Origin: Polynucleobacter sp. MWH-Berg-3C6
GTDB lineage: Bacteria; Pseudomonadota; Gammaproteobacteria; Burkholderiales; Burkholderiaceae
DNA length: 64,000 nucleotides
Direction: 5' to 3'
Assembly (NCBI RefSeq): GCF_018881855.1
Contig: NZ_JACVPN010000001.1
Span: forward strand, 1-64,000
In this document: piece by piece, positions 1 to 64,000 of the stretch
Layout: each line of letters begins with the position of its first letter
Numbering within the stretch: the stretch's first letter is position 1
Translations under genes and position numbers: made by a program
The notes under the pieces: model-generated
Databases searched by the model: none
Seen by the model: only the letters and a program-made list of their open reading frames with translations
Told to the model about the DNA's origin: nothing

Positions 1-1169
1 CCATAGATTGTGTACAAGTTTGTACGCTTGCTTAGCCAGTAATTTCCACCTAACTGATAGCCAATAATGTTAGCAGTAGGTGCGCCAACTCCATATGAAG
101 TGTAGCGACCGTTACCAACAGATGCCCAACCTTCAATGGTTGGTGTAATGAAGCTACGTACACCAATTTCTTGAGCTGAACGCTTAAGGAATAGGCTAGG
201 ATTGTTGTCCGCCTGAACTTTGCGGTTTACCCAACCAGCGTAGGCCTTCAAAATACCAAAGTCATAGCTTCCTGTGATCAAAGCTTGTCCATCAATAACG
301 TTATTACCCTGTGTACCTGATCCCCAAGCTGCTGGGGTAGTTGTATAGGTTGCTGCGCCACCTACTGGAGCCTCGGAATGGAACACTTGGTATGAAGCCT
401 GGATATTTGCTTTTTGAATATTCCAATCCAAAGCACCCATCCAGCCAAACTGGTTAGAGTTTCCACCATTAGTAGCAGATGTTCTAGTGGAATCTTGATT
501 ACTCAAGACAGCGCCAAGTTTAGCTTGTACGCCAGCCATTCTATCGGAACGAGCGGTAATCGTGTTTGTGGTTCTATTGGTAAATGCGCCATAAGCAGAA
601 CCGTTAAGTGCTGCAGTAGCAGTGGAAGGAACAGAGGCACTATTAAAGAAAGCGCCGTCAGTTGTAGGAGCTAACATGCTACCTAAAGTTTGATTCAACT
701 GACCAGTAGTGTTACTACCAGCTTGTTCCCAGTTAAAGGTGTTTTGTGTACCAATACGTACATCAACCAAACCTTTTTTAACTAAACCAACATATGCTTG
801 ACGAGTGTTGAAAACCTGATTTGGTGATCCAGCGTTTGAACCTGAACTAGCTGTAGGAGCTGCAATTGTTTCGCCAGAAGCGTTCGAACCAGCATTACCG
901 GCAGGTTGGATACCTAACTCATATACAAAGTTTGCTGAAGTACCGCCACCAAGATCTTCAGTGCCACGGAAACCAATACGGCTGCCAGATTCCATACTGT
1001 TGCTGATACGGCTAACGTTTTGCTTGTTAGTGGCGGTGGCACTAGTGAAGCTAGCACTACCATTGGTATAACCAACATCCATAATTCCGTAAACAGTCAC
1101 TGAGGACTGAGCTTGAGCTGCGCCAGCAAAAGCTGTCATAGCTGCAACTGCTAATAGCGATTTTTTCAT
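1..1169 (-). CDS. General (OmpC/OmpF-type) outer-membrane porin, 3' end outside window
   Basis: The reverse strand is open from ATG at 1169 to the window edge, about 389 residues without a stop. The N-terminus has a signal peptide (MKKSLLAVAAMTAFAGAAQAQ) followed by SSVTVYGIMDVGY, the usual first beta strand of Burkholderiales trimeric porins. Further in are the typical SRIGFRGTEDLGGG strand and many short Asn/Ser/Thr/Gly-rich extracellular loops. Family knowledge: a 16-stranded beta-barrel that lets small hydrophilic solutes through the outer membrane. A Shine-Dalgarno (TTTGGAGAT) lies just before the ATG. The C-terminus, normally ending in Phe, is not in the window. Solute preference cannot be told. 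Confidence 0.93.
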   Translation of the reverse strand, partial: MKKSLLAVAAMTAFAGAAQAQSSVTVYGIMDVGYTNGSASFTSATATNKQNVSRISNSMESGSRIGFRGTEDLGGGTSANFVYELGIQPAGNAGSNASGETIAAPTASSGSNAGSPNQVFNTRQAYVGLVKKGLVDVRIGTQNTFNWEQAGSNTTGQLNQTLGSMLAPTTDGAFFNSASVPSTATAALNGSAYGAFTNRTTNTITARSDRMAGVQAKLGAVLSNQDSTRTSATNGGNSNQFGWMGALDWNIQKANIQASYQVFHSEAPVGGAATYTTTPAAWGSGTQGNNVIDGQALITGSYDFGILKAYAGWVNRKVQADNNPSLFLKRSAQEIGVRSFITPTIEGWASVGNGRYTSYGVGAPTANIIGYQLGGNYWLSKRTNLYTIY

Positions 1170-1439
1170 TCTTTAAATCTCCAAAGACTAAGGAATGAAG
1201 ATTTGTTAAATGAATTGCGCTTCTCATGTCGTTTTTAAGCGACACCTCAACCATTTCTACTTTGGGGCTTTGCCTCATCACTGTGGCGCAAATTCCTCAG
1301 CACCCATTTTGGATTTCTTAAAAGACCTTTATAGGCTGTGAATGTTCCGAAGAGTTGATCGAGCTTGTGTAAGCGAGTCGCTTAGATGCGGCCCTTTGGC
1401 ACCCTTGGAGATTGCGAAATAGGCTAAAATATCACCATT

Positions 1440-1515
1440 GCCCCTTTAGCTCATCTGGTAGAGCAACTGATTTGTAATCAGTAGGTGGTCTGTTCGAGTC
1501 GGACAAGGGGCACCA
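1440..1515 (+). tRNA. tRNA-Thr (anticodon TGT)
   Basis: A 76-nt cloverleaf can be drawn. The acceptor stem GCCCCTT pairs with AAGGGGC, the discriminator is A, and CCA is encoded. The anticodon stem ACTGA/TCAGT encloses the loop TTTGTAA, giving anticodon TGT, which reads ACA threonine codons. The T-arm contains TTCGAGT. It stands alone, between the divergent porin leader and the MFS gene, and has its own terminator 9 bases downstream. Confidence 0.97.
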
Positions 1516-1523
1516 AATATTCC

Positions 1524-1558
1524 AAAGCTTCTAAGTTAAATGCCTTAGAAGCTTTTTT
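1524..1558 (+). terminator. Intrinsic terminator of the tRNA-Thr gene
   Basis: A perfect 12-bp inverted repeat (AAAGCTTCTAAG and its complement, 1524-1535 with 1544-1555) with an 8-nt loop ends in a T run to 1558. It lies directly after the tRNA. It may also work for the MFS gene that converges on it from the other strand, because the left arm begins with A residues. Confidence 0.85.
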
Positions 1559-1572
1559 CTTTTGTTGCTCTG

Positions 1573-2922
1573 CTAGAGATTGAGATTAACCTTGTTTGTC
1601 TCTGGTAAATATAAAACCGCGATCACTGCAGCGCTAGCTAAAAAGACTGTTGGGTACCAAAGTCCAGCAAGATCATTTCCCCATTGTTGGTTTAGCCAAG
1701 TCACGATGAGTGGTAAAAGTCCGCCTATCCATCCTGCCGCTAGGTTGTGTGGAAGAGTTGCAGCACTATTGCGGGTCTTGGCAGGAAATAGCTCAGCTAA
1801 GAGCGCTGTTTGAGGGCCAACCACTAAGGCAAGAGATAGGGATAGAGCAGTTAAAAGTAGCCCAATCAATATCAGCGGACTAGTGGCATTTGGTGCCTGT
1901 AGGTACTGTTGTCCCAAGTCTTGAAGTATTTGGAATGCAGGCTGTATAAAAATAGCCCCCAATAAAAGACCGCCAATCACAACAGGCTTACGACCAACTT
2001 TATCTGATAGCCAGCCAGCAAATAGGGTTAGTGGAAACAGTGCTAAGGTCGCATAAACACTGAGTTGATCAACAACTGCTGGCGCTAGTTTGACAGAGAC
2101 CTTCAGAAAGATGGAGGTATAAACCTGCACACAGAAAAAGAGCACTGCTCCGCCTGCGGAGATGCAGAAGAAAAGTAAAAACATTCGCTTGCGTGTTTGG
2201 GGGTCTCGAAAATTACTGAGCAAAGGATGATCAGTTTTTTGATTGCTTTTACTGAGCTCTAAAAACACAGGCGTTTCTTCCAAAGCCATGCGAGCTTTAA
2301 ATGCGATGATTAATAAGATGATTGAGATCCAAAATGGCACTCGCCAGCCCCATGATTCAAATTCTTCTGGAGAAAGATAAATTCTGAGAAGAGCGATTTG
2401 TAAGGTGGAAAACAAAATCCCAAGAGGCCCCATCAGTTGCAGAAAACTGGTCTTGAAGCCCCTGTATGCGCTCCCTGCATGTTCAGCCAGGTATACGGCA
2501 CTGCCACCAATTTCTCCGCCAGCAGATAAGCCTTGGAGCAGGCGCAAGCTAACAAGGCAAATCGGGGCCCAGATACCTACTTGGGCGTAGGTGGGTAAAA
2601 AACCTACGCAAATAGTGGCTAGCCCCATGAGGGCAATGGTGATCATAAATACAGGCTTACGGCCAATACTATCGCCCATAGAGCCAAATATGGCAGCTCC
2701 GATAGGGCGCACTACCATCCCAACACCAAAAGTCGCTAGGCTGGCTAATAGGCCGGCGCCTGGATCACTCGACGGGAAGAACAGGGGGCCAAAAACGACT
2801 GCCAAAGTGGCAAAGGTGAGAAAGTCATACCACTCTAAAAAGGTCCCAAAGCAGGCTGCAATCGCTACTTTTCGGTAGGAGTGAGCGCCCACTATTTTTT
2901 CTAAGTTATTGATTTTATTCAA
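1573..2922 (-). CDS. MFS transporter, metabolite:H+ symporter (MHS) type
   Basis: A roughly 450-residue, 12-helix membrane protein. Near the N-terminus is the motif GTFLEWYDF, and after the second helix GSMGDSIGRKP; the matching cytoplasmic loop DKVGRKP lies in the second half. These place it in the MHS branch of the major facilitator superfamily (ProP/KgtP/ShiA relatives), which bring organic acids or osmolytes in with protons. The substrate cannot be read from sequence. The start is uncertain: the frame is open up to a TTG at 2961, with further candidates TTG 2922 (used here) and GTG 2892, and no clear ribosome site for any. The region upstream of 2940 looks regulatory, so a later start is preferred. 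Confidence 0.85.
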   Translation of the reverse strand: MNKINNLEKIVGAHSYRKVAIAACFGTFLEWYDFLTFATLAVVFGPLFFPSSDPGAGLLASLATFGVGMVVRPIGAAIFGSMGDSIGRKPVFMITIALMGLATICVGFLPTYAQVGIWAPICLVSLRLLQGLSAGGEIGGSAVYLAEHAGSAYRGFKTSFLQLMGPLGILFSTLQIALLRIYLSPEEFESWGWRVPFWISIILLIIAFKARMALEETPVFLELSKSNQKTDHPLLSNFRDPQTRKRMFLLFFCISAGGAVLFFCVQVYTSIFLKVSVKLAPAVVDQLSVYATLALFPLTLFAGWLSDKVGRKPVVIGGLLLGAIFIQPAFQILQDLGQQYLQAPNATSPLILIGLLLTALSLSLALVVGPQTALLAELFPAKTRNSAATLPHNLAAGWIGGLLPLIVTWLNQQWGNDLAGLWYPTVFLASAAVIAVLYLPETNKVNLNL

Positions 2923-2947
2923 TTTAAATCTTTTTACAAAGTATTTG

Positions 2948-3014
2948 TTGCAAAGCAGCAAAAAGTTCTTGATTTGTCATATTTGTTCAGTTACAGTTTG
3001 ATGGTGCAGTGCAA
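2948..3014. promoter_or_regulatory. Two TTGC-N3-GCA palindromes upstream of the phasin gene
   Basis: TTGC-AAA-GCAG lies at 2948-2958. TGC-AGT-GCAA (reverse complement TTGC-ACT-GCA) lies at 3005-3014. Their centres are 56 bp apart, about 85-145 bp before the phasin start. Family knowledge: PhaR repressors of polyhydroxyalkanoate metabolism bind TGC-rich palindromes in front of phasin genes. The assignment to PhaR is inference from position and motif style. Confidence 0.35.
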
Positions 3015-3096
3015 TATTTAAGGTATCTGAAGTTTTCCATCTCTTAAATCGTGCGCTTAATTGACTAGTTGTACCACTTAATTTCTGGAGAAATAC

Positions 3097-3681
3097 ATGA
3101 ACCAAGATCAAATCACCGCTAAATTGTCCCAAATTAATAGCAAAGGCCTCGAGGCTTCATTTTCTTTGAGCGAAGCTGCTTTGGAAAATGCTCAGAAATT
3201 GGCTGAGTTGAACTACGCTGCTTCAAAAGATGTATTGGTAAATGCTCAAGATGGCATTCAACAAGTTTTGACAGCAAAAGATCCAAAGCAAGTTACTGAA
3301 CTGCTCAATGTTGAGTCATTGCAAGCTGCCGGTACCCAAGCAGTTGCATATCAAAAGAAAGTAAGCAAAGTATTGCGTGATGGCAATAAAGAATTGGCAA
3401 ACGTTGTTGATGCAAGCATCGACCAGTTGCAAGATGGTTTCCAGGATTGGATTAACACTGTTGCTGCTAATGCACCAGCTGGCTCTGACGCATTTTTGTC
3501 TTCATTCAAGACTGTATATGGTAGCGCATTGCAAGGTTTTGAACAGTTCCGCGCTGCTAGCAAAGAAGCTTTTGCTACTGTAGAAAAAACCGCTGATCAA
3601 GCAATTGACTCTATTCAAGGTCAAATGGTTCAAGCTAAGAAAGCTGCTACACCTGCATCACGTGCACGCAAATCTGCTTAA
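3097..3681 (+). CDS. phaP: Phasin family protein (PHA granule-associated)
   Basis: A 194-residue protein with no signal or membrane segment. It is Ala/Gln/Lys-rich and almost wholly helical, starting MNQDQITAKLSQ, with the phasin_2 pattern (ENAQKLAELNYAASKDVL, then amphipathic helices) and a basic Ala-rich tail (KKAATPASRARKSA). Family knowledge: phasins coat polyhydroxybutyrate granules and control their number and size. Ribosome site CTGGAG lies 8 bases before ATG. It is a single-gene unit with a terminator 30 bases after the stop. Upstream TTGC-N3-GCA palindromes may be a regulator site. No PHA synthase gene lies in the window. Confidence 0.92.
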   Translation: MNQDQITAKLSQINSKGLEASFSLSEAALENAQKLAELNYAASKDVLVNAQDGIQQVLTAKDPKQVTELLNVESLQAAGTQAVAYQKKVSKVLRDGNKELANVVDASIDQLQDGFQDWINTVAANAPAGSDAFLSSFKTVYGSALQGFEQFRAASKEAFATVEKTADQAIDSIQGQMVQAKKAATPASRARKSA

Positions 3682-3712
3682 TTGAATTCGATTTAGAGGT
3701 AAGCTTTAAAAT

Positions 3713-3748
3713 AAAACCCCGCCTGGCATGAGCTAAGCGGGGTTTTTT
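3713..3748. terminator. Bidirectional terminator between phasin and rmuC
   Basis: AAAACCCCGC (3713-3722) pairs perfectly with GCGGGGTTTT (3737-3746), 14-nt loop, followed by T residues. The A-rich left flank gives a T run on the other strand, so it can end both the phasin and the converging rmuC transcript. Confidence 0.88.
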
Positions 3749-3761
3749 CTTGATGGGGTTT

Positions 3762-5036
3762 TTATTCTGAATCAGTAGAAGATTCGATTAATGGCGTAGA
3801 TAAGTTTTTGCTAGGCTTAACACCGAGCTCACGAACTTTTTCAGCGGTACGAATAAGATTGCCTTTGCCAGACTTCAGTTTATTAAAGGCATCGTGATAA
3901 CTCGTTTGAGCTTGATCTAAGCGTTGACCTAACTTTTCTAGATCTTCTACAAAACCTACGAACTTGTCATACAAGCTGCCGCATTGTTTGGCAATCTCGA
4001 GAGCGTTACGGTTCTGCTGATCCTGTCTCCACAGATGAGCCACGGTACGTAAGGTTGCCATCAAAGTGCTTGGGCAAACCAACACAATATTTTTGGCTAA
4101 AGCTTCTTGATAGAGATTAGGCGCAGTCTTCAACGCCAATAAGAATGCTGGCTCAATTGGCACAAACATCAACACAAAGTCGACAGAGCCAACGCCATAT
4201 AAGGAGCTGTAGTTTTTTCCGGATAGGCCTTGAATATGTTGACGCAAAGATTGGATATGGCCTGCCAGCTCTTGTTCTGCAACGATTGGATCGGTTGTTT
4301 CAGCATGTCTTGCATATGCCGTGATTGAGACCTTGCTATCTACCACCAGGCTTCTGCCTTCAGGTAGCTTAATCACAACGTCAGGCTGTAAGCGAGATCC
4401 ATCCGATTGAGTATGGCTATCTTGCACCACATACTCTTCGCCTTTGCGTAAACCGGAAGACTCTAGAATTGACTCTAGAACCAGCTCCCCCCAATTGCCT
4501 TGAACTTTTGAATCGCCTTTAAGGGCCTGAGTTAAGGAGCGTGTCTCATCAGACATACGCAGATTGAGATTGGCTAAACGCTCGATCTCACTTTTAAGGG
4601 CAAAGCGTTCGCGCGCTTCATTGCCATAAGAGGTGCTGACCTGTTCTTTAAATTCAGTTAGCTTAGTTTGCAATGGTTTGAGAAGGGCATCTAAGCTCGC
4701 AGCATTTTGTTCGGTAAAACGCTTCGATTTATCTTCCAAAATCTCATTGGCTAAATTCTTGAATTGGTTTGTTAAGGCCTCTTTGGCTTCATTGAGAGAC
4801 TCAATTCTTCCTAGGCCTTGTTTGCGCTCAGAATCTAGCTCTGCTTCAAGACGAATAGCGGTTTGTAGAGCTTGGTCTCGCTCGCTGCGAAGACTGGCTG
4901 CAAGTGCAGCGTGCGTTTGTGCTTCTTGCCCCGTGCGTGATATTGCCGAGCGTAAGTTCAGCGCATAAACTAAAAGGCCTGCACACAGAGCAAATGGCAG
5001 GCCAAATAGCAGCAGCGAACTGAGATCAAAAGTCAC
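3762..5036 (-). CDS. rmuC: DNA recombination protein RmuC
   Basis: 424 residues: an N-terminal membrane helix (about residues 8-26), a long coiled coil (about 30-150, Glu/Lys/Gln-rich), then the RmuC nuclease-fold domain with VQGNWGELVLESILESSGLRKGEEY and PDVVIKLPEGRSLVVDSKVS. Family knowledge: RmuC limits inversions at short inverted repeats; its fold belongs to the PD-(D/E)XK nucleases, and DSK within VVDSKVS fits that core. The start is GTG at 5036. It follows grxD by 18 bases and is probably the last gene of the hemA-prfA-prmC-grxD run. Confidence 0.93.
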   Translation of the reverse strand: MTFDLSSLLLFGLPFALCAGLLVYALNLRSAISRTGQEAQTHAALAASLRSERDQALQTAIRLEAELDSERKQGLGRIESLNEAKEALTNQFKNLANEILEDKSKRFTEQNAASLDALLKPLQTKLTEFKEQVSTSYGNEARERFALKSEIERLANLNLRMSDETRSLTQALKGDSKVQGNWGELVLESILESSGLRKGEEYVVQDSHTQSDGSRLQPDVVIKLPEGRSLVVDSKVSITAYARHAETTDPIVAEQELAGHIQSLRQHIQGLSGKNYSSLYGVGSVDFVLMFVPIEPAFLLALKTAPNLYQEALAKNIVLVCPSTLMATLRTVAHLWRQDQQNRNALEIAKQCGSLYDKFVGFVEDLEKLGQRLDQAQTSYHDAFNKLKSGKGNLIRTAEKVRELGVKPSKNLSTPLIESSTDSE

Positions 5037-5054
5037 AGAGCTAAATTGAAGTAA

Positions 5055-5363
5055 TTAAGCTTTGACTAGTTTTTGGAGCTCACCAGACTCGAACATTTCA
5101 GTCATGATGTCTGATCCGCCGATGAACTCACCGTTGATATAGAGCTGAGGAATCGTTGGCCAATTCGCAAATTCTTTGATGCCTTGACGAATATCTGCAC
5201 TTTCTAATACGTTAACAGTATGAAGTTTTTCAACACCGCTGGCGCGCAAAATATTAATGGCATTGCCAGAGAAGCCGCACTGAGGAAATTGCGCTGTTCC
5301 TTTCATGAACAGAACAACAGGATGGCTAGTAACGATTTCTTTGATTTGAGCTTGTGTATCCAT
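5055..5363 (-). CDS. grxD: Monothiol glutaredoxin Grx4 family
   Basis: 102 residues with the monothiol active site CGFS at 29-32, preceded by FMKGTAQFPQ, and the glutathione-binding WPTIPQLYINGEFIGGSDI. Length and motifs match GrxD throughout. Family knowledge: it binds a [2Fe-2S] cluster with glutathione and passes it on in iron-sulfur assembly. ATG at 5363 follows an AGAAAGA-like ribosome site. Neighbours prmC/prfA/hemA upstream are the usual Burkholderiales context. Confidence 0.96.
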   Translation of the reverse strand: MDTQAQIKEIVTSHPVVLFMKGTAQFPQCGFSGNAINILRASGVEKLHTVNVLESADIRQGIKEFANWPTIPQLYINGEFIGGSDIMTEMFESGELQKLVKA

Positions 5364-5460
5364 AAATTCTTTCTAGAAAAACAATAAAGCGGTAAAAAAG
5401 GTTTAGAAATGCTGTTGCATTGATTTTAAGACTTAATGCAAAAAAGGGTAATTTCGGATC

Positions 5461-6312
5461 TTATTTTCTGCCAGATACTACCCGCTGATGCCCAGCCAAA
5501 TCTTGGTGGGTTTGAATATCGCTTAATCCTGCGGCTTTCATCAGACTGACCACGGCCTCTGACTGATCAAATCCATGCTCAACCGCAAGCAGACCCAAGG
5601 GTTTTAAGTGTTGGCTAGCCCCCTCAATAATGACCTCAAGACAGCTGAGTCCATTCGCATGATCCGTAAGCGCAGAGATGGGCTCAAAGCGTAGATCGCC
5701 TTGAGTGAGGTGGATATCTTGATTGGCGATATACGGAGGGTTGCTTAAGATGACATCAAAAAGGACTTCATCACCCAAAGCTTCATACCAGCTACCTTGC
5801 GCAAATTGGACGCGAGTCTCAAGACCCAAATGTTTAGCGTTAGTAGCGGCAATGACTAAAGCCTCTGATGATTGATCGGTTGCGCGCACCATCACGCTGG
5901 AGGACTCATGTGCAATAGCGAGAGCGATGGCCCCAGAGCCAGTTCCTAGATCGAGCAGATTGGCAGATGAAATTTCTGTTTCAAGCCGCTGAATTTCTCG
6001 AAGCCCTATTTCAACTAGGAGTTCGGTTTCTGGGCGAGGTATGAGTACACCCGGTGCAACAAATAATTCAATATTGTGAAAGCCTCTTTTACCAATGAGA
6101 TAAGCAATGGGCTCTCCAGCCATTCTTTTGGATTGCAATTCTTGCCAAGTTACGTTTGCTTCCAAGCTGAGCGTCATATCATCGCGTGATAGTAATGCTG
6201 AGCGGGGCAGTTGATAGTGTTTATCAAGTACATGCGCCATTAATAGGCGTGCTTCGCTGGCAGGAAGTGGTGAGCTACTGAGTAAAGAGCGCAGGCTTAA
6301 ATCTGGGTTCAT
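5461..6312 (-). CDS. prmC: Release factor glutamine N5-methyltransferase
   Basis: 283 residues. An N-terminal helical domain recognises the release factor; the C-terminal Rossmann methyltransferase has the SAM motif LDLGTGSGA (about 120-128) and the catalytic NPPY (191-194), which holds the glutamine side chain. It methylates the Gln of the GGQ motif in RF1 and RF2, and lies immediately after its substrate gene prfA, 6 bases from its stop. The ATG at 6312 is preferred; a TTG one codon earlier (6315) is also in frame. Confidence 0.96.
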   Translation of the reverse strand: MNPDLSLRSLLSSSPLPASEARLLMAHVLDKHYQLPRSALLSRDDMTLSLEANVTWQELQSKRMAGEPIAYLIGKRGFHNIELFVAPGVLIPRPETELLVEIGLREIQRLETEISSANLLDLGTGSGAIALAIAHESSSVMVRATDQSSEALVIAATNAKHLGLETRVQFAQGSWYEALGDEVLFDVILSNPPYIANQDIHLTQGDLRFEPISALTDHANGLSCLEVIIEGASQHLKPLGLLAVEHGFDQSEAVVSLMKAAGLSDIQTHQDLAGHQRVVSGRK

Positions 6313-6318
6313 CAAACT

Positions 6319-7398
6319 TTAGTTGTCACCCAGGGCAGCGAGCAGTTCAGCTTGATGCTCTGAGGCTAGGGCATTGCAGAGGTCGTCAATGTCTCCATCC
6401 ATCATCGCATCAATCTTATAGAGCGTTAGATTAATGCGGTGATCTGTAATTCGTCCTTGTGGGAAGTTATAGGTCCGAATACGGTCGCTACGATCGCCAG
6501 AGCCAATCAAAGATTTGCGGGTTTGGGCTTCAAGCTGATGTTTCTCACGTTCGCGTGCATCCATGATGCGTGAAACTAGAACTTTCATGGCTTGTTCACG
6601 ATTGCGGTGCTGGCTGCGATCATCTTGGCACTCAACAACGGTACCAGTTGGTAAGTGAGTAATACGCACTGCAGAGTCAGTTTTATTAATGTGTTGACCG
6701 CCAGCACCAGAGGCGCGGAAGGTATCGATGCGCAGCTCAGCAGGATTGATTTTGACAGCCTCTAATTCATCTGCTTCTGGCATTACCGCTACCGTACAAG
6801 CCGATGTATGAATACGCCCCTGAGTTTCTGTTTGAGGAACGCGCTGTACACGGTGACCGCCCGACTCGAACTTCAGGCGTGAGTACACGGCTTGACCAAC
6901 CAAGCGAAGTACAACCTCTTTATAGCCCCCTAAATCGGATTCAGCAGCACTAACGACCTCTACTTTCCAGCCTTGTCGTTCTGCAAAGCGGGTATACATA
7001 CGCAATAAGTCACCTGCAAAGAGCGCACTTTCATCACCACCAGTGCCAGCTCTGATTTCTAGGAAGACATTGCGCTCATCGTTCTCATCTTTAGGTAGCA
7101 AGAGCTTTTGCAGAGTTCCTGCAAGTTCTTCCATGGTGGCTAAAGCCTGCTTTTGCTCTTCATCGGCAAAGTCCTTCATCTCTGGATCTTTGCGCATCTC
7201 TTCAGCGGCTTGCGCGTCTGCTTCAGCTTGTTTGTAAAGTCCAAATTGCTCAACAACGGTAGCAATATCAGAATGTTCACGCGTGAGCTTCCGATAGGCA
7301 TCCATATCTTTGGTTGCCTCTTCAGAGGTTAAAAGGGAATTGAGTTCGGCTAAGCGCGTGTCTAGATGTTCTAGCTTAGCCCGCATGCTGGGCTTCAT
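6319..7398 (-). CDS. prfA: Peptide chain release factor 1
   Basis: 359 residues, the standard length. The peptidyl-tRNA hydrolysis motif GGQ is at 233-235 within [15 protein letters not shown]. The anticodon-like PxT-type recognition element and the [16 protein letters not shown] region are present. It reads UAA and UAG stop codons and releases the peptide. It sits directly between hemA (whose stop abuts its ATG) and prmC, which modifies its GGQ glutamine. Confidence 0.97.
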
Positions 7399-8715
7399 CT
7401 AATGATCTTCTGGCTTAGTGTGGGAGGAGAATAATTTTGGTAGGAGCTTAATGAGGGCGTCACGCTCTGCCCCATTGGAGTGTTGTAGTGCATGCAGTGA
7501 GCCATGTAAGAATTTATTCGTTAATCCTTGAGCCATCGCATTTAGAACTTCTTGTGGATCATCACCACGCATTAAACGTTTCATCGCGCGCTCTAACTCA
7601 AGTTGTCTTAAGCGCTCGCCTTGAGTCTGAATATCTTGAATGATAGGAACGGCATTGCGTCCTTGCATCCAGTGCATAAAGTTACCAACCCGATCTTCAA
7701 TAATCGCCTCAGCTTGGCTAACTGCTGCTTGGCGTAAACTAGCGCCCGTTTGAATCATGATGCCCAGGTCATCAACTGTATAGAGATAGACATCATCAAG
7801 TCGCGAAATTTCTGGTTCAAAGTCACGAGGAACGGCAAGGTCAATCATCACCATCGGCTTATGACGACGTAGTTTGAGGGCGCTCTCAACCATGCCCAAA
7901 CCAATGATGGGTAGTGATGAGGCGGTGCTAGAAACAATAATGTCGAATTCATGCAGGCGCCCCGGAAGCTCTGAAAGCTTGAATGACTCGGCCTCAAGGT
8001 CTTGCATGGAAATGGAGTCGGCTAACTCTTGACCACGTTCAATCGTGCGATTAGCAATTGCAACATTTTTAGGTTTGCGTGCTACAAAGTGTGTGGCACA
8101 TAAAGAAATCATATCGCCAGCGCCAATAAACAAAATACGCTGATCAGAGATCTTTTCAAAGATGCGCTCTGCAAGACGAACCGACGCTGCCGCCATAGAA
8201 ATGGAATGCGCACCAATTTCAGTAGAGCCCCGAACTTCTTTGGCAACTGAAAATGTTTTCTGAAAGAGTTGATTGAGATAGGTGCCCAAAACACCTGCAT
8301 CATTTGCAGTACGAACCGCATCTTTCATTTGCCCCAAAATCTGGGTCTCACCAATCACCATAGAATCTAATCCACAAGCCACTCGGAAAGCATGACGTAC
8401 TGCATCAGATTGGGGTAAAGAATAAATATGGGGTTGAAGACTGCTAGGGGCAAGCTGTTGCGTTTTGGCTAACCAATCAAAAGTGGCTTCATGCAAGAGA
8501 CCGGCAGCGCTGGCATCATTCGCCGCGCAGTAGACCTCGGTGCGGTTGCAGGTTGACAAAATTGTGGCTTCAGGCAGCCCGGCCTGATTCGCGCCAAGCA
8601 AATGTTGGCGTAAATCATGCAACGCTTCTTGAAGAAATTCAGGATCGAAGGCGACCTTTTCCCGAATGGCGACCGGCGCTGTGTGATGATTGATGCCGAG
8701 TGTCAACAACTTCAT
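7399..8715 (-). CDS. hemA: Glutamyl-tRNA reductase
   Basis: 438 residues. The catalytic cysteine is C56 in STCNRTE; the N-terminus is the typical [20 protein letters not shown]. The NADPH domain (ILFIGAGDM near 190) and the C-terminal dimerisation helix follow. It converts Glu-tRNA(Glu) to glutamate-1-semialdehyde, the first step of C5 haem synthesis. It starts the hemA-prfA-prmC-grxD run. Its ATG (complement of 8713-8715) lies only about 43 bases from the best start of the divergent GlsB-like gene, so its promoter must overlap that gene. Confidence 0.97.
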
Positions 8716-8758
8716 AATGGCGATTATAGATTTGATGACAGCATTAATGGGGGTATCA

Positions 8759-9013
8759 ATGGGGTTTTTAGCTTTTCTGGTGATTGGGGGTATTTCCGGG
8801 GCTTCAGCCTGGATTTTTTACCCCGGCCAATCCAAGGGACCAAAGCCGGTAAAGCTGCTGCTAGCAGTATTTTTGGGCTTTGTGGTCGCCTTTACTAGCT
8901 CTTATCTGGGCCAGTACTTGGGATTCTTTCAGTCTGGCCAGATGCTGGAGTGGCTGAGTGCTATTTTTGCTGCTTGCTTAGTGGGCTGTATTTTTACTGC
9001 CCTAGCTAAGTGA
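8759..9013 (+). CDS. Small membrane protein, GlsB/YeaQ/YmgE (transglycosylase-associated) family
   Basis: 84 residues from ATG 8759: three hydrophobic helices with the first-loop pattern [15 protein letters not shown], close in layout to GlsB/YmgE proteins (usual length 82-84). The function of the family is unclear; it is often linked to stress. The frame is open upstream with ATGs at 8690 and 8717, but GGGGG at 8749-8753 makes a good ribosome site for 8759, and the length then fits the family. The 8717 start would lie 1 base from the divergent hemA start. Family assignment is by hydrophobic pattern, not by a search. Confidence 0.65.
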
Positions 9014-9024
9014 AGCTCTAATTC

Positions 9025-9351
9025 TCAGGCTAGCCCCAGCCACAATGCCAGGGCTCTATTTACGCGCACCAATATTGTGTCATCAAGAGTCCCGATAACT
9101 TTGCCAATCTTTTCTTTTCGAATCGACATAATTTTGTCTATTTGAATTTGACATTCTTTTGTCAATCCATTCCGATCGTCTGGTGTGACATTCAGTCTAA
9201 AAATTGGCGCTTGGATCAGATTGCTTGAGAGCAAGGCAACGCTTACGGTCTCATGAATATTGCTAAATACATCAGACTGAAGAACGAGAGCGGGCCTTGG
9301 CTTACCAAAATCACCTTGCATTGCAATGGTTACTAAATCACCCCGCTTCAT
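9025..9351 (-). CDS. MazF/PemK-family toxin (endoribonuclease)
   Basis: 108 residues. It opens MKRGDLVTIAMQGDFGKPRPALVLQSD, the PemK/MazF signature (R-G-D/E at the start, then G-KPRPALVLQ), with VALLSSN and NGLTKECQIQIDKIMSIRKEKIGK in the second half; this Lys/Asp/Ser segment is the conserved binding strand. Family knowledge: MazF-like toxins cleave single-stranded mRNA at short motifs. Its ATG overlaps the antitoxin stop (ATGA), so the two are translationally coupled. Confidence 0.9.
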   Translation of the reverse strand: MKRGDLVTIAMQGDFGKPRPALVLQSDVFSNIHETVSVALLSSNLIQAPIFRLNVTPDDRNGLTKECQIQIDKIMSIRKEKIGKVIGTLDDTILVRVNRALALWLGLA

Positions 9352-9563
9352 AAGTCATCCAAATCAGATAAAGCTTGATCCATAAACGACATAAGTTGCT
9401 TATCTTTTTGGTCAGCTGCTGCTGCAACTTTTGATTGGCGGCGGCACTCTTCAGTAAACCCAGGAGCACGGGTATCGGGAACCCAAATTTGGATTGGTCT
9501 TAATCCTGAGTTTCTCAACGAGTCTCGATGTTTTTGTACTCTCGAAGCAGAATTTGAAGGCAT
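9348..9563 (-). CDS. MazE-family antitoxin (DUF3018 type)
   Basis: 71 residues. It contains RVQKHRDSLRNSGLRPIQIWVPDTRAPGF followed by EECRRQS, the pattern of DUF3018 proteins annotated as MazE-family antitoxins. The N-terminal half should form the dimeric DNA-binding part; the acidic C-terminus (SFMDQALSDLDDL) is suited to covering a basic toxin. Ribosome site AAGG lies about 9 bases before ATG. The promoter region carries two identical palindromes that are probably its autoregulatory operators. Confidence 0.88.
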   Translation of the reverse strand: MPSNSASRVQKHRDSLRNSGLRPIQIWVPDTRAPGFTEECRRQSKVAAAADQKDKQLMSFMDQALSDLDDL

Positions 9564-9582
9564 TTAGAGCCCTTAAAAGTTA

Positions 9583-9625
9583 GTTACATGTAACATTTTA
9601 GACCAAAATATTCGTTACATGTAAC
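9583..9625 (-). promoter_or_regulatory. Twin palindromic operators and promoter of the toxin-antitoxin operon
   Basis: The perfect 12-bp palindrome GTTACATGTAAC occurs at 9583-9594 and again at 9614-9625. Centres are 31 bp apart, three helical turns, so both copies face the same side of DNA. On the minus strand a -35-like TTACAT inside the distal copy and a -10-like TAAAAT 18 bases further, touching the proximal copy, give a promoter that bound antitoxin would block. The proximal copy is 20 bases upstream of the antitoxin ATG. Confidence 0.75.
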
Positions 9626-9640
9626 TTACGGTATGCCCCT

Positions 9641-10405
9641 TTAGTTAAGAAGGCTAAATTGCTCTGAGGAGTTGGAGGTTCTGGTCCATTGAATAGGGCT
9701 TAAGTGGTGCCGAATTAGCCATTCATTGGTTTTGCTGAAATGCCCACAACTGGCTTTTGCCCCTGGCTCTAAAAAAGGCCTATCTGTTTTGTAAACACCC
9801 AAACCGGAGGGGTGGGAGGATTGCAAAATGAATTGATCCAAGCCGGATTCAATTAAAGGTAATTTAGATTGCGCATGACCACCCCAGAGCATCCAAACTA
9901 ACTGGGGTCTTTGTGCAGCCAAAGCAGAAATGAGTCGATCAATCAAACTCTTCCAACCAAGGTTAGCGTGACTTCCTGCTTCGCCTAATTTGACGCTTAA
10001 GGCTGTATTGAGAAGGAGAACTCCTTGCTCGGCCCAAGCATGCAGATCACCGTTGGGTAATTGGCCAAACCCTTCAAGAGCAAGGGCTTTGCTAATGTTG
10101 CGCAGAGAGCTCGGAAATGCACGAGAGTTGGTGGGAATGGTTGCTGGAATAGAAAACGCTAAACCTTGCGCTAGACCTGGAGAGTGATAAGGGTCTTGTC
10201 CCAGAATTACAACCTTAACCGCTTCAACCGGGGTTAACTTCAGTGCCTTAAAGAAATTACTTGGCTCTGGCCGAATATGGTTTGCATCAACATCAAGAGC
10301 AGCTTGTAAATTCTGTTCTAAGTCTTGCCAAGCGGAAGAATCGAAATAGTCACCCAGTAAATTGCGCCAATCAGCGGGAACATCCTCTTTAGAAAAAGCT
10401 GGCAT
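9641..10405 (-). CDS. ung: Uracil-DNA glycosylase, family 1
   Basis: 254 residues. The water-activating motif GQDPYH is at 69-74 and the uracil-binding LLLNTALSV at about 130-138. The leucine loop reads HPSGL (198-202), where most family 1 enzymes have HPSPLS. The enzyme removes uracil from DNA to start base excision repair. It stands apart, with the toxin-antitoxin promoter on one side and the M61 peptidase gene 21 bases upstream. The Leu-loop change keeps the catalytic His and intercalating Leu, so activity is expected. Confidence 0.95.
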   Translation of the reverse strand: MPAFSKEDVPADWRNLLGDYFDSSAWQDLEQNLQAALDVDANHIRPEPSNFFKALKLTPVEAVKVVILGQDPYHSPGLAQGLAFSIPATIPTNSRAFPSSLRNISKALALEGFGQLPNGDLHAWAEQGVLLLNTALSVKLGEAGSHANLGWKSLIDRLISALAAQRPQLVWMLWGGHAQSKLPLIESGLDQFILQSSHPSGLGVYKTDRPFLEPGAKASCGHFSKTNEWLIRHHLSPIQWTRTSNSSEQFSLLN

Positions 10406-10426
10406 CTATTGAAGAGAGTTTGTTTA

Positions 10427-12208
10427 TTACGATTTTGCGGAGTGAGCGATTAGCTCAAACTGCATTGGTAGTTGACTCATCTCTAAACTTGCCATGCGCT
10501 CATGTTCTAAGTCATCGCGATAGAAGCAAAAGTAGATATGCTGCCCTTCGGTAAGGCTGGCTAGAACCTTATCTAGACGAGCGCTAGTAATGCGTTGGCC
10601 ATTGATGCTGGCCAGTAGGTCACCAGGCGCAAGCCCTGCCTGCTGTGCTGCGCCACCATCTAAAACATGGGTAATTTTTAACCATCCATTGGCATCTGTA
10701 TGTCGCATAGCCAGCTGCAGCTTAATCTTCTCTAATTTCGAGTGTGCCTTGGGTTTCACCGAAATGAATTTAGAAGTGATCCATTTCTGAATCGGAATAT
10801 CTTCAGCGCCAAAAATGTAACGCGCTTTCATATCATTCCAGGTTTTCGAAAAGCCCGATCCAAGTAACTCAAGAATTAATTCATCTAGTCCATCTTCGGC
10901 AATACCATTAAGCGTGACACCATGCTTTTGCCAGATTAGGCGCATGAGTCCATCTAAAGATTGCTTATTTTTTGAAAATGCCCGAATTTGTAAATCCAAA
11001 CCTAGAGCCAGTAGGGCGCCCTTACCGTAGTAGCTCACAACTGCGTTTGGAGTGTTTTCATCGGCTTGGTAGTACTTGGTCCAGGCATCAAATGAGCTAT
11101 CTGCCAAGCTTTGCTTGTTTTTTCCTGGTCCTCGGAAGATGCCATTCCAATTAGAAGAGACTAGATCTAAATAAGTTTTGAGATCAATCCGTTTGCTACG
11201 AAATAACTGAAGATCATCGTAGTAACTTGTAAAGCCCTCGAATAGCCAAAGCAAACGAGTATGGTTGCGCTTGCTTAAATCATAGGGCTGAAATGCTTTT
11301 GGCTGAATGCGCTTGACTAACCATGCATGAAAATACTCATGACTACATAAGCCTAAGAACTCTCGATACGCAGCCTCATCTAACGGGGCATCTTGTTGTG
11401 GAATTTGGTCGCGACGGCAGAGCAATGCCGTGCTGTTGCGATGTTCAAGACCGCCATAACCATTCAGTACGGCATTTACTAAAAAGAGATAGTCCCTAAA
11501 AGGAGCTTGCTTAGTCTTTGGCTCAAAGAGGTTGATCGTACAGGTGCAAATCGCCTCTAAATCTTGCGCAAGACGTTTTACATCAACGGAATTGATGCAC
11601 CCCTGAATTGCCATGCTGTGGGGGACATTATTTGATATCCAGTGAACGATCTGAAACTCGCCCATAGCAACCGGGTGATCGAGTAGATCATCATAATTTT
11701 GAGCAAGATAAAAACCAAAACCACGCTTATCTGTTTTGACTGCCCTTAAACCAGTTTGTACTGACCAGTGATCAGCAAAACTAGCCTCAGGCGGTGCAAT
11801 AGCAAGCGAACAAGGCAAATCATGTTGACCTATGACTTCGAGACACAAACTACTTGCGTTGAAAAACCCACGCTCAGTATCAAGATAGGCTGCGCGCACA
11901 GAAGAATCATAGGCATATACCGTTGTGATTATTTCAATTGCGCTATTTGTTTTTGGTAAGCGCCACTGATCATTATTGATTCTCTCAAGAGGAAGCTTTT
12001 TCTTTGCGCCAACTGAATAAGCCTCAATTGATTCAATCTGCTTGCTAAAGTCCCGAATCAAATAGCTTCCCGGAATCCATGCTGGCATCTGCAATACCTG
12101 GCCCTTAGGATTTGGAGCTGCAATATGTAACTTCACTTGATAGCGATGACCATGAAGGTCTGCCGGCCATACGGTGTACTGGATTGCTGGAAGATCTGCT
12201 GTATTCAT
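10427..12208 (-). CDS. M61 family metallopeptidase with PDZ domain (glycyl aminopeptidase-like)
   Basis: 593 residues with no signal peptide. An N-terminal beta domain is followed by a gluzincin catalytic domain with zinc motif HEYFH (about 290-294) and the downstream glutamate in WLFEGFTSYYDD. Near the C-terminus is a PDZ domain (HVLDGGAAQQAGLAPGDLLASINGQ). This is the layout of M61 peptidases such as the Sphingomonas glycyl aminopeptidase. A role in cytoplasmic protein or peptide breakdown is inferred; the substrate is unknown. It lies 5 bases after the dsbC-like gene's start side and is co-directional with it and ubiH. Confidence 0.92.
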   Translation of the reverse strand: MNTADLPAIQYTVWPADLHGHRYQVKLHIAAPNPKGQVLQMPAWIPGSYLIRDFSKQIESIEAYSVGAKKKLPLERINNDQWRLPKTNSAIEIITTVYAYDSSVRAAYLDTERGFFNASSLCLEVIGQHDLPCSLAIAPPEASFADHWSVQTGLRAVKTDKRGFGFYLAQNYDDLLDHPVAMGEFQIVHWISNNVPHSMAIQGCINSVDVKRLAQDLEAICTCTINLFEPKTKQAPFRDYLFLVNAVLNGYGGLEHRNSTALLCRRDQIPQQDAPLDEAAYREFLGLCSHEYFHAWLVKRIQPKAFQPYDLSKRNHTRLLWLFEGFTSYYDDLQLFRSKRIDLKTYLDLVSSNWNGIFRGPGKNKQSLADSSFDAWTKYYQADENTPNAVVSYYGKGALLALGLDLQIRAFSKNKQSLDGLMRLIWQKHGVTLNGIAEDGLDELILELLGSGFSKTWNDMKARYIFGAEDIPIQKWITSKFISVKPKAHSKLEKIKLQLAMRHTDANGWLKITHVLDGGAAQQAGLAPGDLLASINGQRITSARLDKVLASLTEGQHIYFCFYRDDLEHERMASLEMSQLPMQFELIAHSAKS

Positions 12209-12213
12209 GATGT

Positions 12214-12936
12214 TTATTTCAGAGAGCTAAATTTCTTTTCAATATCAGTGATTTGAACTGCGCCTGGGAAGCGACTGCCATCGATAAAGAAAAGAGTAGG
12301 CGTTCCGGTGATGCCGTAGGTTTTCGCAAACGCGACATTTTTATCAAGAGGAGTACTGCAATCACTTTTTCCGCTCGGGGCGATCCCATTAATCATCCAA
12401 TCGATATAGGCCTTATAGGGATCTGATGAACATGAGATTTGTTTTGATTTTTGGACTGAGTCGGCGCCCAAAATAGGGATGAGATATGTATAAACAGTCA
12501 CGTTATCTAACTGCTGCAACGATTTTTCTAAACGCTTACAGTAACCACAATTAGGATCTGAAAACACGGCTAGCTGCCGACTGCCGTTGCCGCGCACCGT
12601 TTTGATGGCATTAGCTGGGCTTAAGTCTGCCCACTTGATTCGATTTAAATCGGCTTGCCTTTGCTCGGTGATATTTTTACCGCTTGCTAATTCAATAATC
12701 TCACCCTGAATTAAATATTTTCCGGAGGCATCTGTATAAAACACCTCGTTACCAACCAATACTTCGTAGAGGCCTGGGACTGGTGCCGCTGAAACACCTC
12801 TCACTTTGACATTTGCCCCAAGCTTCTTTTGTATCTCTGTTTTGATTTGCTGTTCAGCTTGCGCATGAGCTAGCCCAGAAAAAAGAAAAGTAGAACAAAT
12901 AAAAGTTAGCGCTGATAACAATTTAATCAAAATCAA
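12214..12936 (-). CDS. dsbC: Periplasmic thiol:disulfide interchange protein, DsbC family
   Basis: 240 residues: a signal peptide ending near AHAQA (residue 27), an N-terminal dimerisation domain with VRGVSAAPVPGLYEVLVG, then a thioredoxin fold with active site CGYC at 130-133 and the cis-proline loop GTPTLFF. Family knowledge: DsbC isomerises wrong disulfides in the periplasm and is kept reduced by DsbD. Its ATG overlaps the 3' end of the ubiH-like gene by 14 bases, so the two are coupled, although their functions are unrelated. Confidence 0.94.
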   Translation of the reverse strand: MILIKLLSALTFICSTFLFSGLAHAQAEQQIKTEIQKKLGANVKVRGVSAAPVPGLYEVLVGNEVFYTDASGKYLIQGEIIELASGKNITEQRQADLNRIKWADLSPANAIKTVRGNGSRQLAVFSDPNCGYCKRLEKSLQQLDNVTVYTYLIPILGADSVQKSKQISCSSDPYKAYIDWMINGIAPSGKSDCSTPLDKNVAFAKTYGITGTPTLFFIDGSRFPGAVQITDIEKKFSSLK

Positions 12937-14197
12937 TATCCCCTAAAGCGCGTTCAATGAGGCGCTGTTTAATAAAGTGGCTTTTGTTCACTAGGCCAAG
13001 CCCCCAGTTACGTAGTTGTCGTTCGGTGTTGCTGCTTGCAGAAAATAATTTTTTCAGTTTATCTGTGACCCATAACAGCGCACTAGTATCGCCTTGACGT
13101 TGACGCTCGTAACGCCGCAGTAATACAGCATCACTTGGCTTGCGGAAAGACTCACGTTTACCAAGAATGTTGAGTAAGACCGCAACATCACGCAGGCCTA
13201 GGTTCAAACCTTGCCCTGCTAAGGGGTGCATGACATGAGCTGCATCACCAATGAGGACAACCTTGGGTGCAGTTTCTGGGCCAATGAATCGTTTGGCCCG
13301 AATTCGTCTTAAGGGAAAAGCTGCTGGGCTTGAGTTGAGTGTGAGTTCACCCAATTGTTTTCCAATTGCGCCATTTGCAATTGATGAAAACCGCTCTTGC
13401 CATTGGTCTTGATTGAGTTTTAATAAATCAGCAGCATGCTCGGGTGAGGTTGACCACACCATTGACACTTGCTTACCAGGCAAGGGCAGCATTGCCACAA
13501 TATCGCCCCCAGGTAAGAACCACTGGAAAGCCGTTTCAAGATGGGGATAAGTGCAAGTCCAGTTAGCAACGACTGCGCTTTGTGAGTAGCTTTCTTCGGT
13601 AGTCGTAATGCCAAGTTCAGAGCGAATGGGAGAGTTTGCACCATCGGCAGCAATAATCAGTTGCGCATGAATAGCCCCACCATTTTTTAAATGTAGCGTA
13701 CCCCCATCTACATCGACTTCAATCTTTTCAATGGCGTCACTAATGCGCTCCAATTTATTTTGAAAGCGAGATGCTTGATCAAGAGTGTGTTCGATGAGAT
13801 TGGATTCGCCAATCCAGGCCAGTTGAGGTGTGCCTGCTTCAAATGCAGAAAGATGGAGTTGATCCTTTTGTTCACCACGGTCGCCATAAATTCGCATATC
13901 CCGTACCGGCTGCATTCGACTGTGATCTAGTGCATCCCAAATTTGCAAATGGGCTAATAGTTTTTGGGTGCTCGGGGAAAATGCGTAGATTCGTTGGCCC
14001 CACTGTGATCCTTGGGGTGCAGCTACTGTCTGCCCCAGATCCGGTGCAATCTCAATAGTTTGTAGACCAAGTTGGGCTAGACCAAGCGCGCAAGCCTTGC
14101 CAGCGATACCTCCACCGACAATCACAACGTCAACCGAGCGGATTTTGGTAGATTGCACAGGGGGTTTGGGCAGGTGATTTTGGTGAACTTCTGACAT
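12923..14197 (-). CDS. ubiH: UbiH/UbiF-family FAD monooxygenase (ubiquinone biosynthesis)
   Basis: 424 residues. FAD motif VVIVGGGIAGKACALGLAQLG at about 24-45, a mid-domain DG motif (IAADGANSPIRSELG), and the C-terminal FAD-ribityl motif GDAAHVMHPLAGQGLNLGLRD. The GQGLNLG segment is typical of the UbiH/UbiF/UbiI/Coq6 hydroxylases. These hydroxylate the ubiquinone ring; which position is modified cannot be decided from sequence here. The gene is divergent from ychF across a 40-bp gap. Confidence 0.88.
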   Translation of the reverse strand: MSEVHQNHLPKPPVQSTKIRSVDVVIVGGGIAGKACALGLAQLGLQTIEIAPDLGQTVAAPQGSQWGQRIYAFSPSTQKLLAHLQIWDALDHSRMQPVRDMRIYGDRGEQKDQLHLSAFEAGTPQLAWIGESNLIEHTLDQASRFQNKLERISDAIEKIEVDVDGGTLHLKNGGAIHAQLIIAADGANSPIRSELGITTTEESYSQSAVVANWTCTYPHLETAFQWFLPGGDIVAMLPLPGKQVSMVWSTSPEHAADLLKLNQDQWQERFSSIANGAIGKQLGELTLNSSPAAFPLRRIRAKRFIGPETAPKVVLIGDAAHVMHPLAGQGLNLGLRDVAVLLNILGKRESFRKPSDAVLLRRYERQRQGDTSALLWVTDKLKKLFSASSNTERQLRNWGLGLVNKSHFIKQRLIERALGDIDFD

Positions 14198-14237
14198 AAC
14201 TCGATGATATCGAATCCAGCCCCTTTACAATATCTCC

Positions 14238-15332
14238 ATGTCTTTAAAATGTGGCATCGTCGGCCTGCCTAACGTCGGCAAATCTACCCTCTTTAACGCG
14301 CTTACCAAAGCTGGGATCGCTGCAGAAAACTATCCTTTCTGCACGATTGAGCCTAATGTAGGTGTGGTCGAGGTTCCTGACCCCCGTCTAGCCGCCTTGG
14401 CTGAGATTGTGAAGCCTGAGCGCATCCTGCCAGCTACCGTCGAGTTTGTCGATATTGCTGGTTTGGTTGCTGGCGCCTCCAAAGGCGAGGGTCTGGGCAA
14501 TCAATTCTTAGCCAATATCCGAGAAACGGATGCCATTACCCACGTTGTCCGATGCTTTGAGGATCCAAACGTGATTCACGTTGCGGGCAAGATTGACCCT
14601 ATTGCCGATATTGGTGTGATCGATACCGAGTTGGCTTTGTCTGATTTAGCCACTGTTGAAAAAACCCTCAATCGTTCTACTAAGGCCGCTAAATCGGGTA
14701 ACGATAAAGAGGCTGCAGCTTTGGTAGCGGTTCTCACTAAAGTGCAAGCGCATCTTGATTCTGCGCTTCCTGTGCGTAGCCTCAATTTAAGTGAAGAAGA
14801 ATTACTTGTAATTAAACCCCTGTGTTTAATTACTGCTAAACCAGCAATGTATGTGGCAAACGTCAAAGAAGATGGTTTTGCAAACAACCCTCATCTTGAG
14901 GCGGTAAAGCAGCACGCTGCAAAAGAAAAGGCCCCGGTTGTTGCTGTTTGCGCAGCAATTGAAGCAGAGATTGCTGATCTTGATGATGCCGATAAAACAG
15001 AATTCTTGGCTGACTTGGGTATGGAAGAGCCCGGCTTGGATCGCGTTATTCGTGCTGGATACTCGCTACTTGGTTTGCAAACTTACTTTACTGCTGGTAT
15101 TAAAGAAGTGCGTGCCTGGACTATTCATCAGGGCGATACTGCGCCACAGGCTGCAGGTGTTATTCATACGGATTTTGAGCGTGGTTTCATTCGTGCGCAA
15201 ACTATTGCTTATGATGACTTCATTCAATTTAAGGGTGAGGCTGGAGCTAAAGAAGCTGGCAAGATGCGAGCTGAAGGCAAAGAGTATGTCGTTAAGGATG
15301 GAGATGTATTGAACTTCTTATTCAATGTGTGA
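14238..15332 (+). CDS. ychF: Redox-regulated ATPase YchF (Obg-like)
   Basis: 364 residues, the standard length. Walker A GLPNVGKS is at 9-16, then [10 protein letters not shown] (switch), [20 protein letters not shown] (Walker B region), a coiled-coil insertion, and the C-terminal TGS domain ([28 protein letters not shown]). Family knowledge: YchF/OLA1 binds ATP rather than GTP and associates with ribosomes. There is no Shine-Dalgarno; a TACAAT box at 14226-14231 puts the likely transcript start at or next to the ATG. Confidence 0.97.
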
Positions 15333-15356
15333 TGATTGATGCATCGCTTAAGTAAT

Positions 15357-15385
15357 AAAAAAGCCCTTATCAAAAGGGCTTTTTT
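15357..15385. terminator. Bidirectional terminator after ychF
   Basis: A perfect 12-bp stem (AAAAAAGCCCTT with AAGGGCTTTTTT, 15357-15368 and 15374-15385) with a 5-nt loop. A and T runs on the two sides let it serve both ychF and the converging regulator gene at 15403. Confidence 0.9.
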
Positions 15386-15402
15386 ATTAAGGTAAAAAGA
15401 AC

Positions 15403-15753
15403 CTAAGCAGATTTAGCTGCTTTCTCGAGGCACTTGGAAATATCTTCATAGCGTTTGAGGGCCAGCTTTGTTGGCAACACTTCTTTTTTGCGCCCATCAG
15501 CATTTGAAACCATTTTGATGTAACCCATTGCGCTAAGATTTTTTAAGCGGCCATGTAATGTTGCTTGTGAGCCTAGCTCTGAGAGTGCAATTAAATCACC
15601 CACCAATACAGATTCTTTGGAGTGTGCGCAGTTAACGATCTTATCTAGCAAATTTTCTTCAATGCAGTCTAGTTTCTTGCCAGGATTCATTCGATCTAGG
15701 GCGTCGATCAAATTGAGAAAGCGAAGATAGGATGGTGACTTGGTTATTGCCAT
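15403..15753 (-). CDS. Small winged-helix (MarR-like) transcriptional regulator
   Basis: 116 residues from ATG 15753 (MAITKSPSYLRFLNLIDALD). The middle holds a helix-turn-helix (VGDLIALSELGSQATLHGRLKNLSAMGYI) followed by a wing (SNADGRKKEVLPTKLALKRYEDI), the MarR/PadR pattern. The frame is open to 15834, but the extra N-terminus is not conserved-looking and would cover the intergenic space. It is divergent from a membrane protein gene with an inverted repeat CTAGGG-N16-CCCTAG in between, so local autoregulation is plausible. The ligand is unknown. Confidence 0.72.
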   Translation of the reverse strand: MAITKSPSYLRFLNLIDALDRMNPGKKLDCIEENLLDKIVNCAHSKESVLVGDLIALSELGSQATLHGRLKNLSAMGYIKMVSNADGRKKEVLPTKLALKRYEDISKCLEKAAKSA

Positions 15754-15791
15754 AATGGGTTGATATTTATTCCGGTTGATAGTTATTAGCT

Positions 15792-15819
15792 CTAGGGCTA
15801 GTATCAGTGTATTCCCTAG
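15792..15819. promoter_or_regulatory. Inverted repeat between divergent regulator and membrane protein genes
   Basis: CTAGGG at 15792-15797 and CCCTAG at 15814-15819, separated by 16 bases, lie in the 117-bp gap between the winged-helix gene and the membrane protein gene. Half-sites two helical turns apart suit a dimeric regulator. The link to the neighbouring regulator is inference. Confidence 0.3.
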
Positions 15820-15870
15820 TGAAGATTTTCTCAAACGAAATGCACATAAGAAACATTCATAATAAATGTA

Positions 15871-16440
15871 ATGTCTAAAATTTTAACAAGCTTTTCAGAG
15901 ACGTTTTTTGCACTTTTAATTAGTGCGCTTGCGTACACATTTCTGTTTTATGCCAATCACTGGCTAACAAGCGAACTTGTTTTTAGTTTAGGCGTGAATT
16001 GGATTTACTTGCCGGCCGGCCTGCGTTTATTTCTGACCTTGATTTTTGGGCTACCAGGTGCGTTAGGCATTGCTTTGGCATCATTTTTTATTAGTTACCA
16101 CGGGGACTTCTCTCAGAATTTAGTGGTTTGCCTTGGTATAGGCCTGGTTTCTGGGTTTGCGCCTTATCTCGCAAGATTTTTTGTACTTAGCAATGTCCGG
16201 CTAACACCTGACTTAAGCGATCTGAATTTCCAGAAATTAATCGCCTGTATTTTGATATACGCATTTTTGAGTGCCGTCTTGCATCAGTGGTGGTTTTCAA
16301 CGATGGCGCTAGCTAATACTGGCGGTATAGACCATGTTTCAGTGATGTTTATTGGTGACGTACTTGGTTCCTTGCTACTGATTTCTTTAATCAAATACAG
16401 CTTAGATATTTTGAATAAAGTTAGGAAAACAGCTCGCTAA
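15871..16440 (+). CDS. Integral membrane protein of unknown function
   Basis: 189 residues with about five hydrophobic helices. The segment [30 protein letters not shown] recalls the start of MASE1-type membrane sensor domains (W-x-PAG...), but there is no attached output domain, so the match is only suggestive. The basic tail KVRKTAR should face the cytoplasm. The last 20 bases overlap the 3' end of trpC, which converges. It is divergent from a MarR-like regulator that may control it. No function is assigned. Confidence 0.7.
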
Positions 16441-17224
16441 GGGCAATGCCCGGGTCAGCTGCGCGCATAAATGCTTCGCCTACTAGGAAGGCATTGATTT
16501 GATTGTCACGCATCAATTGCACATCATTTCTACCAAGTATCCCTGATTCAGTAACCAAGGTCTTATCCTTTGGAACCATCGAGAGAAGTGACAGTGTGGT
16601 TTGTAGAGTTACTTCAAATGTCTTGAGATTGCGATTGTTGATTCCAAGTAAAGGTGTTTTTAGTTCTAATGCCTGCTCTAGCTCAGGGGCATTGTGAACC
16701 TCAACCAAAACGTCTAAGCCTAGCTCATGAGCGCAGGCCTCAAGCTCTTTCATTTGATTGAGTTCTAAGCAGGCCACGATTAATAGAATCGCATCTGCAC
16801 CAATCGCACGAGCCTCATAAACTTGATAGGGTTCGATGGTGAAATCTTTGCGTAGTACTGGAATGCTGCAAGCAGATCTAGCCTCTTGCAGAAAGGCATT
16901 GCAGCCTTGGAAATAGTCGACATCAGTCAGTACTGATAAGCAAGCTGCCCCATGCTTTTCATATGACTGGGCAATTTGTGCGGGGTTAAAGTTTTCCCGC
17001 AGAATTCCTTTGCTTGGACTTGCTTTTTTAATCTCCGCAATCACACCCGCCTTACCAGCAGCAATTTTATTTTGAATTGCGTGAATGAAGCCGCGCGGCT
17101 TTAGTAAGACATCTTTGTTATTTGACTCGGCAATATCGCGTTGATTGCCAAGAGAGACTTGCTTAAGGCCATGGGCAATCTCAATTTTCTTGGTTGCAAC
17201 AATTTTGTCGAGGATATCGCTCAT
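16421..17224 (-). CDS. trpC: Indole-3-glycerol phosphate synthase
   Basis: 267 residues, a single TIM-barrel without the fused TrpF domain found in enterobacteria. Signatures include [55 protein letters not shown] and [10 protein letters not shown]. It closes the indole ring by converting CdRP to indole-3-glycerol phosphate. It is the last gene of the rpe-trpEGDC operon; the start follows the trpD stop by 5 bases. Confidence 0.97.
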
Positions 17225-17229
17225 AAGAT

Positions 17230-18264
17230 TTATTTAGATTGAGTTGCGGCAACAAATGCGTCTAATTTCTGACGTGCAGCGCCAGATGCAATCGCTGCTT
17301 TGGCCATTTCTACGCCAGAGGCAATATCTTTGGCTACACCAGCAACATAGAGAGTTGCGCCTGCATTGAGACACACAATATCGCTCGCGGCACCTGGTTT
17401 GTTATCAATGACATCCAATACGATTTTTTTTGATTCTTCTGCATTGGCTACTTTGAAGCTATTGGTGAGGGCGGTCTTTAATCCAAAGTCTTTTGGATGA
17501 ATTTCATATTCATGGACAACGCCGTCCTTGAGTTCGCCGACTAGGGTTGGGCCCTCTAAGGAGATTTCATCCAAACCATCGCGACCATAAACCACAAGGG
17601 CGTGGTCCATACCTAAGGCTTGCAGCACCCGAGCCTGAATCCCCACAAGATCAGGATGAAATACTCCCATCAAGATGCGTTTGGCATCGGCGGGATTAGT
17701 CAGTGGCCCTAAGATATTGAAAATAGTCCGAACACCCAGTTGTTTGCGAATTGGCACAACGTTCTTCATGGCGGGGTGGTGATTGGGGGCAAACATAAAG
17801 CCAGCGCCTACAGTGGAGATGCATTGAGCAACCTGCTCTGCAGAAAGACCTAGATTTACGCCTAACGCTTCGAGCACATCAGCACTGCCAGACTTGCTAC
17901 TCACACTGCGATTGCCGTGCTTAGCAATTTTTGCTCCAGCTGCTGCAGCAACAAACATCGCTGCAGTGGAAATATTAAAAGTGTGCGCTCCATCACCGCC
18001 TGTACCCACAACATCTACTAGATGTGTGCGGTCATCCACATGAACGGTGGTTGCAAATTCACGCATAACTTGTGCTGCTGCAGCAATTTCTCCAACAGTC
18101 TCTTTTTTGGTACGTAGAGCAACCAACAGGCCGGCCACAAGCTCAGGCGACATTTCTCCACTCATGATGAGTCGCATCATTGCCGTCATTTCATCATGAA
18201 AGAGTTCGCGGTGTTCAATGCAACGTTGCAATGCTTCTTGAGGAGTAATTGGCGTAGCGCTCAT
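17230..18264 (-). CDS. trpD: Anthranilate phosphoribosyltransferase
   Basis: 344 residues. The PRPP site [16 protein letters not shown] and [21 protein letters not shown], plus [10 protein letters not shown], are diagnostic. It transfers phosphoribose from PRPP to anthranilate. It is a separate protein, not fused to TrpG. It follows trpG by 14 bases in the trp operon. Confidence 0.97.
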
Positions 18265-18278
18265 ATCGATTTACTGAG

Positions 18279-18845
18279 TTACGGATTAAGTAAGAAATTT
18301 TTGAGCAGGGCATGGCCATGCTCAGAGAGAATGGATTCGGGATGAAATTGCACGCCTTCAACTGCGAGTTCACGATGACGTACGCCCATGATCTCTCCAT
18401 CGGAGGATGTAGCTGTTACTTCCAGCACTGCAGGTAAGGAGCTTTTCTCAATGGCGAGTGAGTGGTAACGTGTGACCTTAAATGGGTCTGGTAGATTTTT
18501 GAAAACACCTACACCTGTGTGGTGAATCAAGTCAGTCTTGCCATGCATGACTTTCTGGGCGCGAATTACCTTGCCACCAAATGCTTCACCAATCGCTTGA
18601 TGGCCAAGACATACACCTAGGATCGGAATCTGTCCTGCATAGCGTTTGATGGTCTCCACTGAGATGCCAGCTTCTGCAGGGCTGCAGGGTCCGGGAGAAA
18701 TGCAAATGCGTGCGGGCTTGAATTTCGCAATATCTTCAACGGTAATTTCGTCATTCCGAAACACTTTTACTTCTTCACCCAGCTCAGCAAAGTACTGAAC
18801 AAGGTTGTAGGTAAACGAATCGTAGTTATCAATCATTAGGAGCAT
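18279..18845 (-). CDS. trpG: Anthranilate synthase glutamine amidotransferase component
   Basis: 188 residues, class I amidotransferase. The catalytic cysteine C79 is in [13 protein letters not shown], with the oxyanion segment [11 protein letters not shown] and the His-Glu pair in [10 protein letters not shown]. It supplies ammonia from glutamine to TrpE; in many bacteria the same subunit serves PabB in folate synthesis. The start overlaps the 3' end of trpE by 17 bases, which favours equal synthesis of both subunits. Confidence 0.96.
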
Positions 18846-20334
18846 CGAGTCCTCCTTGTACTAATTCAGCGGCTGTTAATACTGCACGGGCCTTGGCTTC
18901 GGTTTCTTTCCATTCAGCGGTAGGATCAGAGTCGGCTACAACACCTGCGCCCGCTTGAGAGTGCAGCATGCCATCACGGATGACCCCGGTGCGAATTGCA
19001 ATCGCAACATCCATATCGCCTGAGAAAGAAAGGTATCCCACTGCGCCACCATAAACTCCCCGTTTGACAATTTCCATCTCATCAATAATTTCCATTGCGC
19101 GAATTTTTGGTGCGCCAGAGAGAGTGCCTGCGGGAAAGGTTGCTCGTAAGACATCCATATTGCTCATGTTATCTAAAAGATCGCCTTCTACTGAGCTCAC
19201 AATGTGCTGCACGTGAGAATACTTTTCGATCGACATAGAGTCTGTAACTTTGACTGATCCTGTCTTGGCGATTCTGCCAACGTCATTGCGAGCAAGATCA
19301 ATTAGCATGACATGCTCGGCAATTTCTTTGGGGTCTGCTAGTAATTCTTTGGCTAGGCGCTCATCTTCCGCTGGGTTGGCGCCACGTGGACGGGTACCAG
19401 CCAGAGGGCGAATCGTCACAATTTTCTCTGTAGCCCGTTTTTCTTGGCGCACGAGGATTTCTGGGGAGGAGCCCACAATTTGCATATCGCCAAAGTCATA
19501 GAAGTACATATAAGGCGATGGATTTAAGGAGCGAAGTGCTCTGTATAGCGCTAATGGCGAATCGGTAAATGGTTTGCTAATGCGCTGACCAATCACAACC
19601 TGCATGCAATCACCAGCCAAAATATATTCTTTGGTCTTGCGGACTGCATCTTCAAAATCTGCCGCCTTAAATTTACGAATGAGATCCGTTTTTGTGCTTG
19701 GCAATGATGCAGGCATATTCGCTGGTTTGCCAAGACAAGTCAGCAATTCTTTGAGGCGATCTTGCGCTTTTTCAAAGCTATCAGCGTTGCCTGGATCTGC
19801 ATAGACAATCAAATAAATCTTGCCAGCGACGTTATCAACAACTGCTAACTCTTCGGTAAGCATGAGTTGAATATCGGGCACACCAAGCTCATCTGGTAAA
19901 TCATGTTTGGCTAAGCGTGATTCAATGTATCGAACGGTGTCATATCCAAAGTAGCCAGCAAGACCGCCACAGAAACGCGGTAGACCAGCCTCTACCGAAA
20001 CCTTAAAGCGCTTGAAATAGGCATCTACGAAATCAAGCGGATTATCAGTGTTCGTCTCGACCACCTTACCATCAGCGATGACTTCATTCACGGGTTGAGA
20101 TGGGGTGCCCACTGTACGAATGAGCGTCTTGGCAGGCAAGCCAATAAAGGAGAAGCGCCCAAAGCGCTCACCACCTAAAACAGATTCCAAGAGGTAGGTA
20201 TTTTTCTTGCCAAACGCTTGGCTGAGTTTGACGTAAAGCGATAGCGGTGTCTCTAAATCGGCAAGTACCTCTTTAACCAGAGGAATACGATTGAAACCCT
20301 GTTTTGCTAGGGCATTAAATTCTTCGCGCTGCAT
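18829..20334 (-). CDS. trpE: Anthranilate synthase component I
   Basis: 501 residues. The N-terminal domain contains the tryptophan-sensing LLES motif ([19 protein letters not shown]). The C-terminal chorismate-binding domain has [34 protein letters not shown], and the end motif [23 protein letters not shown]. It converts chorismate to anthranilate. The ATG overlaps the rpe stop (TAATG). No tryptophan leader peptide or attenuator is visible between rpe and trpE, so control probably acts at the operon promoter and by feedback on the enzyme. Confidence 0.97.
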
Positions 20335-21059
20335 TAGGATTTTCCAGTCTTTCCTAATTCAGTTCGCATTGACTCAATCACTTGCGAGTAATTGTCTTTT
20401 CCGAAAATGGCTGAGCCGGCAACAAAGGTATCGGCACCCGCTTGAGCTACTTGTGCGATGTTATCCACCTTAATTCCACCATCAACCTCAAGGCGAATGT
20501 GGCGGCCAGTCTCAGCTTCGTAGCGATCTAAACGTGCACGTACTTGTTCAATCTTATTGAGAGTACTTGGAATAAAAGATTGACCACCAAATCCCGGATT
20601 CACTGACATCAATAGAACTAAGTCGAGCAATTCCAAGGTGTGATCCAAATGATCAAGCGGTGTTGCAGGATTAAACACAAGACCTGCTTGACAGCCTTGA
20701 TCGCGAATTAAATTCAGAGTGCGATTGACGTGCGGACTTGCCTCAGGATGAAAGCTAATCAGATTGGCGCCCGCTTTTGCAAAATCGGGAACGATGCGAT
20801 CTACGGGCTCAACCATGAGGTGAACATCGATCACTGCAGGCTTGCCATTTTTCATAGCGTGCGGACGAATAGCCTCACAAACTAGCGGGCCAATTGTGAG
20901 GTTGGGAACGTAGTGGTTATCCATCACATCAAAGTGAATCCAGTCGGCACCCGCCGTCAGAACATCTTGAACTTCCTTGCCAAGACAGGCAAAGTCAGCC
21001 GACAAAATGGAGGGGGCGATGACCAATTGACGATTTGAGGGTAATTTTTGGCTTTCCAT
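20334..21059 (-). CDS. rpe: Ribulose-phosphate 3-epimerase
   Basis: 241 residues, TIM-barrel. Motifs are [55 protein letters not shown] and [12 protein letters not shown], covering the metal-binding His/Asp residues. It interconverts ribulose-5-P and xylulose-5-P. It leads the trp operon with a one-base overlap into trpE. In many betaproteobacteria a phosphoglycolate phosphatase gene (gph) lies between them; it is absent here. Confidence 0.97.
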
Positions 21060-21090
21060 CCCTAGATTCTAGCTTGCAGTTGGCCTTAGG

Positions 21091-21483
21091 ATGGAGCAGA
21101 ATTCGAGCATGAACCCCCATGAAATCAGCATTTCGGTCAAAGCCCAGTACCTTCCTGAGCAATCTGACCCCGATAATCGCCAATTTGCCTTTGCCTATAC
21201 GGTCACCATTCGCAATACGGGTACCGCCAGCATTCAGCTCATTGCCCGCCATTGGTTCATTACCGATGGGGACAATGATGTCCAGGAGGTGCGTGGTTTA
21301 GGGGTGGTTGGGCAACAGCCTTTGTTGCGTGCTGGTGAGCAATTTGAATACACCAGCTGGGCTACTTTGCCTACCCCAGCAGGAACTATGCGGGGCGAGT
21401 ACTTTTGCGTTACCGAGGAAGCCCAGTTTTTTCAGGCACCCATTCCTGAATTTGCACTAGTGATGCCGCGGACCCTGCATTAG
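21091..21483 (+). CDS. apaG: ApaG domain protein
   Basis: 130 residues from ATG 21091; an ATG at 21109 (MNPHEISISVKAQYL) gives 124, nearer the usual length, and may be the true start. The fibronectin-like beta fold is shown by FAYTVTIRNTGTASIQLIARHWFITDGDN, EVRGLGVVGQQPLLRAGEQFEYTSW and GTMRGEYFCV. Family knowledge: ApaG has been linked to Co2+/Mg2+ resistance, with the molecular role still unclear. It is divergent from rpe. Confidence 0.93.
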   Translation: MEQNSSMNPHEISISVKAQYLPEQSDPDNRQFAFAYTVTIRNTGTASIQLIARHWFITDGDNDVQEVRGLGVVGQQPLLRAGEQFEYTSWATLPTPAGTMRGEYFCVTEEAQFFQAPIPEFALVMPRTLH

Positions 21484-21502
21484 GGCCATGCGTTTCGAAA
21501 AG

Positions 21503-21616
21503 TTATTTTTTCCCCTTGCCCGTCCATAGGACAATAAACAGCAAGAGCCCCAAGGCGATAGCACCTTCAATGACAAAGAGCAGCATTGGGTATTCATCAA
21601 GTAAATTGGCAATCAT
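21503..21616 (-). CDS. Possible 37-residue single-pass membrane peptide
   Basis: A short frame reads MIANLLDEYPMLLFVIEGAIALGLLLFIVLWTGKGKK and stop. It has a short polar N-terminus, one hydrophobic helix of about 20 residues and a basic KGKK tail, a credible membrane topology. It fills most of the gap between apaG and mltA and no other gene explains it. Its ATG overlaps the preferred mltA ATG on the other strand (CATG at 21614-21617). No strong ribosome site is seen. Conservation in relatives would decide. Confidence 0.4.
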   Translation of the reverse strand: MIANLLDEYPMLLFVIEGAIALGLLLFIVLWTGKGKK

Positions 21617-22745
21617 GATTTCTAAATTTAAATTATTTCAAGTAAGTGTATTCGCTATTCTGATTGCTAGCTTAGTGGTTGGATGCTCTACTCCGCCTAC
21701 TAGAGGTACTGGCTATCGAGCTAGCAGTTCTGGTGCGCCTCCCTCATCTTATAGCTCCTCAATTGCGAGTTTCAATGCGGTTGCTTGGCAGGCCTTACCA
21801 GGCTGGCAGGATGATGATGTATCTCAAGCTTGGCCTGCATGGCTCAAAAGCTGTGAGGTATTGCGTAAGCGAAGCGGCGAAATCAATTGGCGCCAAGTTT
21901 GTTCACAGACTAGCAGCATATCTGCTCGTGACACACCAGCTATTCGTCGATATTTTGAGAGCAACTTTCAAGCCTACGAAATTCGCAATAGCGCTGGTAG
22001 CGAAACAGGTTTAATTACCGGTTACTACGAGCCTGTAATGAATGGCTCGCAAACTCGCACCAGTACTTATAACGTGCCACTCTATGCCTACCCAAATGCT
22101 TGGAAAAAATCGCGACCTAATCCAGGCCCCACTCGTGCTGAACTCATGAGCTCAGGAATATTGCAAGGATCTGAAATTGCTTGGGTGCAAGATCCTGTTG
22201 CCGCTGCATCCATGCAAATTCAGGGTTCAGGAAAAATTCGTCTGCAGGATGGCCGCATTCTTCGCCTCGGTTTTGCGGGCACTAACGAGCAGCCATTTAA
22301 ATCATCTGCGCAATGGTTGATAGATCGCAAAGAGATGACACGTGGCGAGGCAAGTATGCAGGGAATTTCGCAATGGGCAAAACGAAATCCTGATCGCGTT
22401 AATGAAATGCTCAATGCAAATCCACGTTTTGTTTTCTTTAAAGAGTTACCTAGTAATGTGGATCCAGACCTAGGTCCTAATGGCGCACTTGGCGTTCCTT
22501 TAACTGCAGAGCGCAGTATTGCGGTTGATTTACAGGCTATGCCATTAGGCGCACCAGTATTTTTGGCTACGACTAAGCCTTTAAGTAATCAATCTTTGCA
22601 AAAGCTCGTAATGGCACAAGACACAGGAAAAGCGATTGTGGGTGGTGTCAGGGCTGATTATTATTGGGGTTCAGGCGAGGCTGCAGGTGAAATTGCAGGG
22701 CGCATGAAACAAAATGGCAAGATGTGGTTATTGTTACCACGTTAA
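21615..22745 (+). CDS. mltA: Membrane-bound lytic murein transglycosylase A
   Basis: 376 residues from ATG 21615. A lipoprotein signal (SVFAILIASLVVGC, lipid-bearing C24) is followed by a Ser-rich linker, then the MltA barrel with GLITGYYEPVMNGS, VQDPVAAASMQIQGSGKIRL, and the 3D domain near the end with LVMAQDTGKAIVGGVRADYYWGSG (conserved aspartates). It cleaves peptidoglycan glycan strands from the inner face of the outer membrane. The frame stays open to 21516, but only the later start gives the signal peptide at the N-terminus. Confidence 0.94.
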   Translation: MISKFKLFQVSVFAILIASLVVGCSTPPTRGTGYRASSSGAPPSSYSSSIASFNAVAWQALPGWQDDDVSQAWPAWLKSCEVLRKRSGEINWRQVCSQTSSISARDTPAIRRYFESNFQAYEIRNSAGSETGLITGYYEPVMNGSQTRTSTYNVPLYAYPNAWKKSRPNPGPTRAELMSSGILQGSEIAWVQDPVAAASMQIQGSGKIRLQDGRILRLGFAGTNEQPFKSSAQWLIDRKEMTRGEASMQGISQWAKRNPDRVNEMLNANPRFVFFKELPSNVDPDLGPNGALGVPLTAERSIAVDLQAMPLGAPVFLATTKPLSNQSLQKLVMAQDTGKAIVGGVRADYYWGSGEAAGEIAGRMKQNGKMWLLLPR

Positions 22746-22773
22746 TTGATGGATCTTGGATAGAAAGAAATTG

Positions 22774-23550
22774 ATGAGCTACAAAACAATTTTGACCGAA
22801 GTGGAAGGCAAGGTTGCCACTATTACCTTAAATCGTCCCGAGGTTCTCAATGCCTTAAATGATCAATTAATGGATGAGCTTGGTACTGCGTTACTCGGTT
22901 TTGATGCTGATGACAATATTGGTTGCATCATCATTACTGGTAGCGAGAAGGCTTTTGCTGCTGGAGCCGATATCGCTTCAATGGCGAAGTATGGTTTAAA
23001 AGATGTTTATCGGGGTGATTTCATTACCCGTAATTGGGAAGAAATTAGAAAAGTTCGTAAGCCAGTGATAGCGGCCGTATCTGGTTATGCGCTTGGTGGT
23101 GGTTGTGAGTTGGCTATGATGTGCGACACCATCATGGCTGCAGATAGTGCTAAGTTTGCCCAACCAGAAGTGAAGCTGGGAATTATTCCAGGCGCTGGCG
23201 GTACACAACGTTTGCCACGAGCTGTATCCAAAGCGAAGGCCATGGACTTAGCTTTAACTGGTCGCATGATGGATGCTGCAGAAGCAGAGCGTTCTGGTTT
23301 GGTATCACGCGTTTTTCCAAAGGCAGATCTACTGAAAGAAGTGAAAGCCATTGCTAAAGAGATTGCCGATATGCCACTGTTGACAGCGATGATGGTGAAA
23401 GAGGCGGTGAATGCTGCGTATGAGACTACGCTATCAGAAGGTATTCATTTTGAACGTCGCTTATTCCATACCTGCTTTGGAACCAATGATCAAAAAGAAG
23501 GTATGGCTGCGTTCATGGAAAAACGCCCAGCGAAATTTACTAACTCTTAA
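22774..23550 (+). CDS. Enoyl-CoA hydratase/isomerase family protein
   Basis: 258 residues from ATG 22774 ([28 protein letters not shown]), with AGAAG-like purines upstream; a TTG at 22756 is in frame. The crotonase signature is present: AFAAGADI for the oxyanion hole, [18 protein letters not shown], and the two acidic catalytic regions around [18 protein letters not shown]. It probably hydrates trans-2-enoyl-CoA in fatty-acid or aromatic-acid breakdown. There is no partner beta-oxidation gene next to it, so the substrate is open. Confidence 0.92.
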
Positions 23551-23560
23551 GAAAACAGCC

Positions 23561-24757
23561 TTAGTTTTTTTCTAGGTAGCGTTGAGCTAGCTTTACCCAG
23601 TAGCTTACGCCCACTGGAATTAAGGCGTCATTAAAGTCGTAAGAGGGATTGTGTAGGTGGCATGGGCCCATACCGTGACCTACAGCACGGTGATCGCCAT
23701 CACCATTACCTAAAAATACATAGCATCCCGGCTTCTCGAGCAACATGAAAGCAAAATCTTCCGCGCCCATAGTGGGATCAATATTGGTATTGACGTTCTG
23801 TTTACCCACTAACTCACTCATCACTTCACTTGCAAACTCAACTTCAGCACGGTGATTAATTAATGGAGGATAGTTTCTGGAAAAGGAAATTTCTGCATGG
23901 CAATCAAATGCCCCTGCAACGCTGTGCGAAATTTCACGAAGACGTTGCTCTAGAAGATCTAATACTTCTAGGGTGAAGGTTCTGATGGTGCCGCCAATGA
24001 AAGCGCTGTCAGGAATGACGTTACTTGTTTCACCTGCATGAAATTGCGTAATTGATAGTACGGCTGCATCAATAGGGCGTTTATTGCGGGTAATAATGCT
24101 TTGCAGCGCCAACACTACTTGCGCCCCTGTAAGAACCGGGTCTGCACTATTGTGGGGGAGGGCGGCGTGACCACCTTTGCCGGTAATGGTAATTTCAAAA
24201 GTATTGCTTGAGGCCATCATGGGCCCAGCAGTAACACCAAAGTGACCTTCGGCTAATCCGGGCCAATTGTGTAAACCAAAAACAGCATCACAAGGAAATT
24301 GTTTAAAGAGCCCATCTTTAATCATTTCATTTGCACCAGCGCCACCCTCTTCAGCAGGCTGAAATATGAAAATCACGGTGCCTTTGAAATCGCGGTGATT
24401 CGACAGATACTGTGCCGCGCCCAACAACATTGCAGTGTGACCGTCATGACCACAAGCGTGCATCTTGCCAGCGTTGCGTGAGGTGTGTTCAAAATTATTA
24501 TGTTCTTGCAGCGGAAGCGCATCCATGTCAGCCCGTAGGCCAATCATTTTTCCAGGGCCTAAATCGCCATCTAGACGGCCGACTACACCTGTTTTGCCCA
24601 TGCCGCGATAAACAGTGATGCCCCAGCTTGAAAGTGCCTCTGCAACTAAATCAGATGTGCGATTTTCTTCGAAGCGCAATTCAGGGTGAGCATGAATGTT
24701 GCGACGAATATCTTGAATAGCTTCTGCAGAATCAAGTATTTCAGGTAGTAAATGCAT
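23561..24757 (-). CDS. M20 family amidohydrolase (hippurate hydrolase-like)
   Basis: 398 residues. Metal-binding and catalytic segments are MHACGHDGHTAMLLG, FIFQPAEEGGAGA, the dimerisation-domain GKGGHAALPH, and near the C-terminus DPTMGAEDFAFML. This pattern is typical of the M20D amidohydrolases (hippuricase, N-acyl amino acid or IAA-amino acid hydrolases). It removes an acyl group from an amino acid; the natural substrate is unknown. It is convergent with the enoyl-CoA hydratase and downstream of bioD, from which a hairpin separates it. Confidence 0.92.
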   Translation of the reverse strand: MHLLPEILDSAEAIQDIRRNIHAHPELRFEENRTSDLVAEALSSWGITVYRGMGKTGVVGRLDGDLGPGKMIGLRADMDALPLQEHNNFEHTSRNAGKMHACGHDGHTAMLLGAAQYLSNHRDFKGTVIFIFQPAEEGGAGANEMIKDGLFKQFPCDAVFGLHNWPGLAEGHFGVTAGPMMASSNTFEITITGKGGHAALPHNSADPVLTGAQVVLALQSIITRNKRPIDAAVLSITQFHAGETSNVIPDSAFIGGTIRTFTLEVLDLLEQRLREISHSVAGAFDCHAEISFSRNYPPLINHRAEVEFASEVMSELVGKQNVNTNIDPTMGAEDFAFMLLEKPGCYVFLGNGDGDHRAVGHGMGPCHLHNPSYDFNDALIPVGVSYWVKLAQRYLEKN

Positions 24758-24774
24758 TCCTTCATCTTATCTGA

Positions 24775-24802
24775 AAGTCCCGCCAGTTGCACTGTAGGAC
24801 TT
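24775..24802 (-). other. Hairpin between bioD and the amidohydrolase gene
   Basis: AAGTCC (24775-24780) pairs with GGACTT (24797-24802), and the interior holds a second stem CAGT/ACTG. It lies after the bioD stop on the minus strand. There is no proper T run, so termination is possible but not shown. Confidence 0.3.
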
Positions 24803-24814
24803 GCTTTAGGGGTT

Positions 24815-25534
24815 TTATTGACTTGGTATTTGGATGTGCTCTGCAGCAAAACGAAGTGCTTCAATTGAATATGGACTGTTATCTGCTTTTTGAAGTTCTT
24901 TTGGTAGCGCAGGGATGTGCCCTAAAAAAGGCGCATCTATTCTTGCTCGCAAAGTGGCAATATTTTCTTTGAGTAGAAGCATCTCAGTTGCTAAGGAGTT
25001 GGCAATCCACCCGCCAATTTTTAATCCACGAGTTTTGATCGCTTCTTGAGTGAGTAGGGCGTGATTAATGCAACCTAACCTCATGCCGACTACCAAAATG
25101 ATTGGCAAATTGATTTGCTGTGCAAAATCACCTAGATCTTCTTGAGGATTCAAGGGAATCAAAAACCCACCAGCCCCCTCAATCACAAGGCAATCACTCT
25201 GCGTTTGAATCTTGCTAAGTGCTTGCATGATGGTATTAAGCTCAAGAGTAACCCCCTTATTTTCAGCAGCCAGGTGGGGTGCTACCGGCATGTCTAAAAC
25301 ATAAGAGTACAACTCTAGTTGACCTGGTGCAAGTTGAGAGGCAATACGTAAAGCCTCTACATCTTCATTGAGAACATCACCATTGGTATTTTGGTATGTT
25401 CCAGCAGCGACAGGTTTAAAGCCCAATACTTTCTTGCCTTGTTCGCGGAGTTTTAGAATCAGCGCACCACTCACCAGGGTTTTACCAACCTCAGTATCGG
25501 TACCAGTCACAAACAAGCCTGAGAGCTTATTCAT
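24815..25534 (-). CDS. bioD: Dethiobiotin synthetase
   Basis: 239 residues. P-loop GTDTEVGKT at 11-19, then VLGFKPVAAGT and LVIEGAGGFLIPL, all typical of BioD. It closes the ureido ring of dethiobiotin using CO2 and ATP. The start overlaps the bioF stop by 8 bases, at the end of the bioA-bioF-bioD operon. Confidence 0.96.
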   Translation of the reverse strand: MNKLSGLFVTGTDTEVGKTLVSGALILKLREQGKKVLGFKPVAAGTYQNTNGDVLNEDVEALRIASQLAPGQLELYSYVLDMPVAPHLAAENKGVTLELNTIMQALSKIQTQSDCLVIEGAGGFLIPLNPQEDLGDFAQQINLPIILVVGMRLGCINHALLTQEAIKTRGLKIGGWIANSLATEMLLLKENIATLRARIDAPFLGHIPALPKELQKADNSPYSIEALRFAAEHIQIPSQ

Positions 25535-26765
25535 GATTTACCTTTTGATTTACTTCTTGCTCGATCTTTTTCAAGGTCGTGATGAGTTTGTGTAAATCAT
25601 CAACACTATGATTTGCTGAAAAGGTAATTCGTAAACGTGCACTGCCAAGAGGGACTGTAGGGGGGCGAATTGCCGGAATCCAATAGCCCGCCTCGTCTAG
25701 TAGCTTTGCTGCCATAAGTGCATTGGCATTGCTTCCTAAAATAACCGGCTGAATTGGCGTACAAGAGGACACTTTTTCCCAGTTGATAAAGTGCATTTCA
25801 TCTTGCCAAATTTGAATCAGATGATTGAGGTGTGATCGACGTTTTACGCCCTCATTACCTTCAATGATCTCAAGACTTTTGAGTAAGGTATGTGCAATAG
25901 CTGGAGGGGTTGCCGTACTATAAATATAGGGACGCCCTTTTTGAATCAGCCATTCAATAAACGAGTCTTGCGCACAAATAAAAGCACCGCTGACGCCAGC
26001 AGCTTTGCCTAAGGTGCCAATGTAAATAATGCGGTGAGATTGAATTCCGCCTTGCTCCAAGATGCCATGCCCCTGCTTACCCAGTACTCCAAAGCCATGC
26101 GCATCATCAACTAACAATAGTGCATCGTATTGCTCTGCTATTTGAAGTAATTCTTTAACGGGAGCTACGTCGCCATCCATACTAAAAACGCCATCAGTCA
26201 CGATAAGCTTAAGAGACTTAGTATCTTTTTTAAGGGCGTCAGTTAATGAAGTGAGTTGCGCGTGATCGAATAAGTTGACCGTAGCATTCATCTGCGCGGC
26301 GGCCAAGCGAACACCATCAATCAGCGAGGCATGATTGAGCTTAGCCGAGTAAATACTGAGATCGCCGCGCTCGGTAAGTCTGGCTAAGCCTGTGATGGCA
26401 GCTTGATTAGCAAGGTAACCGGTACTAAAAAATAGGGCGCGAGCATTTTGAATATGCTGCTCTTGAAAAGACGCTAATTTTTTTTCAAGTAACTCATGTG
26501 CAGCACTGTGACCGCTGATTAAATGGGATGCGCCACTACCAACCCCATAATTTTTAGCGCCCTCTGCTAAGGCATTCACTAAGTTAGGGTGATTGGCAAG
26601 ACCAAGGTAGTCATTACTGCAAAAAGCCTTGAGTTGTCTATTCTCAACAGTTGCGTTGGTATCGCAAGGCGATTGGGTGACGCGTAATTTGCGTCTGAGT
26701 AGTTGGACATCTAAATCTGCAATACCCTCTTGTGCGAGTTCTAAGGCTTTAAATGGGCCGCTCAT
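25527..26765 (-). CDS. bioF: 8-amino-7-oxononanoate synthase
   Basis: 412 residues, a little longer than the usual 385. It is a PLP-dependent alpha-oxoamine synthase: FCSNDYLGLANHP, GVGSGASHLISGHSAAHELLE, VDDAHGFGVLGKQGHG, and the PLP lysine in IGTLGKAAGVSGAF (near residue 250). It joins pimeloyl thioester and alanine. ATG overlaps the bioA stop (ATGA). The extra length is mainly an internal LRRKLRVTQSPCDTNAT segment near the N-terminus and the C-terminal tail. Confidence 0.95.
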   Translation of the reverse strand: MSGPFKALELAQEGIADLDVQLLRRKLRVTQSPCDTNATVENRQLKAFCSNDYLGLANHPNLVNALAEGAKNYGVGSGASHLISGHSAAHELLEKKLASFQEQHIQNARALFFSTGYLANQAAITGLARLTERGDLSIYSAKLNHASLIDGVRLAAAQMNATVNLFDHAQLTSLTDALKKDTKSLKLIVTDGVFSMDGDVAPVKELLQIAEQYDALLLVDDAHGFGVLGKQGHGILEQGGIQSHRIIYIGTLGKAAGVSGAFICAQDSFIEWLIQKGRPYIYSTATPPAIAHTLLKSLEIIEGNEGVKRRSHLNHLIQIWQDEMHFINWEKVSSCTPIQPVILGSNANALMAAKLLDEAGYWIPAIRPPTVPLGSARLRITFSANHSVDDLHKLITTLKKIEQEVNQKVNHE

Positions 26766-28108
26766 GCCAAAGCCTTCCCAAGGGCGCGTTCAATAGCATG
26801 ACCCATTTGCATTGTTTCTTCGGTCGACAAGATATAGGGAGGCATGACATATATCGTATTACCAATTGGTCTAATGAGAGCGCCTTCCTCAAGTCCTTTG
26901 GCAAACATTTCACGGGGAAAGGCGCTTACATTTTTGAGATGTGCATTTTTAACATCGAATGCCAGAATCATTCCTTGTTGACGCCAGTGCTCGATTCGAG
27001 AATCTGCTTTTGCCCATGCAAATGCATTTGCTAAATCTTGTGAGCGAACTATATTCTTTTCTAAAACGTTTTCTGTTTCAAAAATATTCAAGCAAGCAAG
27101 TGCCGCTGCGCAAGCTAATGGGTTTCCTGTGTATGAGTGTGAGTGTAAGAACCCTTGCTGGGTTTTATCACTATAGAACGCACGATAAATTTCATCGGTG
27201 GTCATGCAAAGCGATAGAGGGAGATAGCCACCGCTAATGCCTTTGGATAGGGTGAGAAAGTCTGGCCAAATACCAGCGTGTTCACAGGCAAAGAACTTGC
27301 CACTGCGCCCACAACCTACGGCGATCTCATCGGCTATTAGGTGTATGTCATAGCGGTTACATAAGTCTCTGACTAAGCGCAGATATTCTGGTGAATGCAT
27401 TGCCATTTGGCCTGCGCATTGGACTAGCGGTTCAATGATGATTGCTGCAATGTGTTGGTTTTCTTTCTTAAATAGTTTTTCGAGTTCGGCTGCTGCATGC
27501 CTTGCAACCTCTTCTGCACTCTCACCATTTTTTGCTTTGCGCGAATCAGGTGACGGGACGGTATAAACCTCTTGCAGGAGTGAGCCATAGGCTTCACGAA
27601 AAATAGCAACATCCGTCACCGCTAATGCGCCGAGCGTTTCTCCGTGATATCCGTTTTCTAGGCAGACGAATTTTTTCTTGTTTGGTTTGTCGTTGACTTG
27701 CCAAAAATGATGACTCATTTTCAACGCAATCTCTACTGCAGATGCACCATCTGACGCATAAAAGACATGTCCTAAATTACCATTTGTGAGTGCAGAAAGT
27801 TTTTCGGATAATTCAACTACTGGTGGATGAGTAAATCCGGCGAGCATGACGTGCTCAATTTTTTCTAACTGAGCAGTGATCGCTTGATTAATCTGCGGAT
27901 TGGAGTGGCCAAATAAATTCGTCCACCAAGAGCTGATCGAGTCGAGTAAGGCGTTCCCCTTTTCGTCATAAAGCCAGGGACCTCTCCCTTTGGTGATGGC
28001 AATTAACGGAAAAGACTCATGATGTTTCATCTGAGTGCAGGGGTGCCACACGGCAGCCAAGCTGCGATCAACAAGGGTGGCTTGATTTAAATCAGAAATA
28101 ACCTTCAT
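26762..28108 (-). CDS. bioA: Adenosylmethionine-8-amino-7-oxononanoate aminotransferase
   Basis: 448 residues, class III aminotransferase. WHPCTQMK near the start and SSWWTNLFGHSNP are BioA-specific. PLP contacts are LIADEIAVGCGRSG and the lysine in LTLSKGISGGYLPLS. It converts KAPA to DAPA using SAM as amino donor. It leads the bioA-bioF-bioD operon and is divergent from bioB over about 90 bp, where both promoters must lie. No obvious BirA-type operator (paired TTGTAAACC half-sites) is seen there. Confidence 0.96.
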   Translation of the reverse strand: MKVISDLNQATLVDRSLAAVWHPCTQMKHHESFPLIAITKGRGPWLYDEKGNALLDSISSWWTNLFGHSNPQINQAITAQLEKIEHVMLAGFTHPPVVELSEKLSALTNGNLGHVFYASDGASAVEIALKMSHHFWQVNDKPNKKKFVCLENGYHGETLGALAVTDVAIFREAYGSLLQEVYTVPSPDSRKAKNGESAEEVARHAAAELEKLFKKENQHIAAIIIEPLVQCAGQMAMHSPEYLRLVRDLCNRYDIHLIADEIAVGCGRSGKFFACEHAGIWPDFLTLSKGISGGYLPLSLCMTTDEIYRAFYSDKTQQGFLHSHSYTGNPLACAAALACLNIFETENVLEKNIVRSQDLANAFAWAKADSRIEHWRQQGMILAFDVKNAHLKNVSAFPREMFAKGLEEGALIRPIGNTIYVMPPYILSTEETMQMGHAIERALGKALA

Positions 28109-28197
28109 GTTTGATATTTGACCACTAGTTTTTCCAATTTCAGGCTTGTATCTGTTATGTTTATGGCTTGAATTGATCTATTTTCTGGAATTTGCCC

Positions 28198-29235
28198 ATG
28201 TTGGACGCCCAAACTGCTGAAAAACCGCTTACCTTAGTCAAATCTAAGACGAGTTTACGTAAAGAGGTCGATGCCTCTGGCCAGTGGACTGTTGCTCAGA
28301 TTGAGGCACTTTTTGACCTACCTTTCAATGAATTAATGCTCAAAGCCCAGGAGACGCATAAAGCCTATTTTCCCGAGGGTGATGTAGAGCTTGCTACTTT
28401 GTTATCCATTAAGACTGGTGGCTGCCCTGAGGATTGTGGTTATTGCCCTCAAGCTGCGCGCTATGACACCGATGTGAAGGCTGAGAAGTTGATGGGCCTA
28501 GAGGAGGTTTTAGAGGCCGCTAAAGCTGCTAAAGCTGCCGGCTCAAACCGTTTCTGTATGGGCGCTGCGTGGCGTGAGCCTAAAGATCGCGATATTGAAA
28601 AAGTAACTGCCATGATCAAGGGTGTGAAGGCTTTAGGCCTTGAGACCTGCGCAACTTTGGGAATGCTAGAGGCTGATCAGGCTCTAGCACTTCAAGAGGC
28701 TGGTCTCGATTTTTATAACCACAACCTTGATACCAGCGAAGATTTTTACCGCTCAGTAATTTCGACACGCGGTTACCAAGATCGCCTAGATACCATCTCT
28801 CATGTTCGTGCGGCCGGTATGTCTGTATGCTGCGGCGGTATTGTGGGAATGGGCGAGTCCCGTGAGCAGCGCGCTGCTTTCTTGGCTCGCTTGGCCAATT
28901 TGAGCCCTTACCCTGAGTCTGTTCCGATTAATCACTTAGTGCCTGTTGCAGGCACCCCCTTGGCCGATCAGAAGCCATTAGATCCCCTTGAGTTTGTTCG
29001 CACCATTGCAGTTGCTCGCATCACGATGCCTAAGGCGCGCGTGCGTTTATCTGCCGGTCGCCAAGAATTGGGAAGGGCTGTGCAGGCCATGTGTTTCATG
29101 GCTGGCGCCAATTCGATTTTCTATGGTGAGCAACTACTCACTACCGGCAATCCAGAGGCGGAACAAGACCGTGAGCTGCTCGCAGAACTGGGTTTAAAGA
29201 CCAAGCAAAGCTCTAAAGCCGAGGTTTTAGTCTAA
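28198..29235 (+). CDS. bioB: Biotin synthase
   Basis: 345 residues from ATG 28198 (a TTG two codons earlier is in frame). The radical-SAM cluster cysteines are C76, C80 and C83 in [14 protein letters not shown]. Further conserved parts are [21 protein letters not shown] and [10 protein letters not shown] with the Arg that binds the [2Fe-2S] cluster. It inserts sulfur into dethiobiotin. It is divergent from bioAFD and is followed 10 bases later by coq7, probably on the same transcript. Confidence 0.97.
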
Positions 29236-29245
29236 TTCTTTGCCT

Positions 29246-29875
29246 ATGACTCCAGTTGACCGCTTGATTCTTGAATTTGATACCGCACTTCGTTCGGTTG
29301 TAGGCGGGGCAAATGCTCAAAGACCAACCCCAGGTTCTGAGTCTGGTGCAAATTTTGCATTAGATTCTGAACAGCGAAAGCACGCCGCAGGTTTAATGCG
29401 CATCAATCATGTTGGTGAAGTTTGCGCGCAAGCTTTGTATCAATCGCAAAAATTAGTTGCAAGAAATTCTGAAATAAAAGAAATGCTTGATCACTCTGCT
29501 CAAGAAGAGTTAGATCACTTGGCTTGGTGTGAAACTCGTTTGAAAGAACTGGGATCTCATACTAGTTATCTCAATCCATTTTGGTATGCAGGATCCTTTG
29601 CAATCGGCTTGGCAGCTGGCTTAGCGGGTGACAAGTGGAGTTTAGGTTTTGTTGTTGAAACTGAAAAACAAGTTGAGAATCATCTTGAGAGCCACCTCAA
29701 AAAATTGCCAGAAGAAGATCATCGTTCACGTGCAATTGTGGATCAAATGCGCATTGATGAAATCGAACATGGACAAGCAGCTTTACATGCAGGTGGAGTT
29801 ACTTTGCCTGAGCCAATTCAAAAAATCATGCAAGCCATGTCAAAGGTAATGACAAGCACTGCTTACAAAATTTAA
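29246..29875 (+). CDS. coq7: Demethoxyubiquinone hydroxylase (Coq7 family)
   Basis: 209 residues from ATG 29246. A di-iron carboxylate protein with the paired E-x-x-H motifs in [30 protein letters not shown] and [11 protein letters not shown], and the membrane-associating loop between ([16 protein letters not shown]). It hydroxylates demethoxyubiquinone in the late, oxygen-dependent part of ubiquinone synthesis, using the route found in many beta- and alphaproteobacteria. The window also holds a UbiH-like enzyme at 12.9 kb. Confidence 0.96.
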
Positions 29876-29944
29876 AATGGATACCGAGGATTTAGTTTGA
29901 ATAAATCCAGAAAATCAGTTTCAGATTAATTTTTGATATATTTT

Positions 29945-29976
29945 TTGATAAGTACTGTTTTTAATTACAGTATATT
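29945..29976 (+). promoter_or_regulatory. Candidate LexA box within a distal dcw promoter
   Basis: TACTGT-TTTTAATT-ACAGTA at 29953-29972 matches the gammaproteobacterial LexA consensus core CTGT-N8-ACAG and its flanking TA/TA. A -35-like TTGATA (29945-29950) lies just before it, and -10-like AGTATA (29969-29974) or TATATT (29971-29976) at its end, so a bound repressor would cover the promoter. The transcript would run to mraZ with a leader of about 200 bases. SOS control is inference. Confidence 0.5.
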
Positions 29977-30131
29977 TAGGCATTATCTAGCTCTATAGCT
30001 AAGACCTATTCTTAAGTATATTTTCCAAGCCTTTGTTTCAAGTAGCTATTTTATTATCACCATCTTCTGAACACATTACGCTAAGTGTTTGTAAACATTA
30101 GAGAATTTCCCAAAAAAAACCCCAAAAACAC

Positions 30132-30183
30132 TTGACCCTCTTATTGCGATCCTCTAAAGTGGGAGGAAGTGTGAAAAAGTGGG
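30132..30183 (+). promoter_or_regulatory. mraZ promoter with three MraZ boxes
   Basis: TTGACC (30132-30137), 17 bases, TAAAGT (30155-30160). From 30159 there are three boxes GTGGG, GTGTG, GTGGG starting at 30159, 30169 and 30179, exactly 10 bp apart. Family knowledge: MraZ binds GTGGG repeats with 5-bp spacers in its own promoter and represses the dcw cluster. The last box also holds the G-rich ribosome site of mraZ. Confidence 0.82.
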
Positions 30184-30187
30184 GTAA

Positions 30188-30619
30188 ATGGTGTTTCAAG
30201 GTGCGTCAGCTCTCAATTTAGATGCAAAAGGCCGAATGTCAGTCCCGGCAAAGCATCGTGACGCCTTGTTAGTTCAAGGTGATGGCCGCCTCACGCTCAC
30301 AAAACATCCAGATGGTTGTCTTTTGCTATTCCCAAGACCGGAATGGGAAAGCTTTAGAGCAAGAGTTGCTCAGCTTCCTATGGACGCACATTGGTGGCGC
30401 AGAATTTTTTTAGGTAATGCTGCAGAAATTGATTTAGATAATGCCGGTCGAATTTTGGTTAGCCCAGAATTGCGTGCAGCAGCTGGAATTGAAAAAGAAG
30501 TGATCTTGCTTGGTATGGGTAGTCACTTGGAGTTGTGGGACGCAGCTACATACGCCGCAAAAGAACAGGCTGCTATTGCACTAGGCATGCCTGAAGCACT
30601 CAAGCAATTTAATTTTTGA
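30188..30619 (+). CDS. mraZ: Transcriptional regulator MraZ
   Basis: 143 residues with two SpoVT/AbrB-like halves: [25 protein letters not shown] and [24 protein letters not shown]; the repeated DxxGR...P pattern is diagnostic. It forms a ring and binds the GTGGG boxes just upstream, giving negative control of division genes. First gene of the dcw cluster, 12 bases before rsmH. Confidence 0.97.
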
Positions 30620-30631
30620 TGACAGGGTGCT

Positions 30632-31582
30632 ATGAAAATAACTCATCGCCCAGTGTTGCTGGCCGAGGCGGTGACGGCGCTAATCAGTGGCCCGCTCATT
30701 CAAACACAAAACGTAGCAAACAATATTTTGGTGATCGATGGAACATTTGGGCGCGGCGGTCACGCACAAGCTTTACTCAAACAGCTTCCTCAATCCGCAC
30801 GCATGATTTCTTTCGACAAGGATTTGGATGCAATTGCAGTAGCGCAACAAATCAACGATCCACGCTTAACTATCGTGCACGACAGTTTTGCAAACATGGA
30901 TCAGTATGCGCAAGCAGAATCAGCCGATGGAATTTTGTTGGATTTGGGAATCAGTTCGCCGCAAGTGGACGAAGCACATCGGGGCTTCTCCTTTCGTCGC
31001 GAAGGTCCGCTAGACATGCGGATGAATACAGATCAAGGAATGACAGCTGCAGAGTGGCTGCAGCAGGCGCCGCAGGAGGAAATCACGCGCGTGATTAAGA
31101 CTTACGGAGAAGAGCGTTTTGCGTTTCAGATTGCTAAAGCCATTGTGGCAAAGCGAGAAGAAGGCCTGTCCCCAAAAACGACGACTCAACTCGCAAGCTT
31201 GGTTGCTAGCGTGGTGCGTACACGTGAGGCTGGTCAAGATCCTGCCACTAGAACATTCCAGGCATTGCGTATTTTTATAAATCGCGAATTAGAAGATTTA
31301 GAGCTTGGCCTAAAAGCTGCTATGAATTTACTGAAGCCGGGTGCACGACTTGCAGTGATTAGCTTTCATTCCTTGGAAGATCGCATTGTGAAGCAGTTTC
31401 TTCAGGCGCATGCAAAAGTGGATGTGCCTCGCGGCCTGCCAGTCCGTGAAAAAGATTTACCCCAAAGCGCATTAGAAATCATTGGCCGCGTTAAGCCAAG
31501 TGATGTAGAAATTTTGGAAAACCCAAGAGCCCGTTCAGCCATCATGCGTGTTGCAGAAAAGCGGATCGGAGCGCCTACATGA
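30632..31582 (+). CDS. rsmH: 16S rRNA m4C1402 methyltransferase
   Basis: 316 residues. [17 protein letters not shown] and the SAM-binding [14 protein letters not shown] open it; [28 protein letters not shown] and [18 protein letters not shown] are the family signatures. It methylates N4 of C1402 in the decoding centre of 16S rRNA. It overlaps ftsL by 4 bases (ATGA). Confidence 0.97.
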
Positions 31583-31845
31583 ATCGCGCCACCTTGACCC
31601 TACTTGCTTTGTTATTAATTTGCGCTTTATCGCTGGTAGCAGCTCAACAACGTGCGCGTAAATTATTTATTGCCCAAGAGCGCGCTCAGATTGAAGAGCG
31701 TAAATTAAATCAAGAATGGTTGCGCTTGGAGTATGAGCAACGCAATCTTTCAAAGTCAGCACGTATACGTGATGTTGCACGCAATCAATTGCGGATGTCT
31801 CCAATTTCTCCTGAACGTACTTTGTACCTAAAGGAGGCTAAATGA
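31579..31845 (+). CDS. ftsL: Cell division protein FtsL
   Basis: 88 residues: a short cytoplasmic start, one membrane helix (about 5-22), then a leucine-zipper-like coiled coil ([29 protein letters not shown]). FtsL joins FtsB and FtsQ to activate FtsW-FtsI at the division site. It is recognised mainly by size, topology and position between rsmH and ftsI. The stop overlaps the ftsI ATG (ATGA). Confidence 0.93.
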
Positions 31846-33614
31846 GGCCGGTTGGTTTTTCTACTACGCCAAATTTAGTATTACGGCTGCCAATGTGGCG
31901 GTCACGCTTAATGCTATTCCTTTTGTTCTTCGTTTTCATGATGCTATTGCTACGTGCATTTTGGATTCAAGGTCCCGGGAATGCATTCTATGAAGCGAAG
32001 GGTGTGCGTGGAACTCAGCGAGAGCTAGAGTTGCCAGCAAGCCGTGGAAAAATTTTGGACCGCAATGGTCAAGTAATCGCTACCAGCCTAGAAGCGAAGT
32101 CTGTGATTGCTTATAACGACACAGTTCCAGATGACTTGGCTGCCGACAAGGTAAAAAAACTCGCTAGCCTTTTGCAAATTAGCGAATCTGAACTTAGAAA
32201 AAAACTCAAGGAAGATCGCAAGCAGATTTTCCTAAAGCGTCAGGTTGAGCCGGCAATTGCACAGCAAATTAAGCAATTAGAAATTCCGGGTATCGGTTTG
32301 AATAATGAATATCGCCGCTTCTATCCAGAAGGCGAGGCGATGGCACACGTGGTTGGCTTTACCAATGTGGAAGATCGCGGTCAAGAGGGTATGGAGCTCT
32401 CCAGACAGAAAGAGCTTGCGGGTCATCCTGGTCAAAGACGCGTAGTGGTTGATCGCTTGGGACGTGTTGTTGAGGAAATGGCAATTCTGCAGTTACCGCA
32501 AAACGGTAAAGATTTAAATCTTTCGATTGATAGCAAGATTCAGTTCTTGGCTTATAACGCTGTCAAAGACGCAGTTGAAAAACATCGTGCAAAAGCTGGT
32601 GGCGCAGTAGTTTTAGATACGCAAACTGGTGAAATTTTAGCCTTGGCAAATTACCCAAGCTATAACCCAAATGATCGTAAATTTCTCACGGGTGAGCAGC
32701 TACGTAACCGCGTATTAACAGATACCTTTGAGCCTGGCTCAACAGTGAAGCCATTAACAGTTGCAATTGCCTTAGAAAAAGGCGTCATCCAGCCTGATAC
32801 CAATATGGTGATTGGCGCCAAGTATTTAGTTGGTCCAAAGCCGATTACCGATACACATCCATATGCCAACCTCACCGTTGCACAGATTATTCAGAAGTCT
32901 AGCAACATCGGTACTGCAAAAATTGCAATCAACAGCCTTTCAGCAGAAGAGATGTGGGATTTTTATACTGCGGTTGGCTTTGGGCAGTCGCCAAAAGTTG
33001 GCTTCCCAGGAGCGGTTGCTGGAACAGTGCATCCATTCAAAAAGTGGATGCCGACGGATCAAGCCCGTATTGCATTTGGTTATGGCATTTCGGCATCACT
33101 CTTTCAGGTAGCACAGGCTTACACAGTATTTGCGCGTGATGGTGAATTAGTGCCACTCACTATTGAGCGTAGCCCCAATTTCAAACCAGGCACGAGAGTG
33201 CTTTCTGCAAAGACTGCAATTGAAATGCGTAGCATGCTTGAGACTGTAACCGAGCCTGGTGGCACTGCAATCAAGGCGCAGGCTGAAGGCTTTAGAGTTG
33301 GTGGCAAGACAGGAACAGCGCATAAATTAGTTGGTAAAGGGTATGGCAACAAATATCGCGCTTACTTTGCTGGCTTAGCGCCGATCAGTGCTCCACGGAT
33401 TGTGGTTGCAGTCATGATTGATGAGCCAACCGTTGGTGGTCACTACGGTGGTGAGGTTGCTGCACCAGTGTTCTCAACCATTGTGAGTGAAACACTCAAT
33501 ACTCTCAATGTGCTGCCTGATAACAAAGTGAAGCAAATGGTTTTGCAAGACAAGAGTCCTGAAGAGATTCGAACTGCAAATGTACAGACTCAGCATGTGG
33601 TTTTAAAACGATGA
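31842..33614 (+). CDS. ftsI: Division-specific transpeptidase FtsI (PBP3)
   Basis: 590 residues. One N-terminal membrane helix (about 20-43), a pedestal domain with ASRGKILDRNGQVIATS, then the transpeptidase domain with catalytic S300 in STVK, SSN at 353-355 and KTG at 489-491. It cross-links septal peptidoglycan with FtsW as glycosyltransferase partner. ATGA overlaps at both ends (ftsL and murE). Confidence 0.97.
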   Translation: MRPVGFSTTPNLVLRLPMWRSRLMLFLLFFVFMMLLLRAFWIQGPGNAFYEAKGVRGTQRELELPASRGKILDRNGQVIATSLEAKSVIAYNDTVPDDLAADKVKKLASLLQISESELRKKLKEDRKQIFLKRQVEPAIAQQIKQLEIPGIGLNNEYRRFYPEGEAMAHVVGFTNVEDRGQEGMELSRQKELAGHPGQRRVVVDRLGRVVEEMAILQLPQNGKDLNLSIDSKIQFLAYNAVKDAVEKHRAKAGGAVVLDTQTGEILALANYPSYNPNDRKFLTGEQLRNRVLTDTFEPGSTVKPLTVAIALEKGVIQPDTNMVIGAKYLVGPKPITDTHPYANLTVAQIIQKSSNIGTAKIAINSLSAEEMWDFYTAVGFGQSPKVGFPGAVAGTVHPFKKWMPTDQARIAFGYGISASLFQVAQAYTVFARDGELVPLTIERSPNFKPGTRVLSAKTAIEMRSMLETVTEPGGTAIKAQAEGFRVGGKTGTAHKLVGKGYGNKYRAYFAGLAPISAPRIVVAVMIDEPTVGGHYGGEVAAPVFSTIVSETLNTLNVLPDNKVKQMVLQDKSPEEIRTANVQTQHVVLKR

Positions 33615-35161
33615 GGATGGCATTGAATATAGATCCCAATCATCTGATTGACCACTTGCACAGTCTAGCAAACAGCACTGCTAAGGTAAGTGCCGATAGT
33701 CGCCAGATTGAATCTGGTGATATCTTTTTTGCTTATCCTGTTGGTCATGGAAACGCATTAAGAGATGGCCGTCAGTTTATTCATGCTGCATTGAAGAAGG
33801 GTGCGGCAGCTGTAGTATTTGATCCTGCTGGATCTGGTTCTGAATATCTAGATCATCCACAATGTATTGCAGTTGAAAACCTTGCAGAAAAGGTTGGTGA
33901 GTTATCTGCACAATGGTATGGCTATCCAAGCAAGCAATTAAAAGTGATTGGTGTAACAGGGACCAACGGTAAAACGAGTATTACGCAGTGGTTAGCTCAA
34001 GCGCTGGATGAGACCAGCCATCGAACAGCGGTTCTAGGTACCTTGGGTACTGGCTTTCCAAACTCTTTAGTGCAAACTGGATATACCACTCCAGATGCAC
34101 CGAAGTTGCAAACCCAACTGAAAGAGTTGCTCAATACTGGCGCCAAGCAAGTAGCGATGGAGGTGTCTTCGCATGCTTTGCATCAGGGCCGAGTATTAGG
34201 TACTCATCTCAACTGCGCTGTATTTACAAATCTGACGCAAGATCATTTGGACTATCACGGCAGTATGGCCGACTATGCTGAAGCTAAGGCAAAGCTATTT
34301 GAGTTAGCCGGCTTAGAGCATGCCGTTATTAATTTAGATGATGCCTTTGGTCGCGAGATCGCCATAAAGCTTTTGGCTAAAGGTGACATTCAGATTTGGG
34401 CATTCACCTTAAATCAAGATTCCCTGAGGGGATTTGAAAAATTTGGTGATCGTTTGCATCGTATTTATGCAAAAAATAGCGTACTCAATGGCGCAGGATA
34501 TGACTCCCAGTTTGTATATGAGGGAGTTGGTAGCAATACCCTACATATTCCTATATTAGGTGAATTTAATTTAAGTAATGCCCTCGCTGTATGGACCGTA
34601 TTACTAACTCAAGGCTTCAGTTGTGATGAGGCAAGCAAACGAGTAAGTCATTTGCGTCCCGTACTTGGCCGCATGGAATTAATTCAGGTGGGTAAGCAGC
34701 AAAAATCAGAAGGTTTATTAGTGGTAGTTGATTACGCCCATACGCCTGATGCTCTTCAGAAAACTTTACAAGCCTTGCGTCCGATTGCAGAGCAACGCAG
34801 TGGCAAAATTTGGTGTGTATTTGGGTGCGGCGGTGATCGTGATGTTGGTAAGCGGTCGCAAATGGGTGCAGTGGCTCAAAAATTTGCTGATCAAATCATT
34901 ATTACTAGTGATAACCCAAGATCTGAAGAGCCATACGCAATCATGGAAATGATTCGCGCAGGTATTGAACAGAAATCTTCAGATGTTCAGATGGTTGTTG
35001 ATCGTGCAGCGGCCATTATGGCTGCTGTTCGTCATGCTGCCCCTCAAGATATTGTTTTGGTGGCAGGAAAAGGTCACGAAACTACCCAAGATATTAATGG
35101 CAAGAAATTTGATTTCTCCGATCAAGAGCATATTCGTTTAGCTGCCGGAGGAATATTTTGA
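33611..35161 (+). CDS. murE: UDP-MurNAc-L-Ala-D-Glu:meso-DAP ligase
   Basis: 516 residues, Mur ligase. ATP site GVTGTNGKTS with K121, the carbamylated-lysine region following EVSSHAL, and the substrate motif DNPR (in ITSDNPRSEEPYA), which indicates meso-diaminopimelate rather than lysine. It adds the third amino acid of the stem peptide. The stop TGA overlaps the murF ATG. Confidence 0.97.
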   Translation: MRMALNIDPNHLIDHLHSLANSTAKVSADSRQIESGDIFFAYPVGHGNALRDGRQFIHAALKKGAAAVVFDPAGSGSEYLDHPQCIAVENLAEKVGELSAQWYGYPSKQLKVIGVTGTNGKTSITQWLAQALDETSHRTAVLGTLGTGFPNSLVQTGYTTPDAPKLQTQLKELLNTGAKQVAMEVSSHALHQGRVLGTHLNCAVFTNLTQDHLDYHGSMADYAEAKAKLFELAGLEHAVINLDDAFGREIAIKLLAKGDIQIWAFTLNQDSLRGFEKFGDRLHRIYAKNSVLNGAGYDSQFVYEGVGSNTLHIPILGEFNLSNALAVWTVLLTQGFSCDEASKRVSHLRPVLGRMELIQVGKQQKSEGLLVVVDYAHTPDALQKTLQALRPIAEQRSGKIWCVFGCGGDRDVGKRSQMGAVAQKFADQIIITSDNPRSEEPYAIMEMIRAGIEQKSSDVQMVVDRAAAIMAAVRHAAPQDIVLVAGKGHETTQDINGKKFDFSDQEHIRLAAGGIF

Positions 35162-36609
35162 TGTCTGTTATGACAACGCTTGCTCAAGTGCATGCCATGC
35201 TGCCTGGAAGTGCTTTGCTCAATATTTCTGCAGAAGATGCACAGTTAGCAAATATTTCCAGAATTGGAAGTGATAGTCGGCAGATTGATGCTAAAGAATT
35301 ATTTGTAGCTTTGACGGGCGATCGTTTTGATGCTCACGACTTTCTATCAGACGTTGCTAAAGCAGGGGCGGCTGGAGTTTTAATTAGTAACAAAGATAAA
35401 TGCCCTGCAAGTTTGCCCGCGGTTTGCGTTGCTGACACCCGTATTAGCCTGGGAGTATTTGCAAAAGCCTGGCGCGCCAATCATCCTATTCCGCTAGCTT
35501 TGGTGACTGGCAGTAATGGCAAAACTACAGTGAAAGAAATGATTGCCTCTATTTTTAGAGCTGCAGTTGGCGATGCACATACCTTAGTAACTAAAGGCAA
35601 TTTAAATAATGATATTGGCCTCCCACTGACATTATTAAAGCTTCGTTCGACAGATCAACTTGCCGTAGTTGAGTTGGGAATGAATCATCCTGGTGAGACT
35701 GCGCAACTTGCCGATATTGCTCAGGCAAATATTGCCTTGATTAATAATGCGCAGCGTGAACATCAAGAGTTCATGGCGACGGTAGCAGCAGTAGCGCAGG
35801 AGCACTCTGATGCCATTAGAGCCTTACCCAAAGATGGCATAGCCGTATTTTCTGCAGATTCTGAATTTGCAAGCGTTTGGCATGAAGCTGCAGCTGGACG
35901 AAAGGTAATTGATTTTGTTTTGCAGTCTGGTCAGTCAACACTGCAAGCTGCAGTAACGGGGCGCTTATTAAATAACGGCCACGTGCAAGTGCAAACAGAG
36001 TTGGGCTCTATAGAAGTTCAGTTAAATACTTTGGGTAGCCACAATGCACGTAATGCATTGGCTGCTAGTGCTGTTGCGGTGGCAGCTGGAATTACTCTTG
36101 AAAAAATTAAGCAGGGCTTAGAGATGTTCTCCCCAGTTAATGGGCGTATGCAGGCCAAGAAAATTGACCCTAATCACACCTTAATTGATGACAGCTATAA
36201 CGCTAATCCTGATTCAGTGAGAGCTGCAATCGATGCTCTCAAGCAGTCAGGCAATAAATCTTGGTTAGTTTTAGGCGATATGGGCGAAGTAGGCAATCAG
36301 GGGCCTGAGTTTCATCGTGAGGTTGGTGCCTATGCTGCTGAGCAAGGCGTTAATAAATTATTTGCGCTTGGCGAGCAATGTCAATTTGCTATTCAGGGAT
36401 TCGATGATGCCCAGAAAAATGGATTGCCCACTGCTAGCGCAAAACATTTCTCTGAAATGGATAGTTTGATTGAGCAGTTAAGAGATGCATTGCATGCCCA
36501 GTCAACTGGTAGCAATGAGCATTTAAATATTTTGGTTAAGGGTTCACGTTTTATGCGCATGGAGCGTGTAGTGCAGGCCTTGTTAGAGGAGGCTAAAACA
36601 TGCTCTTAA
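35161..36609 (+). CDS. murF: UDP-MurNAc-tripeptide:D-Ala-D-Ala ligase
   Basis: 482 residues from ATG 35161, which overlaps the murE stop as TGATG; an in-frame TTG precedes it. ATP site [13 protein letters not shown], then [13 protein letters not shown] and [11 protein letters not shown], and a C-terminal domain with [15 protein letters not shown]. It completes the UDP-MurNAc-pentapeptide. The 3' end overlaps mraY by 10 bases. Confidence 0.97.
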
Positions 36610-37769
36610 TTTTGGCGCAATGGTTGCAAGATGATTTTGGATTCTTCCGAGTCTTTAACTACATCACCTTTAGAGCTGTTATGGCAACGGTAACAGCCTT
36701 GTTAATTGGTTTGGCTGCAGGTCCATGGGTTATTCGTAAATTAACTGATTTGAAAATGGGTCAAGCCGTTCGTACTGATGGACCACAAACCCATTTAGTT
36801 AAATCTGGCACTCCGACAATGGGTGGAGTGTTGATTTTGATCGGTATTTTTGTGTCCTGCATGTTATGGGCAGACTTAAGTAATCGCTTTATTTGGATTG
36901 TGATGATCGTGACATTTGGTTTCGGTGCGATTGGCTGGGTAGATGACTATCGCAAGGTAGCTAGAAAAGATCCCAAGGGAATGGCCTCAAGAGAAAAATT
37001 CTTTTGGCAAACCCTGATTGGTTTATTTGCGGCGATCTATTTAGCATTCTCAGTTTCTGAGGTTAATAACCTCAAGGTGCTCCAGCTCTTCTACGAATGG
37101 CTCAAGAGCGGTTTGGCTTTAGACCTGCCAGCAAAAACGAACTTGTTATTGCCCTTTATTAAAGAGGTGAGTTATCCGCTGGGTATGATGGGCTTCATCA
37201 TCTTGAGCTATTTGGTGATTGTTGGCAGCAGTAATGCAGTGAACTTAACTGATGGGCTCGACGGCCTGGTAATCATGCCCGTTATTTTGGTAGGAGCAGC
37301 GTTAGGTGCGTTTGCCTACGTGATGGGTAATGCCATCTATGCCAAATACCTGTTGTTTCCCTATATTCCAGGTGCTGGTGAGTTATTGATCTTTTGTGGC
37401 GCCATGGGCGGAGCAGGTTTAGCTTTCCTTTGGTACAACGCGCATCCAGCGCAAGTATTCATGGGCGATGTTGGCGCGCTTGCTTTGGGCGGCGCGCTTG
37501 GAACGATTGCGGTGATTGTGCGTCAAGAGATAGTGCTCTTTGTGATGGGTGGAATTTTTGTTGCAGAAACTATCTCTGTAATGTTGCAGGTATTTTGGTT
37601 CAAGTTAACCAAGAAATATTTTGGTGAGGGGCGTCGTATTTTCCGCATGGCCCCACTGCACCATCATTTTGAATTAGGTGGTTGGAAAGAGACGCAAGTG
37701 GTTGTGCGTTTCTGGATCATCACCATCCTATTGGTATTGATTGGCTTATCTAGCCTGAAATTACGGTGA
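36600..37769 (+). CDS. mraY: Phospho-MurNAc-pentapeptide transferase
   Basis: 389 residues, about ten membrane helices. Signatures: [11 protein letters not shown], the Asp pair in [38 protein letters not shown], and [15 protein letters not shown] (the conserved HHH). It transfers phospho-MurNAc-pentapeptide onto undecaprenyl phosphate to make lipid I at the inner membrane. It is followed by murD after 13 bases. Confidence 0.97.
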
Positions 37770-37782
37770 GCCAAAAGTAAAT

Positions 37783-39405
37783 ATGTTGAATCTAGAAAAT
37801 ACCTTTGCTAATCCTGCTTTCATAGCCGATGCAGGCTATCAAGCTCCCCACCGCTTTTTGATTATGGGTCTAGGAGAGTCTGGCGTTGCTATGGCTAAGT
37901 GGTGCCTACGTAATGGTGCCGCTGTTCGTTTAGTAGATACACGCGATCAATCTCAATTTTCTGAGCGTCAGAATGCTTGGCTGGCTGAATTAAAGATTGA
38001 TGGATTGAAAGACATTCAGTTTGGGCCATTCAACGATGAGTTATTGGTTGATATCGATGTGATTGGCATTAGTCCTGGCCTATCTCCATTTCTGGAGCCT
38101 ACTCAATCATTTTTGGCTAAGGCTAGAAAAGCCAGAATTGATGTTTGGAGCGAGATCGAGTTTTTTGCACGCGCAATTGCTTCATTAGGTCGTATGGCTC
38201 AGACCGCTGCATCAAGTTATGAGGCGGCAGTATTGGCGATCACCGGGACCAATGGAAAAACTACTACTACCGCATTAACTGGCCAACTCTGTGAGCGCGC
38301 TGGGAAAAAAGTTGCTGTAGCTGGAAACATTAGCCCTGCTGCATTAGACAAGTTGATGAGCTGCCTTAATGAGGCCGACCAAATTGAAGATATGCCAGAT
38401 ATTTGGGTGCTTGAATTATCCAGTTTCCAATTGGTTTATACGTATACCCTCAATGCAACTGCTGCCACTGTGCTGAATATCACCCAAGACCATTTAGATT
38501 GGCATGGCGATATGCAGGCGTATGCAGATGCGAAAGCAAAGATATTTGGCGTAGACACAATTTGCATTCTGAATTGTGACGACTCTTTGGTGATGGGTTT
38601 GCTCTCTGATGAGCAAAAAGCAGAAAAGTCGATTGTGACTTTTGGTTCGAATAAGCCGGATGAGCAAGGCGCCTTCGGTATTGAGCATGATTTGCGTGCT
38701 GGCGGAATTGATTGGCTTGTATGGGCGGAGGTAGATGAAGATCTTGAGCCAAAGCCCAAGCGTCGTCGTAAATCAACTGCAATTGAAGAGGATGAGCCGC
38801 TGCGATTGAAGCGCTTAATTCCAGCTGATGCTCTCAGAATACGTGGTCGCCATAATGCATTGAATGCATTAGCTGCGCTGGCATTAGCAAGAGCGGCTGG
38901 CTTGCCAATGAATGTTCTTCTGCATGGCTTGCGTGATTATCACGGTGAGCCTCATCGTGTTCAGAGCATCGCAGTTGTGAATGACGTTGAGTATATCGAT
39001 GACAGTAAAGGTACCAATGTTGGTGCAACAGTAGCGGCCCTAAATGGCCTTGGAAGCAATGAATCTGGCAAGAGAATTTGGTTAATTGCTGGAGGTGATG
39101 GCAAAGGGCAAGACTTTGGCCCATTACGCGAGCCAGCCTTACGTTTTGTTAAGGGCGTTTTCTTGATTGGTAAAGATGGTGCTGCCATTGGTGAGGCTAT
39201 TGGCAAAGATGTTCCTTGCACGATGAGCGGTAGCTTGGTGGACGCTGTTAAGACAGCTGCACAACAAGCCCAGTCTGGCGATTTGGTCTTGCTTTCCCCA
39301 GCTTGCGCAAGCTTTGATCAGTTTAAAGATTATGTTGCGCGTGCCCAAGTATTTGTTGAAGAAGTTGAAGAATTAGGAATGCGTTTCGAAGGAGTTCAGG
39401 CGTGA
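37783..39405 (+). CDS. murD: UDP-MurNAc-L-Ala:D-Glu ligase
   Basis: 540 residues, clearly longer than the 440 or so of E. coli MurD. FLIMGLGESGVAMAKW (UDP-binding), ITGTNGKTTTTALTG (ATP), ELSSFQL, NALNALAALALARAAG and the C-terminal LLSPACASFDQF are in place. An extra stretch near residues 300-345 includes a basic-acidic insert (KPKRRRKSTAIEEDEP) just before the RGRHN motif. It adds D-glutamate to UDP-MurNAc-L-Ala. The last four bases overlap the GTG start of ftsW. Confidence 0.96.
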   Translation: MLNLENTFANPAFIADAGYQAPHRFLIMGLGESGVAMAKWCLRNGAAVRLVDTRDQSQFSERQNAWLAELKIDGLKDIQFGPFNDELLVDIDVIGISPGLSPFLEPTQSFLAKARKARIDVWSEIEFFARAIASLGRMAQTAASSYEAAVLAITGTNGKTTTTALTGQLCERAGKKVAVAGNISPAALDKLMSCLNEADQIEDMPDIWVLELSSFQLVYTYTLNATAATVLNITQDHLDWHGDMQAYADAKAKIFGVDTICILNCDDSLVMGLLSDEQKAEKSIVTFGSNKPDEQGAFGIEHDLRAGGIDWLVWAEVDEDLEPKPKRRRKSTAIEEDEPLRLKRLIPADALRIRGRHNALNALAALALARAAGLPMNVLLHGLRDYHGEPHRVQSIAVVNDVEYIDDSKGTNVGATVAALNGLGSNESGKRIWLIAGGDGKGQDFGPLREPALRFVKGVFLIGKDGAAIGEAIGKDVPCTMSGSLVDAVKTAAQQAQSGDLVLLSPACASFDQFKDYVARAQVFVEEVEELGMRFEGVQA

Positions 39406-40673
39406 ATCTAAAAGATAAATTTTTTCCTGATAATCGTTTAAGTCTAGATCGCTTCTGGAATTTTTCTAGAGGTGGGATTGATAACTTCCGAACTGGCTTA
39501 AGAGATGCTGTCTCAGGAGTTGAGCAAACTCGCTCGCGCATGATGGAATACGATCAGTTGCTCGTATGGGCAGTTCTTTCCCTGATGTTGATTGGTTTGG
39601 TAATGGTGTATTCGGCATCGATTACTTTGGCAGATGGCCCTAAGTACGCTAATTACAGCAGCAACTTTTTCTTAATTCGCCACATGATTTCATTGGTAAT
39701 TGCAATTGGGGTTGGTATTTGGGTCTTTAAGATTCCGACCAAGATGTGGGATCGCTATTCACCCTTGATTTTCGGGTTTACCGTTTTACTCTTGATTGCA
39801 GTACTTATTCCTGGCGTTGGTAAGGGCGTCAATGGAGCTAAGCGTTGGATTCCACTGGGTCTAATGAACTTTCAGCCATCCGAGTTAATGAAATTTGCCG
39901 CCGTCATTTTTGCTGCAAGCTATACAGTTCAACGTCAAGAGTATCTGCACTCATTTGTTAAAGGTATGTTGCCCATGGGGATTGCGGTCGCCTTGGTTGG
40001 AGGTCTGTTAATGGCTGAGCCTGATATGGGTGCATTTGTAGTGGTCTCCTTAATTGCATTTGGCATTTTGTTCTTAGGTGGTATTAATGCCAAGTTGTTT
40101 GGTGGTTTGATTGCTGTTGGCTTAATGAGTGGAGCAGCAATGATTGCTCTTTCACCATTCCGTCGTGGCCGCATGCTCGCCTTTATGGATCCATGGCAAG
40201 TTGATAACGCTGCAAATAAAGGTTATCAATTAACACACTCCTTGATGGCCTTTGGCCGTGGTGAGTGGTTTGGCACTGGACTTGGCGGCAGCGTAGAGAA
40301 ATTACATTACCTGCCTGAAGCCCATACCGATTTCATCATGGCAGTGATTGGTGAAGAGCTTGGTTTTGTTGGTGTAGTTGTGATGATCTTTTTGTTTTAT
40401 TGGATCGTAAGACGCGCTTTCTTAATTGGCCGTACAGCGTTGCAATTGGATCGTAGCTTTGCTGGTCTTGCAGCTAAGGGCGTGGCAATTTGGATTGGCT
40501 GGCAAGCCTTTATCAATATGGGTGTGAATCTGGGTTTATTACCAACTAAAGGTTTGACATTGCCATTGGTGAGCTACGGTGGATCCGGAATTTTGATGAA
40601 TGCAGTAGCGGTTGCGATGCTACTTCGCATTGATTATGAGAATCGTATTTTGATGCGCGGGGGGAAGCTGTGA
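39402..40673 (+). CDS. ftsW: Septal peptidoglycan glycosyltransferase FtsW
   Basis: 423 residues, SEDS family, ten helices, preceded by a roughly 50-residue cytoplasmic N-terminus. Motifs: VMVYSASI, KRWIPLGLMNFQPSELMKFA, YLPEAHTDFIMAVIGEELGF, and the end GLTLPLVSYGGSGILMN. It polymerises lipid II at the septum with FtsI. The start is GTG (39402) after a GGAG site and overlaps the murD stop as GTGA. Confidence 0.96.
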   Translation: MNLKDKFFPDNRLSLDRFWNFSRGGIDNFRTGLRDAVSGVEQTRSRMMEYDQLLVWAVLSLMLIGLVMVYSASITLADGPKYANYSSNFFLIRHMISLVIAIGVGIWVFKIPTKMWDRYSPLIFGFTVLLLIAVLIPGVGKGVNGAKRWIPLGLMNFQPSELMKFAAVIFAASYTVQRQEYLHSFVKGMLPMGIAVALVGGLLMAEPDMGAFVVVSLIAFGILFLGGINAKLFGGLIAVGLMSGAAMIALSPFRRGRMLAFMDPWQVDNAANKGYQLTHSLMAFGRGEWFGTGLGGSVEKLHYLPEAHTDFIMAVIGEELGFVGVVVMIFLFYWIVRRAFLIGRTALQLDRSFAGLAAKGVAIWIGWQAFINMGVNLGLLPTKGLTLPLVSYGGSGILMNAVAVAMLLRIDYENRILMRGGKL

Positions 40674-41743
40674 CAAGACCCTCAATTTTGGTGATGGCTG
40701 GCGGTACTGGCGGGCATATTTTCCCAGGCCTTGCTGTCGCTGAATATCTGCGGATTTGTGGTTGGAATGTGTCATGGTTAGGTAACCAAAATGGCATGGA
40801 ATATCGCTTAGTGAAATCTTGCGATTTTCCATTTGAGGTTGTTGAGTTTGGCGGGTTGCGTGGCAAAGGCCTCAAGGCTAAATTGCTGTTGCCATTTAAT
40901 TTAATGCGCGCTTGCATTCAAAGTTGGAAGATTATGCGTCGCATAAAACCCTCTGTGGTCTTAGGGATGGGCGGCTATATTTCCTTCCCGGGTGGTTTGG
41001 TAACTAAGTTATTAAGCCGCCCCTTAGTACTGCACGAATCAAATTCTGTAGCAGGTAGTGCAAATCGTGCGCTTGCCAAAATTGCTATGCGCACATTGAC
41101 TGGTTTTCCAAACGCGATGATAAATGCTGAGTGGGTTGGCAATCCTATTCGCGAAGAGTTTGATCATATTTCTGCGCCAGCATTGCGCTATGAACAGCGC
41201 CAAGGACCTTTATCTATATTAATCGTAGGCGGTAGTTTAGGTGCAGCCGCTTTGAATGAAAATATTCCCGCAGCTTTGGCACTGCTCTCTAGGGACATGC
41301 GTCCCAAGGTAATTCATCAAGCGGGCGATAAGCATCTGGCCGATCTGCAAAAGCGCTATCAGGAGTACGATGTTGAAGCCGATATTCGCCCATTTATTGA
41401 CGATATGCCTGCTGCATATGCGCAGGCAGATCTTGTGATTTGCCGTGCTGGCGCTATGACAGTTTCAGAATTAGCTGCTTGTGGCGTTGCTTCTTGTTTA
41501 ATTCCTTTCCCATATGCAATTGATGATCATCAAACAGCTAATGCAAAATTTTTGTCTAATGCAGATGCTGCAATCTTATTGCCTCAGCAAGATCTAAATC
41601 CGCAAGATTTGGCATTAATGATTCAAAGCTTTAATCGTGCGGACTTAAAGCAAATGGCTTTGCGTGCGCATGCTTTGGCTAAACCACATGCAACCCAGCG
41701 AGTAGCTGAGGTTTGCGCTGATTGTGCGGGGGTAGGCGTATGA
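40670..41743 (+). CDS. murG: UDP-GlcNAc:lipid I N-acetylglucosaminyltransferase
   Basis: 357 residues, GT-B fold. The N-terminal glycine loop [17 protein letters not shown], the middle [13 protein letters not shown], and the UDP-GlcNAc site [15 protein letters not shown] plus [14 protein letters not shown] are diagnostic. It makes lipid II on the inner face of the membrane. GTG start overlapping the ftsW stop (GTGA); ends in ATGA with murC. Confidence 0.97.
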
Positions 41744-43176
41744 AGCATATCGTTCAGCAAATCCATTTCATTGGTATTGGCGGTGCTGGTATGAGCGGCA
41801 TAGCTGAAGTTTTATTGAATTTGGGTTATCAGGTATCCGGGTCTGATTTGGCTGAAGGTCCTGTAACGAAGCGCCTAAAAGAGTTGGGCGCAGTCATTCA
41901 TATTGGCCATGATCCTAAAAATATTGGTACTGCAGAAGCAGTAGTTATTTCTACAGCAGTAGCTGGAAATAATCCCGAAGTACTCGCAGCACGCGCTGCA
42001 AAGATTCCTGTGATTCAGCGAGCAGTCATGTTGGGTGAGTTGATGCGTCTAAAACAAGGTATCGCTATTGCTGGTACGCATGGCAAGACCACTACAACCA
42101 GTTTAGTTGCATCAGTTCTTGCTGAAGGCGGCTTGGATCCTACTTTTGTGATTGGCGGAAAACTGAATTCCGCTGGCGCTAATGCACGTTTGGGTCGCGG
42201 CGATTTTATTGTCGTTGAAGCCGATGAATCTGATGCTTCATTCTTGCAGCTTTTCCCAGCAATGGAAGTAGTTACCAATATTGATGCTGATCATATGGAT
42301 ACCTATCAGCATGATATGGCGAGATTGAAGCAAGCCTTTGTACAGTTTATTCAGCGTATGCCGTTTTATGGTGTAGCAGTGTTATGTATTGATGACGCTA
42401 ATGTGCGCGACATCATCCCATTTGTATCTCAGCCCGTCTTGCGTTATGGACTCTCGGAAGATGCAGATATTAGAGCTAGCAATGTGCGTGCTGATGGAAC
42501 GCGTATGCACTTTACAGTGGATCGTCGCACCGTTCGCAGGCATGGTAATAAACCTGGTCCTCTCAATGTGACACTGAACTTGCCTGGCTTGCACAATGTA
42601 CGGAATGCTTTAGCTGCCATTGGTATTGCTACAGAGCTAGGTGTTGGCGATGAGGCTATTACCAAAGCACTCTCTGAATTTAGTGGTGTTGGTCGTCGCT
42701 TCCAGCGTTATGGTGAGATTCCCCTTGCCTCTGGCGGCAGCTTTACATTGATTGATGATTATGGACATCATCCAGTTGAGATGGCGGCCACTTTGGCTGC
42801 AGCACGTGGCGCCTTCCCAGATCGTCGTTTAGTGCTGGCATTCCAGCCGCATCGCTTTACAAGAACACGAGATTGTTTTGGAGAGTTTGTGCAAGTACTC
42901 CGAAACTTTGATGCTTTAGTGTTAACTGAAGTGTATCCAGCCGGTGAGGCAAAGATTCCGGGTGCAGACGGTAAGAGCTTGATGAAGGCAGCGCTTGCAG
43001 AAGAGAAGAGTGTAAACCGCTCCTTAAATTCTGCCGCAGCGATCTTTGCAGTAAATATTACAGAGATGCCAGAAAAGTTATCTCAAGTATTAAAAGACGG
43101 TGATGTCTTAATTACGATGGGTGCGGGATCAATCTCCGCGCTGCCACATACCTTGGCGGAGGCAAAGAGTGTCTAA
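41740..43176 (+). CDS. murC: UDP-MurNAc:L-alanine ligase
   Basis: 478 residues from ATG 41740 ([25 protein letters not shown]), which overlaps the murG stop as ATGA. ATP site [26 protein letters not shown], and [18 protein letters not shown] are the family signatures. It adds the first amino acid of the stem peptide. The 3' end overlaps ddl by 8 bases if ddl starts at GTG 43169. Confidence 0.97.
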
Positions 43177-44182
43177 GTTAGATGCAAACCTCGGCATGTG
43201 GGGTGATCGTGTGAAGTCTCAGCTATCTAAGTTAGATATGAAATCGCTTGGTCGGGTTGGTGTTCTATTGGGCGGGCGCTCTGGTGAGCGAGAAATATCT
43301 CTGATGTCGGGTAATGGTGTTTTAGAGGCCCTGCTCTCTAAAGGGGTAGATGCACATGCTTTTGACCCTGGCTTACGTTGCCCAACAGAGCTAGCAAAAG
43401 AAAAATTTGATCGCGTATTTATTTCCCTACATGGTCGTTACGGTGAAGATGGAACGATTCAAGGCTTATTAGATTTACTTGAATTGCCGTATACCGGCAG
43501 TGGTGTTTTGGCTTCTGCTTTAGCAATCGACAAGATTGTTACTAAGCAAGTTTGGATTAGTAATAGCCTAGCAACCCCAGAGTTTGAAGAGCTAACTGCA
43601 AATAGCGACTGGAACTTGGTCGTCAAGCATCTAGGTCTTCCTCTGATTGTTAAGCCGGCACATGAAGGCTCTTCGCTTGGTTTAACTAAGGTGAAATCTG
43701 TAGATGAATTGCCGGCAGCCTATAAGCTTGCTGCGGGATTAGATAAAAAAGTCATTGCTGAGACTTGCATTATTGGGGATGAACTCACTTGTCCATTAGT
43801 TGGTCAGGGCGATACTGCAGAGGCATTGCCTGTGATCAAAATTATTCCGCCACAGGCTAATTACGACTTCCATAACAAGTATTTCTCAGATGAGACTCAA
43901 TACTTATGCCCAACCGGACTTGCTGATGAGGTTAACGAGCGCGTTCAAGAATTGGCTCTGGCTGCATACAAGGCCTTAGGTTGCCGCACATGGGGCCGTG
44001 CCGATGTCATGCTTGATCACAAAACAGGCAAACCCTACTTATTGGAAATGAATACCTCGCCAGGTATGACTTCTCACTCTTTGGTACCGATGGCGGCTAA
44101 GGCTGCCGGTGTTAGCTATGCGGATTTGGTGTTGTGGTTGCTAAGTCAAACTTTGCAATCAAAAGAGGGTGCGGCGATATGA
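43169..44182 (+). CDS. ddl: D-alanine:D-alanine ligase
   Basis: 337 residues from GTG 43169. GGAGG at 43158-43162, six bases upstream, is the best ribosome site and fixes this start over ATGs at 43196 and 43238. ATP-grasp signatures: [62 protein letters not shown], and [15 protein letters not shown]. It makes the D-Ala-D-Ala used by MurF. ATGA overlap with ftsQ. The roughly 23 residues before the catalytic core are longer than in typical DdlB. Confidence 0.95.
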
Positions 44183-45036
44183 ACACGCTCTTAGACCGCT
44201 TCGGAGATATTTTCTCCGTCATCATGTCTCCACTTTGGAATCATCCAGAGCGGATGCAAAGGCTTAGCCGTTTCTTGATGCGGTGTTTTGCTGTGATGTT
44301 GGTGGTTGGGATTTTGGTTTGGTTAAGTCAGAGACCGGTTTTTACTTTAAGACAAATTCAGGTTGAACCCGTTGCTGGTCAAACACTCAAACACATTAAT
44401 AAATCACTTGTGAAGCGTCAGGTAATGGAGACCGTGCAAGGTAACTTCTTCAGTGTCCGTTTAGAAGATGTGAAGCGTGGCTTTGAAAGTATGCCCTGGG
44501 TGCGCCACGCTAATGTTCGTCGCGTTTGGCCAAATGGCTTGATAGTGAGCATTGAAGAGCAAAAAGCTTTTGCGACTTGGGACGGTGAGAGTAGCAATAC
44601 CTTAATGAACACCCATGGTGAGCTATTTACTGGTCGCGTTTCAGAGCTGCCTGATGAAAAGCGCTTGTTAGATTTCTCTGGTCCAGATGATGCTGGAAAA
44701 GAAGTTATGAGTCTTTATGAAAAAGCTAATAACTGGTTTAAACCCTGGAATGCTGAAGTAGTGAGCTTGGCATTAACTGAGCGCTATGCCTGGCACGTCA
44801 AGCTGTCCAATGGTATGAAAGTCGAATTTGGACGAGACGAAGAGAGCTCTGACAAAAACTTAACGGAAGAACGGGTTGCACGTTTATTTAAGTATTGGCC
44901 TCAGGTACAAGAGAAATGGGCGAATCGAGTTGATGCAGTAGATCTACGCTATGCAAATGGTTTCGCAGTGCATCTTGCATCTGGAAGCGCAAAAAAGAAT
45001 GATGTAGACGGCAAAAAAAGTGAGCTGAAGCAATGA
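44179..45036 (+). CDS. ftsQ: Cell division protein FtsQ
   Basis: 285 residues from ATG 44179. A cytoplasmic N-terminus is followed by one membrane helix (about 35-53), a POTRA domain ([13 protein letters not shown] through [30 protein letters not shown]) and the beta domain. FtsQ links FtsB/FtsL to the rest of the divisome in the periplasm. ATGA overlap with ddl; ftsA begins 9 bases after its stop. Confidence 0.95.
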
Positions 45037-45045
45037 GGAATGGCA

Positions 45046-46275
45046 ATGAGTAAAGATAATCGCGACCTATTGGTAGGTTTAGACATTGGGACTTCTAAGG
45101 TAGTTGCCTTAGTAGCAGAGCTTGCGCCTGACGGCCAATTCAATGTGGTTGGCGTTGGTCAAACAGCCTCAAAGGGATTAAAGAAGGGCGTTGTAGTCAA
45201 TATTGAAGCAACTGTTCAGTCGATTCAGAAGGCCTTAGAAGAGGCTGAGGTGATGGCTGACCGCCAGATTGTTCAAGTATTTACTGGTATTGCTGGAAAT
45301 CACATTGTGAGCTTTAACTCGAGCGGCATGGTTGCAATACGAGACAAAGAGGTGGGTGCAGGTGATGTTGAGCGCGTATTGGAAACTGCTAAAGCAATCA
45401 ATATTCCAACCGATCAACAAATTTTGCACATCTTGGTTCAGGAATTCATCATTGATGGCCAAGAAGATGTCCGCGAGCCCATTGGCATGAGTGGCTTACG
45501 TTTAGAAGTGAAGGTTCATATTGTTACTGGCGCTGTTAGTGCTGCGCAAAATATTGTGAAGTGCGTACGTCGTTGTGGTTTAGAGGTGAATGACCTCATT
45601 TTGCAACCTTTGGCATCGAGCTTAGCCGTCCTTACTGATGATGAAAAAGAGCTGGGCGTTGTTTTGGTTGATATTGGTGGCGGCACTACTGATATCGCCA
45701 TTTATTGCCAAGGATCAATTCGTCATACCGCTGTAATTCCAATTGCTGGTGACCAAATTACTAACGATATTGCAATGGCCTTACGCACGCCCACTCTGGA
45801 TGCAGAAGATTTAAAAATTGCGCATGGAATTGCTCGTCAAGATATGGCTGATTCAGCGGCCATGATTGATGTGCCTGGTGTTGGGGATCGTGAGCCGCGT
45901 CCAATGTCTAAGCAAGCCCTTGCCGCAGTGATTGAGCCGCGCGTTGAAGAGCTGTTTACTTTAGTGAGAGGGGTAGTGCGTGATTCTGGGTATGAGGACA
46001 TGGTTTCTTCAGGAATTGTGCTCACTGGCGGTACTTCACTAATGCCGGGCATGGTTGAGTTGGCCGAGCAAGTCTTTTTGAGGCCGGCTCGAATTGGTAC
46101 ACCCGAATATCGCGGGCACTTACATGAAGTATTGCGTAGCCCTAGATATGCCACCAGCATTGGTTTGTTGATGGAGGGACAGGCACAGTTATTGCGTGGC
46201 CGTCGTGTTTCTCAATCAGGCGCGCTTCAGGGAATTGTGTCGCGCATGAAGGAATGGTTTGCAGGAAATTTTTAA
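45046..46275 (+). CDS. ftsA: Cell division protein FtsA
   Basis: 409 residues from ATG 45046, chosen because GAGGA (45035-45039) is six bases upstream; an ATG two codons earlier has no room for it. Actin-like ATPase: GLDIGTSKVVALV, LVDIGGGTTDIAIY, GIVLTGGTSLMPGM. The C-terminal amphipathic helix (IVSRMKEWFAGNF) anchors it to the membrane. It tethers FtsZ filaments and recruits the divisome. Confidence 0.97.
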   Translation: MSKDNRDLLVGLDIGTSKVVALVAELAPDGQFNVVGVGQTASKGLKKGVVVNIEATVQSIQKALEEAEVMADRQIVQVFTGIAGNHIVSFNSSGMVAIRDKEVGAGDVERVLETAKAINIPTDQQILHILVQEFIIDGQEDVREPIGMSGLRLEVKVHIVTGAVSAAQNIVKCVRRCGLEVNDLILQPLASSLAVLTDDEKELGVVLVDIGGGTTDIAIYCQGSIRHTAVIPIAGDQITNDIAMALRTPTLDAEDLKIAHGIARQDMADSAAMIDVPGVGDREPRPMSKQALAAVIEPRVEELFTLVRGVVRDSGYEDMVSSGIVLTGGTSLMPGMVELAEQVFLRPARIGTPEYRGHLHEVLRSPRYATSIGLLMEGQAQLLRGRRVSQSGALQGIVSRMKEWFAGNF

Positions 46276-46325
46276 GTTGTTTTTCGTCGTCGTCAATGTA
46301 GTAAGTTATTTACCTAGGAGGGTAT

Positions 46326-47669
46326 ATGGAATTTGAAATGTTAGATCAAGATACAGCTGGCAAAACCATTATTAAAGTGGTTGGAGTCGGTGGAGCTGGT
46401 GGTAATGCTGTCCAGCACATGATCCGTCGCGGAGTACATGGCGTAGAGTTCATTTGCATGAACACCGATGCTGGCGCTCTACAGCGTTCTGAAGCATCTG
46501 TGAATTTGCAACTGGGCTCTAGCGGATTAGGTGCGGGCGCAAAACCAGAAATCGGCGCAGCTTCTGCTGAAGAGGCACGTGCTCGTATTGCGGATACTTT
46601 GCAAGGCGCACATATGGTCTTCATCACTGCAGGTATGGGTGGTGGTACCGGTACTGGTGCCGCCCCAATCGTTGCTCAAGTAGCAAAAGAAATGGGCATT
46701 TTGACAGTTGGTGTAATCAGTAAGCCTTTTGATTTCGAGGGCGTAAAGCGCTTGAAGGTTGCTGAGAACGGCGCTGCAGAACTCGAGTCTTATGTTGACT
46801 CATTGATTGTTGTGCTCAATGAAAAGCTCTTTGAAGTGATGGGTGAAGACGCCGAGTTTGATAAGGCCTTTGCTTGTGCTGATGATGTATTGCATAACGC
46901 AGTCTCCGGTATTGCTGAAATCATCAATGTTCAGGGTTTGATTAACGTTGACTTTGAAGACGTGAAGACTGTAATGGGCGAGCAAGGTAAAGCCATGATG
47001 GGAACAGCAACTGTTTCCGGTATGGATCGTGCTCGTTTAGCGGCTGAAGCTGCAGTTGCATCACCATTGTTAGAAGGCGTTGATTTATCTGGAGCACGTG
47101 GCGTATTGGTAAACATTACTGCTAGCCGTTCATTGAAATTATCTGAGACACGCGAAGTAATGGCTGCTATTCGTGGCTATGCTGCTGATGATGCAACTGT
47201 AATCTTCGGAACCGTGTATGACGAGAGTTTGGGTGATGCATTACGCGTAACAGTGGTTGCTACTGGCTTGAATAATCCTCAAGCTCGTAAAGCAAATCAA
47301 CCAGAAGTAGTTTGGAGACAAGCTACTGGTACAAGTGATGCAATGCCAACAATGGCCGATCTCAATACCTTTGCTCCTGCTAGCGCATCTGCTGCTATGA
47401 GCAAGGTTGGCTTGGATTCTGCTTTGAGTACTAGTGCGGGCATGGCTTTGACTGGTGTCGGTAGTGCTCCATCAGTTGCAGCTCAACCAGCAGCTAGCAG
47501 CGGTGTTGATTACAGCCAATATGATTTGCCACGGGTATTCCGTAGTTCCCGTGAGGCGACTCCCGCACCTACTTTAGGCGCAGATAGCTCTCCTCAGGCT
47601 AAATCCATGTTGGATAAAGGGGCTGATTACTATGAGATTCCAGCCTTTTTACGTAAGCAAGCAGACTAA
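46326..47669 (+). CDS. ftsZ: Cell division GTPase FtsZ
   Basis: 447 residues, longer than the E. coli 383 because of an extended Ala/Ser/Thr-rich linker (about 335-425). The tubulin signature GGGTGTG is at 105-111; N-terminus [13 protein letters not shown]; the conserved C-terminal peptide is [13 protein letters not shown], which binds FtsA and ZapD. A strong GGAGG site precedes the ATG. FtsZ polymerises into the Z ring. Its partner zapD lies at 55.2 kb. Confidence 0.98.
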
Positions 47670-47700
47670 CTAACTGCTCAATACAATAGGTAATTGCGAA

Positions 47701-47760
47701 ATGCCAGCGCGGCGCCCCTCCGGACGACGAATCCCGCGCTTGCGTTGGCATGCTTACTAA
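47701..47760 (+). CDS. Possible 19-residue arginine-rich leader ORF / GC-rich hairpin
   Basis: In the gap between ftsZ and the peroxiredoxin a 50-base block is far richer in GC than anything around it. It reads ATG to TAA as MPARRPSGRRIPRLRWHAY, six arginines in 19, using mixed Arg codons including CGG and two adjacent CGA. A TACAAT box lies at 47682-47687. The same block can fold: ATGCCAGCGC (47701-47710) against GCGTTGGCAT (47742-47751), or a nested GCGCGG/CCGCGC stem. It ends 21 bases before the peroxiredoxin ATG. It may be a translated leader, a structured RNA, or both; neither is shown. Confidence 0.4.
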   Translation: MPARRPSGRRIPRLRWHAY

Positions 47761-47781
47761 CAACTACTTATTGGAGATGTC

Positions 47782-48282
47782 ATGATTGCTGTTGGACAAA
47801 AATTACCTAACGCTACTCTTTATGAATTTTTTGACGAAGAGAGCGAAGGCTGCTCCTTAGGGCCGAATGCCTTTGAAGTTGAGAAGCTTGTAGCTGGCAA
47901 AAAGATTGTCATCTTTGCACTGCCTGGCGCATTTACGCCAACTTGCTCTGCAAAGCATGTACCTGGATATGTTGAACACTATGATGCGATCAAAGCAAAA
48001 GGTGTCGACGAGATTTGGTGTATTTCTGTGAACGATCCATTCGTGATGGGTGCTTGGGGTCGCGATCAAAAAGTGGGTAAAAAGATTCGCATGATGGGTG
48101 ATGGTAGCGCTGAGTTCACCAAAAAGATGGGTACAGAGTTAGATTTAACCGCTCGTGGTTTTGGAGTTCGCTCAGACCGTTATGCCATGATTGTTGAAGA
48201 TGGCGTAGTGAAATCTTTGGATCGCGAAGCTCCTGGTAAGTTTGAAGTAAGTGATGCGGCTTCTATTCTGAAAAAACTGTAA
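47782..48282 (+). CDS. Peroxiredoxin, Prx5/AhpE-hybrid (redoxin) type
   Basis: 166 residues. The active site PGAFTPTCSAKHVPGY contains the peroxidatic C55; CISVNDPFVMGAW follows and is typical of the Prx5 subfamily. No fused glutaredoxin domain. It reduces peroxides using a thiol donor, probably glutathione/glutaredoxin. Ribosome site TTGGAGA is present. It sits between ftsZ and lpxC, a place where it also occurs in other Burkholderiales. Confidence 0.94.
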   Translation: MIAVGQKLPNATLYEFFDEESEGCSLGPNAFEVEKLVAGKKIVIFALPGAFTPTCSAKHVPGYVEHYDAIKAKGVDEIWCISVNDPFVMGAWGRDQKVGKKIRMMGDGSAEFTKKMGTELDLTARGFGVRSDRYAMIVEDGVVKSLDREAPGKFEVSDAASILKKL

Positions 48283-48331
48283 TTCGAATTCATTCAGTAA
48301 CTAATACCCCCCTGAAGTTAGAGATATCACC

Positions 48332-49246
48332 ATGATGAAACAAAGAACCATTGCCACTCCAGTCAAGACTGTGGGCATTGGTTTGCATTCTGGTCGTAAG
48401 GTGACAATTTCTATTAAGCCTGCACCGGTAAATTCAGGGGTTCAGTTTGTGCGTGTCGATACGCCAGAGCAGTCGGTTGTCCCAGCAACTGCCCTGGCTG
48501 TCTGCGATACCAGGCTTGCATCCGTCATTCAAAAGGATGGCGTGCGAGTCTCCACGGTTGAGCATTTGTTATCTGCCTGCGCTGGTTTGGGTTTGGATAA
48601 TTTATTAATTGAGCTTGATGGTGAAGAGGTTCCCATCATGGACGGCAGTGCTGCCTCCTTCTTATTTTTAATTGAATCTGCTGGCATTATTGAACAAGAT
48701 GCGCCACGTCAATTTGTCGTCATTAAGAAACCAGTCGAAGTTCGCGAGGGTGATAAGCTTGCACGCTTAGAACCTTTCTTCGGTTTTAAATTAGATTTCA
48801 CGATCGACTTTAAACATCCTGCAGTTGATAAAACAGGTCAGCGATTTGTTGTTGATTTTGCAGAGCATGCATATCGTAGTGAAATTGGTCGTGCGCGTAC
48901 ATTTGGTTTTGCGCATGAGGTAGAGGCTTTACGCGAGATGGGTTTAGCTCGCGGCGGTAGTTTGGATAATGCAATTGTTTTAGATGAGCACCGCATCTTA
49001 AATAACGAAGAACTCCGTTATGAAGATGAGTTTGTGCGTCACAAAATTCTAGATGCAATTGGCGACTTATATTTAGTAGGCCATCCTATTGTGGGTGCAT
49101 ATGTAGCCGAAAAGTCTGGTCACGCACTCAATAACGCTCTTTTGCGTAAGCTTTTAGAAGATCCAAGCTCTTATTCAATTGAGTCTTTTGCAGAAGCCAA
49201 GGCCCCTGAAGCCTATTCTCAAGAAAGTCAGCCCCTCTTTTTCTAG
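48332..49246 (+). CDS. lpxC: UDP-3-O-acyl-GlcNAc deacetylase
   Basis: 304 residues. Zinc ligands are H78 in VEHLLSAC and the [12 protein letters not shown]...H segment further on; [10 protein letters not shown] and IMDGSAASF are conserved. It catalyses the committed step of lipid A synthesis. A second ATG at 48335 is equally possible. No good intrinsic terminator separates it from the converging dciA gene. Confidence 0.97.
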
Positions 49247-49252
49247 AGCGCC

Positions 49253-49753
49253 CTACTTAGTTTTATTTTGTAGGAGACGTTCAACCGCCTCGCGAAGATC
49301 AGACTCTGGCGGTAGTTTTTCTAGAAGGTCTTGCCATGACTGTTTTGCCACCTGATTTAAACCCTTGGGGGCTACATTTTTGGGGTTTGGCCTCGGTTTG
49401 ACCTCCCAGTCTGGGCTTGCTGGCTTTACTTTGACCTTAATAGCCTTGCAATTGAGTCCAATTTTTCTTAACTCATTGATTAAGCTCGGTAAAATCTGCT
49501 GTAAGCGGGTTCCAATGCTGGCGCTGCTAACTAGTAAAAAAAGCTCATCCTGGGCCCCTGAACGCCATCCAGCTTCAATTTTTGGGCTTAAGTGACCTAA
49601 ATCTAAGCATTCCAATGCCTTATGGAGCTTAGCCTTGAGCTTGGCAAGATCTTCCGTTTTGGCCAAGATTCCACCAAGACCATTGGACTCTCGCAGGTAT
49701 TCCATCCAGTCGTGGGCTGAATGATTGCGTGATGGTTTGCGGGCAAAGTTCAT
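49253..49753 (-). CDS. dciA: DciA-like DUF721 protein (helicase loader candidate)
   Basis: 166 residues from ATG 49753; a TTG at 49801 is in frame and would add 16. The DUF721 fold is indicated by LDLGHLSPKIEAGWRSGAQDELFLLVSSASIGTRLQQILPSLINELRKIG, and a basic Pro-rich tail follows. Family knowledge: DciA helps load the DnaB helicase in bacteria without DnaC. The position between lpxC and secA is standard in Burkholderiales. It is divergent from secA; the gene start is 54 bases from the secA ATG. Confidence 0.75.
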   Translation of the reverse strand: MNFARKPSRNHSAHDWMEYLRESNGLGGILAKTEDLAKLKAKLHKALECLDLGHLSPKIEAGWRSGAQDELFLLVSSASIGTRLQQILPSLINELRKIGLNCKAIKVKVKPASPDWEVKPRPNPKNVAPKGLNQVAKQSWQDLLEKLPPESDLREAVERLLQNKTK

Positions 49754-49807
49754 AAAAAATGGGGTTGCGGGTGATAAACTCAAGGACTTAATTTTCTTCA
49801 ATATCCC

Positions 49808-52573
49808 ATGGTAATCGGTCTTCTTAAAACCCTGGTCGGCAGTCGTAACGACCGCCTCTTAAAACAGTATCGCAAAGTTGTTGCCAAGGTTGGCGCTTTT
49901 GAAGCCAGCTTGCAATCTTTGGATGATGCCGCCCTTGCCGCTAAAACCGCGGAGTTTAAGACGCGTTTAGCTGGCGGGGAGTCTTTAGAGGATATTACTG
50001 CCGAAGCATTTGCGGTAGTGAGAGAAGCTAGTGTTCGCGTTATGAAGATGCGCCACTTTGATGCGCAGATTATGGGTGGCCTTGCTCTGCATCAGGGCAA
50101 GATTGCCGAGATGGGAACTGGCGAAGGAAAAACCTTAACAGCAACGCTCCCAGTGTATTTGAATGCTTTAACTGGTAAAGGTGTTCATGTTGTTACGGTG
50201 AATGATTATTTGGCTCAGCGTGACGCTGAGTGGATGTCAACCTTATATAACTTCTTAGGCATGAAAGTTGGCGTGAATCTATCGCAGATGGATCACAAGA
50301 CAAAGCAAGAAGCTTATGCTGCAGATATTACATACGGTACCAATAACGAGTTTGGTTTTGATTATTTGCGCGACAACATGGTTCAAGATTTGGATCAACG
50401 CGTTCAACGTGGCTTAGCGTATGCGATCGTCGACGAGGTCGACTCAATTCTGATTGATGAAGCTCGTACACCACTCATCATTTCCGGTCAGGCCGAAGAT
50501 CACACTGATCTATATATCAAAATCAATGCCCTTCCTTCCTATTTAGAGCGTCAAATTGGTGAAGAAAAAGCAGATGGCACTGGTGTTGAAAAGCCTGGTG
50601 ATTACTGGGTAGATGAAAAGTCACAGCAGGTTTATTTGACCGAACGAGGTCACGATAAGGCCGAAGAAATCTTAGTGCAGTTGGGTGCCTTAGATGATGG
50701 CGCCTCCTTGTATGCCCCCCAAAATATTACTTTGATGCATCATGTTTATGCAGCGTTGCGCGCACACTGCTTGTACAACCGCGATCAACACTATGTTGTG
50801 CAGAACAAAGAAGTCATCATTGTGGACGAGTTCACTGGTCGCTTGATGCAGGGCCGCCGTTGGTCTGATGGATTACATCAGGCGGTAGAGGCTAAAGAGG
50901 GTGTACCGATTCAGAATGAGAATCAAACCTTAGCTACGATTACTTTCCAGAATTACTTCCGTATGTACGGTAAGTTGTCTGGTATGACAGGTACTGCTGA
51001 TACCGAGGCTTATGAGTTCAAGGAGATTTATAACCTTGAGACGGTGGTGATTCCGCCCAATAGAATTAGTCAGCGCAAAGATCGTCAAGATCAAATCTTC
51101 AAATCATCTCGCGAGCGTTATGACGCTGTCATTAAAGACATTGAAGATTGCTACGAGCGTGGGCAGCCAGTATTGGTGGGCACTACCTCAATTGAAAATT
51201 CTGAGCTGATTGCTAAATTACTAGATCAACGTAAATTACCGCATCAAGTTTTGAATGCTAAGCAGCACGCACGAGAAGCTGAAATCATTGCGCAAGCAGG
51301 CCGTCCAAAAATGATCACCATTGCTACGAATATGGCTGGTCGTGGAACGGACATTGTGCTTGGCGGCAACGTAGGCAAACAATCTACATTGATTGAGGCA
51401 GATGCTGCACTCTCAGCCGCAGAAAAAGTAAAAAAGATTAAGGCCTTGCAAGATGAGTGGCAGGGTATTCATGATCATGTGCTTGCTGCTGGTGGCTTGC
51501 ACATCATTGGTACAGAGCGTCACGAGAGTCGCCGTATTGACAACCAATTAAGAGGTCGCTCTGGTCGTCAAGGTGACCCAGGTTCATCCCGCTTCTATCT
51601 CTCTTTAGATGATTCACTCTTGCGTATTTTTGCCGGCGATCGTTTGCGTGCTGTGATGGAACGCTTAAAGATGCCTGATGGTGAGCCGATTGAAGCTGGC
51701 ATGGTGACTCGTTCGATTGAGTCAGCGCAGCGTAAGGTTGAAGGTCGTAACTTTGATATTCGTAAGCAGCTATTGGAATATGACGACGTTGCAAATGACC
51801 AGCGTAAGGAAACTTATCGCCTCAGAAATGAAGTGCTCGAAAGCAATGATATTGGCGATTTAATTGCTAATTTGCGTGAAGATGTCTTGCGCTCAGTTTG
51901 CTCTTTCTACATTCCTCTTGAGTCTATGGAAGAGCAGTGGGATTTGGCTGGGCTTGAGAATGTCTTGGCTAGTGACTGGGGCCTGACGGTTGAATTGCGT
52001 AGCTGGGTTGAGGCCGCAGAGACTGTGGATGACACTGAGATTATTGATCGTGTGTTGGAAGCTGCTAAAGAAGCCTATGACGCGAAGGTTGAATTATCCG
52101 GTCGCGAGTCTTTTGCCGGGTTTGAGCGCTCCGTTCTTCTCTACAGTCTAGATACTCACTGGCGCGAACACTTGGCAGCCTTAGATCATTTGCGTCAAGG
52201 TATTCACTTGCGTGGCTATGCTCAAAAAGATCCAAAGCAAGAGTACCGTCGCGAAGCGTTTGAGCTGTATGGTGAATTACTTAGTGTGATTAAAAATGAT
52301 GTTGTGAAAAGCATCATGACCGTCAAGATCAGAAGCGCGAGCGAGTTGGATGAAGCAGCTGAGTCCATGAATGATGACCTGGCTAAATTAGCAGGCGTCC
52401 AATATCAACATGCTGATCCCGAGAAAGAAGTTGCTGGATCCACCGGTGACCAGGATGACTCGATACAGCTTGTTCCTGCGCCTATGCGGACTGGCCCAAA
52501 GATTGGGCGTAATGACCCATGTACGTGTGGCAGCGGTAAAAAATATAAGAATTGCTGCGGCACCTTAAGCTAA
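49808..52573 (+). CDS. secA: Preprotein translocase ATPase SecA
   Basis: 921 residues. Walker A GTGEGKT at 103-109, [19 protein letters not shown] (Walker B), the preprotein cross-linking region, [10 protein letters not shown] and [32 protein letters not shown] (motor domain 2). The C-terminus carries the zinc motif [16 protein letters not shown] that binds SecB. It drives secretion through SecYEG. A hairpin lies just after the stop. Confidence 0.98.
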
Positions 52574-52580
52574 GCGCTAT

Positions 52581-52610
52581 TTAAAGGGCGGCCCGCTAGC
52601 AGCCCTTTAA
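52581..52610 (+). terminator. Hairpin after secA (weak terminator)
   Basis: TTAAAGGGC (52581-52589) pairs perfectly with GCCCTTTAA (52602-52610), 12-nt loop. There is no T run after it, so termination may be partial or Rho-assisted, or it may protect the secA 3' end. The argJ -10 box follows 10 bases later. Confidence 0.45.
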
Positions 52611-52634
52611 GCCCTCATCTACAATTGTCAGACT

Positions 52635-53870
52635 ATGACAGTTAATCTATCCCTCCCCCAAAAAGCCGATCTCAAGCCAGTTAAAGGTTTTGAGATGGGC
52701 ATCGCTGAAGCCGGAATTAAGAAAGCCAATCGGAAGGATTTATTGGTGATGACCTTAGCGCCTGGATCTCAGGTTGCTGGCGTATTTACTCTGAATCGCT
52801 TTTGCGCTGCACCCGTTCAGGTTTGCCGTGATCATTTAGCGCAAGAGGGGCGCAACGGAGAAATCCGGGCTTTGGTAGTAAATACGGGCAATGCCAATGC
52901 TGGTACAGGTGAATCAGGCATGAAGCATGCCCTAGAGACATGTGCGGCACTAGCTAAGGACCTGAAGATTAATCCAGAGCAAATTTTGCCTTTTTCAACG
53001 GGCGTAATTCTGGAACCTTTGCCGATTAAAAAAATTATTAGTGCTTTACCAAAGGCAATATCCAATTTAGGCGAGGACAATTGGTTTGATGCTGCCCAGG
53101 CAATCATGACTACTGATACTCAGCCCAAGGCAAGCTCATTGACGGTATCAACACCAGCAGGGCCGGTTGTGATTACTGGCATCTGCAAGGGTGCAGGCAT
53201 GATCCATCCAAATATGGCAACCATGTTGGGCTTTATTGCCACTGATGCTGGTTTTGCCCAAGGTCTATTAACTAACCTTACTCGTGAAATCGCCGATCTC
53301 TCTTTTAACGCGATCACGATTGATGGCGATACCTCAACAAATGATTCTTTCATCATTATGGCTACTGGTCAGTCTGCCGTGCAGATTAAGTCAGCGACAG
53401 ATCCAAGCTATGCAGTACTGCGAGACGCTTTGATTGCGCTAGCCAGAAAGTTAGCTCAGATGATTGTGCGTGATGGTGAAGGCGCAACGAAGTTCATCAC
53501 CATCGAGGTGCTTGGCGGCAAGACTCAAGAGGAGTGTCGCCTGGTTGCTGAGGCAGTTGCGCACTCACCTTTAGTCAAAACCGCTTTCTTCGCTAGCGAT
53601 CCAAACTTAGGACGTATTTTGGCTGCGATTGGTTATGCAGGGATTGCTGATTTAGATGTGGGTCGTGTGCAGATGTGGCTTGGTGATGTATGGGTTGCTA
53701 AGGATGGTGGCCGCAATCCTTGTTATCAAGAGGCTGATGGCCAAAGGGTAATGCAGGCCCCTGAGATTACCGTCAAAATTGACTTGGGTCGTGGCAACGC
53801 TACCCAAACCATGTGGACTTGCGATCTATCTCATGATTACGTTTCCATTAATGCGGACTATCGCTCATAA
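52635..53870 (+). CDS. argJ: Glutamate N-acetyltransferase / amino-acid acetyltransferase
   Basis: 411 residues. The self-cleavage and nucleophile threonine is T196 in [35 protein letters not shown] and [14 protein letters not shown] are the other signatures, and the C-terminus NADYRS is typical. The precursor splits before the Thr into two chains. It recycles the acetyl group in arginine synthesis. No Shine-Dalgarno is seen; TACAAT at 52620-52625 puts the transcript start 2-3 bases before the ATG. Confidence 0.97.
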
Positions 53871-53883
53871 AGGTTTTTGGTTG

Positions 53884-54741
53884 ATGAATGAAAAATTAGA
53901 CCGACTCTTAAGTCATCTCGAAACGTTTTTGCCCAAGCCTTTAAGTGACGAACAGTGGAAATCTTCAACTGCATTTAGATGGCGTCGCCGCGATAGTATT
54001 TTTGGCAGCATTGGTTTTCTGCAGCCAGTGAAGCATGTCTCAGACATTACTTTTGAAGACTTGAAGAATATCGATCGTCAAAGGGATGCCATCCGGGACA
54101 ATACTAAAAATTTCATCCAGAAAAAGCCAGCAAATAATATTTTGCTGACTGGCGCCAGGGGAACCGGTAAATCCTCTCTCATTAAGGCAAGCCTTCATGA
54201 ATTCGCTAGTCAAGGTTTGCGCTTGGTAGAAGTGGAAAAAGAGCATTTAGCCGATTTAGCTGATATCACTGAGCTATTGGCTGAGCGTCCTGAGCGCTTC
54301 ATTATCTTTTGCGATGACCTTTCTTTTGAGGATGGGGAGTCGGGCTATAAGGCCATGAAATCGGCTCTGGATGGCTCGGTTTCTGCTCAAGTCGACAATA
54401 TTTTGATTTATGCCACCTCTAATCGTCGTCATTTATTGCCTGAGTACATGAAAGACAACGAGGGTTATGTTCATAGCGATGACGGCGAGATTCATCCTGG
54501 TGAAGTGGTAGAAGAAAAGATTTCTTTATCGGAGCGCTTCGGTTTGTGGCTCTCTTTTTATCCCCCTAAGCAAGATGAGTACCTGGCTATCGTTGCGCAT
54601 TGGCTGAATCATTTTGGTTTAACTGCTGCGCAAATTGAGGCTGCTCGTTCAGAGGCATTGGTTTGGGCTCTTGAGCGCGGTTCACGTTCAGGCCGTGTTG
54701 CCTGGCAATTTGCAAAACATTGGGCAGGTACCCATGCTTAA
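53884..54741 (+). CDS. DUF815-family AAA ATPase
   Basis: 285 residues from ATG 53884. Walker A GARGTGKS at 90-97, Walker B FIIFCDDLSFE (about 141-151), sensor-like IYATSNRRHLLPEYM, and a C-terminal lid. The frame is open upstream into argJ but has no reason to start there. Proteins of this family are widespread and of unknown function. It follows argJ by 13 bases and precedes a Nudix gene, the common Burkholderiales order. Confidence 0.9.
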   Translation: MNEKLDRLLSHLETFLPKPLSDEQWKSSTAFRWRRRDSIFGSIGFLQPVKHVSDITFEDLKNIDRQRDAIRDNTKNFIQKKPANNILLTGARGTGKSSLIKASLHEFASQGLRLVEVEKEHLADLADITELLAERPERFIIFCDDLSFEDGESGYKAMKSALDGSVSAQVDNILIYATSNRRHLLPEYMKDNEGYVHSDDGEIHPGEVVEEKISLSERFGLWLSFYPPKQDEYLAIVAHWLNHFGLTAAQIEAARSEALVWALERGSRSGRVAWQFAKHWAGTHA

Positions 54742-54755
54742 TCTGATTTATTTCG

Positions 54756-55172
54756 ATGAATGAAATAAATCGCCCCATCACCGTTGTTGCTGCGGGAATA
54801 TTGATTGATTCTGAGAATCGCTATCTTTTGGGCCAGAGGCCCGAAGGCAAACCATATGCTGGTTACTGGGAAGTCCCGGGTGGAAAAGTTGAAAAGGGTG
54901 AAACCGTTTTTCAGGCCCTACAGCGTGAACTGCAGGAAGAGCTTGGGATTGATATTCAGTCTAGTGAAGAGTTAACGGTCCTAGAGCACGACTATCCACA
55001 TGCTTATGTTCGTTTGTATGTCAGTATCATCCGCAATTGGACTGGTACCCCAATGGGTTGTGAGGGGCAAGCTTTATCCTGGGAGCTTATTGGCGCAGAA
55101 ACGCCAAGTGTTGGGCCTTTACTACCGGCTGCCTGGCCAATGCTGGAGTGCCTTAGAAGGTTTTTGACTTAG
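54756..55172 (+). CDS. Nudix hydrolase, MutT-like
   Basis: 138 residues. The Nudix box GX5EX7REUXEEXGU is complete at about 42-65 (GGKVEKGETVFQALQRELQEELGID). PYAGYWEVPGG before it and size fit MutT-type 8-oxo-dGTP pyrophosphohydrolases, but the substrate is not certain from sequence. It ends overlapping zapD by 4 bases tail to tail. Confidence 0.9.
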   Translation: MNEINRPITVVAAGILIDSENRYLLGQRPEGKPYAGYWEVPGGKVEKGETVFQALQRELQEELGIDIQSSEELTVLEHDYPHAYVRLYVSIIRNWTGTPMGCEGQALSWELIGAETPSVGPLLPAAWPMLECLRRFLT

Positions 55173-55921
55173 AACTGACAGAGCGTCAGTTTGAAGGGTA
55201 CATCGGCATTAATTAACTGTGCCTTTTTATCCCGATCAGCCTTAAGAAAGCGAACAGATAGTAGATACTTATTTGCGCTAATTTCCGAGAAAAGTGAGTC
55301 ATCTTCTAATGTAATGCGCATTAATTGATACACCTTACCAGATGGCGCTTGCTGAAACGAACCGTTATGAGCAAGCACATCTTTTGCTTCGCCTGATTGA
55401 CGCAATAGGCGTAAAAATAACTGACATGCTTCTTGCCACGGTAAAAGTGGATGCACGTAATTTTCTAAAAGTTTACGTCGCTCAATTGAGGGGCTATTTT
55501 TCCAGGCATGATAACTAGGTAAATCAATTGGACTAGTTCCACCAGGAGTATTGAGGCGAGTACGAATCGCATTTAACCACTCACTCTCAGTAATAGCAGA
55601 ATTTGGTCTGCCAGTAGAGTGATTGATATTGCTGGCAACGGAATCAATTTCAGAAAGCGTTTGGGATAGTGCTTCTTGATCTACCTTTTGCGATGACTTC
55701 AAGCCATTCAAGGCATATTTTTGCCGCTCAAATTCTTTGAGTAATAAAGACTTGATATCACCTCTAGCACCAATATCACCAAGATCAAACAAAATGGAGA
55801 TTGCATTGTGGTGAAGCTCTGGTTCATCGGAGCGAAGAAACTGATTGAAACGGGCGAACAAATACTCCAGTCGAAGCATGCTTCGAACTAATTCGTTAAA
55901 TGGGTATTCGTAGACAATCAC
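55169..55921 (-). CDS. zapD: Cell division protein ZapD
   Basis: 250 residues. It opens VIVYEYPFNELVRSMLRLEYLFARF, the family signature, followed by helices and a beta-rich C-terminal domain (FKLTLCQF at the end). Start codon GTG. ZapD cross-links FtsZ filaments by binding the FtsZ C-terminal peptide. It lies 35 bases after coaE, as in many beta- and gammaproteobacteria. Confidence 0.95.
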   Translation of the reverse strand: MIVYEYPFNELVRSMLRLEYLFARFNQFLRSDEPELHHNAISILFDLGDIGARGDIKSLLLKEFERQKYALNGLKSSQKVDQEALSQTLSEIDSVASNINHSTGRPNSAITESEWLNAIRTRLNTPGGTSPIDLPSYHAWKNSPSIERRKLLENYVHPLLPWQEACQLFLRLLRQSGEAKDVLAHNGSFQQAPSGKVYQLMRITLEDDSLFSEISANKYLLSVRFLKADRDKKAQLINADVPFKLTLCQF

Positions 55922-55956
55922 AAGCCCATATTCTATGACGAACTGCGCTAATCTTT

Positions 55957-56619
55957 CTAAATCTGTAGGATTTTTTGGTGCAAGCTTTGCACCTCTACCT
56001 CTAAGTCCTGAAGACTTCCTTGGTTTTCAATCACCATATCGGCATGCTTGAGACGTTCTACTCTAGTGGCTTGAGACATTAGGATCCTCTCCACGTCTTC
56101 CCGGGGTAAATTGCTGCGCTGCATCACCCTGTTAATTTGAACCTCTTCAGGGCAGTCCACCACCACTAGGCGGTCAATAAGAGTCATCCAGGATCCAGAC
56201 TCAATCAGCAAGGGCACGACAAAGACCAAGTATCGAGCCCCTTCTTGACTTAACTTTAAGGCCTGCCTACTGCTTTCTTCACGGATGAGCGGGTGGGTGA
56301 TGGCCTCAAGAGATTTTCTGGCCTCTGGTTTTGTAAACACTAAAGAACGCATTTTCTCTCTATTGAGCGAACCATCGGCCGCAATAAAGTCGGGGCCAAA
56401 ATGCTTTTTAATTGCTGAAATTGCCACTCCATTGGCTGCTGTGATTTGATGGGCAATCAAGTCGGTATCCACAATGCCGGCACCAAGCTTAGCTAGTAAA
56501 TCACTCACGGCAGTTTTCCCCGAGCCAATGCCGCCGGTTAAACCAATCAGGGCTATGCGTCCTTTGAGCGTGCTTAGCTCAGATTGCTCAGTAGTAGGTT
56601 TTGAAGAAGCTGTGGCCAT
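55957..56619 (-). CDS. coaE: Dephospho-CoA kinase
   Basis: 220 residues from ATG 56619. P-loop GLTGGIGSGKT ends at residue 36; VDTDLIAHQ, HPLIREE and VPLLIESG are CoaE motifs. It phosphorylates dephospho-CoA, the last step of coenzyme A synthesis. The frame stays open to 56766, but that stretch is the out-of-frame shadow of pilD. The 5' end overlaps the pilD 3' end by 46 bases, so the two are tightly coupled. Confidence 0.95.
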   Translation of the reverse strand: MATASSKPTTEQSELSTLKGRIALIGLTGGIGSGKTAVSDLLAKLGAGIVDTDLIAHQITAANGVAISAIKKHFGPDFIAADGSLNREKMRSLVFTKPEARKSLEAITHPLIREESSRQALKLSQEGARYLVFVVPLLIESGSWMTLIDRLVVVDCPEEVQINRVMQRSNLPREDVERILMSQATRVERLKHADMVIENQGSLQDLEVEVQSLHQKILQI

Positions 56620-57074
56620 AACAACTCTATGATGCCAGCAAAGATTAGAAAAGGTCCAAAAGGAAAAGGTGAGCTGCGATTTTGTTTGTTTAGTCTCAAC
56701 CAAATCATGCCACCAATAATTCCAGAGATGGATGCTAAGAAGAGGATGCTGGGTAGGGCCGCCCAACCAAGCCAGGCACCTAGAGCGGATAAGAGCTTGG
56801 CATCACCCATACCAATCCCATCTTGTTTCTTAATATATCGATAGAGACGATTTAATAGCCAAAGCAGTAAAAAGCCGACTAGTCCGCCAAAAATAGATTC
56901 TTGAGGGCTGATGAATCTTAAGCTTGAGAAACTATTGAAGCAAAGTCCGGCCAAGATGAGGGGCATGGTAATGACATCAGGCAGCCGAAAAGTTCGTAAG
57001 TCAATATAGGCCAAATAAGCCAATGCGAGGATCAGAACAATCCGGATAAGGTCGAGTATTTCTAGCTGGCCCAT
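56574..57074 (-). CDS. pilD: Short prepilin peptidase (A24 domain only), PilD-like
   Basis: 166 residues with several membrane helices. The two catalytic aspartates of aspartyl prepilin peptidases are D25 (YIDLRTFRLPD) and D91 (GIGMGDAKLL). Full-length PilD proteins have about 250-290 residues with an N-terminal methyltransferase domain and a CxxC zinc site; both are missing here, so only leader cleavage can be expected from this protein. ATG overlaps the pilC stop (TAATG). Confidence 0.88.
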   Translation of the reverse strand: MGQLEILDLIRIVLILALAYLAYIDLRTFRLPDVITMPLILAGLCFNSFSSLRFISPQESIFGGLVGFLLLWLLNRLYRYIKKQDGIGMGDAKLLSALGAWLGWAALPSILFLASISGIIGGMIWLRLNKQNRSSPFPFGPFLIFAGIIELLWPQLLQNLLLSNLS

Positions 57075-58120
57075 TACACAATCTGTCCTAGATTAAAGAT
57101 TGGGAGATATAAGATTATGACAAGACTGCCAATCACAATCCCAACAAAGATAATAAGTAAGGGCTCCAAGCTCTGGCTCAAAGTATTGAGGCGATTACTG
57201 AGTTGTGATCCTAGTGCATTTGCTCGTTTACCCAGCATTTGTGGAAGGGATCCGCTTTCCGAGGCAATACGCAGTAATTGCAAAGTTTCAATATCAAATA
57301 AGATATGTTTAGGGTCAGCGCGAATCAAGGCATCGCCCAGTGGCCAGCCCCTAGCAAGATGCTTGAAGATCTCTGCACTTAAATCATGACTAAGCCAATG
57401 GTTAGAGGATTGGGCTGTTACGCGTAGCGCATCGGGTAGGGCTAAGCCAGAGTCCAATAAATGCCCTAAGGTTCTACACCAGTGGGTTAGGGTTGCTAGG
57501 CGAAATAACTTACCCAATATAGGGATGTAAAAACTGAACTCATCACATCTTTTTTGTAAGCGAGGTAGTTTTACCCAGGCAAATAGAAATAATCCAGCAC
57601 TGCCGATAAGCAGAGCGGTCATCTCAAAGAAGAAAGATTCAATAACAGTCGAGATTTGAATCAGCGCTTTAGTAGGTGCTGGCAACTCAGCTTGAAAGTG
57701 GGCAAAGACATCCTTAAAGACCGGCACAACCCAAATCATCATTACCAGAATCAGCAGTAGGGAGCTGGCAAGCGTGATAGCGGGGTAGCTCAAAGCCTGC
57801 TGGACCTTGCGCCTTAATTCAAGCTGTGCTTCAAGTTGCCGACAAATGGTTTGTAGTGCTAATTCAATATTGCCGGTACGCTCACTGACCCGAATCAGAT
57901 TAATAAATTCTGCAGAAAACCGATTCCTTTCGGCCAGCAAGGCTCGAGAAAAGCTTTCCCCTTGTTTTAATTGGCTGCACAAATTACTTAAGCAGCCCTG
58001 CCAGCGCTGTGGGGCGGATAACCGAATCAGCTCGATCGCATTCAGTAGTGGAAGACCGGCAGTTAAGAGTGACAAGAGCTGTTGAGCAAAGGTGAGCTGA
58101 TCTAACTTACTTACTGCCAT
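57074..58120 (-). CDS. pilC: Type IV pilus/type II secretion inner-membrane platform protein, PilC/GspF-like
   Basis: 348 residues, shorter than the usual 400. Two repeated T2SSF domains are seen: first LTFAQQLLSLLTAGLPLLNAIELI...SERTGNIELALQTICRQLE and then LTHWCRTLGHLLDSGLALPDAL...SESGSLPQMLGKRANALG, with three membrane helices. The N-terminal cytoplasmic extension of typical PilC is cut down. It overlaps pilB by 10 bases and pilD by 1. It forms the membrane base for pilus or pseudopilus assembly. Confidence 0.92.
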   Translation of the reverse strand: MAVSKLDQLTFAQQLLSLLTAGLPLLNAIELIRLSAPQRWQGCLSNLCSQLKQGESFSRALLAERNRFSAEFINLIRVSERTGNIELALQTICRQLEAQLELRRKVQQALSYPAITLASSLLLILVMMIWVVPVFKDVFAHFQAELPAPTKALIQISTVIESFFFEMTALLIGSAGLFLFAWVKLPRLQKRCDEFSFYIPILGKLFRLATLTHWCRTLGHLLDSGLALPDALRVTAQSSNHWLSHDLSAEIFKHLARGWPLGDALIRADPKHILFDIETLQLLRIASESGSLPQMLGKRANALGSQLSNRLNTLSQSLEPLLIIFVGIVIGSLVIILYLPIFNLGQIV

Positions 58121-59190
58121 GTGCCGACCTCAGTCAGTAGATCAGCTTCTTTAATCAACCCTGCTTTTACATGGTGAAGTCCAGCTTCATACATGGTTGA
58201 GTATTGAAAAGACAGATCAAATACATGCGCCGCACTTAAAACTTCATGCACACCAATGCGTCCATAGTATCCAGATCCTTTGCAGCTTGAGCATTTAATG
58301 CTTTCTTTGAAATCTCTACCTAAACATAGCCGACATATCTTGCGGACTAAGCGTTGTGAGCTAACGCTGCGCAAGCAAGATTCGAGGGCTTCTTGGCCTA
58401 GCCCTAAACTCTTTAATCGATTAAATGCCCCTCGAGCATTGCGTGTATGAAGAGTGCTTAAAACAAGGTGGCCAGTTTGTGCCGCTTGTATGGCAAGTTG
58501 GGCAGTAGCGCTATCCCTAATTTCACCAATCATGATCACATCTGGATCTTGCCGTAATAGTGCGCGAATGATTGTCGGAAAATCTAAGCCCGAGCGAGGG
58601 TGATACGCCACTTGATTTACTCCAGGTAGACGAATCTCGACCGGATCTTCTATAGAACAAAGATTACGATGACTTTGATTCAAAGTTCTTAAGCAGCTAT
58701 AGAGTGTTCTAGTTTTGCCGCTACCCGTAGGGCCCGTTACCAATATCAAACCATTTGCTTGGTTGAGGGCGCCCTTAAATATCTCCAGCTGTTCGGGAAG
58801 TAAGCCTACCTGCTCGATACCAAGCTCGTTTACGCAGCTAGGTAAAATCCGTATGACCGCCTTTTCACCATATAGAGTCGGAAGGATTGAAACTCGGCAG
58901 TCGATATTGGGTTTTACAAAATCAAACCCAATTAAAAGGCGACCATCTTGAGGTAGGCGCTTTTCAGCAATATCGAGTCGTGCCAGTATTTTGATGCGCG
59001 TAATTAACCGCTCATGGAGTTCAATATCAAATTGCGCTTGCACTTGTAGCAAGCCATCTACTCGAATGCGGACTAGGGTACCTTGTGACCCAGCTTCGAT
59101 GTGGATATCACTCGCTCTAGATTCAAGCGCATTGACTGCGATTTCATACCAGGTGCGAATAATGATGGAGTCATCATGAGCATTGCTCAA
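58111..59190 (-). CDS. pilB: Short assembly ATPase, PilB/GspE-like
   Basis: 359 residues. It starts directly at the ATPase N2 part (ESRASDIHIEAG); the usual 160-200 residue N-terminal domain is absent. Walker A GPTGSGKT at 153-160, Asp box and Walker B (LRQDPDVIMIGEIRDSATA), His box (QTGHLVLSTLHT), and a tetracysteine zinc site (CRLC...CSSC) are all intact. Start codon TTG overlaps the corC-like stop as TTGA; no internal ATG would give a complete domain. It powers pilin assembly. Confidence 0.92.
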   Translation of the reverse strand: MSNAHDDSIIIRTWYEIAVNALESRASDIHIEAGSQGTLVRIRVDGLLQVQAQFDIELHERLITRIKILARLDIAEKRLPQDGRLLIGFDFVKPNIDCRVSILPTLYGEKAVIRILPSCVNELGIEQVGLLPEQLEIFKGALNQANGLILVTGPTGSGKTRTLYSCLRTLNQSHRNLCSIEDPVEIRLPGVNQVAYHPRSGLDFPTIIRALLRQDPDVIMIGEIRDSATAQLAIQAAQTGHLVLSTLHTRNARGAFNRLKSLGLGQEALESCLRSVSSQRLVRKICRLCLGRDFKESIKCSSCKGSGYYGRIGVHEVLSAAHVFDLSFQYSTMYEAGLHHVKAGLIKEADLLTEVGTWQ

Positions 59191-60476
59191 TCTTGTTCTT
59201 GATCAAGGGTAGGGCGGTAGAGTTTGACGGTCTTCACGCCCTGATCATCAAACTGCACAATTTCCATTACGATGCCCGCAATTCGGATGCTGACATCATG
59301 ATCTGGTATCGCCTCAAGCTTTTCAAGAATCAGTCCATTTAAGGTGCGAGGACCATCTAATGGCAAATTGAGATTCAGCAAGCGGTTTAGGTCTCTGAGG
59401 GATGCAGTACCACTTGCTAAGTAAGTGCCATCAGCGAGCCAGCGTGGATCGGTTGAAAGATTGGAAAAAGAGGTTGTGAATTCGCCAATGAGCTCTTCAA
59501 CAATATCTTCAAAGGTAACGAGACCTAAGACCTCACCATATTCATTTACAACCAGACTTAAGCGTTGTTGATTGTCTTGAAAGAATTGCATCTGTTGTAG
59601 TACTGGCGTACCACTGGGAATGAAATAAGGTTCATTTAACAAAGATTGAAAGTCTGCATGTTTTAGGTCTGTATCGCCTAGTAATGAAAGGGCCTTCTTG
59701 ACCGAAAGAATGCCTACAATGCGCTCGGAGTCGCCATCACAGACGGGCAGCTTGTTGTGATAACAGGTTTCTAGTTGTTGAACCACTTCATCAATGGGTC
59801 GCGAGAGATCTAGAACTTCAATCTTCGATCTTGGGGTCATCACATCATCGACCGTAATATTTTCTAGATTAAATAAGTTGAGCAAAATATTGCGATGATG
59901 ATTTGAGACGAAACGGTTTGACTCTAAAACCAAGCTACGTAACTCTTCGGTACTCATCGTTCTGCTGTCTGAAGAAGACTGCAGTCCGGAGACCTTCATG
60001 AGCCCAGAGACAAAGCTATTGATAAACCACAGCAGAGGTTTTAGTAAAAAAGTCAGCGGCAGAATGAACCAACCTACTTTAGAAGCAATTTTTTCTGGGA
60101 AGGCTGCCCCAATCACTTTCGGGGTAATTTCACTAAAAATGATGATCAGCAAAGCCACTACTAAAGTGGCAATTGAAAGTACGAGCCCACTATCTCCAAA
60201 TATATGCAGGGCTATGCCCGTTACTAGAATAGGTAGAATGGTGTTAATGAGGTTATTAGAAATTAAGAGTACTGATAAAAGCGAATCAATACGCTTTAAG
60301 AGTCGCTCAGCTAAGGCTGCCCCTGAGTTGCCACTTGTTGCCATGGCTCGTAGACGATGGCGATTTGATGAGAGCATGCTGGTTTCGGCCATTGAGAAAA
60401 AGCCAGAGAGAGCCAGTAAAAATAGGACGAGAGCAACCTGCCCGTAAAATGGCCAATCGTCAAAAAAGGTGTCCAT
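59187..60476 (-). CDS. CNNM/CorC-HlyC family membrane protein with CBS domains
   Basis: 429 residues from ATG 60476 (MDTFFDDWPFYGQV). An N-terminal DUF21 membrane domain (LSGFFSMAETSMLSSNRHRL...) is followed by two CBS domains (MTPRSKIEVLDLS; ILSVKKALSLLGD) and the C-terminal CorC_HlyC domain (LVVNEYGEVLGLVTFEDIVEELIGE). Family knowledge: such proteins are linked to Mg2+/Co2+ efflux. Its stop overlaps the pilB start, so it heads this operon. Upstream ATG/GTG extensions add a non-conserved leader. Confidence 0.92.
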   Translation of the reverse strand: MDTFFDDWPFYGQVALVLFLLALSGFFSMAETSMLSSNRHRLRAMATSGNSGAALAERLLKRIDSLLSVLLISNNLINTILPILVTGIALHIFGDSGLVLSIATLVVALLIIIFSEITPKVIGAAFPEKIASKVGWFILPLTFLLKPLLWFINSFVSGLMKVSGLQSSSDSRTMSTEELRSLVLESNRFVSNHHRNILLNLFNLENITVDDVMTPRSKIEVLDLSRPIDEVVQQLETCYHNKLPVCDGDSERIVGILSVKKALSLLGDTDLKHADFQSLLNEPYFIPSGTPVLQQMQFFQDNQQRLSLVVNEYGEVLGLVTFEDIVEELIGEFTTSFSNLSTDPRWLADGTYLASGTASLRDLNRLLNLNLPLDGPRTLNGLILEKLEAIPDHDVSIRIAGIVMEIVQFDDQGVKTVKLYRPTLDQEQD

Positions 60477-60594
60477 AAGGTCTGCCTGAAAAAAGTAAGG
60501 ATGAATCAATATAGCAAAGTGGCATTTCACAAGCTATAGATGCGGAAGAAAGGGCTGTCGTCTTTGGCCCCTAATTATGTGAGAATCACTTCCT

Positions 60595-61107
60595 ATGACC
60601 TTAGCCAAAAAACAAGTTGTCTCAGATAGTGCTCAATATTGCGTGATTGCAGCCCCATTTGGGAGATTGGGGATTTTGACTGAACTGGTGGATGGCAGTT
60701 TGATGTTGTCCAAAATTGATTATTTACCAATATCGACAGCTTTAGTAAGCCCTAAAAATCAATTGGCTAAGGAGGCTGAGAAACAACTTAAAGCGTATTT
60801 TCAGAATCCTCATCACCATTTTGATTTACCCATGAAGCCATCAGGGACTGAGCACCAGCAAAGGGTTTGGAAAAGTATCCAGATGATCCCCGTTGGTAAA
60901 ACCAAAACCTACGGCGAGATTGCAAGCAAGATCAAGAGTGGTCCGCGTGCAGTCGGAACAGCATGTGGTGCCAATCCCTATCCTTTAATTGCGCCTTGTC
61001 ATCGTGTTATTTCTGCACAGGGGATTGGCGGCTTCATGAAAGAAAATACACCCGGTTTATATCGCCAAATCAAGATATGGCTTTTGCAGCATGAAGGTGC
61101 TCTATAG
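60595..61107 (+). CDS. ogt: Methylated-DNA:protein-cysteine methyltransferase
   Basis: 170 residues. The acceptor cysteine C135 sits in IAPCHRVISAQG; the helix-turn-helix with TYGEIASKIKSGPRAVGTACGANPYP precedes it. It removes methyl groups from O6-methylguanine in a suicide reaction. There is no Ada-type sensor domain, so it matches the Ogt group. It converges on the squalene synthase-like gene with only 2 bases between. Confidence 0.95.
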   Translation: MTLAKKQVVSDSAQYCVIAAPFGRLGILTELVDGSLMLSKIDYLPISTALVSPKNQLAKEAEKQLKAYFQNPHHHFDLPMKPSGTEHQQRVWKSIQMIPVGKTKTYGEIASKIKSGPRAVGTACGANPYPLIAPCHRVISAQGIGGFMKENTPGLYRQIKIWLLQHEGAL

Positions 61108-61109
61108 AC

Positions 61110-62075
61110 TCAAATTTCTTTTGCGAGAGATTTGGAAAATTGGTTAAAGAAAATCTGCATAAGCACATCACTTTTGACTGCAAATTTGGTAAAGGTATAA
61201 AACGCCATGACTGTGTTCCTAGAGAGCTTCACTTCTGCTTTATCACTAAATTCTTTTTGCTTGGCAATCTTTGAGAGCGTCATTACCGCTAGGCCAAAAG
61301 CCAGGAAGCAAAAGCGGCGTATTCCAAGCTCCTCTTTTGGAATCAGGAGTATGTAGTTGAGTGAGTCTTGAAGCTTTTCATAAGCAATTTTCAAGAGTTG
61401 TTCCTGGCTCATACCAGTTGGCTTCCAAGATACCCCGCGGGCACGATCTTCAGGTGAGTCTTTTAGAATATTGGTCATTTGTAGGGCTTGACCAAAGGCA
61501 ATTGCGAGTTCTTCATGACCTTTGATGCGTTTTGCAAATTTAGAGGAGTGGTTACTGAAGATGGTGGTGAGAAGCTCCCCTACAACACCTGCAACCACAT
61601 AGCAGTATTTTTCAAATTCCTGCAAATTCTGTAGACCTGCTTGAGTCTGCTTTCCGTGAAAGTAAGACATTCCCTCTGACATGATGGAGACACAGCGACT
61701 CACGGCTAGTTGATCGTCTTTGGAGCAAGTGTGCAAAATTCTCAAAACGGTTGGAGTATGTGCGATGAGATCTAGCTCATCTTGATTTCCATAATGGTTT
61801 AGCGCCTCAAGGCAGGGCTCTACAAAAAACTCAACCGGTATCTTTCCAAGTACTGCATCTAAAAATAATTGAGAGAGTTTTTGTTTGGTATTTGGATTTA
61901 GTTCAGCAGCATCTTCAATGGTGTCAACAATCCGGCATAGCAAATAAGTATTGCCCACCACTTTTTCAATGATGGAGGGCAATAGTGGGATTGTCAGAGC
62001 AAAGGTGCGGGAGACTGAGCTCAGGATGGCTTTTTGATAAGCCAGGTCAGTGCCTGGATTCTCGCTTTGGCTCAT
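61110..62075 (-). CDS. Squalene/phytoene synthase family protein
   Basis: 321 residues from ATG 62075; GTG at 62090 is also in frame. SVSRTFALTIPLLP, the first Asp motif DTIED (51-55) and the second NILKDSPEDRARG (202-206 onwards) bind the two prenyl diphosphates; YCYVVAGVVGELLTTIF is typical of squalene synthases. A C-terminal hydrophobic segment may attach it to the membrane. It probably couples two farnesyl diphosphates to squalene, a hopanoid precursor, but phytoene synthesis cannot be excluded. No hopanoid or carotenoid genes lie next to it. Confidence 0.8.
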   Translation of the reverse strand: MSQSENPGTDLAYQKAILSSVSRTFALTIPLLPSIIEKVVGNTYLLCRIVDTIEDAAELNPNTKQKLSQLFLDAVLGKIPVEFFVEPCLEALNHYGNQDELDLIAHTPTVLRILHTCSKDDQLAVSRCVSIMSEGMSYFHGKQTQAGLQNLQEFEKYCYVVAGVVGELLTTIFSNHSSKFAKRIKGHEELAIAFGQALQMTNILKDSPEDRARGVSWKPTGMSQEQLLKIAYEKLQDSLNYILLIPKEELGIRRFCFLAFGLAVMTLSKIAKQKEFSDKAEVKLSRNTVMAFYTFTKFAVKSDVLMQIFFNQFSKSLAKEI

Positions 62076-62150
62076 TTGAAATGAATTCACCCTTGAATTA
62101 TGTCAGAGTGGGCTTGTGTTATCTGGCGCACTAAGTTGACACAAATTCCC

Positions 62151-62180
62151 TTACTGGTAAAAGTGACAAGGCCATATAAT
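62151..62180 (+). promoter_or_regulatory. Promoter of the sodium:solute symporter gene
   Basis: A perfect TATAAT lies at 62175-62180, with TTACTG 18 bases upstream (62151-62156) as possible -35. Another TTGACA lies at 62136-62141. The transcript would start near 62187, upstream of the GTG at 62211 but well after the open-frame beginning at 62100. Confidence 0.55.
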
Positions 62181-62210
62181 TTCACCAAATTCTTTCGGGG
62201 GAAGTTGGAC

Positions 62211-63626
62211 GTGCTCATTTGGTTTGTCATCATCTACTGGGTAGTCTCTGTGGGTATTGGCCTATGGGCTGCGCTGCGCGTTAAAAATACAGCCGACTTT
62301 GCTGCGGCTGGTCATAGCCTCCCCTTACCGATCGTAACCGCCACTGTATTTGCTACTTGGTTTGGCTCTGAAACAGTTTTAGGTATTCCGGCCACTTTCC
62401 TCAAGGAGGGTTTGGGCGGGGTGGTATCTGATCCATTTGGATCTTCCTTATGTTTAATTTTGGTCGGCCTATTTTTTGCGCGCCATCTTTATAACCGCCG
62501 CATGTTAACGATTGGCGACTTCTTCCGTGAAAAATATGGTCGTACGGTTGAAGTGTTAGTAACCCTTTGCATTGTTGTTTCGTATTTAGGTTGGGTTGCT
62601 GCTCAGATTAAGGCCCTAGGTTTAGTTTTCAATGTGGTATCGGAAGGTAGCATTTCTCAAACAGGTGGCATGTTGATTGGTGCTGGTAGCGTCTTGATTT
62701 ACACCTTATTTGGAGGCATGTGGTCTGTAGCGATTACGGACTTCATTCAGATGATCATCATTGTGATTGGCATGCTGTATATCGGTGGCGAAATGACCAT
62801 GCAAACTGGTGGTGTCGGGGTAGTGCTTGAGCATGCAGCAGCTGCAGGCCAATTTAGTAATTTCTGGCCAGACATGAATCTTGCATCCATCTTGGGGTTT
62901 GTTGCCGCTCTGTGCACCATGATGCTGGGCTCTATTCCTCAGCAGGATGTCTTCCAACGCATCACCTCTTCGAAGAATGTCAATATTGCTGTGCAGGCAG
63001 CGATCTTAGGTGGTGTGCTGTACTTTATTTTTGCCTTCGTACCAATGTATTTGGCTTACTCAGCAACCTTAATTAGTCCGGACCTGGTCAAGAAATATCT
63101 TGATACTGATCCCCAAATGATTCTGCCCAAACTCATCTTGAACCATGCGCCGATCATTGCACAGGTGATGTTCTTTGGCGCCTTACTCTCAGCCATTAAA
63201 AGTTGTGCAAGCGCTACCTTACTTGCGCCTTCAGTCACTTTTGCAGAAAACATTGTGAGAGGATTCTTTAAGCATCTCTCAGATCAAGACTTGCTCAAAA
63301 TTATGCGCATCACGGTATTGTGTTTTGCAGTAGTTGTTACTTTCTTCGCGATCAATTCTGAGCTTTCTATTTTTAAGATGGTTGAGAGTGCCTATAAGGT
63401 GACTCTGGTTGCAGCATTTGTGCCCCTAGCGTTTGGGGTGTACTGGTCAAGAGCTAATTCTTTGGGCGGCTTATTGTCAGTAGTACTAGGCCTAGCCGTA
63501 TGGATTAGCTGCGAAATCTTAGCCCCTACAGCCATTTTGCCGCCCCAATTAGCGGGCCTATTTGCAAGCATTGCCGGCATGATTTTGGGCAGTCTAGTGT
63601 CTAAGGACCTCTTAAAAGCAGTTTAG
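62211..63626 (+). CDS. Sodium:solute symporter family (SSF) transporter
   Basis: 471 residues from GTG 62211, preceded by a GGGGGAAG ribosome site; the promoter at 62151-62180 rules out the open-frame start at 62100. About 13 membrane helices with the SSF pattern: TATVFATWFGSETVLGIPATFLKEGLGG, YNRRMLTIGDFFREKYGR, IYTLFGGMWSVAITDFIQ, GSIPQQDVFQRITSSKN, and the late SCASATLLAPS. It takes up a solute with Na+; similarity in style is to monocarboxylate/proline-type members, but the substrate is unknown. Confidence 0.9.
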   Translation: MLIWFVIIYWVVSVGIGLWAALRVKNTADFAAAGHSLPLPIVTATVFATWFGSETVLGIPATFLKEGLGGVVSDPFGSSLCLILVGLFFARHLYNRRMLTIGDFFREKYGRTVEVLVTLCIVVSYLGWVAAQIKALGLVFNVVSEGSISQTGGMLIGAGSVLIYTLFGGMWSVAITDFIQMIIIVIGMLYIGGEMTMQTGGVGVVLEHAAAAGQFSNFWPDMNLASILGFVAALCTMMLGSIPQQDVFQRITSSKNVNIAVQAAILGGVLYFIFAFVPMYLAYSATLISPDLVKKYLDTDPQMILPKLILNHAPIIAQVMFFGALLSAIKSCASATLLAPSVTFAENIVRGFFKHLSDQDLLKIMRITVLCFAVVVTFFAINSELSIFKMVESAYKVTLVAAFVPLAFGVYWSRANSLGGLLSVVLGLAVWISCEILAPTAILPPQLAGLFASIAGMILGSLVSKDLLKAV

Positions 63627-63742
63627 ACAATCTATTGCTTAAAAAATGGGCAATCAAAATTGTTGCACCGCAATAAGTTTTCCTCTAAAGTTCTCCTCTA
63701 ATATTGCATTAATACAAAATTTTTTATTCTTGCGGGGTACTT

Positions 63743-64000
63743 ATGAAAATCTGTGTGATCGGTGGGGGTGGCGCCATTGGCGGCTACCTAGCTGTCATGT
63801 TGGCGCGAGCAGGCAATGACGTAACTGTTGTTGCGCGTGGCGCTACTTTGGCGGCAATCAAGGAGCGTGGTTTGGCATTGATCATGGATGATCAACCAGA
63901 GCCATTGGTTGCCCAAGTGAAAGCAGTAGAAAAAATTAGGGATGCTGAAACTCCAGATGTTGTGATCTTGGCAGTCAAGGCGCATCAAGTTGAGCCCATC
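63743..64000 (+). CDS. panE: Ketopantoate reductase family protein, 3' end outside window
   Basis: 86 residues are inside the window, starting MKICVIGGGGAIGGYLAVMLARAGNDVTVVARG, the NADPH Rossmann motif of 2-dehydropantoate 2-reductases, and running through VVILAVKAHQVEPI. GGGG lies 6-9 bases before the ATG. It reduces ketopantoate to pantoate for CoA synthesis, though several paralogues act on other keto acids, so the symbol is tentative. Confidence 0.85.
   Translation, partial: MKICVIGGGGAIGGYLAVMLARAGNDVTVVARGATLAAIKERGLALIMDDQPEPLVAQVKAVEKIRDAETPDVVILAVKAHQVEPI

Follow-up and report, generated by a model that had tools for sequence, protein, structure and literature searches.

Between ftsZ and a peroxiredoxin gene of Polynucleobacter sp. 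MWH-Berg-3C6 lies a GC-rich block (47701-47752) which, judged by comparison of sequences, is a structured RNA and not a peptide gene. The loop of this RNA would probably pair with the leader of the neighbouring ftsZ, mask its ribosome site and lower the synthesis of FtsZ; the complementarity of the loop to two blocks in that leader is new here. The window, i.e. the whole stretch of 64,000 nt that was analysed, comprises positions 1 to 64,000 of contig NZ_JACVPN010000001.1 (GCF_018881855.1), from a genome of about 2 Mb. The proposed target, ftsZ, occupies 46326-47669 and, of 60 genomes of the family, 54 gave protein matches to it, and the gene downstream of the element (47782-48282) encodes a peroxiredoxin of 166 amino acids; both were taken from the open reading frame list and, like the other features described below, lie on the + strand.

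A conserved hairpin behind ftsZ

The original prediction had pointed to a GC-rich block able to fold into a long hairpin, and both descriptions hold: positions 47701-47752 contain 71% GC as compared to 35% in the remainder of the gap and 46% in the window, and the + strand of 47690-47765 folds at -27.8 kcal/mol (z -2.6, equalled by 4 of 200 shuffles). The entire ftsZ-peroxiredoxin gap on the + strand reaches z -2.97 (2 of 200 shuffles as good), and the - strand of 47690-47765 folds no better than its shuffles (z -0.5). The core hairpin (P2, 47701-47751) is formed by arms at 47701-47710 and 47742-47751 and carries in its loop the blocks CCCUCC (47716-47721) and GACGACGAA (47723-47731).

We searched the gap in 121 Polynucleobacter genomes, 112 of which gave a DNA match, and parsed 109 gaps, that is, those in which both the FtsZ end and the peroxiredoxin start were located. 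All of them contain CCUCC and, 1-8 bases further on, GACGAC (108 gaps) or GACGAU (one gap). The loop motif CCUCC-n-GACGAC is present in 118 of 118 readable genomes of the genus, three of the 121 (G028, G055, G061) being unreadable; two genomes truncated by contig ends (G042 and G100) still bear it, and FtsZ is present in seven of the nine genomes without a DNA match, all seven having the motif.

To decide between a peptide, with synonymous changes, and a stem, with compensatory ones, a comparison across Polynucleobacter had been suggested, and it speaks for the stem, which is retained via compensating changes while the loop is conserved. In the main clade (58 sequences) 5 of 13 pairs have changed on both sides, a count reached by 1 of 500 shuffles, and in the divergent clade (13 sequences) this applies to 6 of 16 pairs (3 of 500 shuffles); G-U pairs are common in the stem. 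The joint alignment of both clades (A3) was left out of these counts, since the loops are misaligned between the two. With a covarying stem and a loop found in every readable genome, the RNA element of the original prediction stands; that prediction looked to the peroxiredoxin downstream, and the best predicted partner of the loop is located upstream, in the ftsZ leader.

Model R1 matches at 47693-47757, its sole match in the window's genome, and finds a single strong copy in six of six genomes of the same genus; among 74 other genomes it yields five weak matches (E 0.004-0.09). Model R2 gives two weak matches (E about 0.003) in 200 genomes of the order and missed the window's own genome, and is therefore a poor probe. 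The exact 18-base loop was found in 92 stretches in a scan of named genomes, and the 80 matches listed belong to Polynucleobacter, to unnamed Burkholderiaceae or betaproteobacterial bins and to one planctomycete bin, where the match may be due to chance. Just upstream of the loop lies the end of ftsZ in 78 of these 80 listed matches; the two exceptions are a locus that starts only 14 bases ahead of the motif and the planctomycete bin.

Some gaps of the divergent clade (among L101-L104, L107-L110 and L112) show, by eye, a further small hairpin 3' of the main one, for example GGCA/UGCC in L102. This hairpin and an upstream GGCAU could be rivals for one strand, which makes a switch possible.

Complementarity of the loop to the ftsZ leader

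Between ftsA and ftsZ lies TTCGTCGTC, followed 25 bases later by GGAGGG, the Shine-Dalgarno sequence of ftsZ (46317-46322). The loop block GACGACGAA is complementary to UUCGUCGUC in this leader (46283-46291) and the block CCCUCC to GGAGGG, so that the two loop blocks match the two leader blocks in antiparallel order. On the + strand of the window TTCGTCGTC occurs once. The pattern TTCGTCGTC-N5-30-GGAG is found once in the whole genome and its backward-read control four times, and the looser GTCGTC-N10-30-GGAGG is found in the ftsZ leader and at two other places, one inside a coding sequence and one antisense to a coding sequence, its backward control occurring 11 times; since the control is the commoner one, what counts is the lack of any other fitting leader, and not the rarity of the pattern.

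GTCGTC followed by GGAGG is present in all 77 ftsZ leaders of the genus that were tabulated, and for 76 of them the neighbouring loop was parsed as well; in the remaining locus (L137) the ftsZ frame is interrupted by a stop, and the loop of this locus was seen in L054. The stop, which may be real or a sequencing error, falls at codon 8 of ftsZ (G017:C1:102700-105200) in a single-contig genome. Both leader blocks were also present in 61 of the 62 long-enough loci among the matches listed from named genomes, the exception being the planctomycete bin. Outside the genus, the leader GTCGTC and the loop motif were both absent from all 26 loci of the family inspected, which were drawn from 50 other-genus genomes with an FtsZ match.

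The spacing of the leader blocks amounts to 6-25 bases in 70 of the 77 leaders and to 36-38 bases in seven (L142, L143, L145, L200, L201, L203, L205), and in each of the latter a stable hairpin fills the spacer, 2 of its 10 pairs being changed on both sides. Among the 70 closer-spaced leaders, nine examples were folded, and their spacers were weakly folded or unfolded. The base preceding CCUCC in the loop and the base following GGAGG in the leader match, by eye, in only about half of the lineages.

Predicted strength and coevolution of the pairing

The window's own loop and leader are predicted to pair at -18.7 kcal/mol, whereas 500 mononucleotide shuffles of the leader average -6.5, one of them being as good as the real sequence. 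Of the 9,134 segments of 70 bases taken from the two strands of the window and scored for pairing, the five top ones, antisense to the element itself, were set aside, and the ftsZ leader ranks second among the remaining 9,129, behind a single segment antisense to an open reading frame. In 24 representatives, which we chose from the 76 loop-leader loci, the ftsZ leader is the best site of its own locus in 21; it takes rank 7 in L144, rank 2 in L189 and rank 9 in L191, and these three loci also have positive residuals in the swap test described below. With the GACGAC arm alone, the leader ranks first in 18 of the 24, an equal or better site occurring elsewhere in the locus in L146, L148, L149, L153, L189 and L191. 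Both blocks are paired in the cofolds of the 15 loop types, one cofold being considered per type. The loop has about 22 bases, and fifteen pairs within it may put it under strain.

When loops and leaders were swapped between representatives, with correction for loop and leader strength, cognate pairs were better than swapped ones at p 0.0010, 0.0099 and 0.031 (16, 10 and 6 representatives, respectively), values which are optimistic because the swapped sequences are related. The GACGAC arm alone showed no cognate advantage in this test (p 0.23), and the uncorrected comparison of own with other-type leaders over 15 loop types gave nine better, one tie and five worse. Coevolution lends at most modest support to the predicted pairing.

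Proposed action on ftsZ

In the mechanism we propose, the covarying stem would present a loop with two conserved blocks, CCUCC and GACGAC; GACGACGAA would pair with UUCGUCGUC and CCCUCC with the ftsZ Shine-Dalgarno GGAGGG. The bound loop would block ribosome loading on ftsZ and, with the ribosome unable to load, FtsZ synthesis would fall; since the loop matches the ribosome-binding region, the element would probably limit FtsZ production. We infer both the pairing in the cell and the repression; the element could act within one ftsZ-peroxiredoxin mRNA (in cis) or else in trans, either as part of a peroxiredoxin transcript or as a small RNA that is released. If true, a central division gene in a freshwater genus with small genomes would possess a built-in brake, sitting directly behind the gene under its control, and the system would exemplify pairing through two blocks, with a helper hairpin holding the target blocks close together.

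The peroxiredoxin side and the motif PBC-28-3

The original prediction knew of no family for the hairpin; a published motif, however, fits it. PBC-28-3 was reported with 21 examples and proposed to be a protein-binding leader of peroxiredoxin (Brewer et al. 2021, PMC8632094), and our element, equated with it by the text description given there, is very probably the same. Both stand upstream of an AhpC-like peroxiredoxin in the same orientation with the start codon near, and both combine a long covarying stem with a highly conserved loop containing pyrimidine stretches. The numbering of the motif suggests to us an origin in genome 28, Beta proteobacterium CB, which the same paper describes as similar to Polynucleobacter (PMC8632094). 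Whereas protein binding is proposed there, the element is here matched to the ftsZ leader, and the main text of PMC8632094, the only paper naming PBC-28-3 in the literature searched, does not mention ftsZ; in the accessible text of the literature on the motif name and on ftsZ-targeting RNAs, we found no report of an ftsZ target for it. A published orphan RNA motif gains a specific candidate target.

The published assignment to the peroxiredoxin may also be right. A search that did not presuppose the gene found it downstream of the element in seven of seven further genomes of the genus, and a loose pattern detected it in 76 of the 80 named loci among the matches listed; the 109 parsed gaps are no test of this, because the peroxiredoxin start was required for parsing. 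Sequence just past the ftsZ stop is further predicted to pair with sequence entering the peroxiredoxin Shine-Dalgarno. In this outer stem (P1), the 5' strand (47684-47696) faces the 3' strand (47761-47773), which runs into the Shine-Dalgarno GGAG (47773-47776), predicted by folding of the gap to be fully paired, with CUC (47677-47679) as the predicted partner of its GAG. Over 29 gaps the cognate strands fit far better than swapped ones (p < 5e-5). Covariation among 30 close relatives (those aligned out of 35 suitable gaps) is little or no better than in shuffles, the share paired being reached by 27 of 500 and other measures by 60 to 458. The outer stem, and with it the masking of the peroxiredoxin ribosome site, is less certain than the core hairpin, and a cis effect of the element on the peroxiredoxin is possible. 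If the outer stem is real, the transcript has to read through from ftsZ, as the 5' strand lies just after the ftsZ stop, and a co-transcript is therefore favoured.

The outer stem overlaps TACAAT (47682-47687), which is nearly invariant in alignment A4 and might be a -10 hexamer; no -35 was seen by eye and the promoter scan reported no promoter there. A promoter at this place would give a transcript without the stem hiding the peroxiredoxin ribosome site.

One intercistronic RNA on a shared mRNA might control both ftsZ and the peroxiredoxin, a tentative idea to which we attach rather low confidence. The loop would reach back about 1.4 kb and mask the ftsZ ribosome site, the outer stem would mask that of the peroxiredoxin, and a promoter at TACAAT would produce a shorter transcript with the peroxiredoxin site freed; division and peroxide defence would then be tied by RNA alone.

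It is unlikely, on present evidence, that the element is a leader of the peroxiredoxin only, as published (PMC8632094), binding a protein or gating ribosome access to this gene, and that the ftsZ match is incidental. The gene does follow the element in nearly all loci listed and the predicted outer stem covers its Shine-Dalgarno, yet such a role gives no account of an unpaired loop that fits both conserved blocks in the leader of ftsZ in every genus lineage read, and a second such target site is absent from the genome.

Other explanations

A small RNA with many targets, its CCUCC blocking Shine-Dalgarno sites in general, we hold to be improbable. CCUCC is invariant in the 109 parsed gaps, and CU-rich unpaired stretches, shared by the element, have been reported from the double-hairpin RNAs of Burkholderia cenocepacia (RF02278); GACGAC is, however, equally conserved, the two further GTCGTC-N10-30-GGAGG places lie only within or antisense to coding sequence, and no terminator was detected in the gap by a simple scan for such signals. 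Rfam gave no match at the element either, permissive thresholds yielding only scores far under the family cut-offs. RF02278 (Betaproteobacteria toxic small RNA) had itself been considered for the CCUCC block and was rejected, as its model has no match at the element; the matches listed for the window's genome include one on another contig. Of 60 genomes of the same bacterial family, 47 contain RF02278 matches above the cut-off. A near-threshold match (49.9 bits, cut-off 50) lies at G000:C25:154028-154088 of the window's genome, and in other genera of the family a single genome can have as many as 21 RF02278 matches when E values up to 10 are admitted.

Still less credible is a DNA-binding protein at inverted CGTCGTC/GGAGG sites flanking ftsZ: both loci indeed bear reverse-complementary sequence, yet the half-sites are spaced by 1-8 bases in the loop as against 6-38 in the 77 leaders, the stem often contains G-U pairs, and GGAGG, one of the two half-sites, is the Shine-Dalgarno.

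We give hardly any credence to an arginine-rich, ribosome-stalling leader peptide, rejected for want of a conserved peptide among the 109 parsed gaps: the mini-ORF of the original prediction exists (ATG at 47701 inside the stem, stop at 47758-47760, 21 bases ahead of the peroxiredoxin ATG at 47782) and an ATG is retained at its start in 80 of the gaps, yet neither peptide nor frame is conserved, the 19 residues being identical in only 22 gaps, the start replaced in 16 (11 TGC, 2 ATA and one each of CTG, GCA and TAC; 13 gaps lack the core needed for placing the frame), and the 80 ATG frames ending after 13 residues in 31 cases and finding no stop in the gap in four.

Comparison with known RNAs

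Masking of ftsZ by its downstream RNA would resemble several systems described in the accessible text of the papers cited. StfZ of E. coli is an RNA from the ftsZ region, as is the element, and lowers FtsZ when overexpressed; StfZ is antisense to ftsZ, however, whereas the element lies on the ftsZ strand (PMC9628754). DicF of E. coli (PMC5069750) and DinR of Klebsiella (PMC10907235) pair with the ribosome-binding region of ftsZ and repress it, and the same region is the predicted partner here; those are separate, trans-acting small RNAs from unrelated loci, while our element adjoins ftsZ and is known from its sequence. In Staphylococcus aureus, a C-rich block in the icaR mRNA pairs with the Shine-Dalgarno of that mRNA and blocks translation (PMC3868564). 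There, as here, a block 3' of the gene matches the gene's own Shine-Dalgarno; the icaR motif resides in a long 3' UTR, in contrast to a hairpin loop between two genes, and the element has a second pairing block in addition. The conserved Shine-Dalgarno complementarity typical of icaR, DicF and DinR is found in Polynucleobacter, with the predicted pairing being weak in 3 of the 24 representatives. By analogy with these RNAs, repression of ftsZ by masking, in trans as by DicF and DinR or in cis as by the icaR 3' UTR, would be the most likely role of the element.
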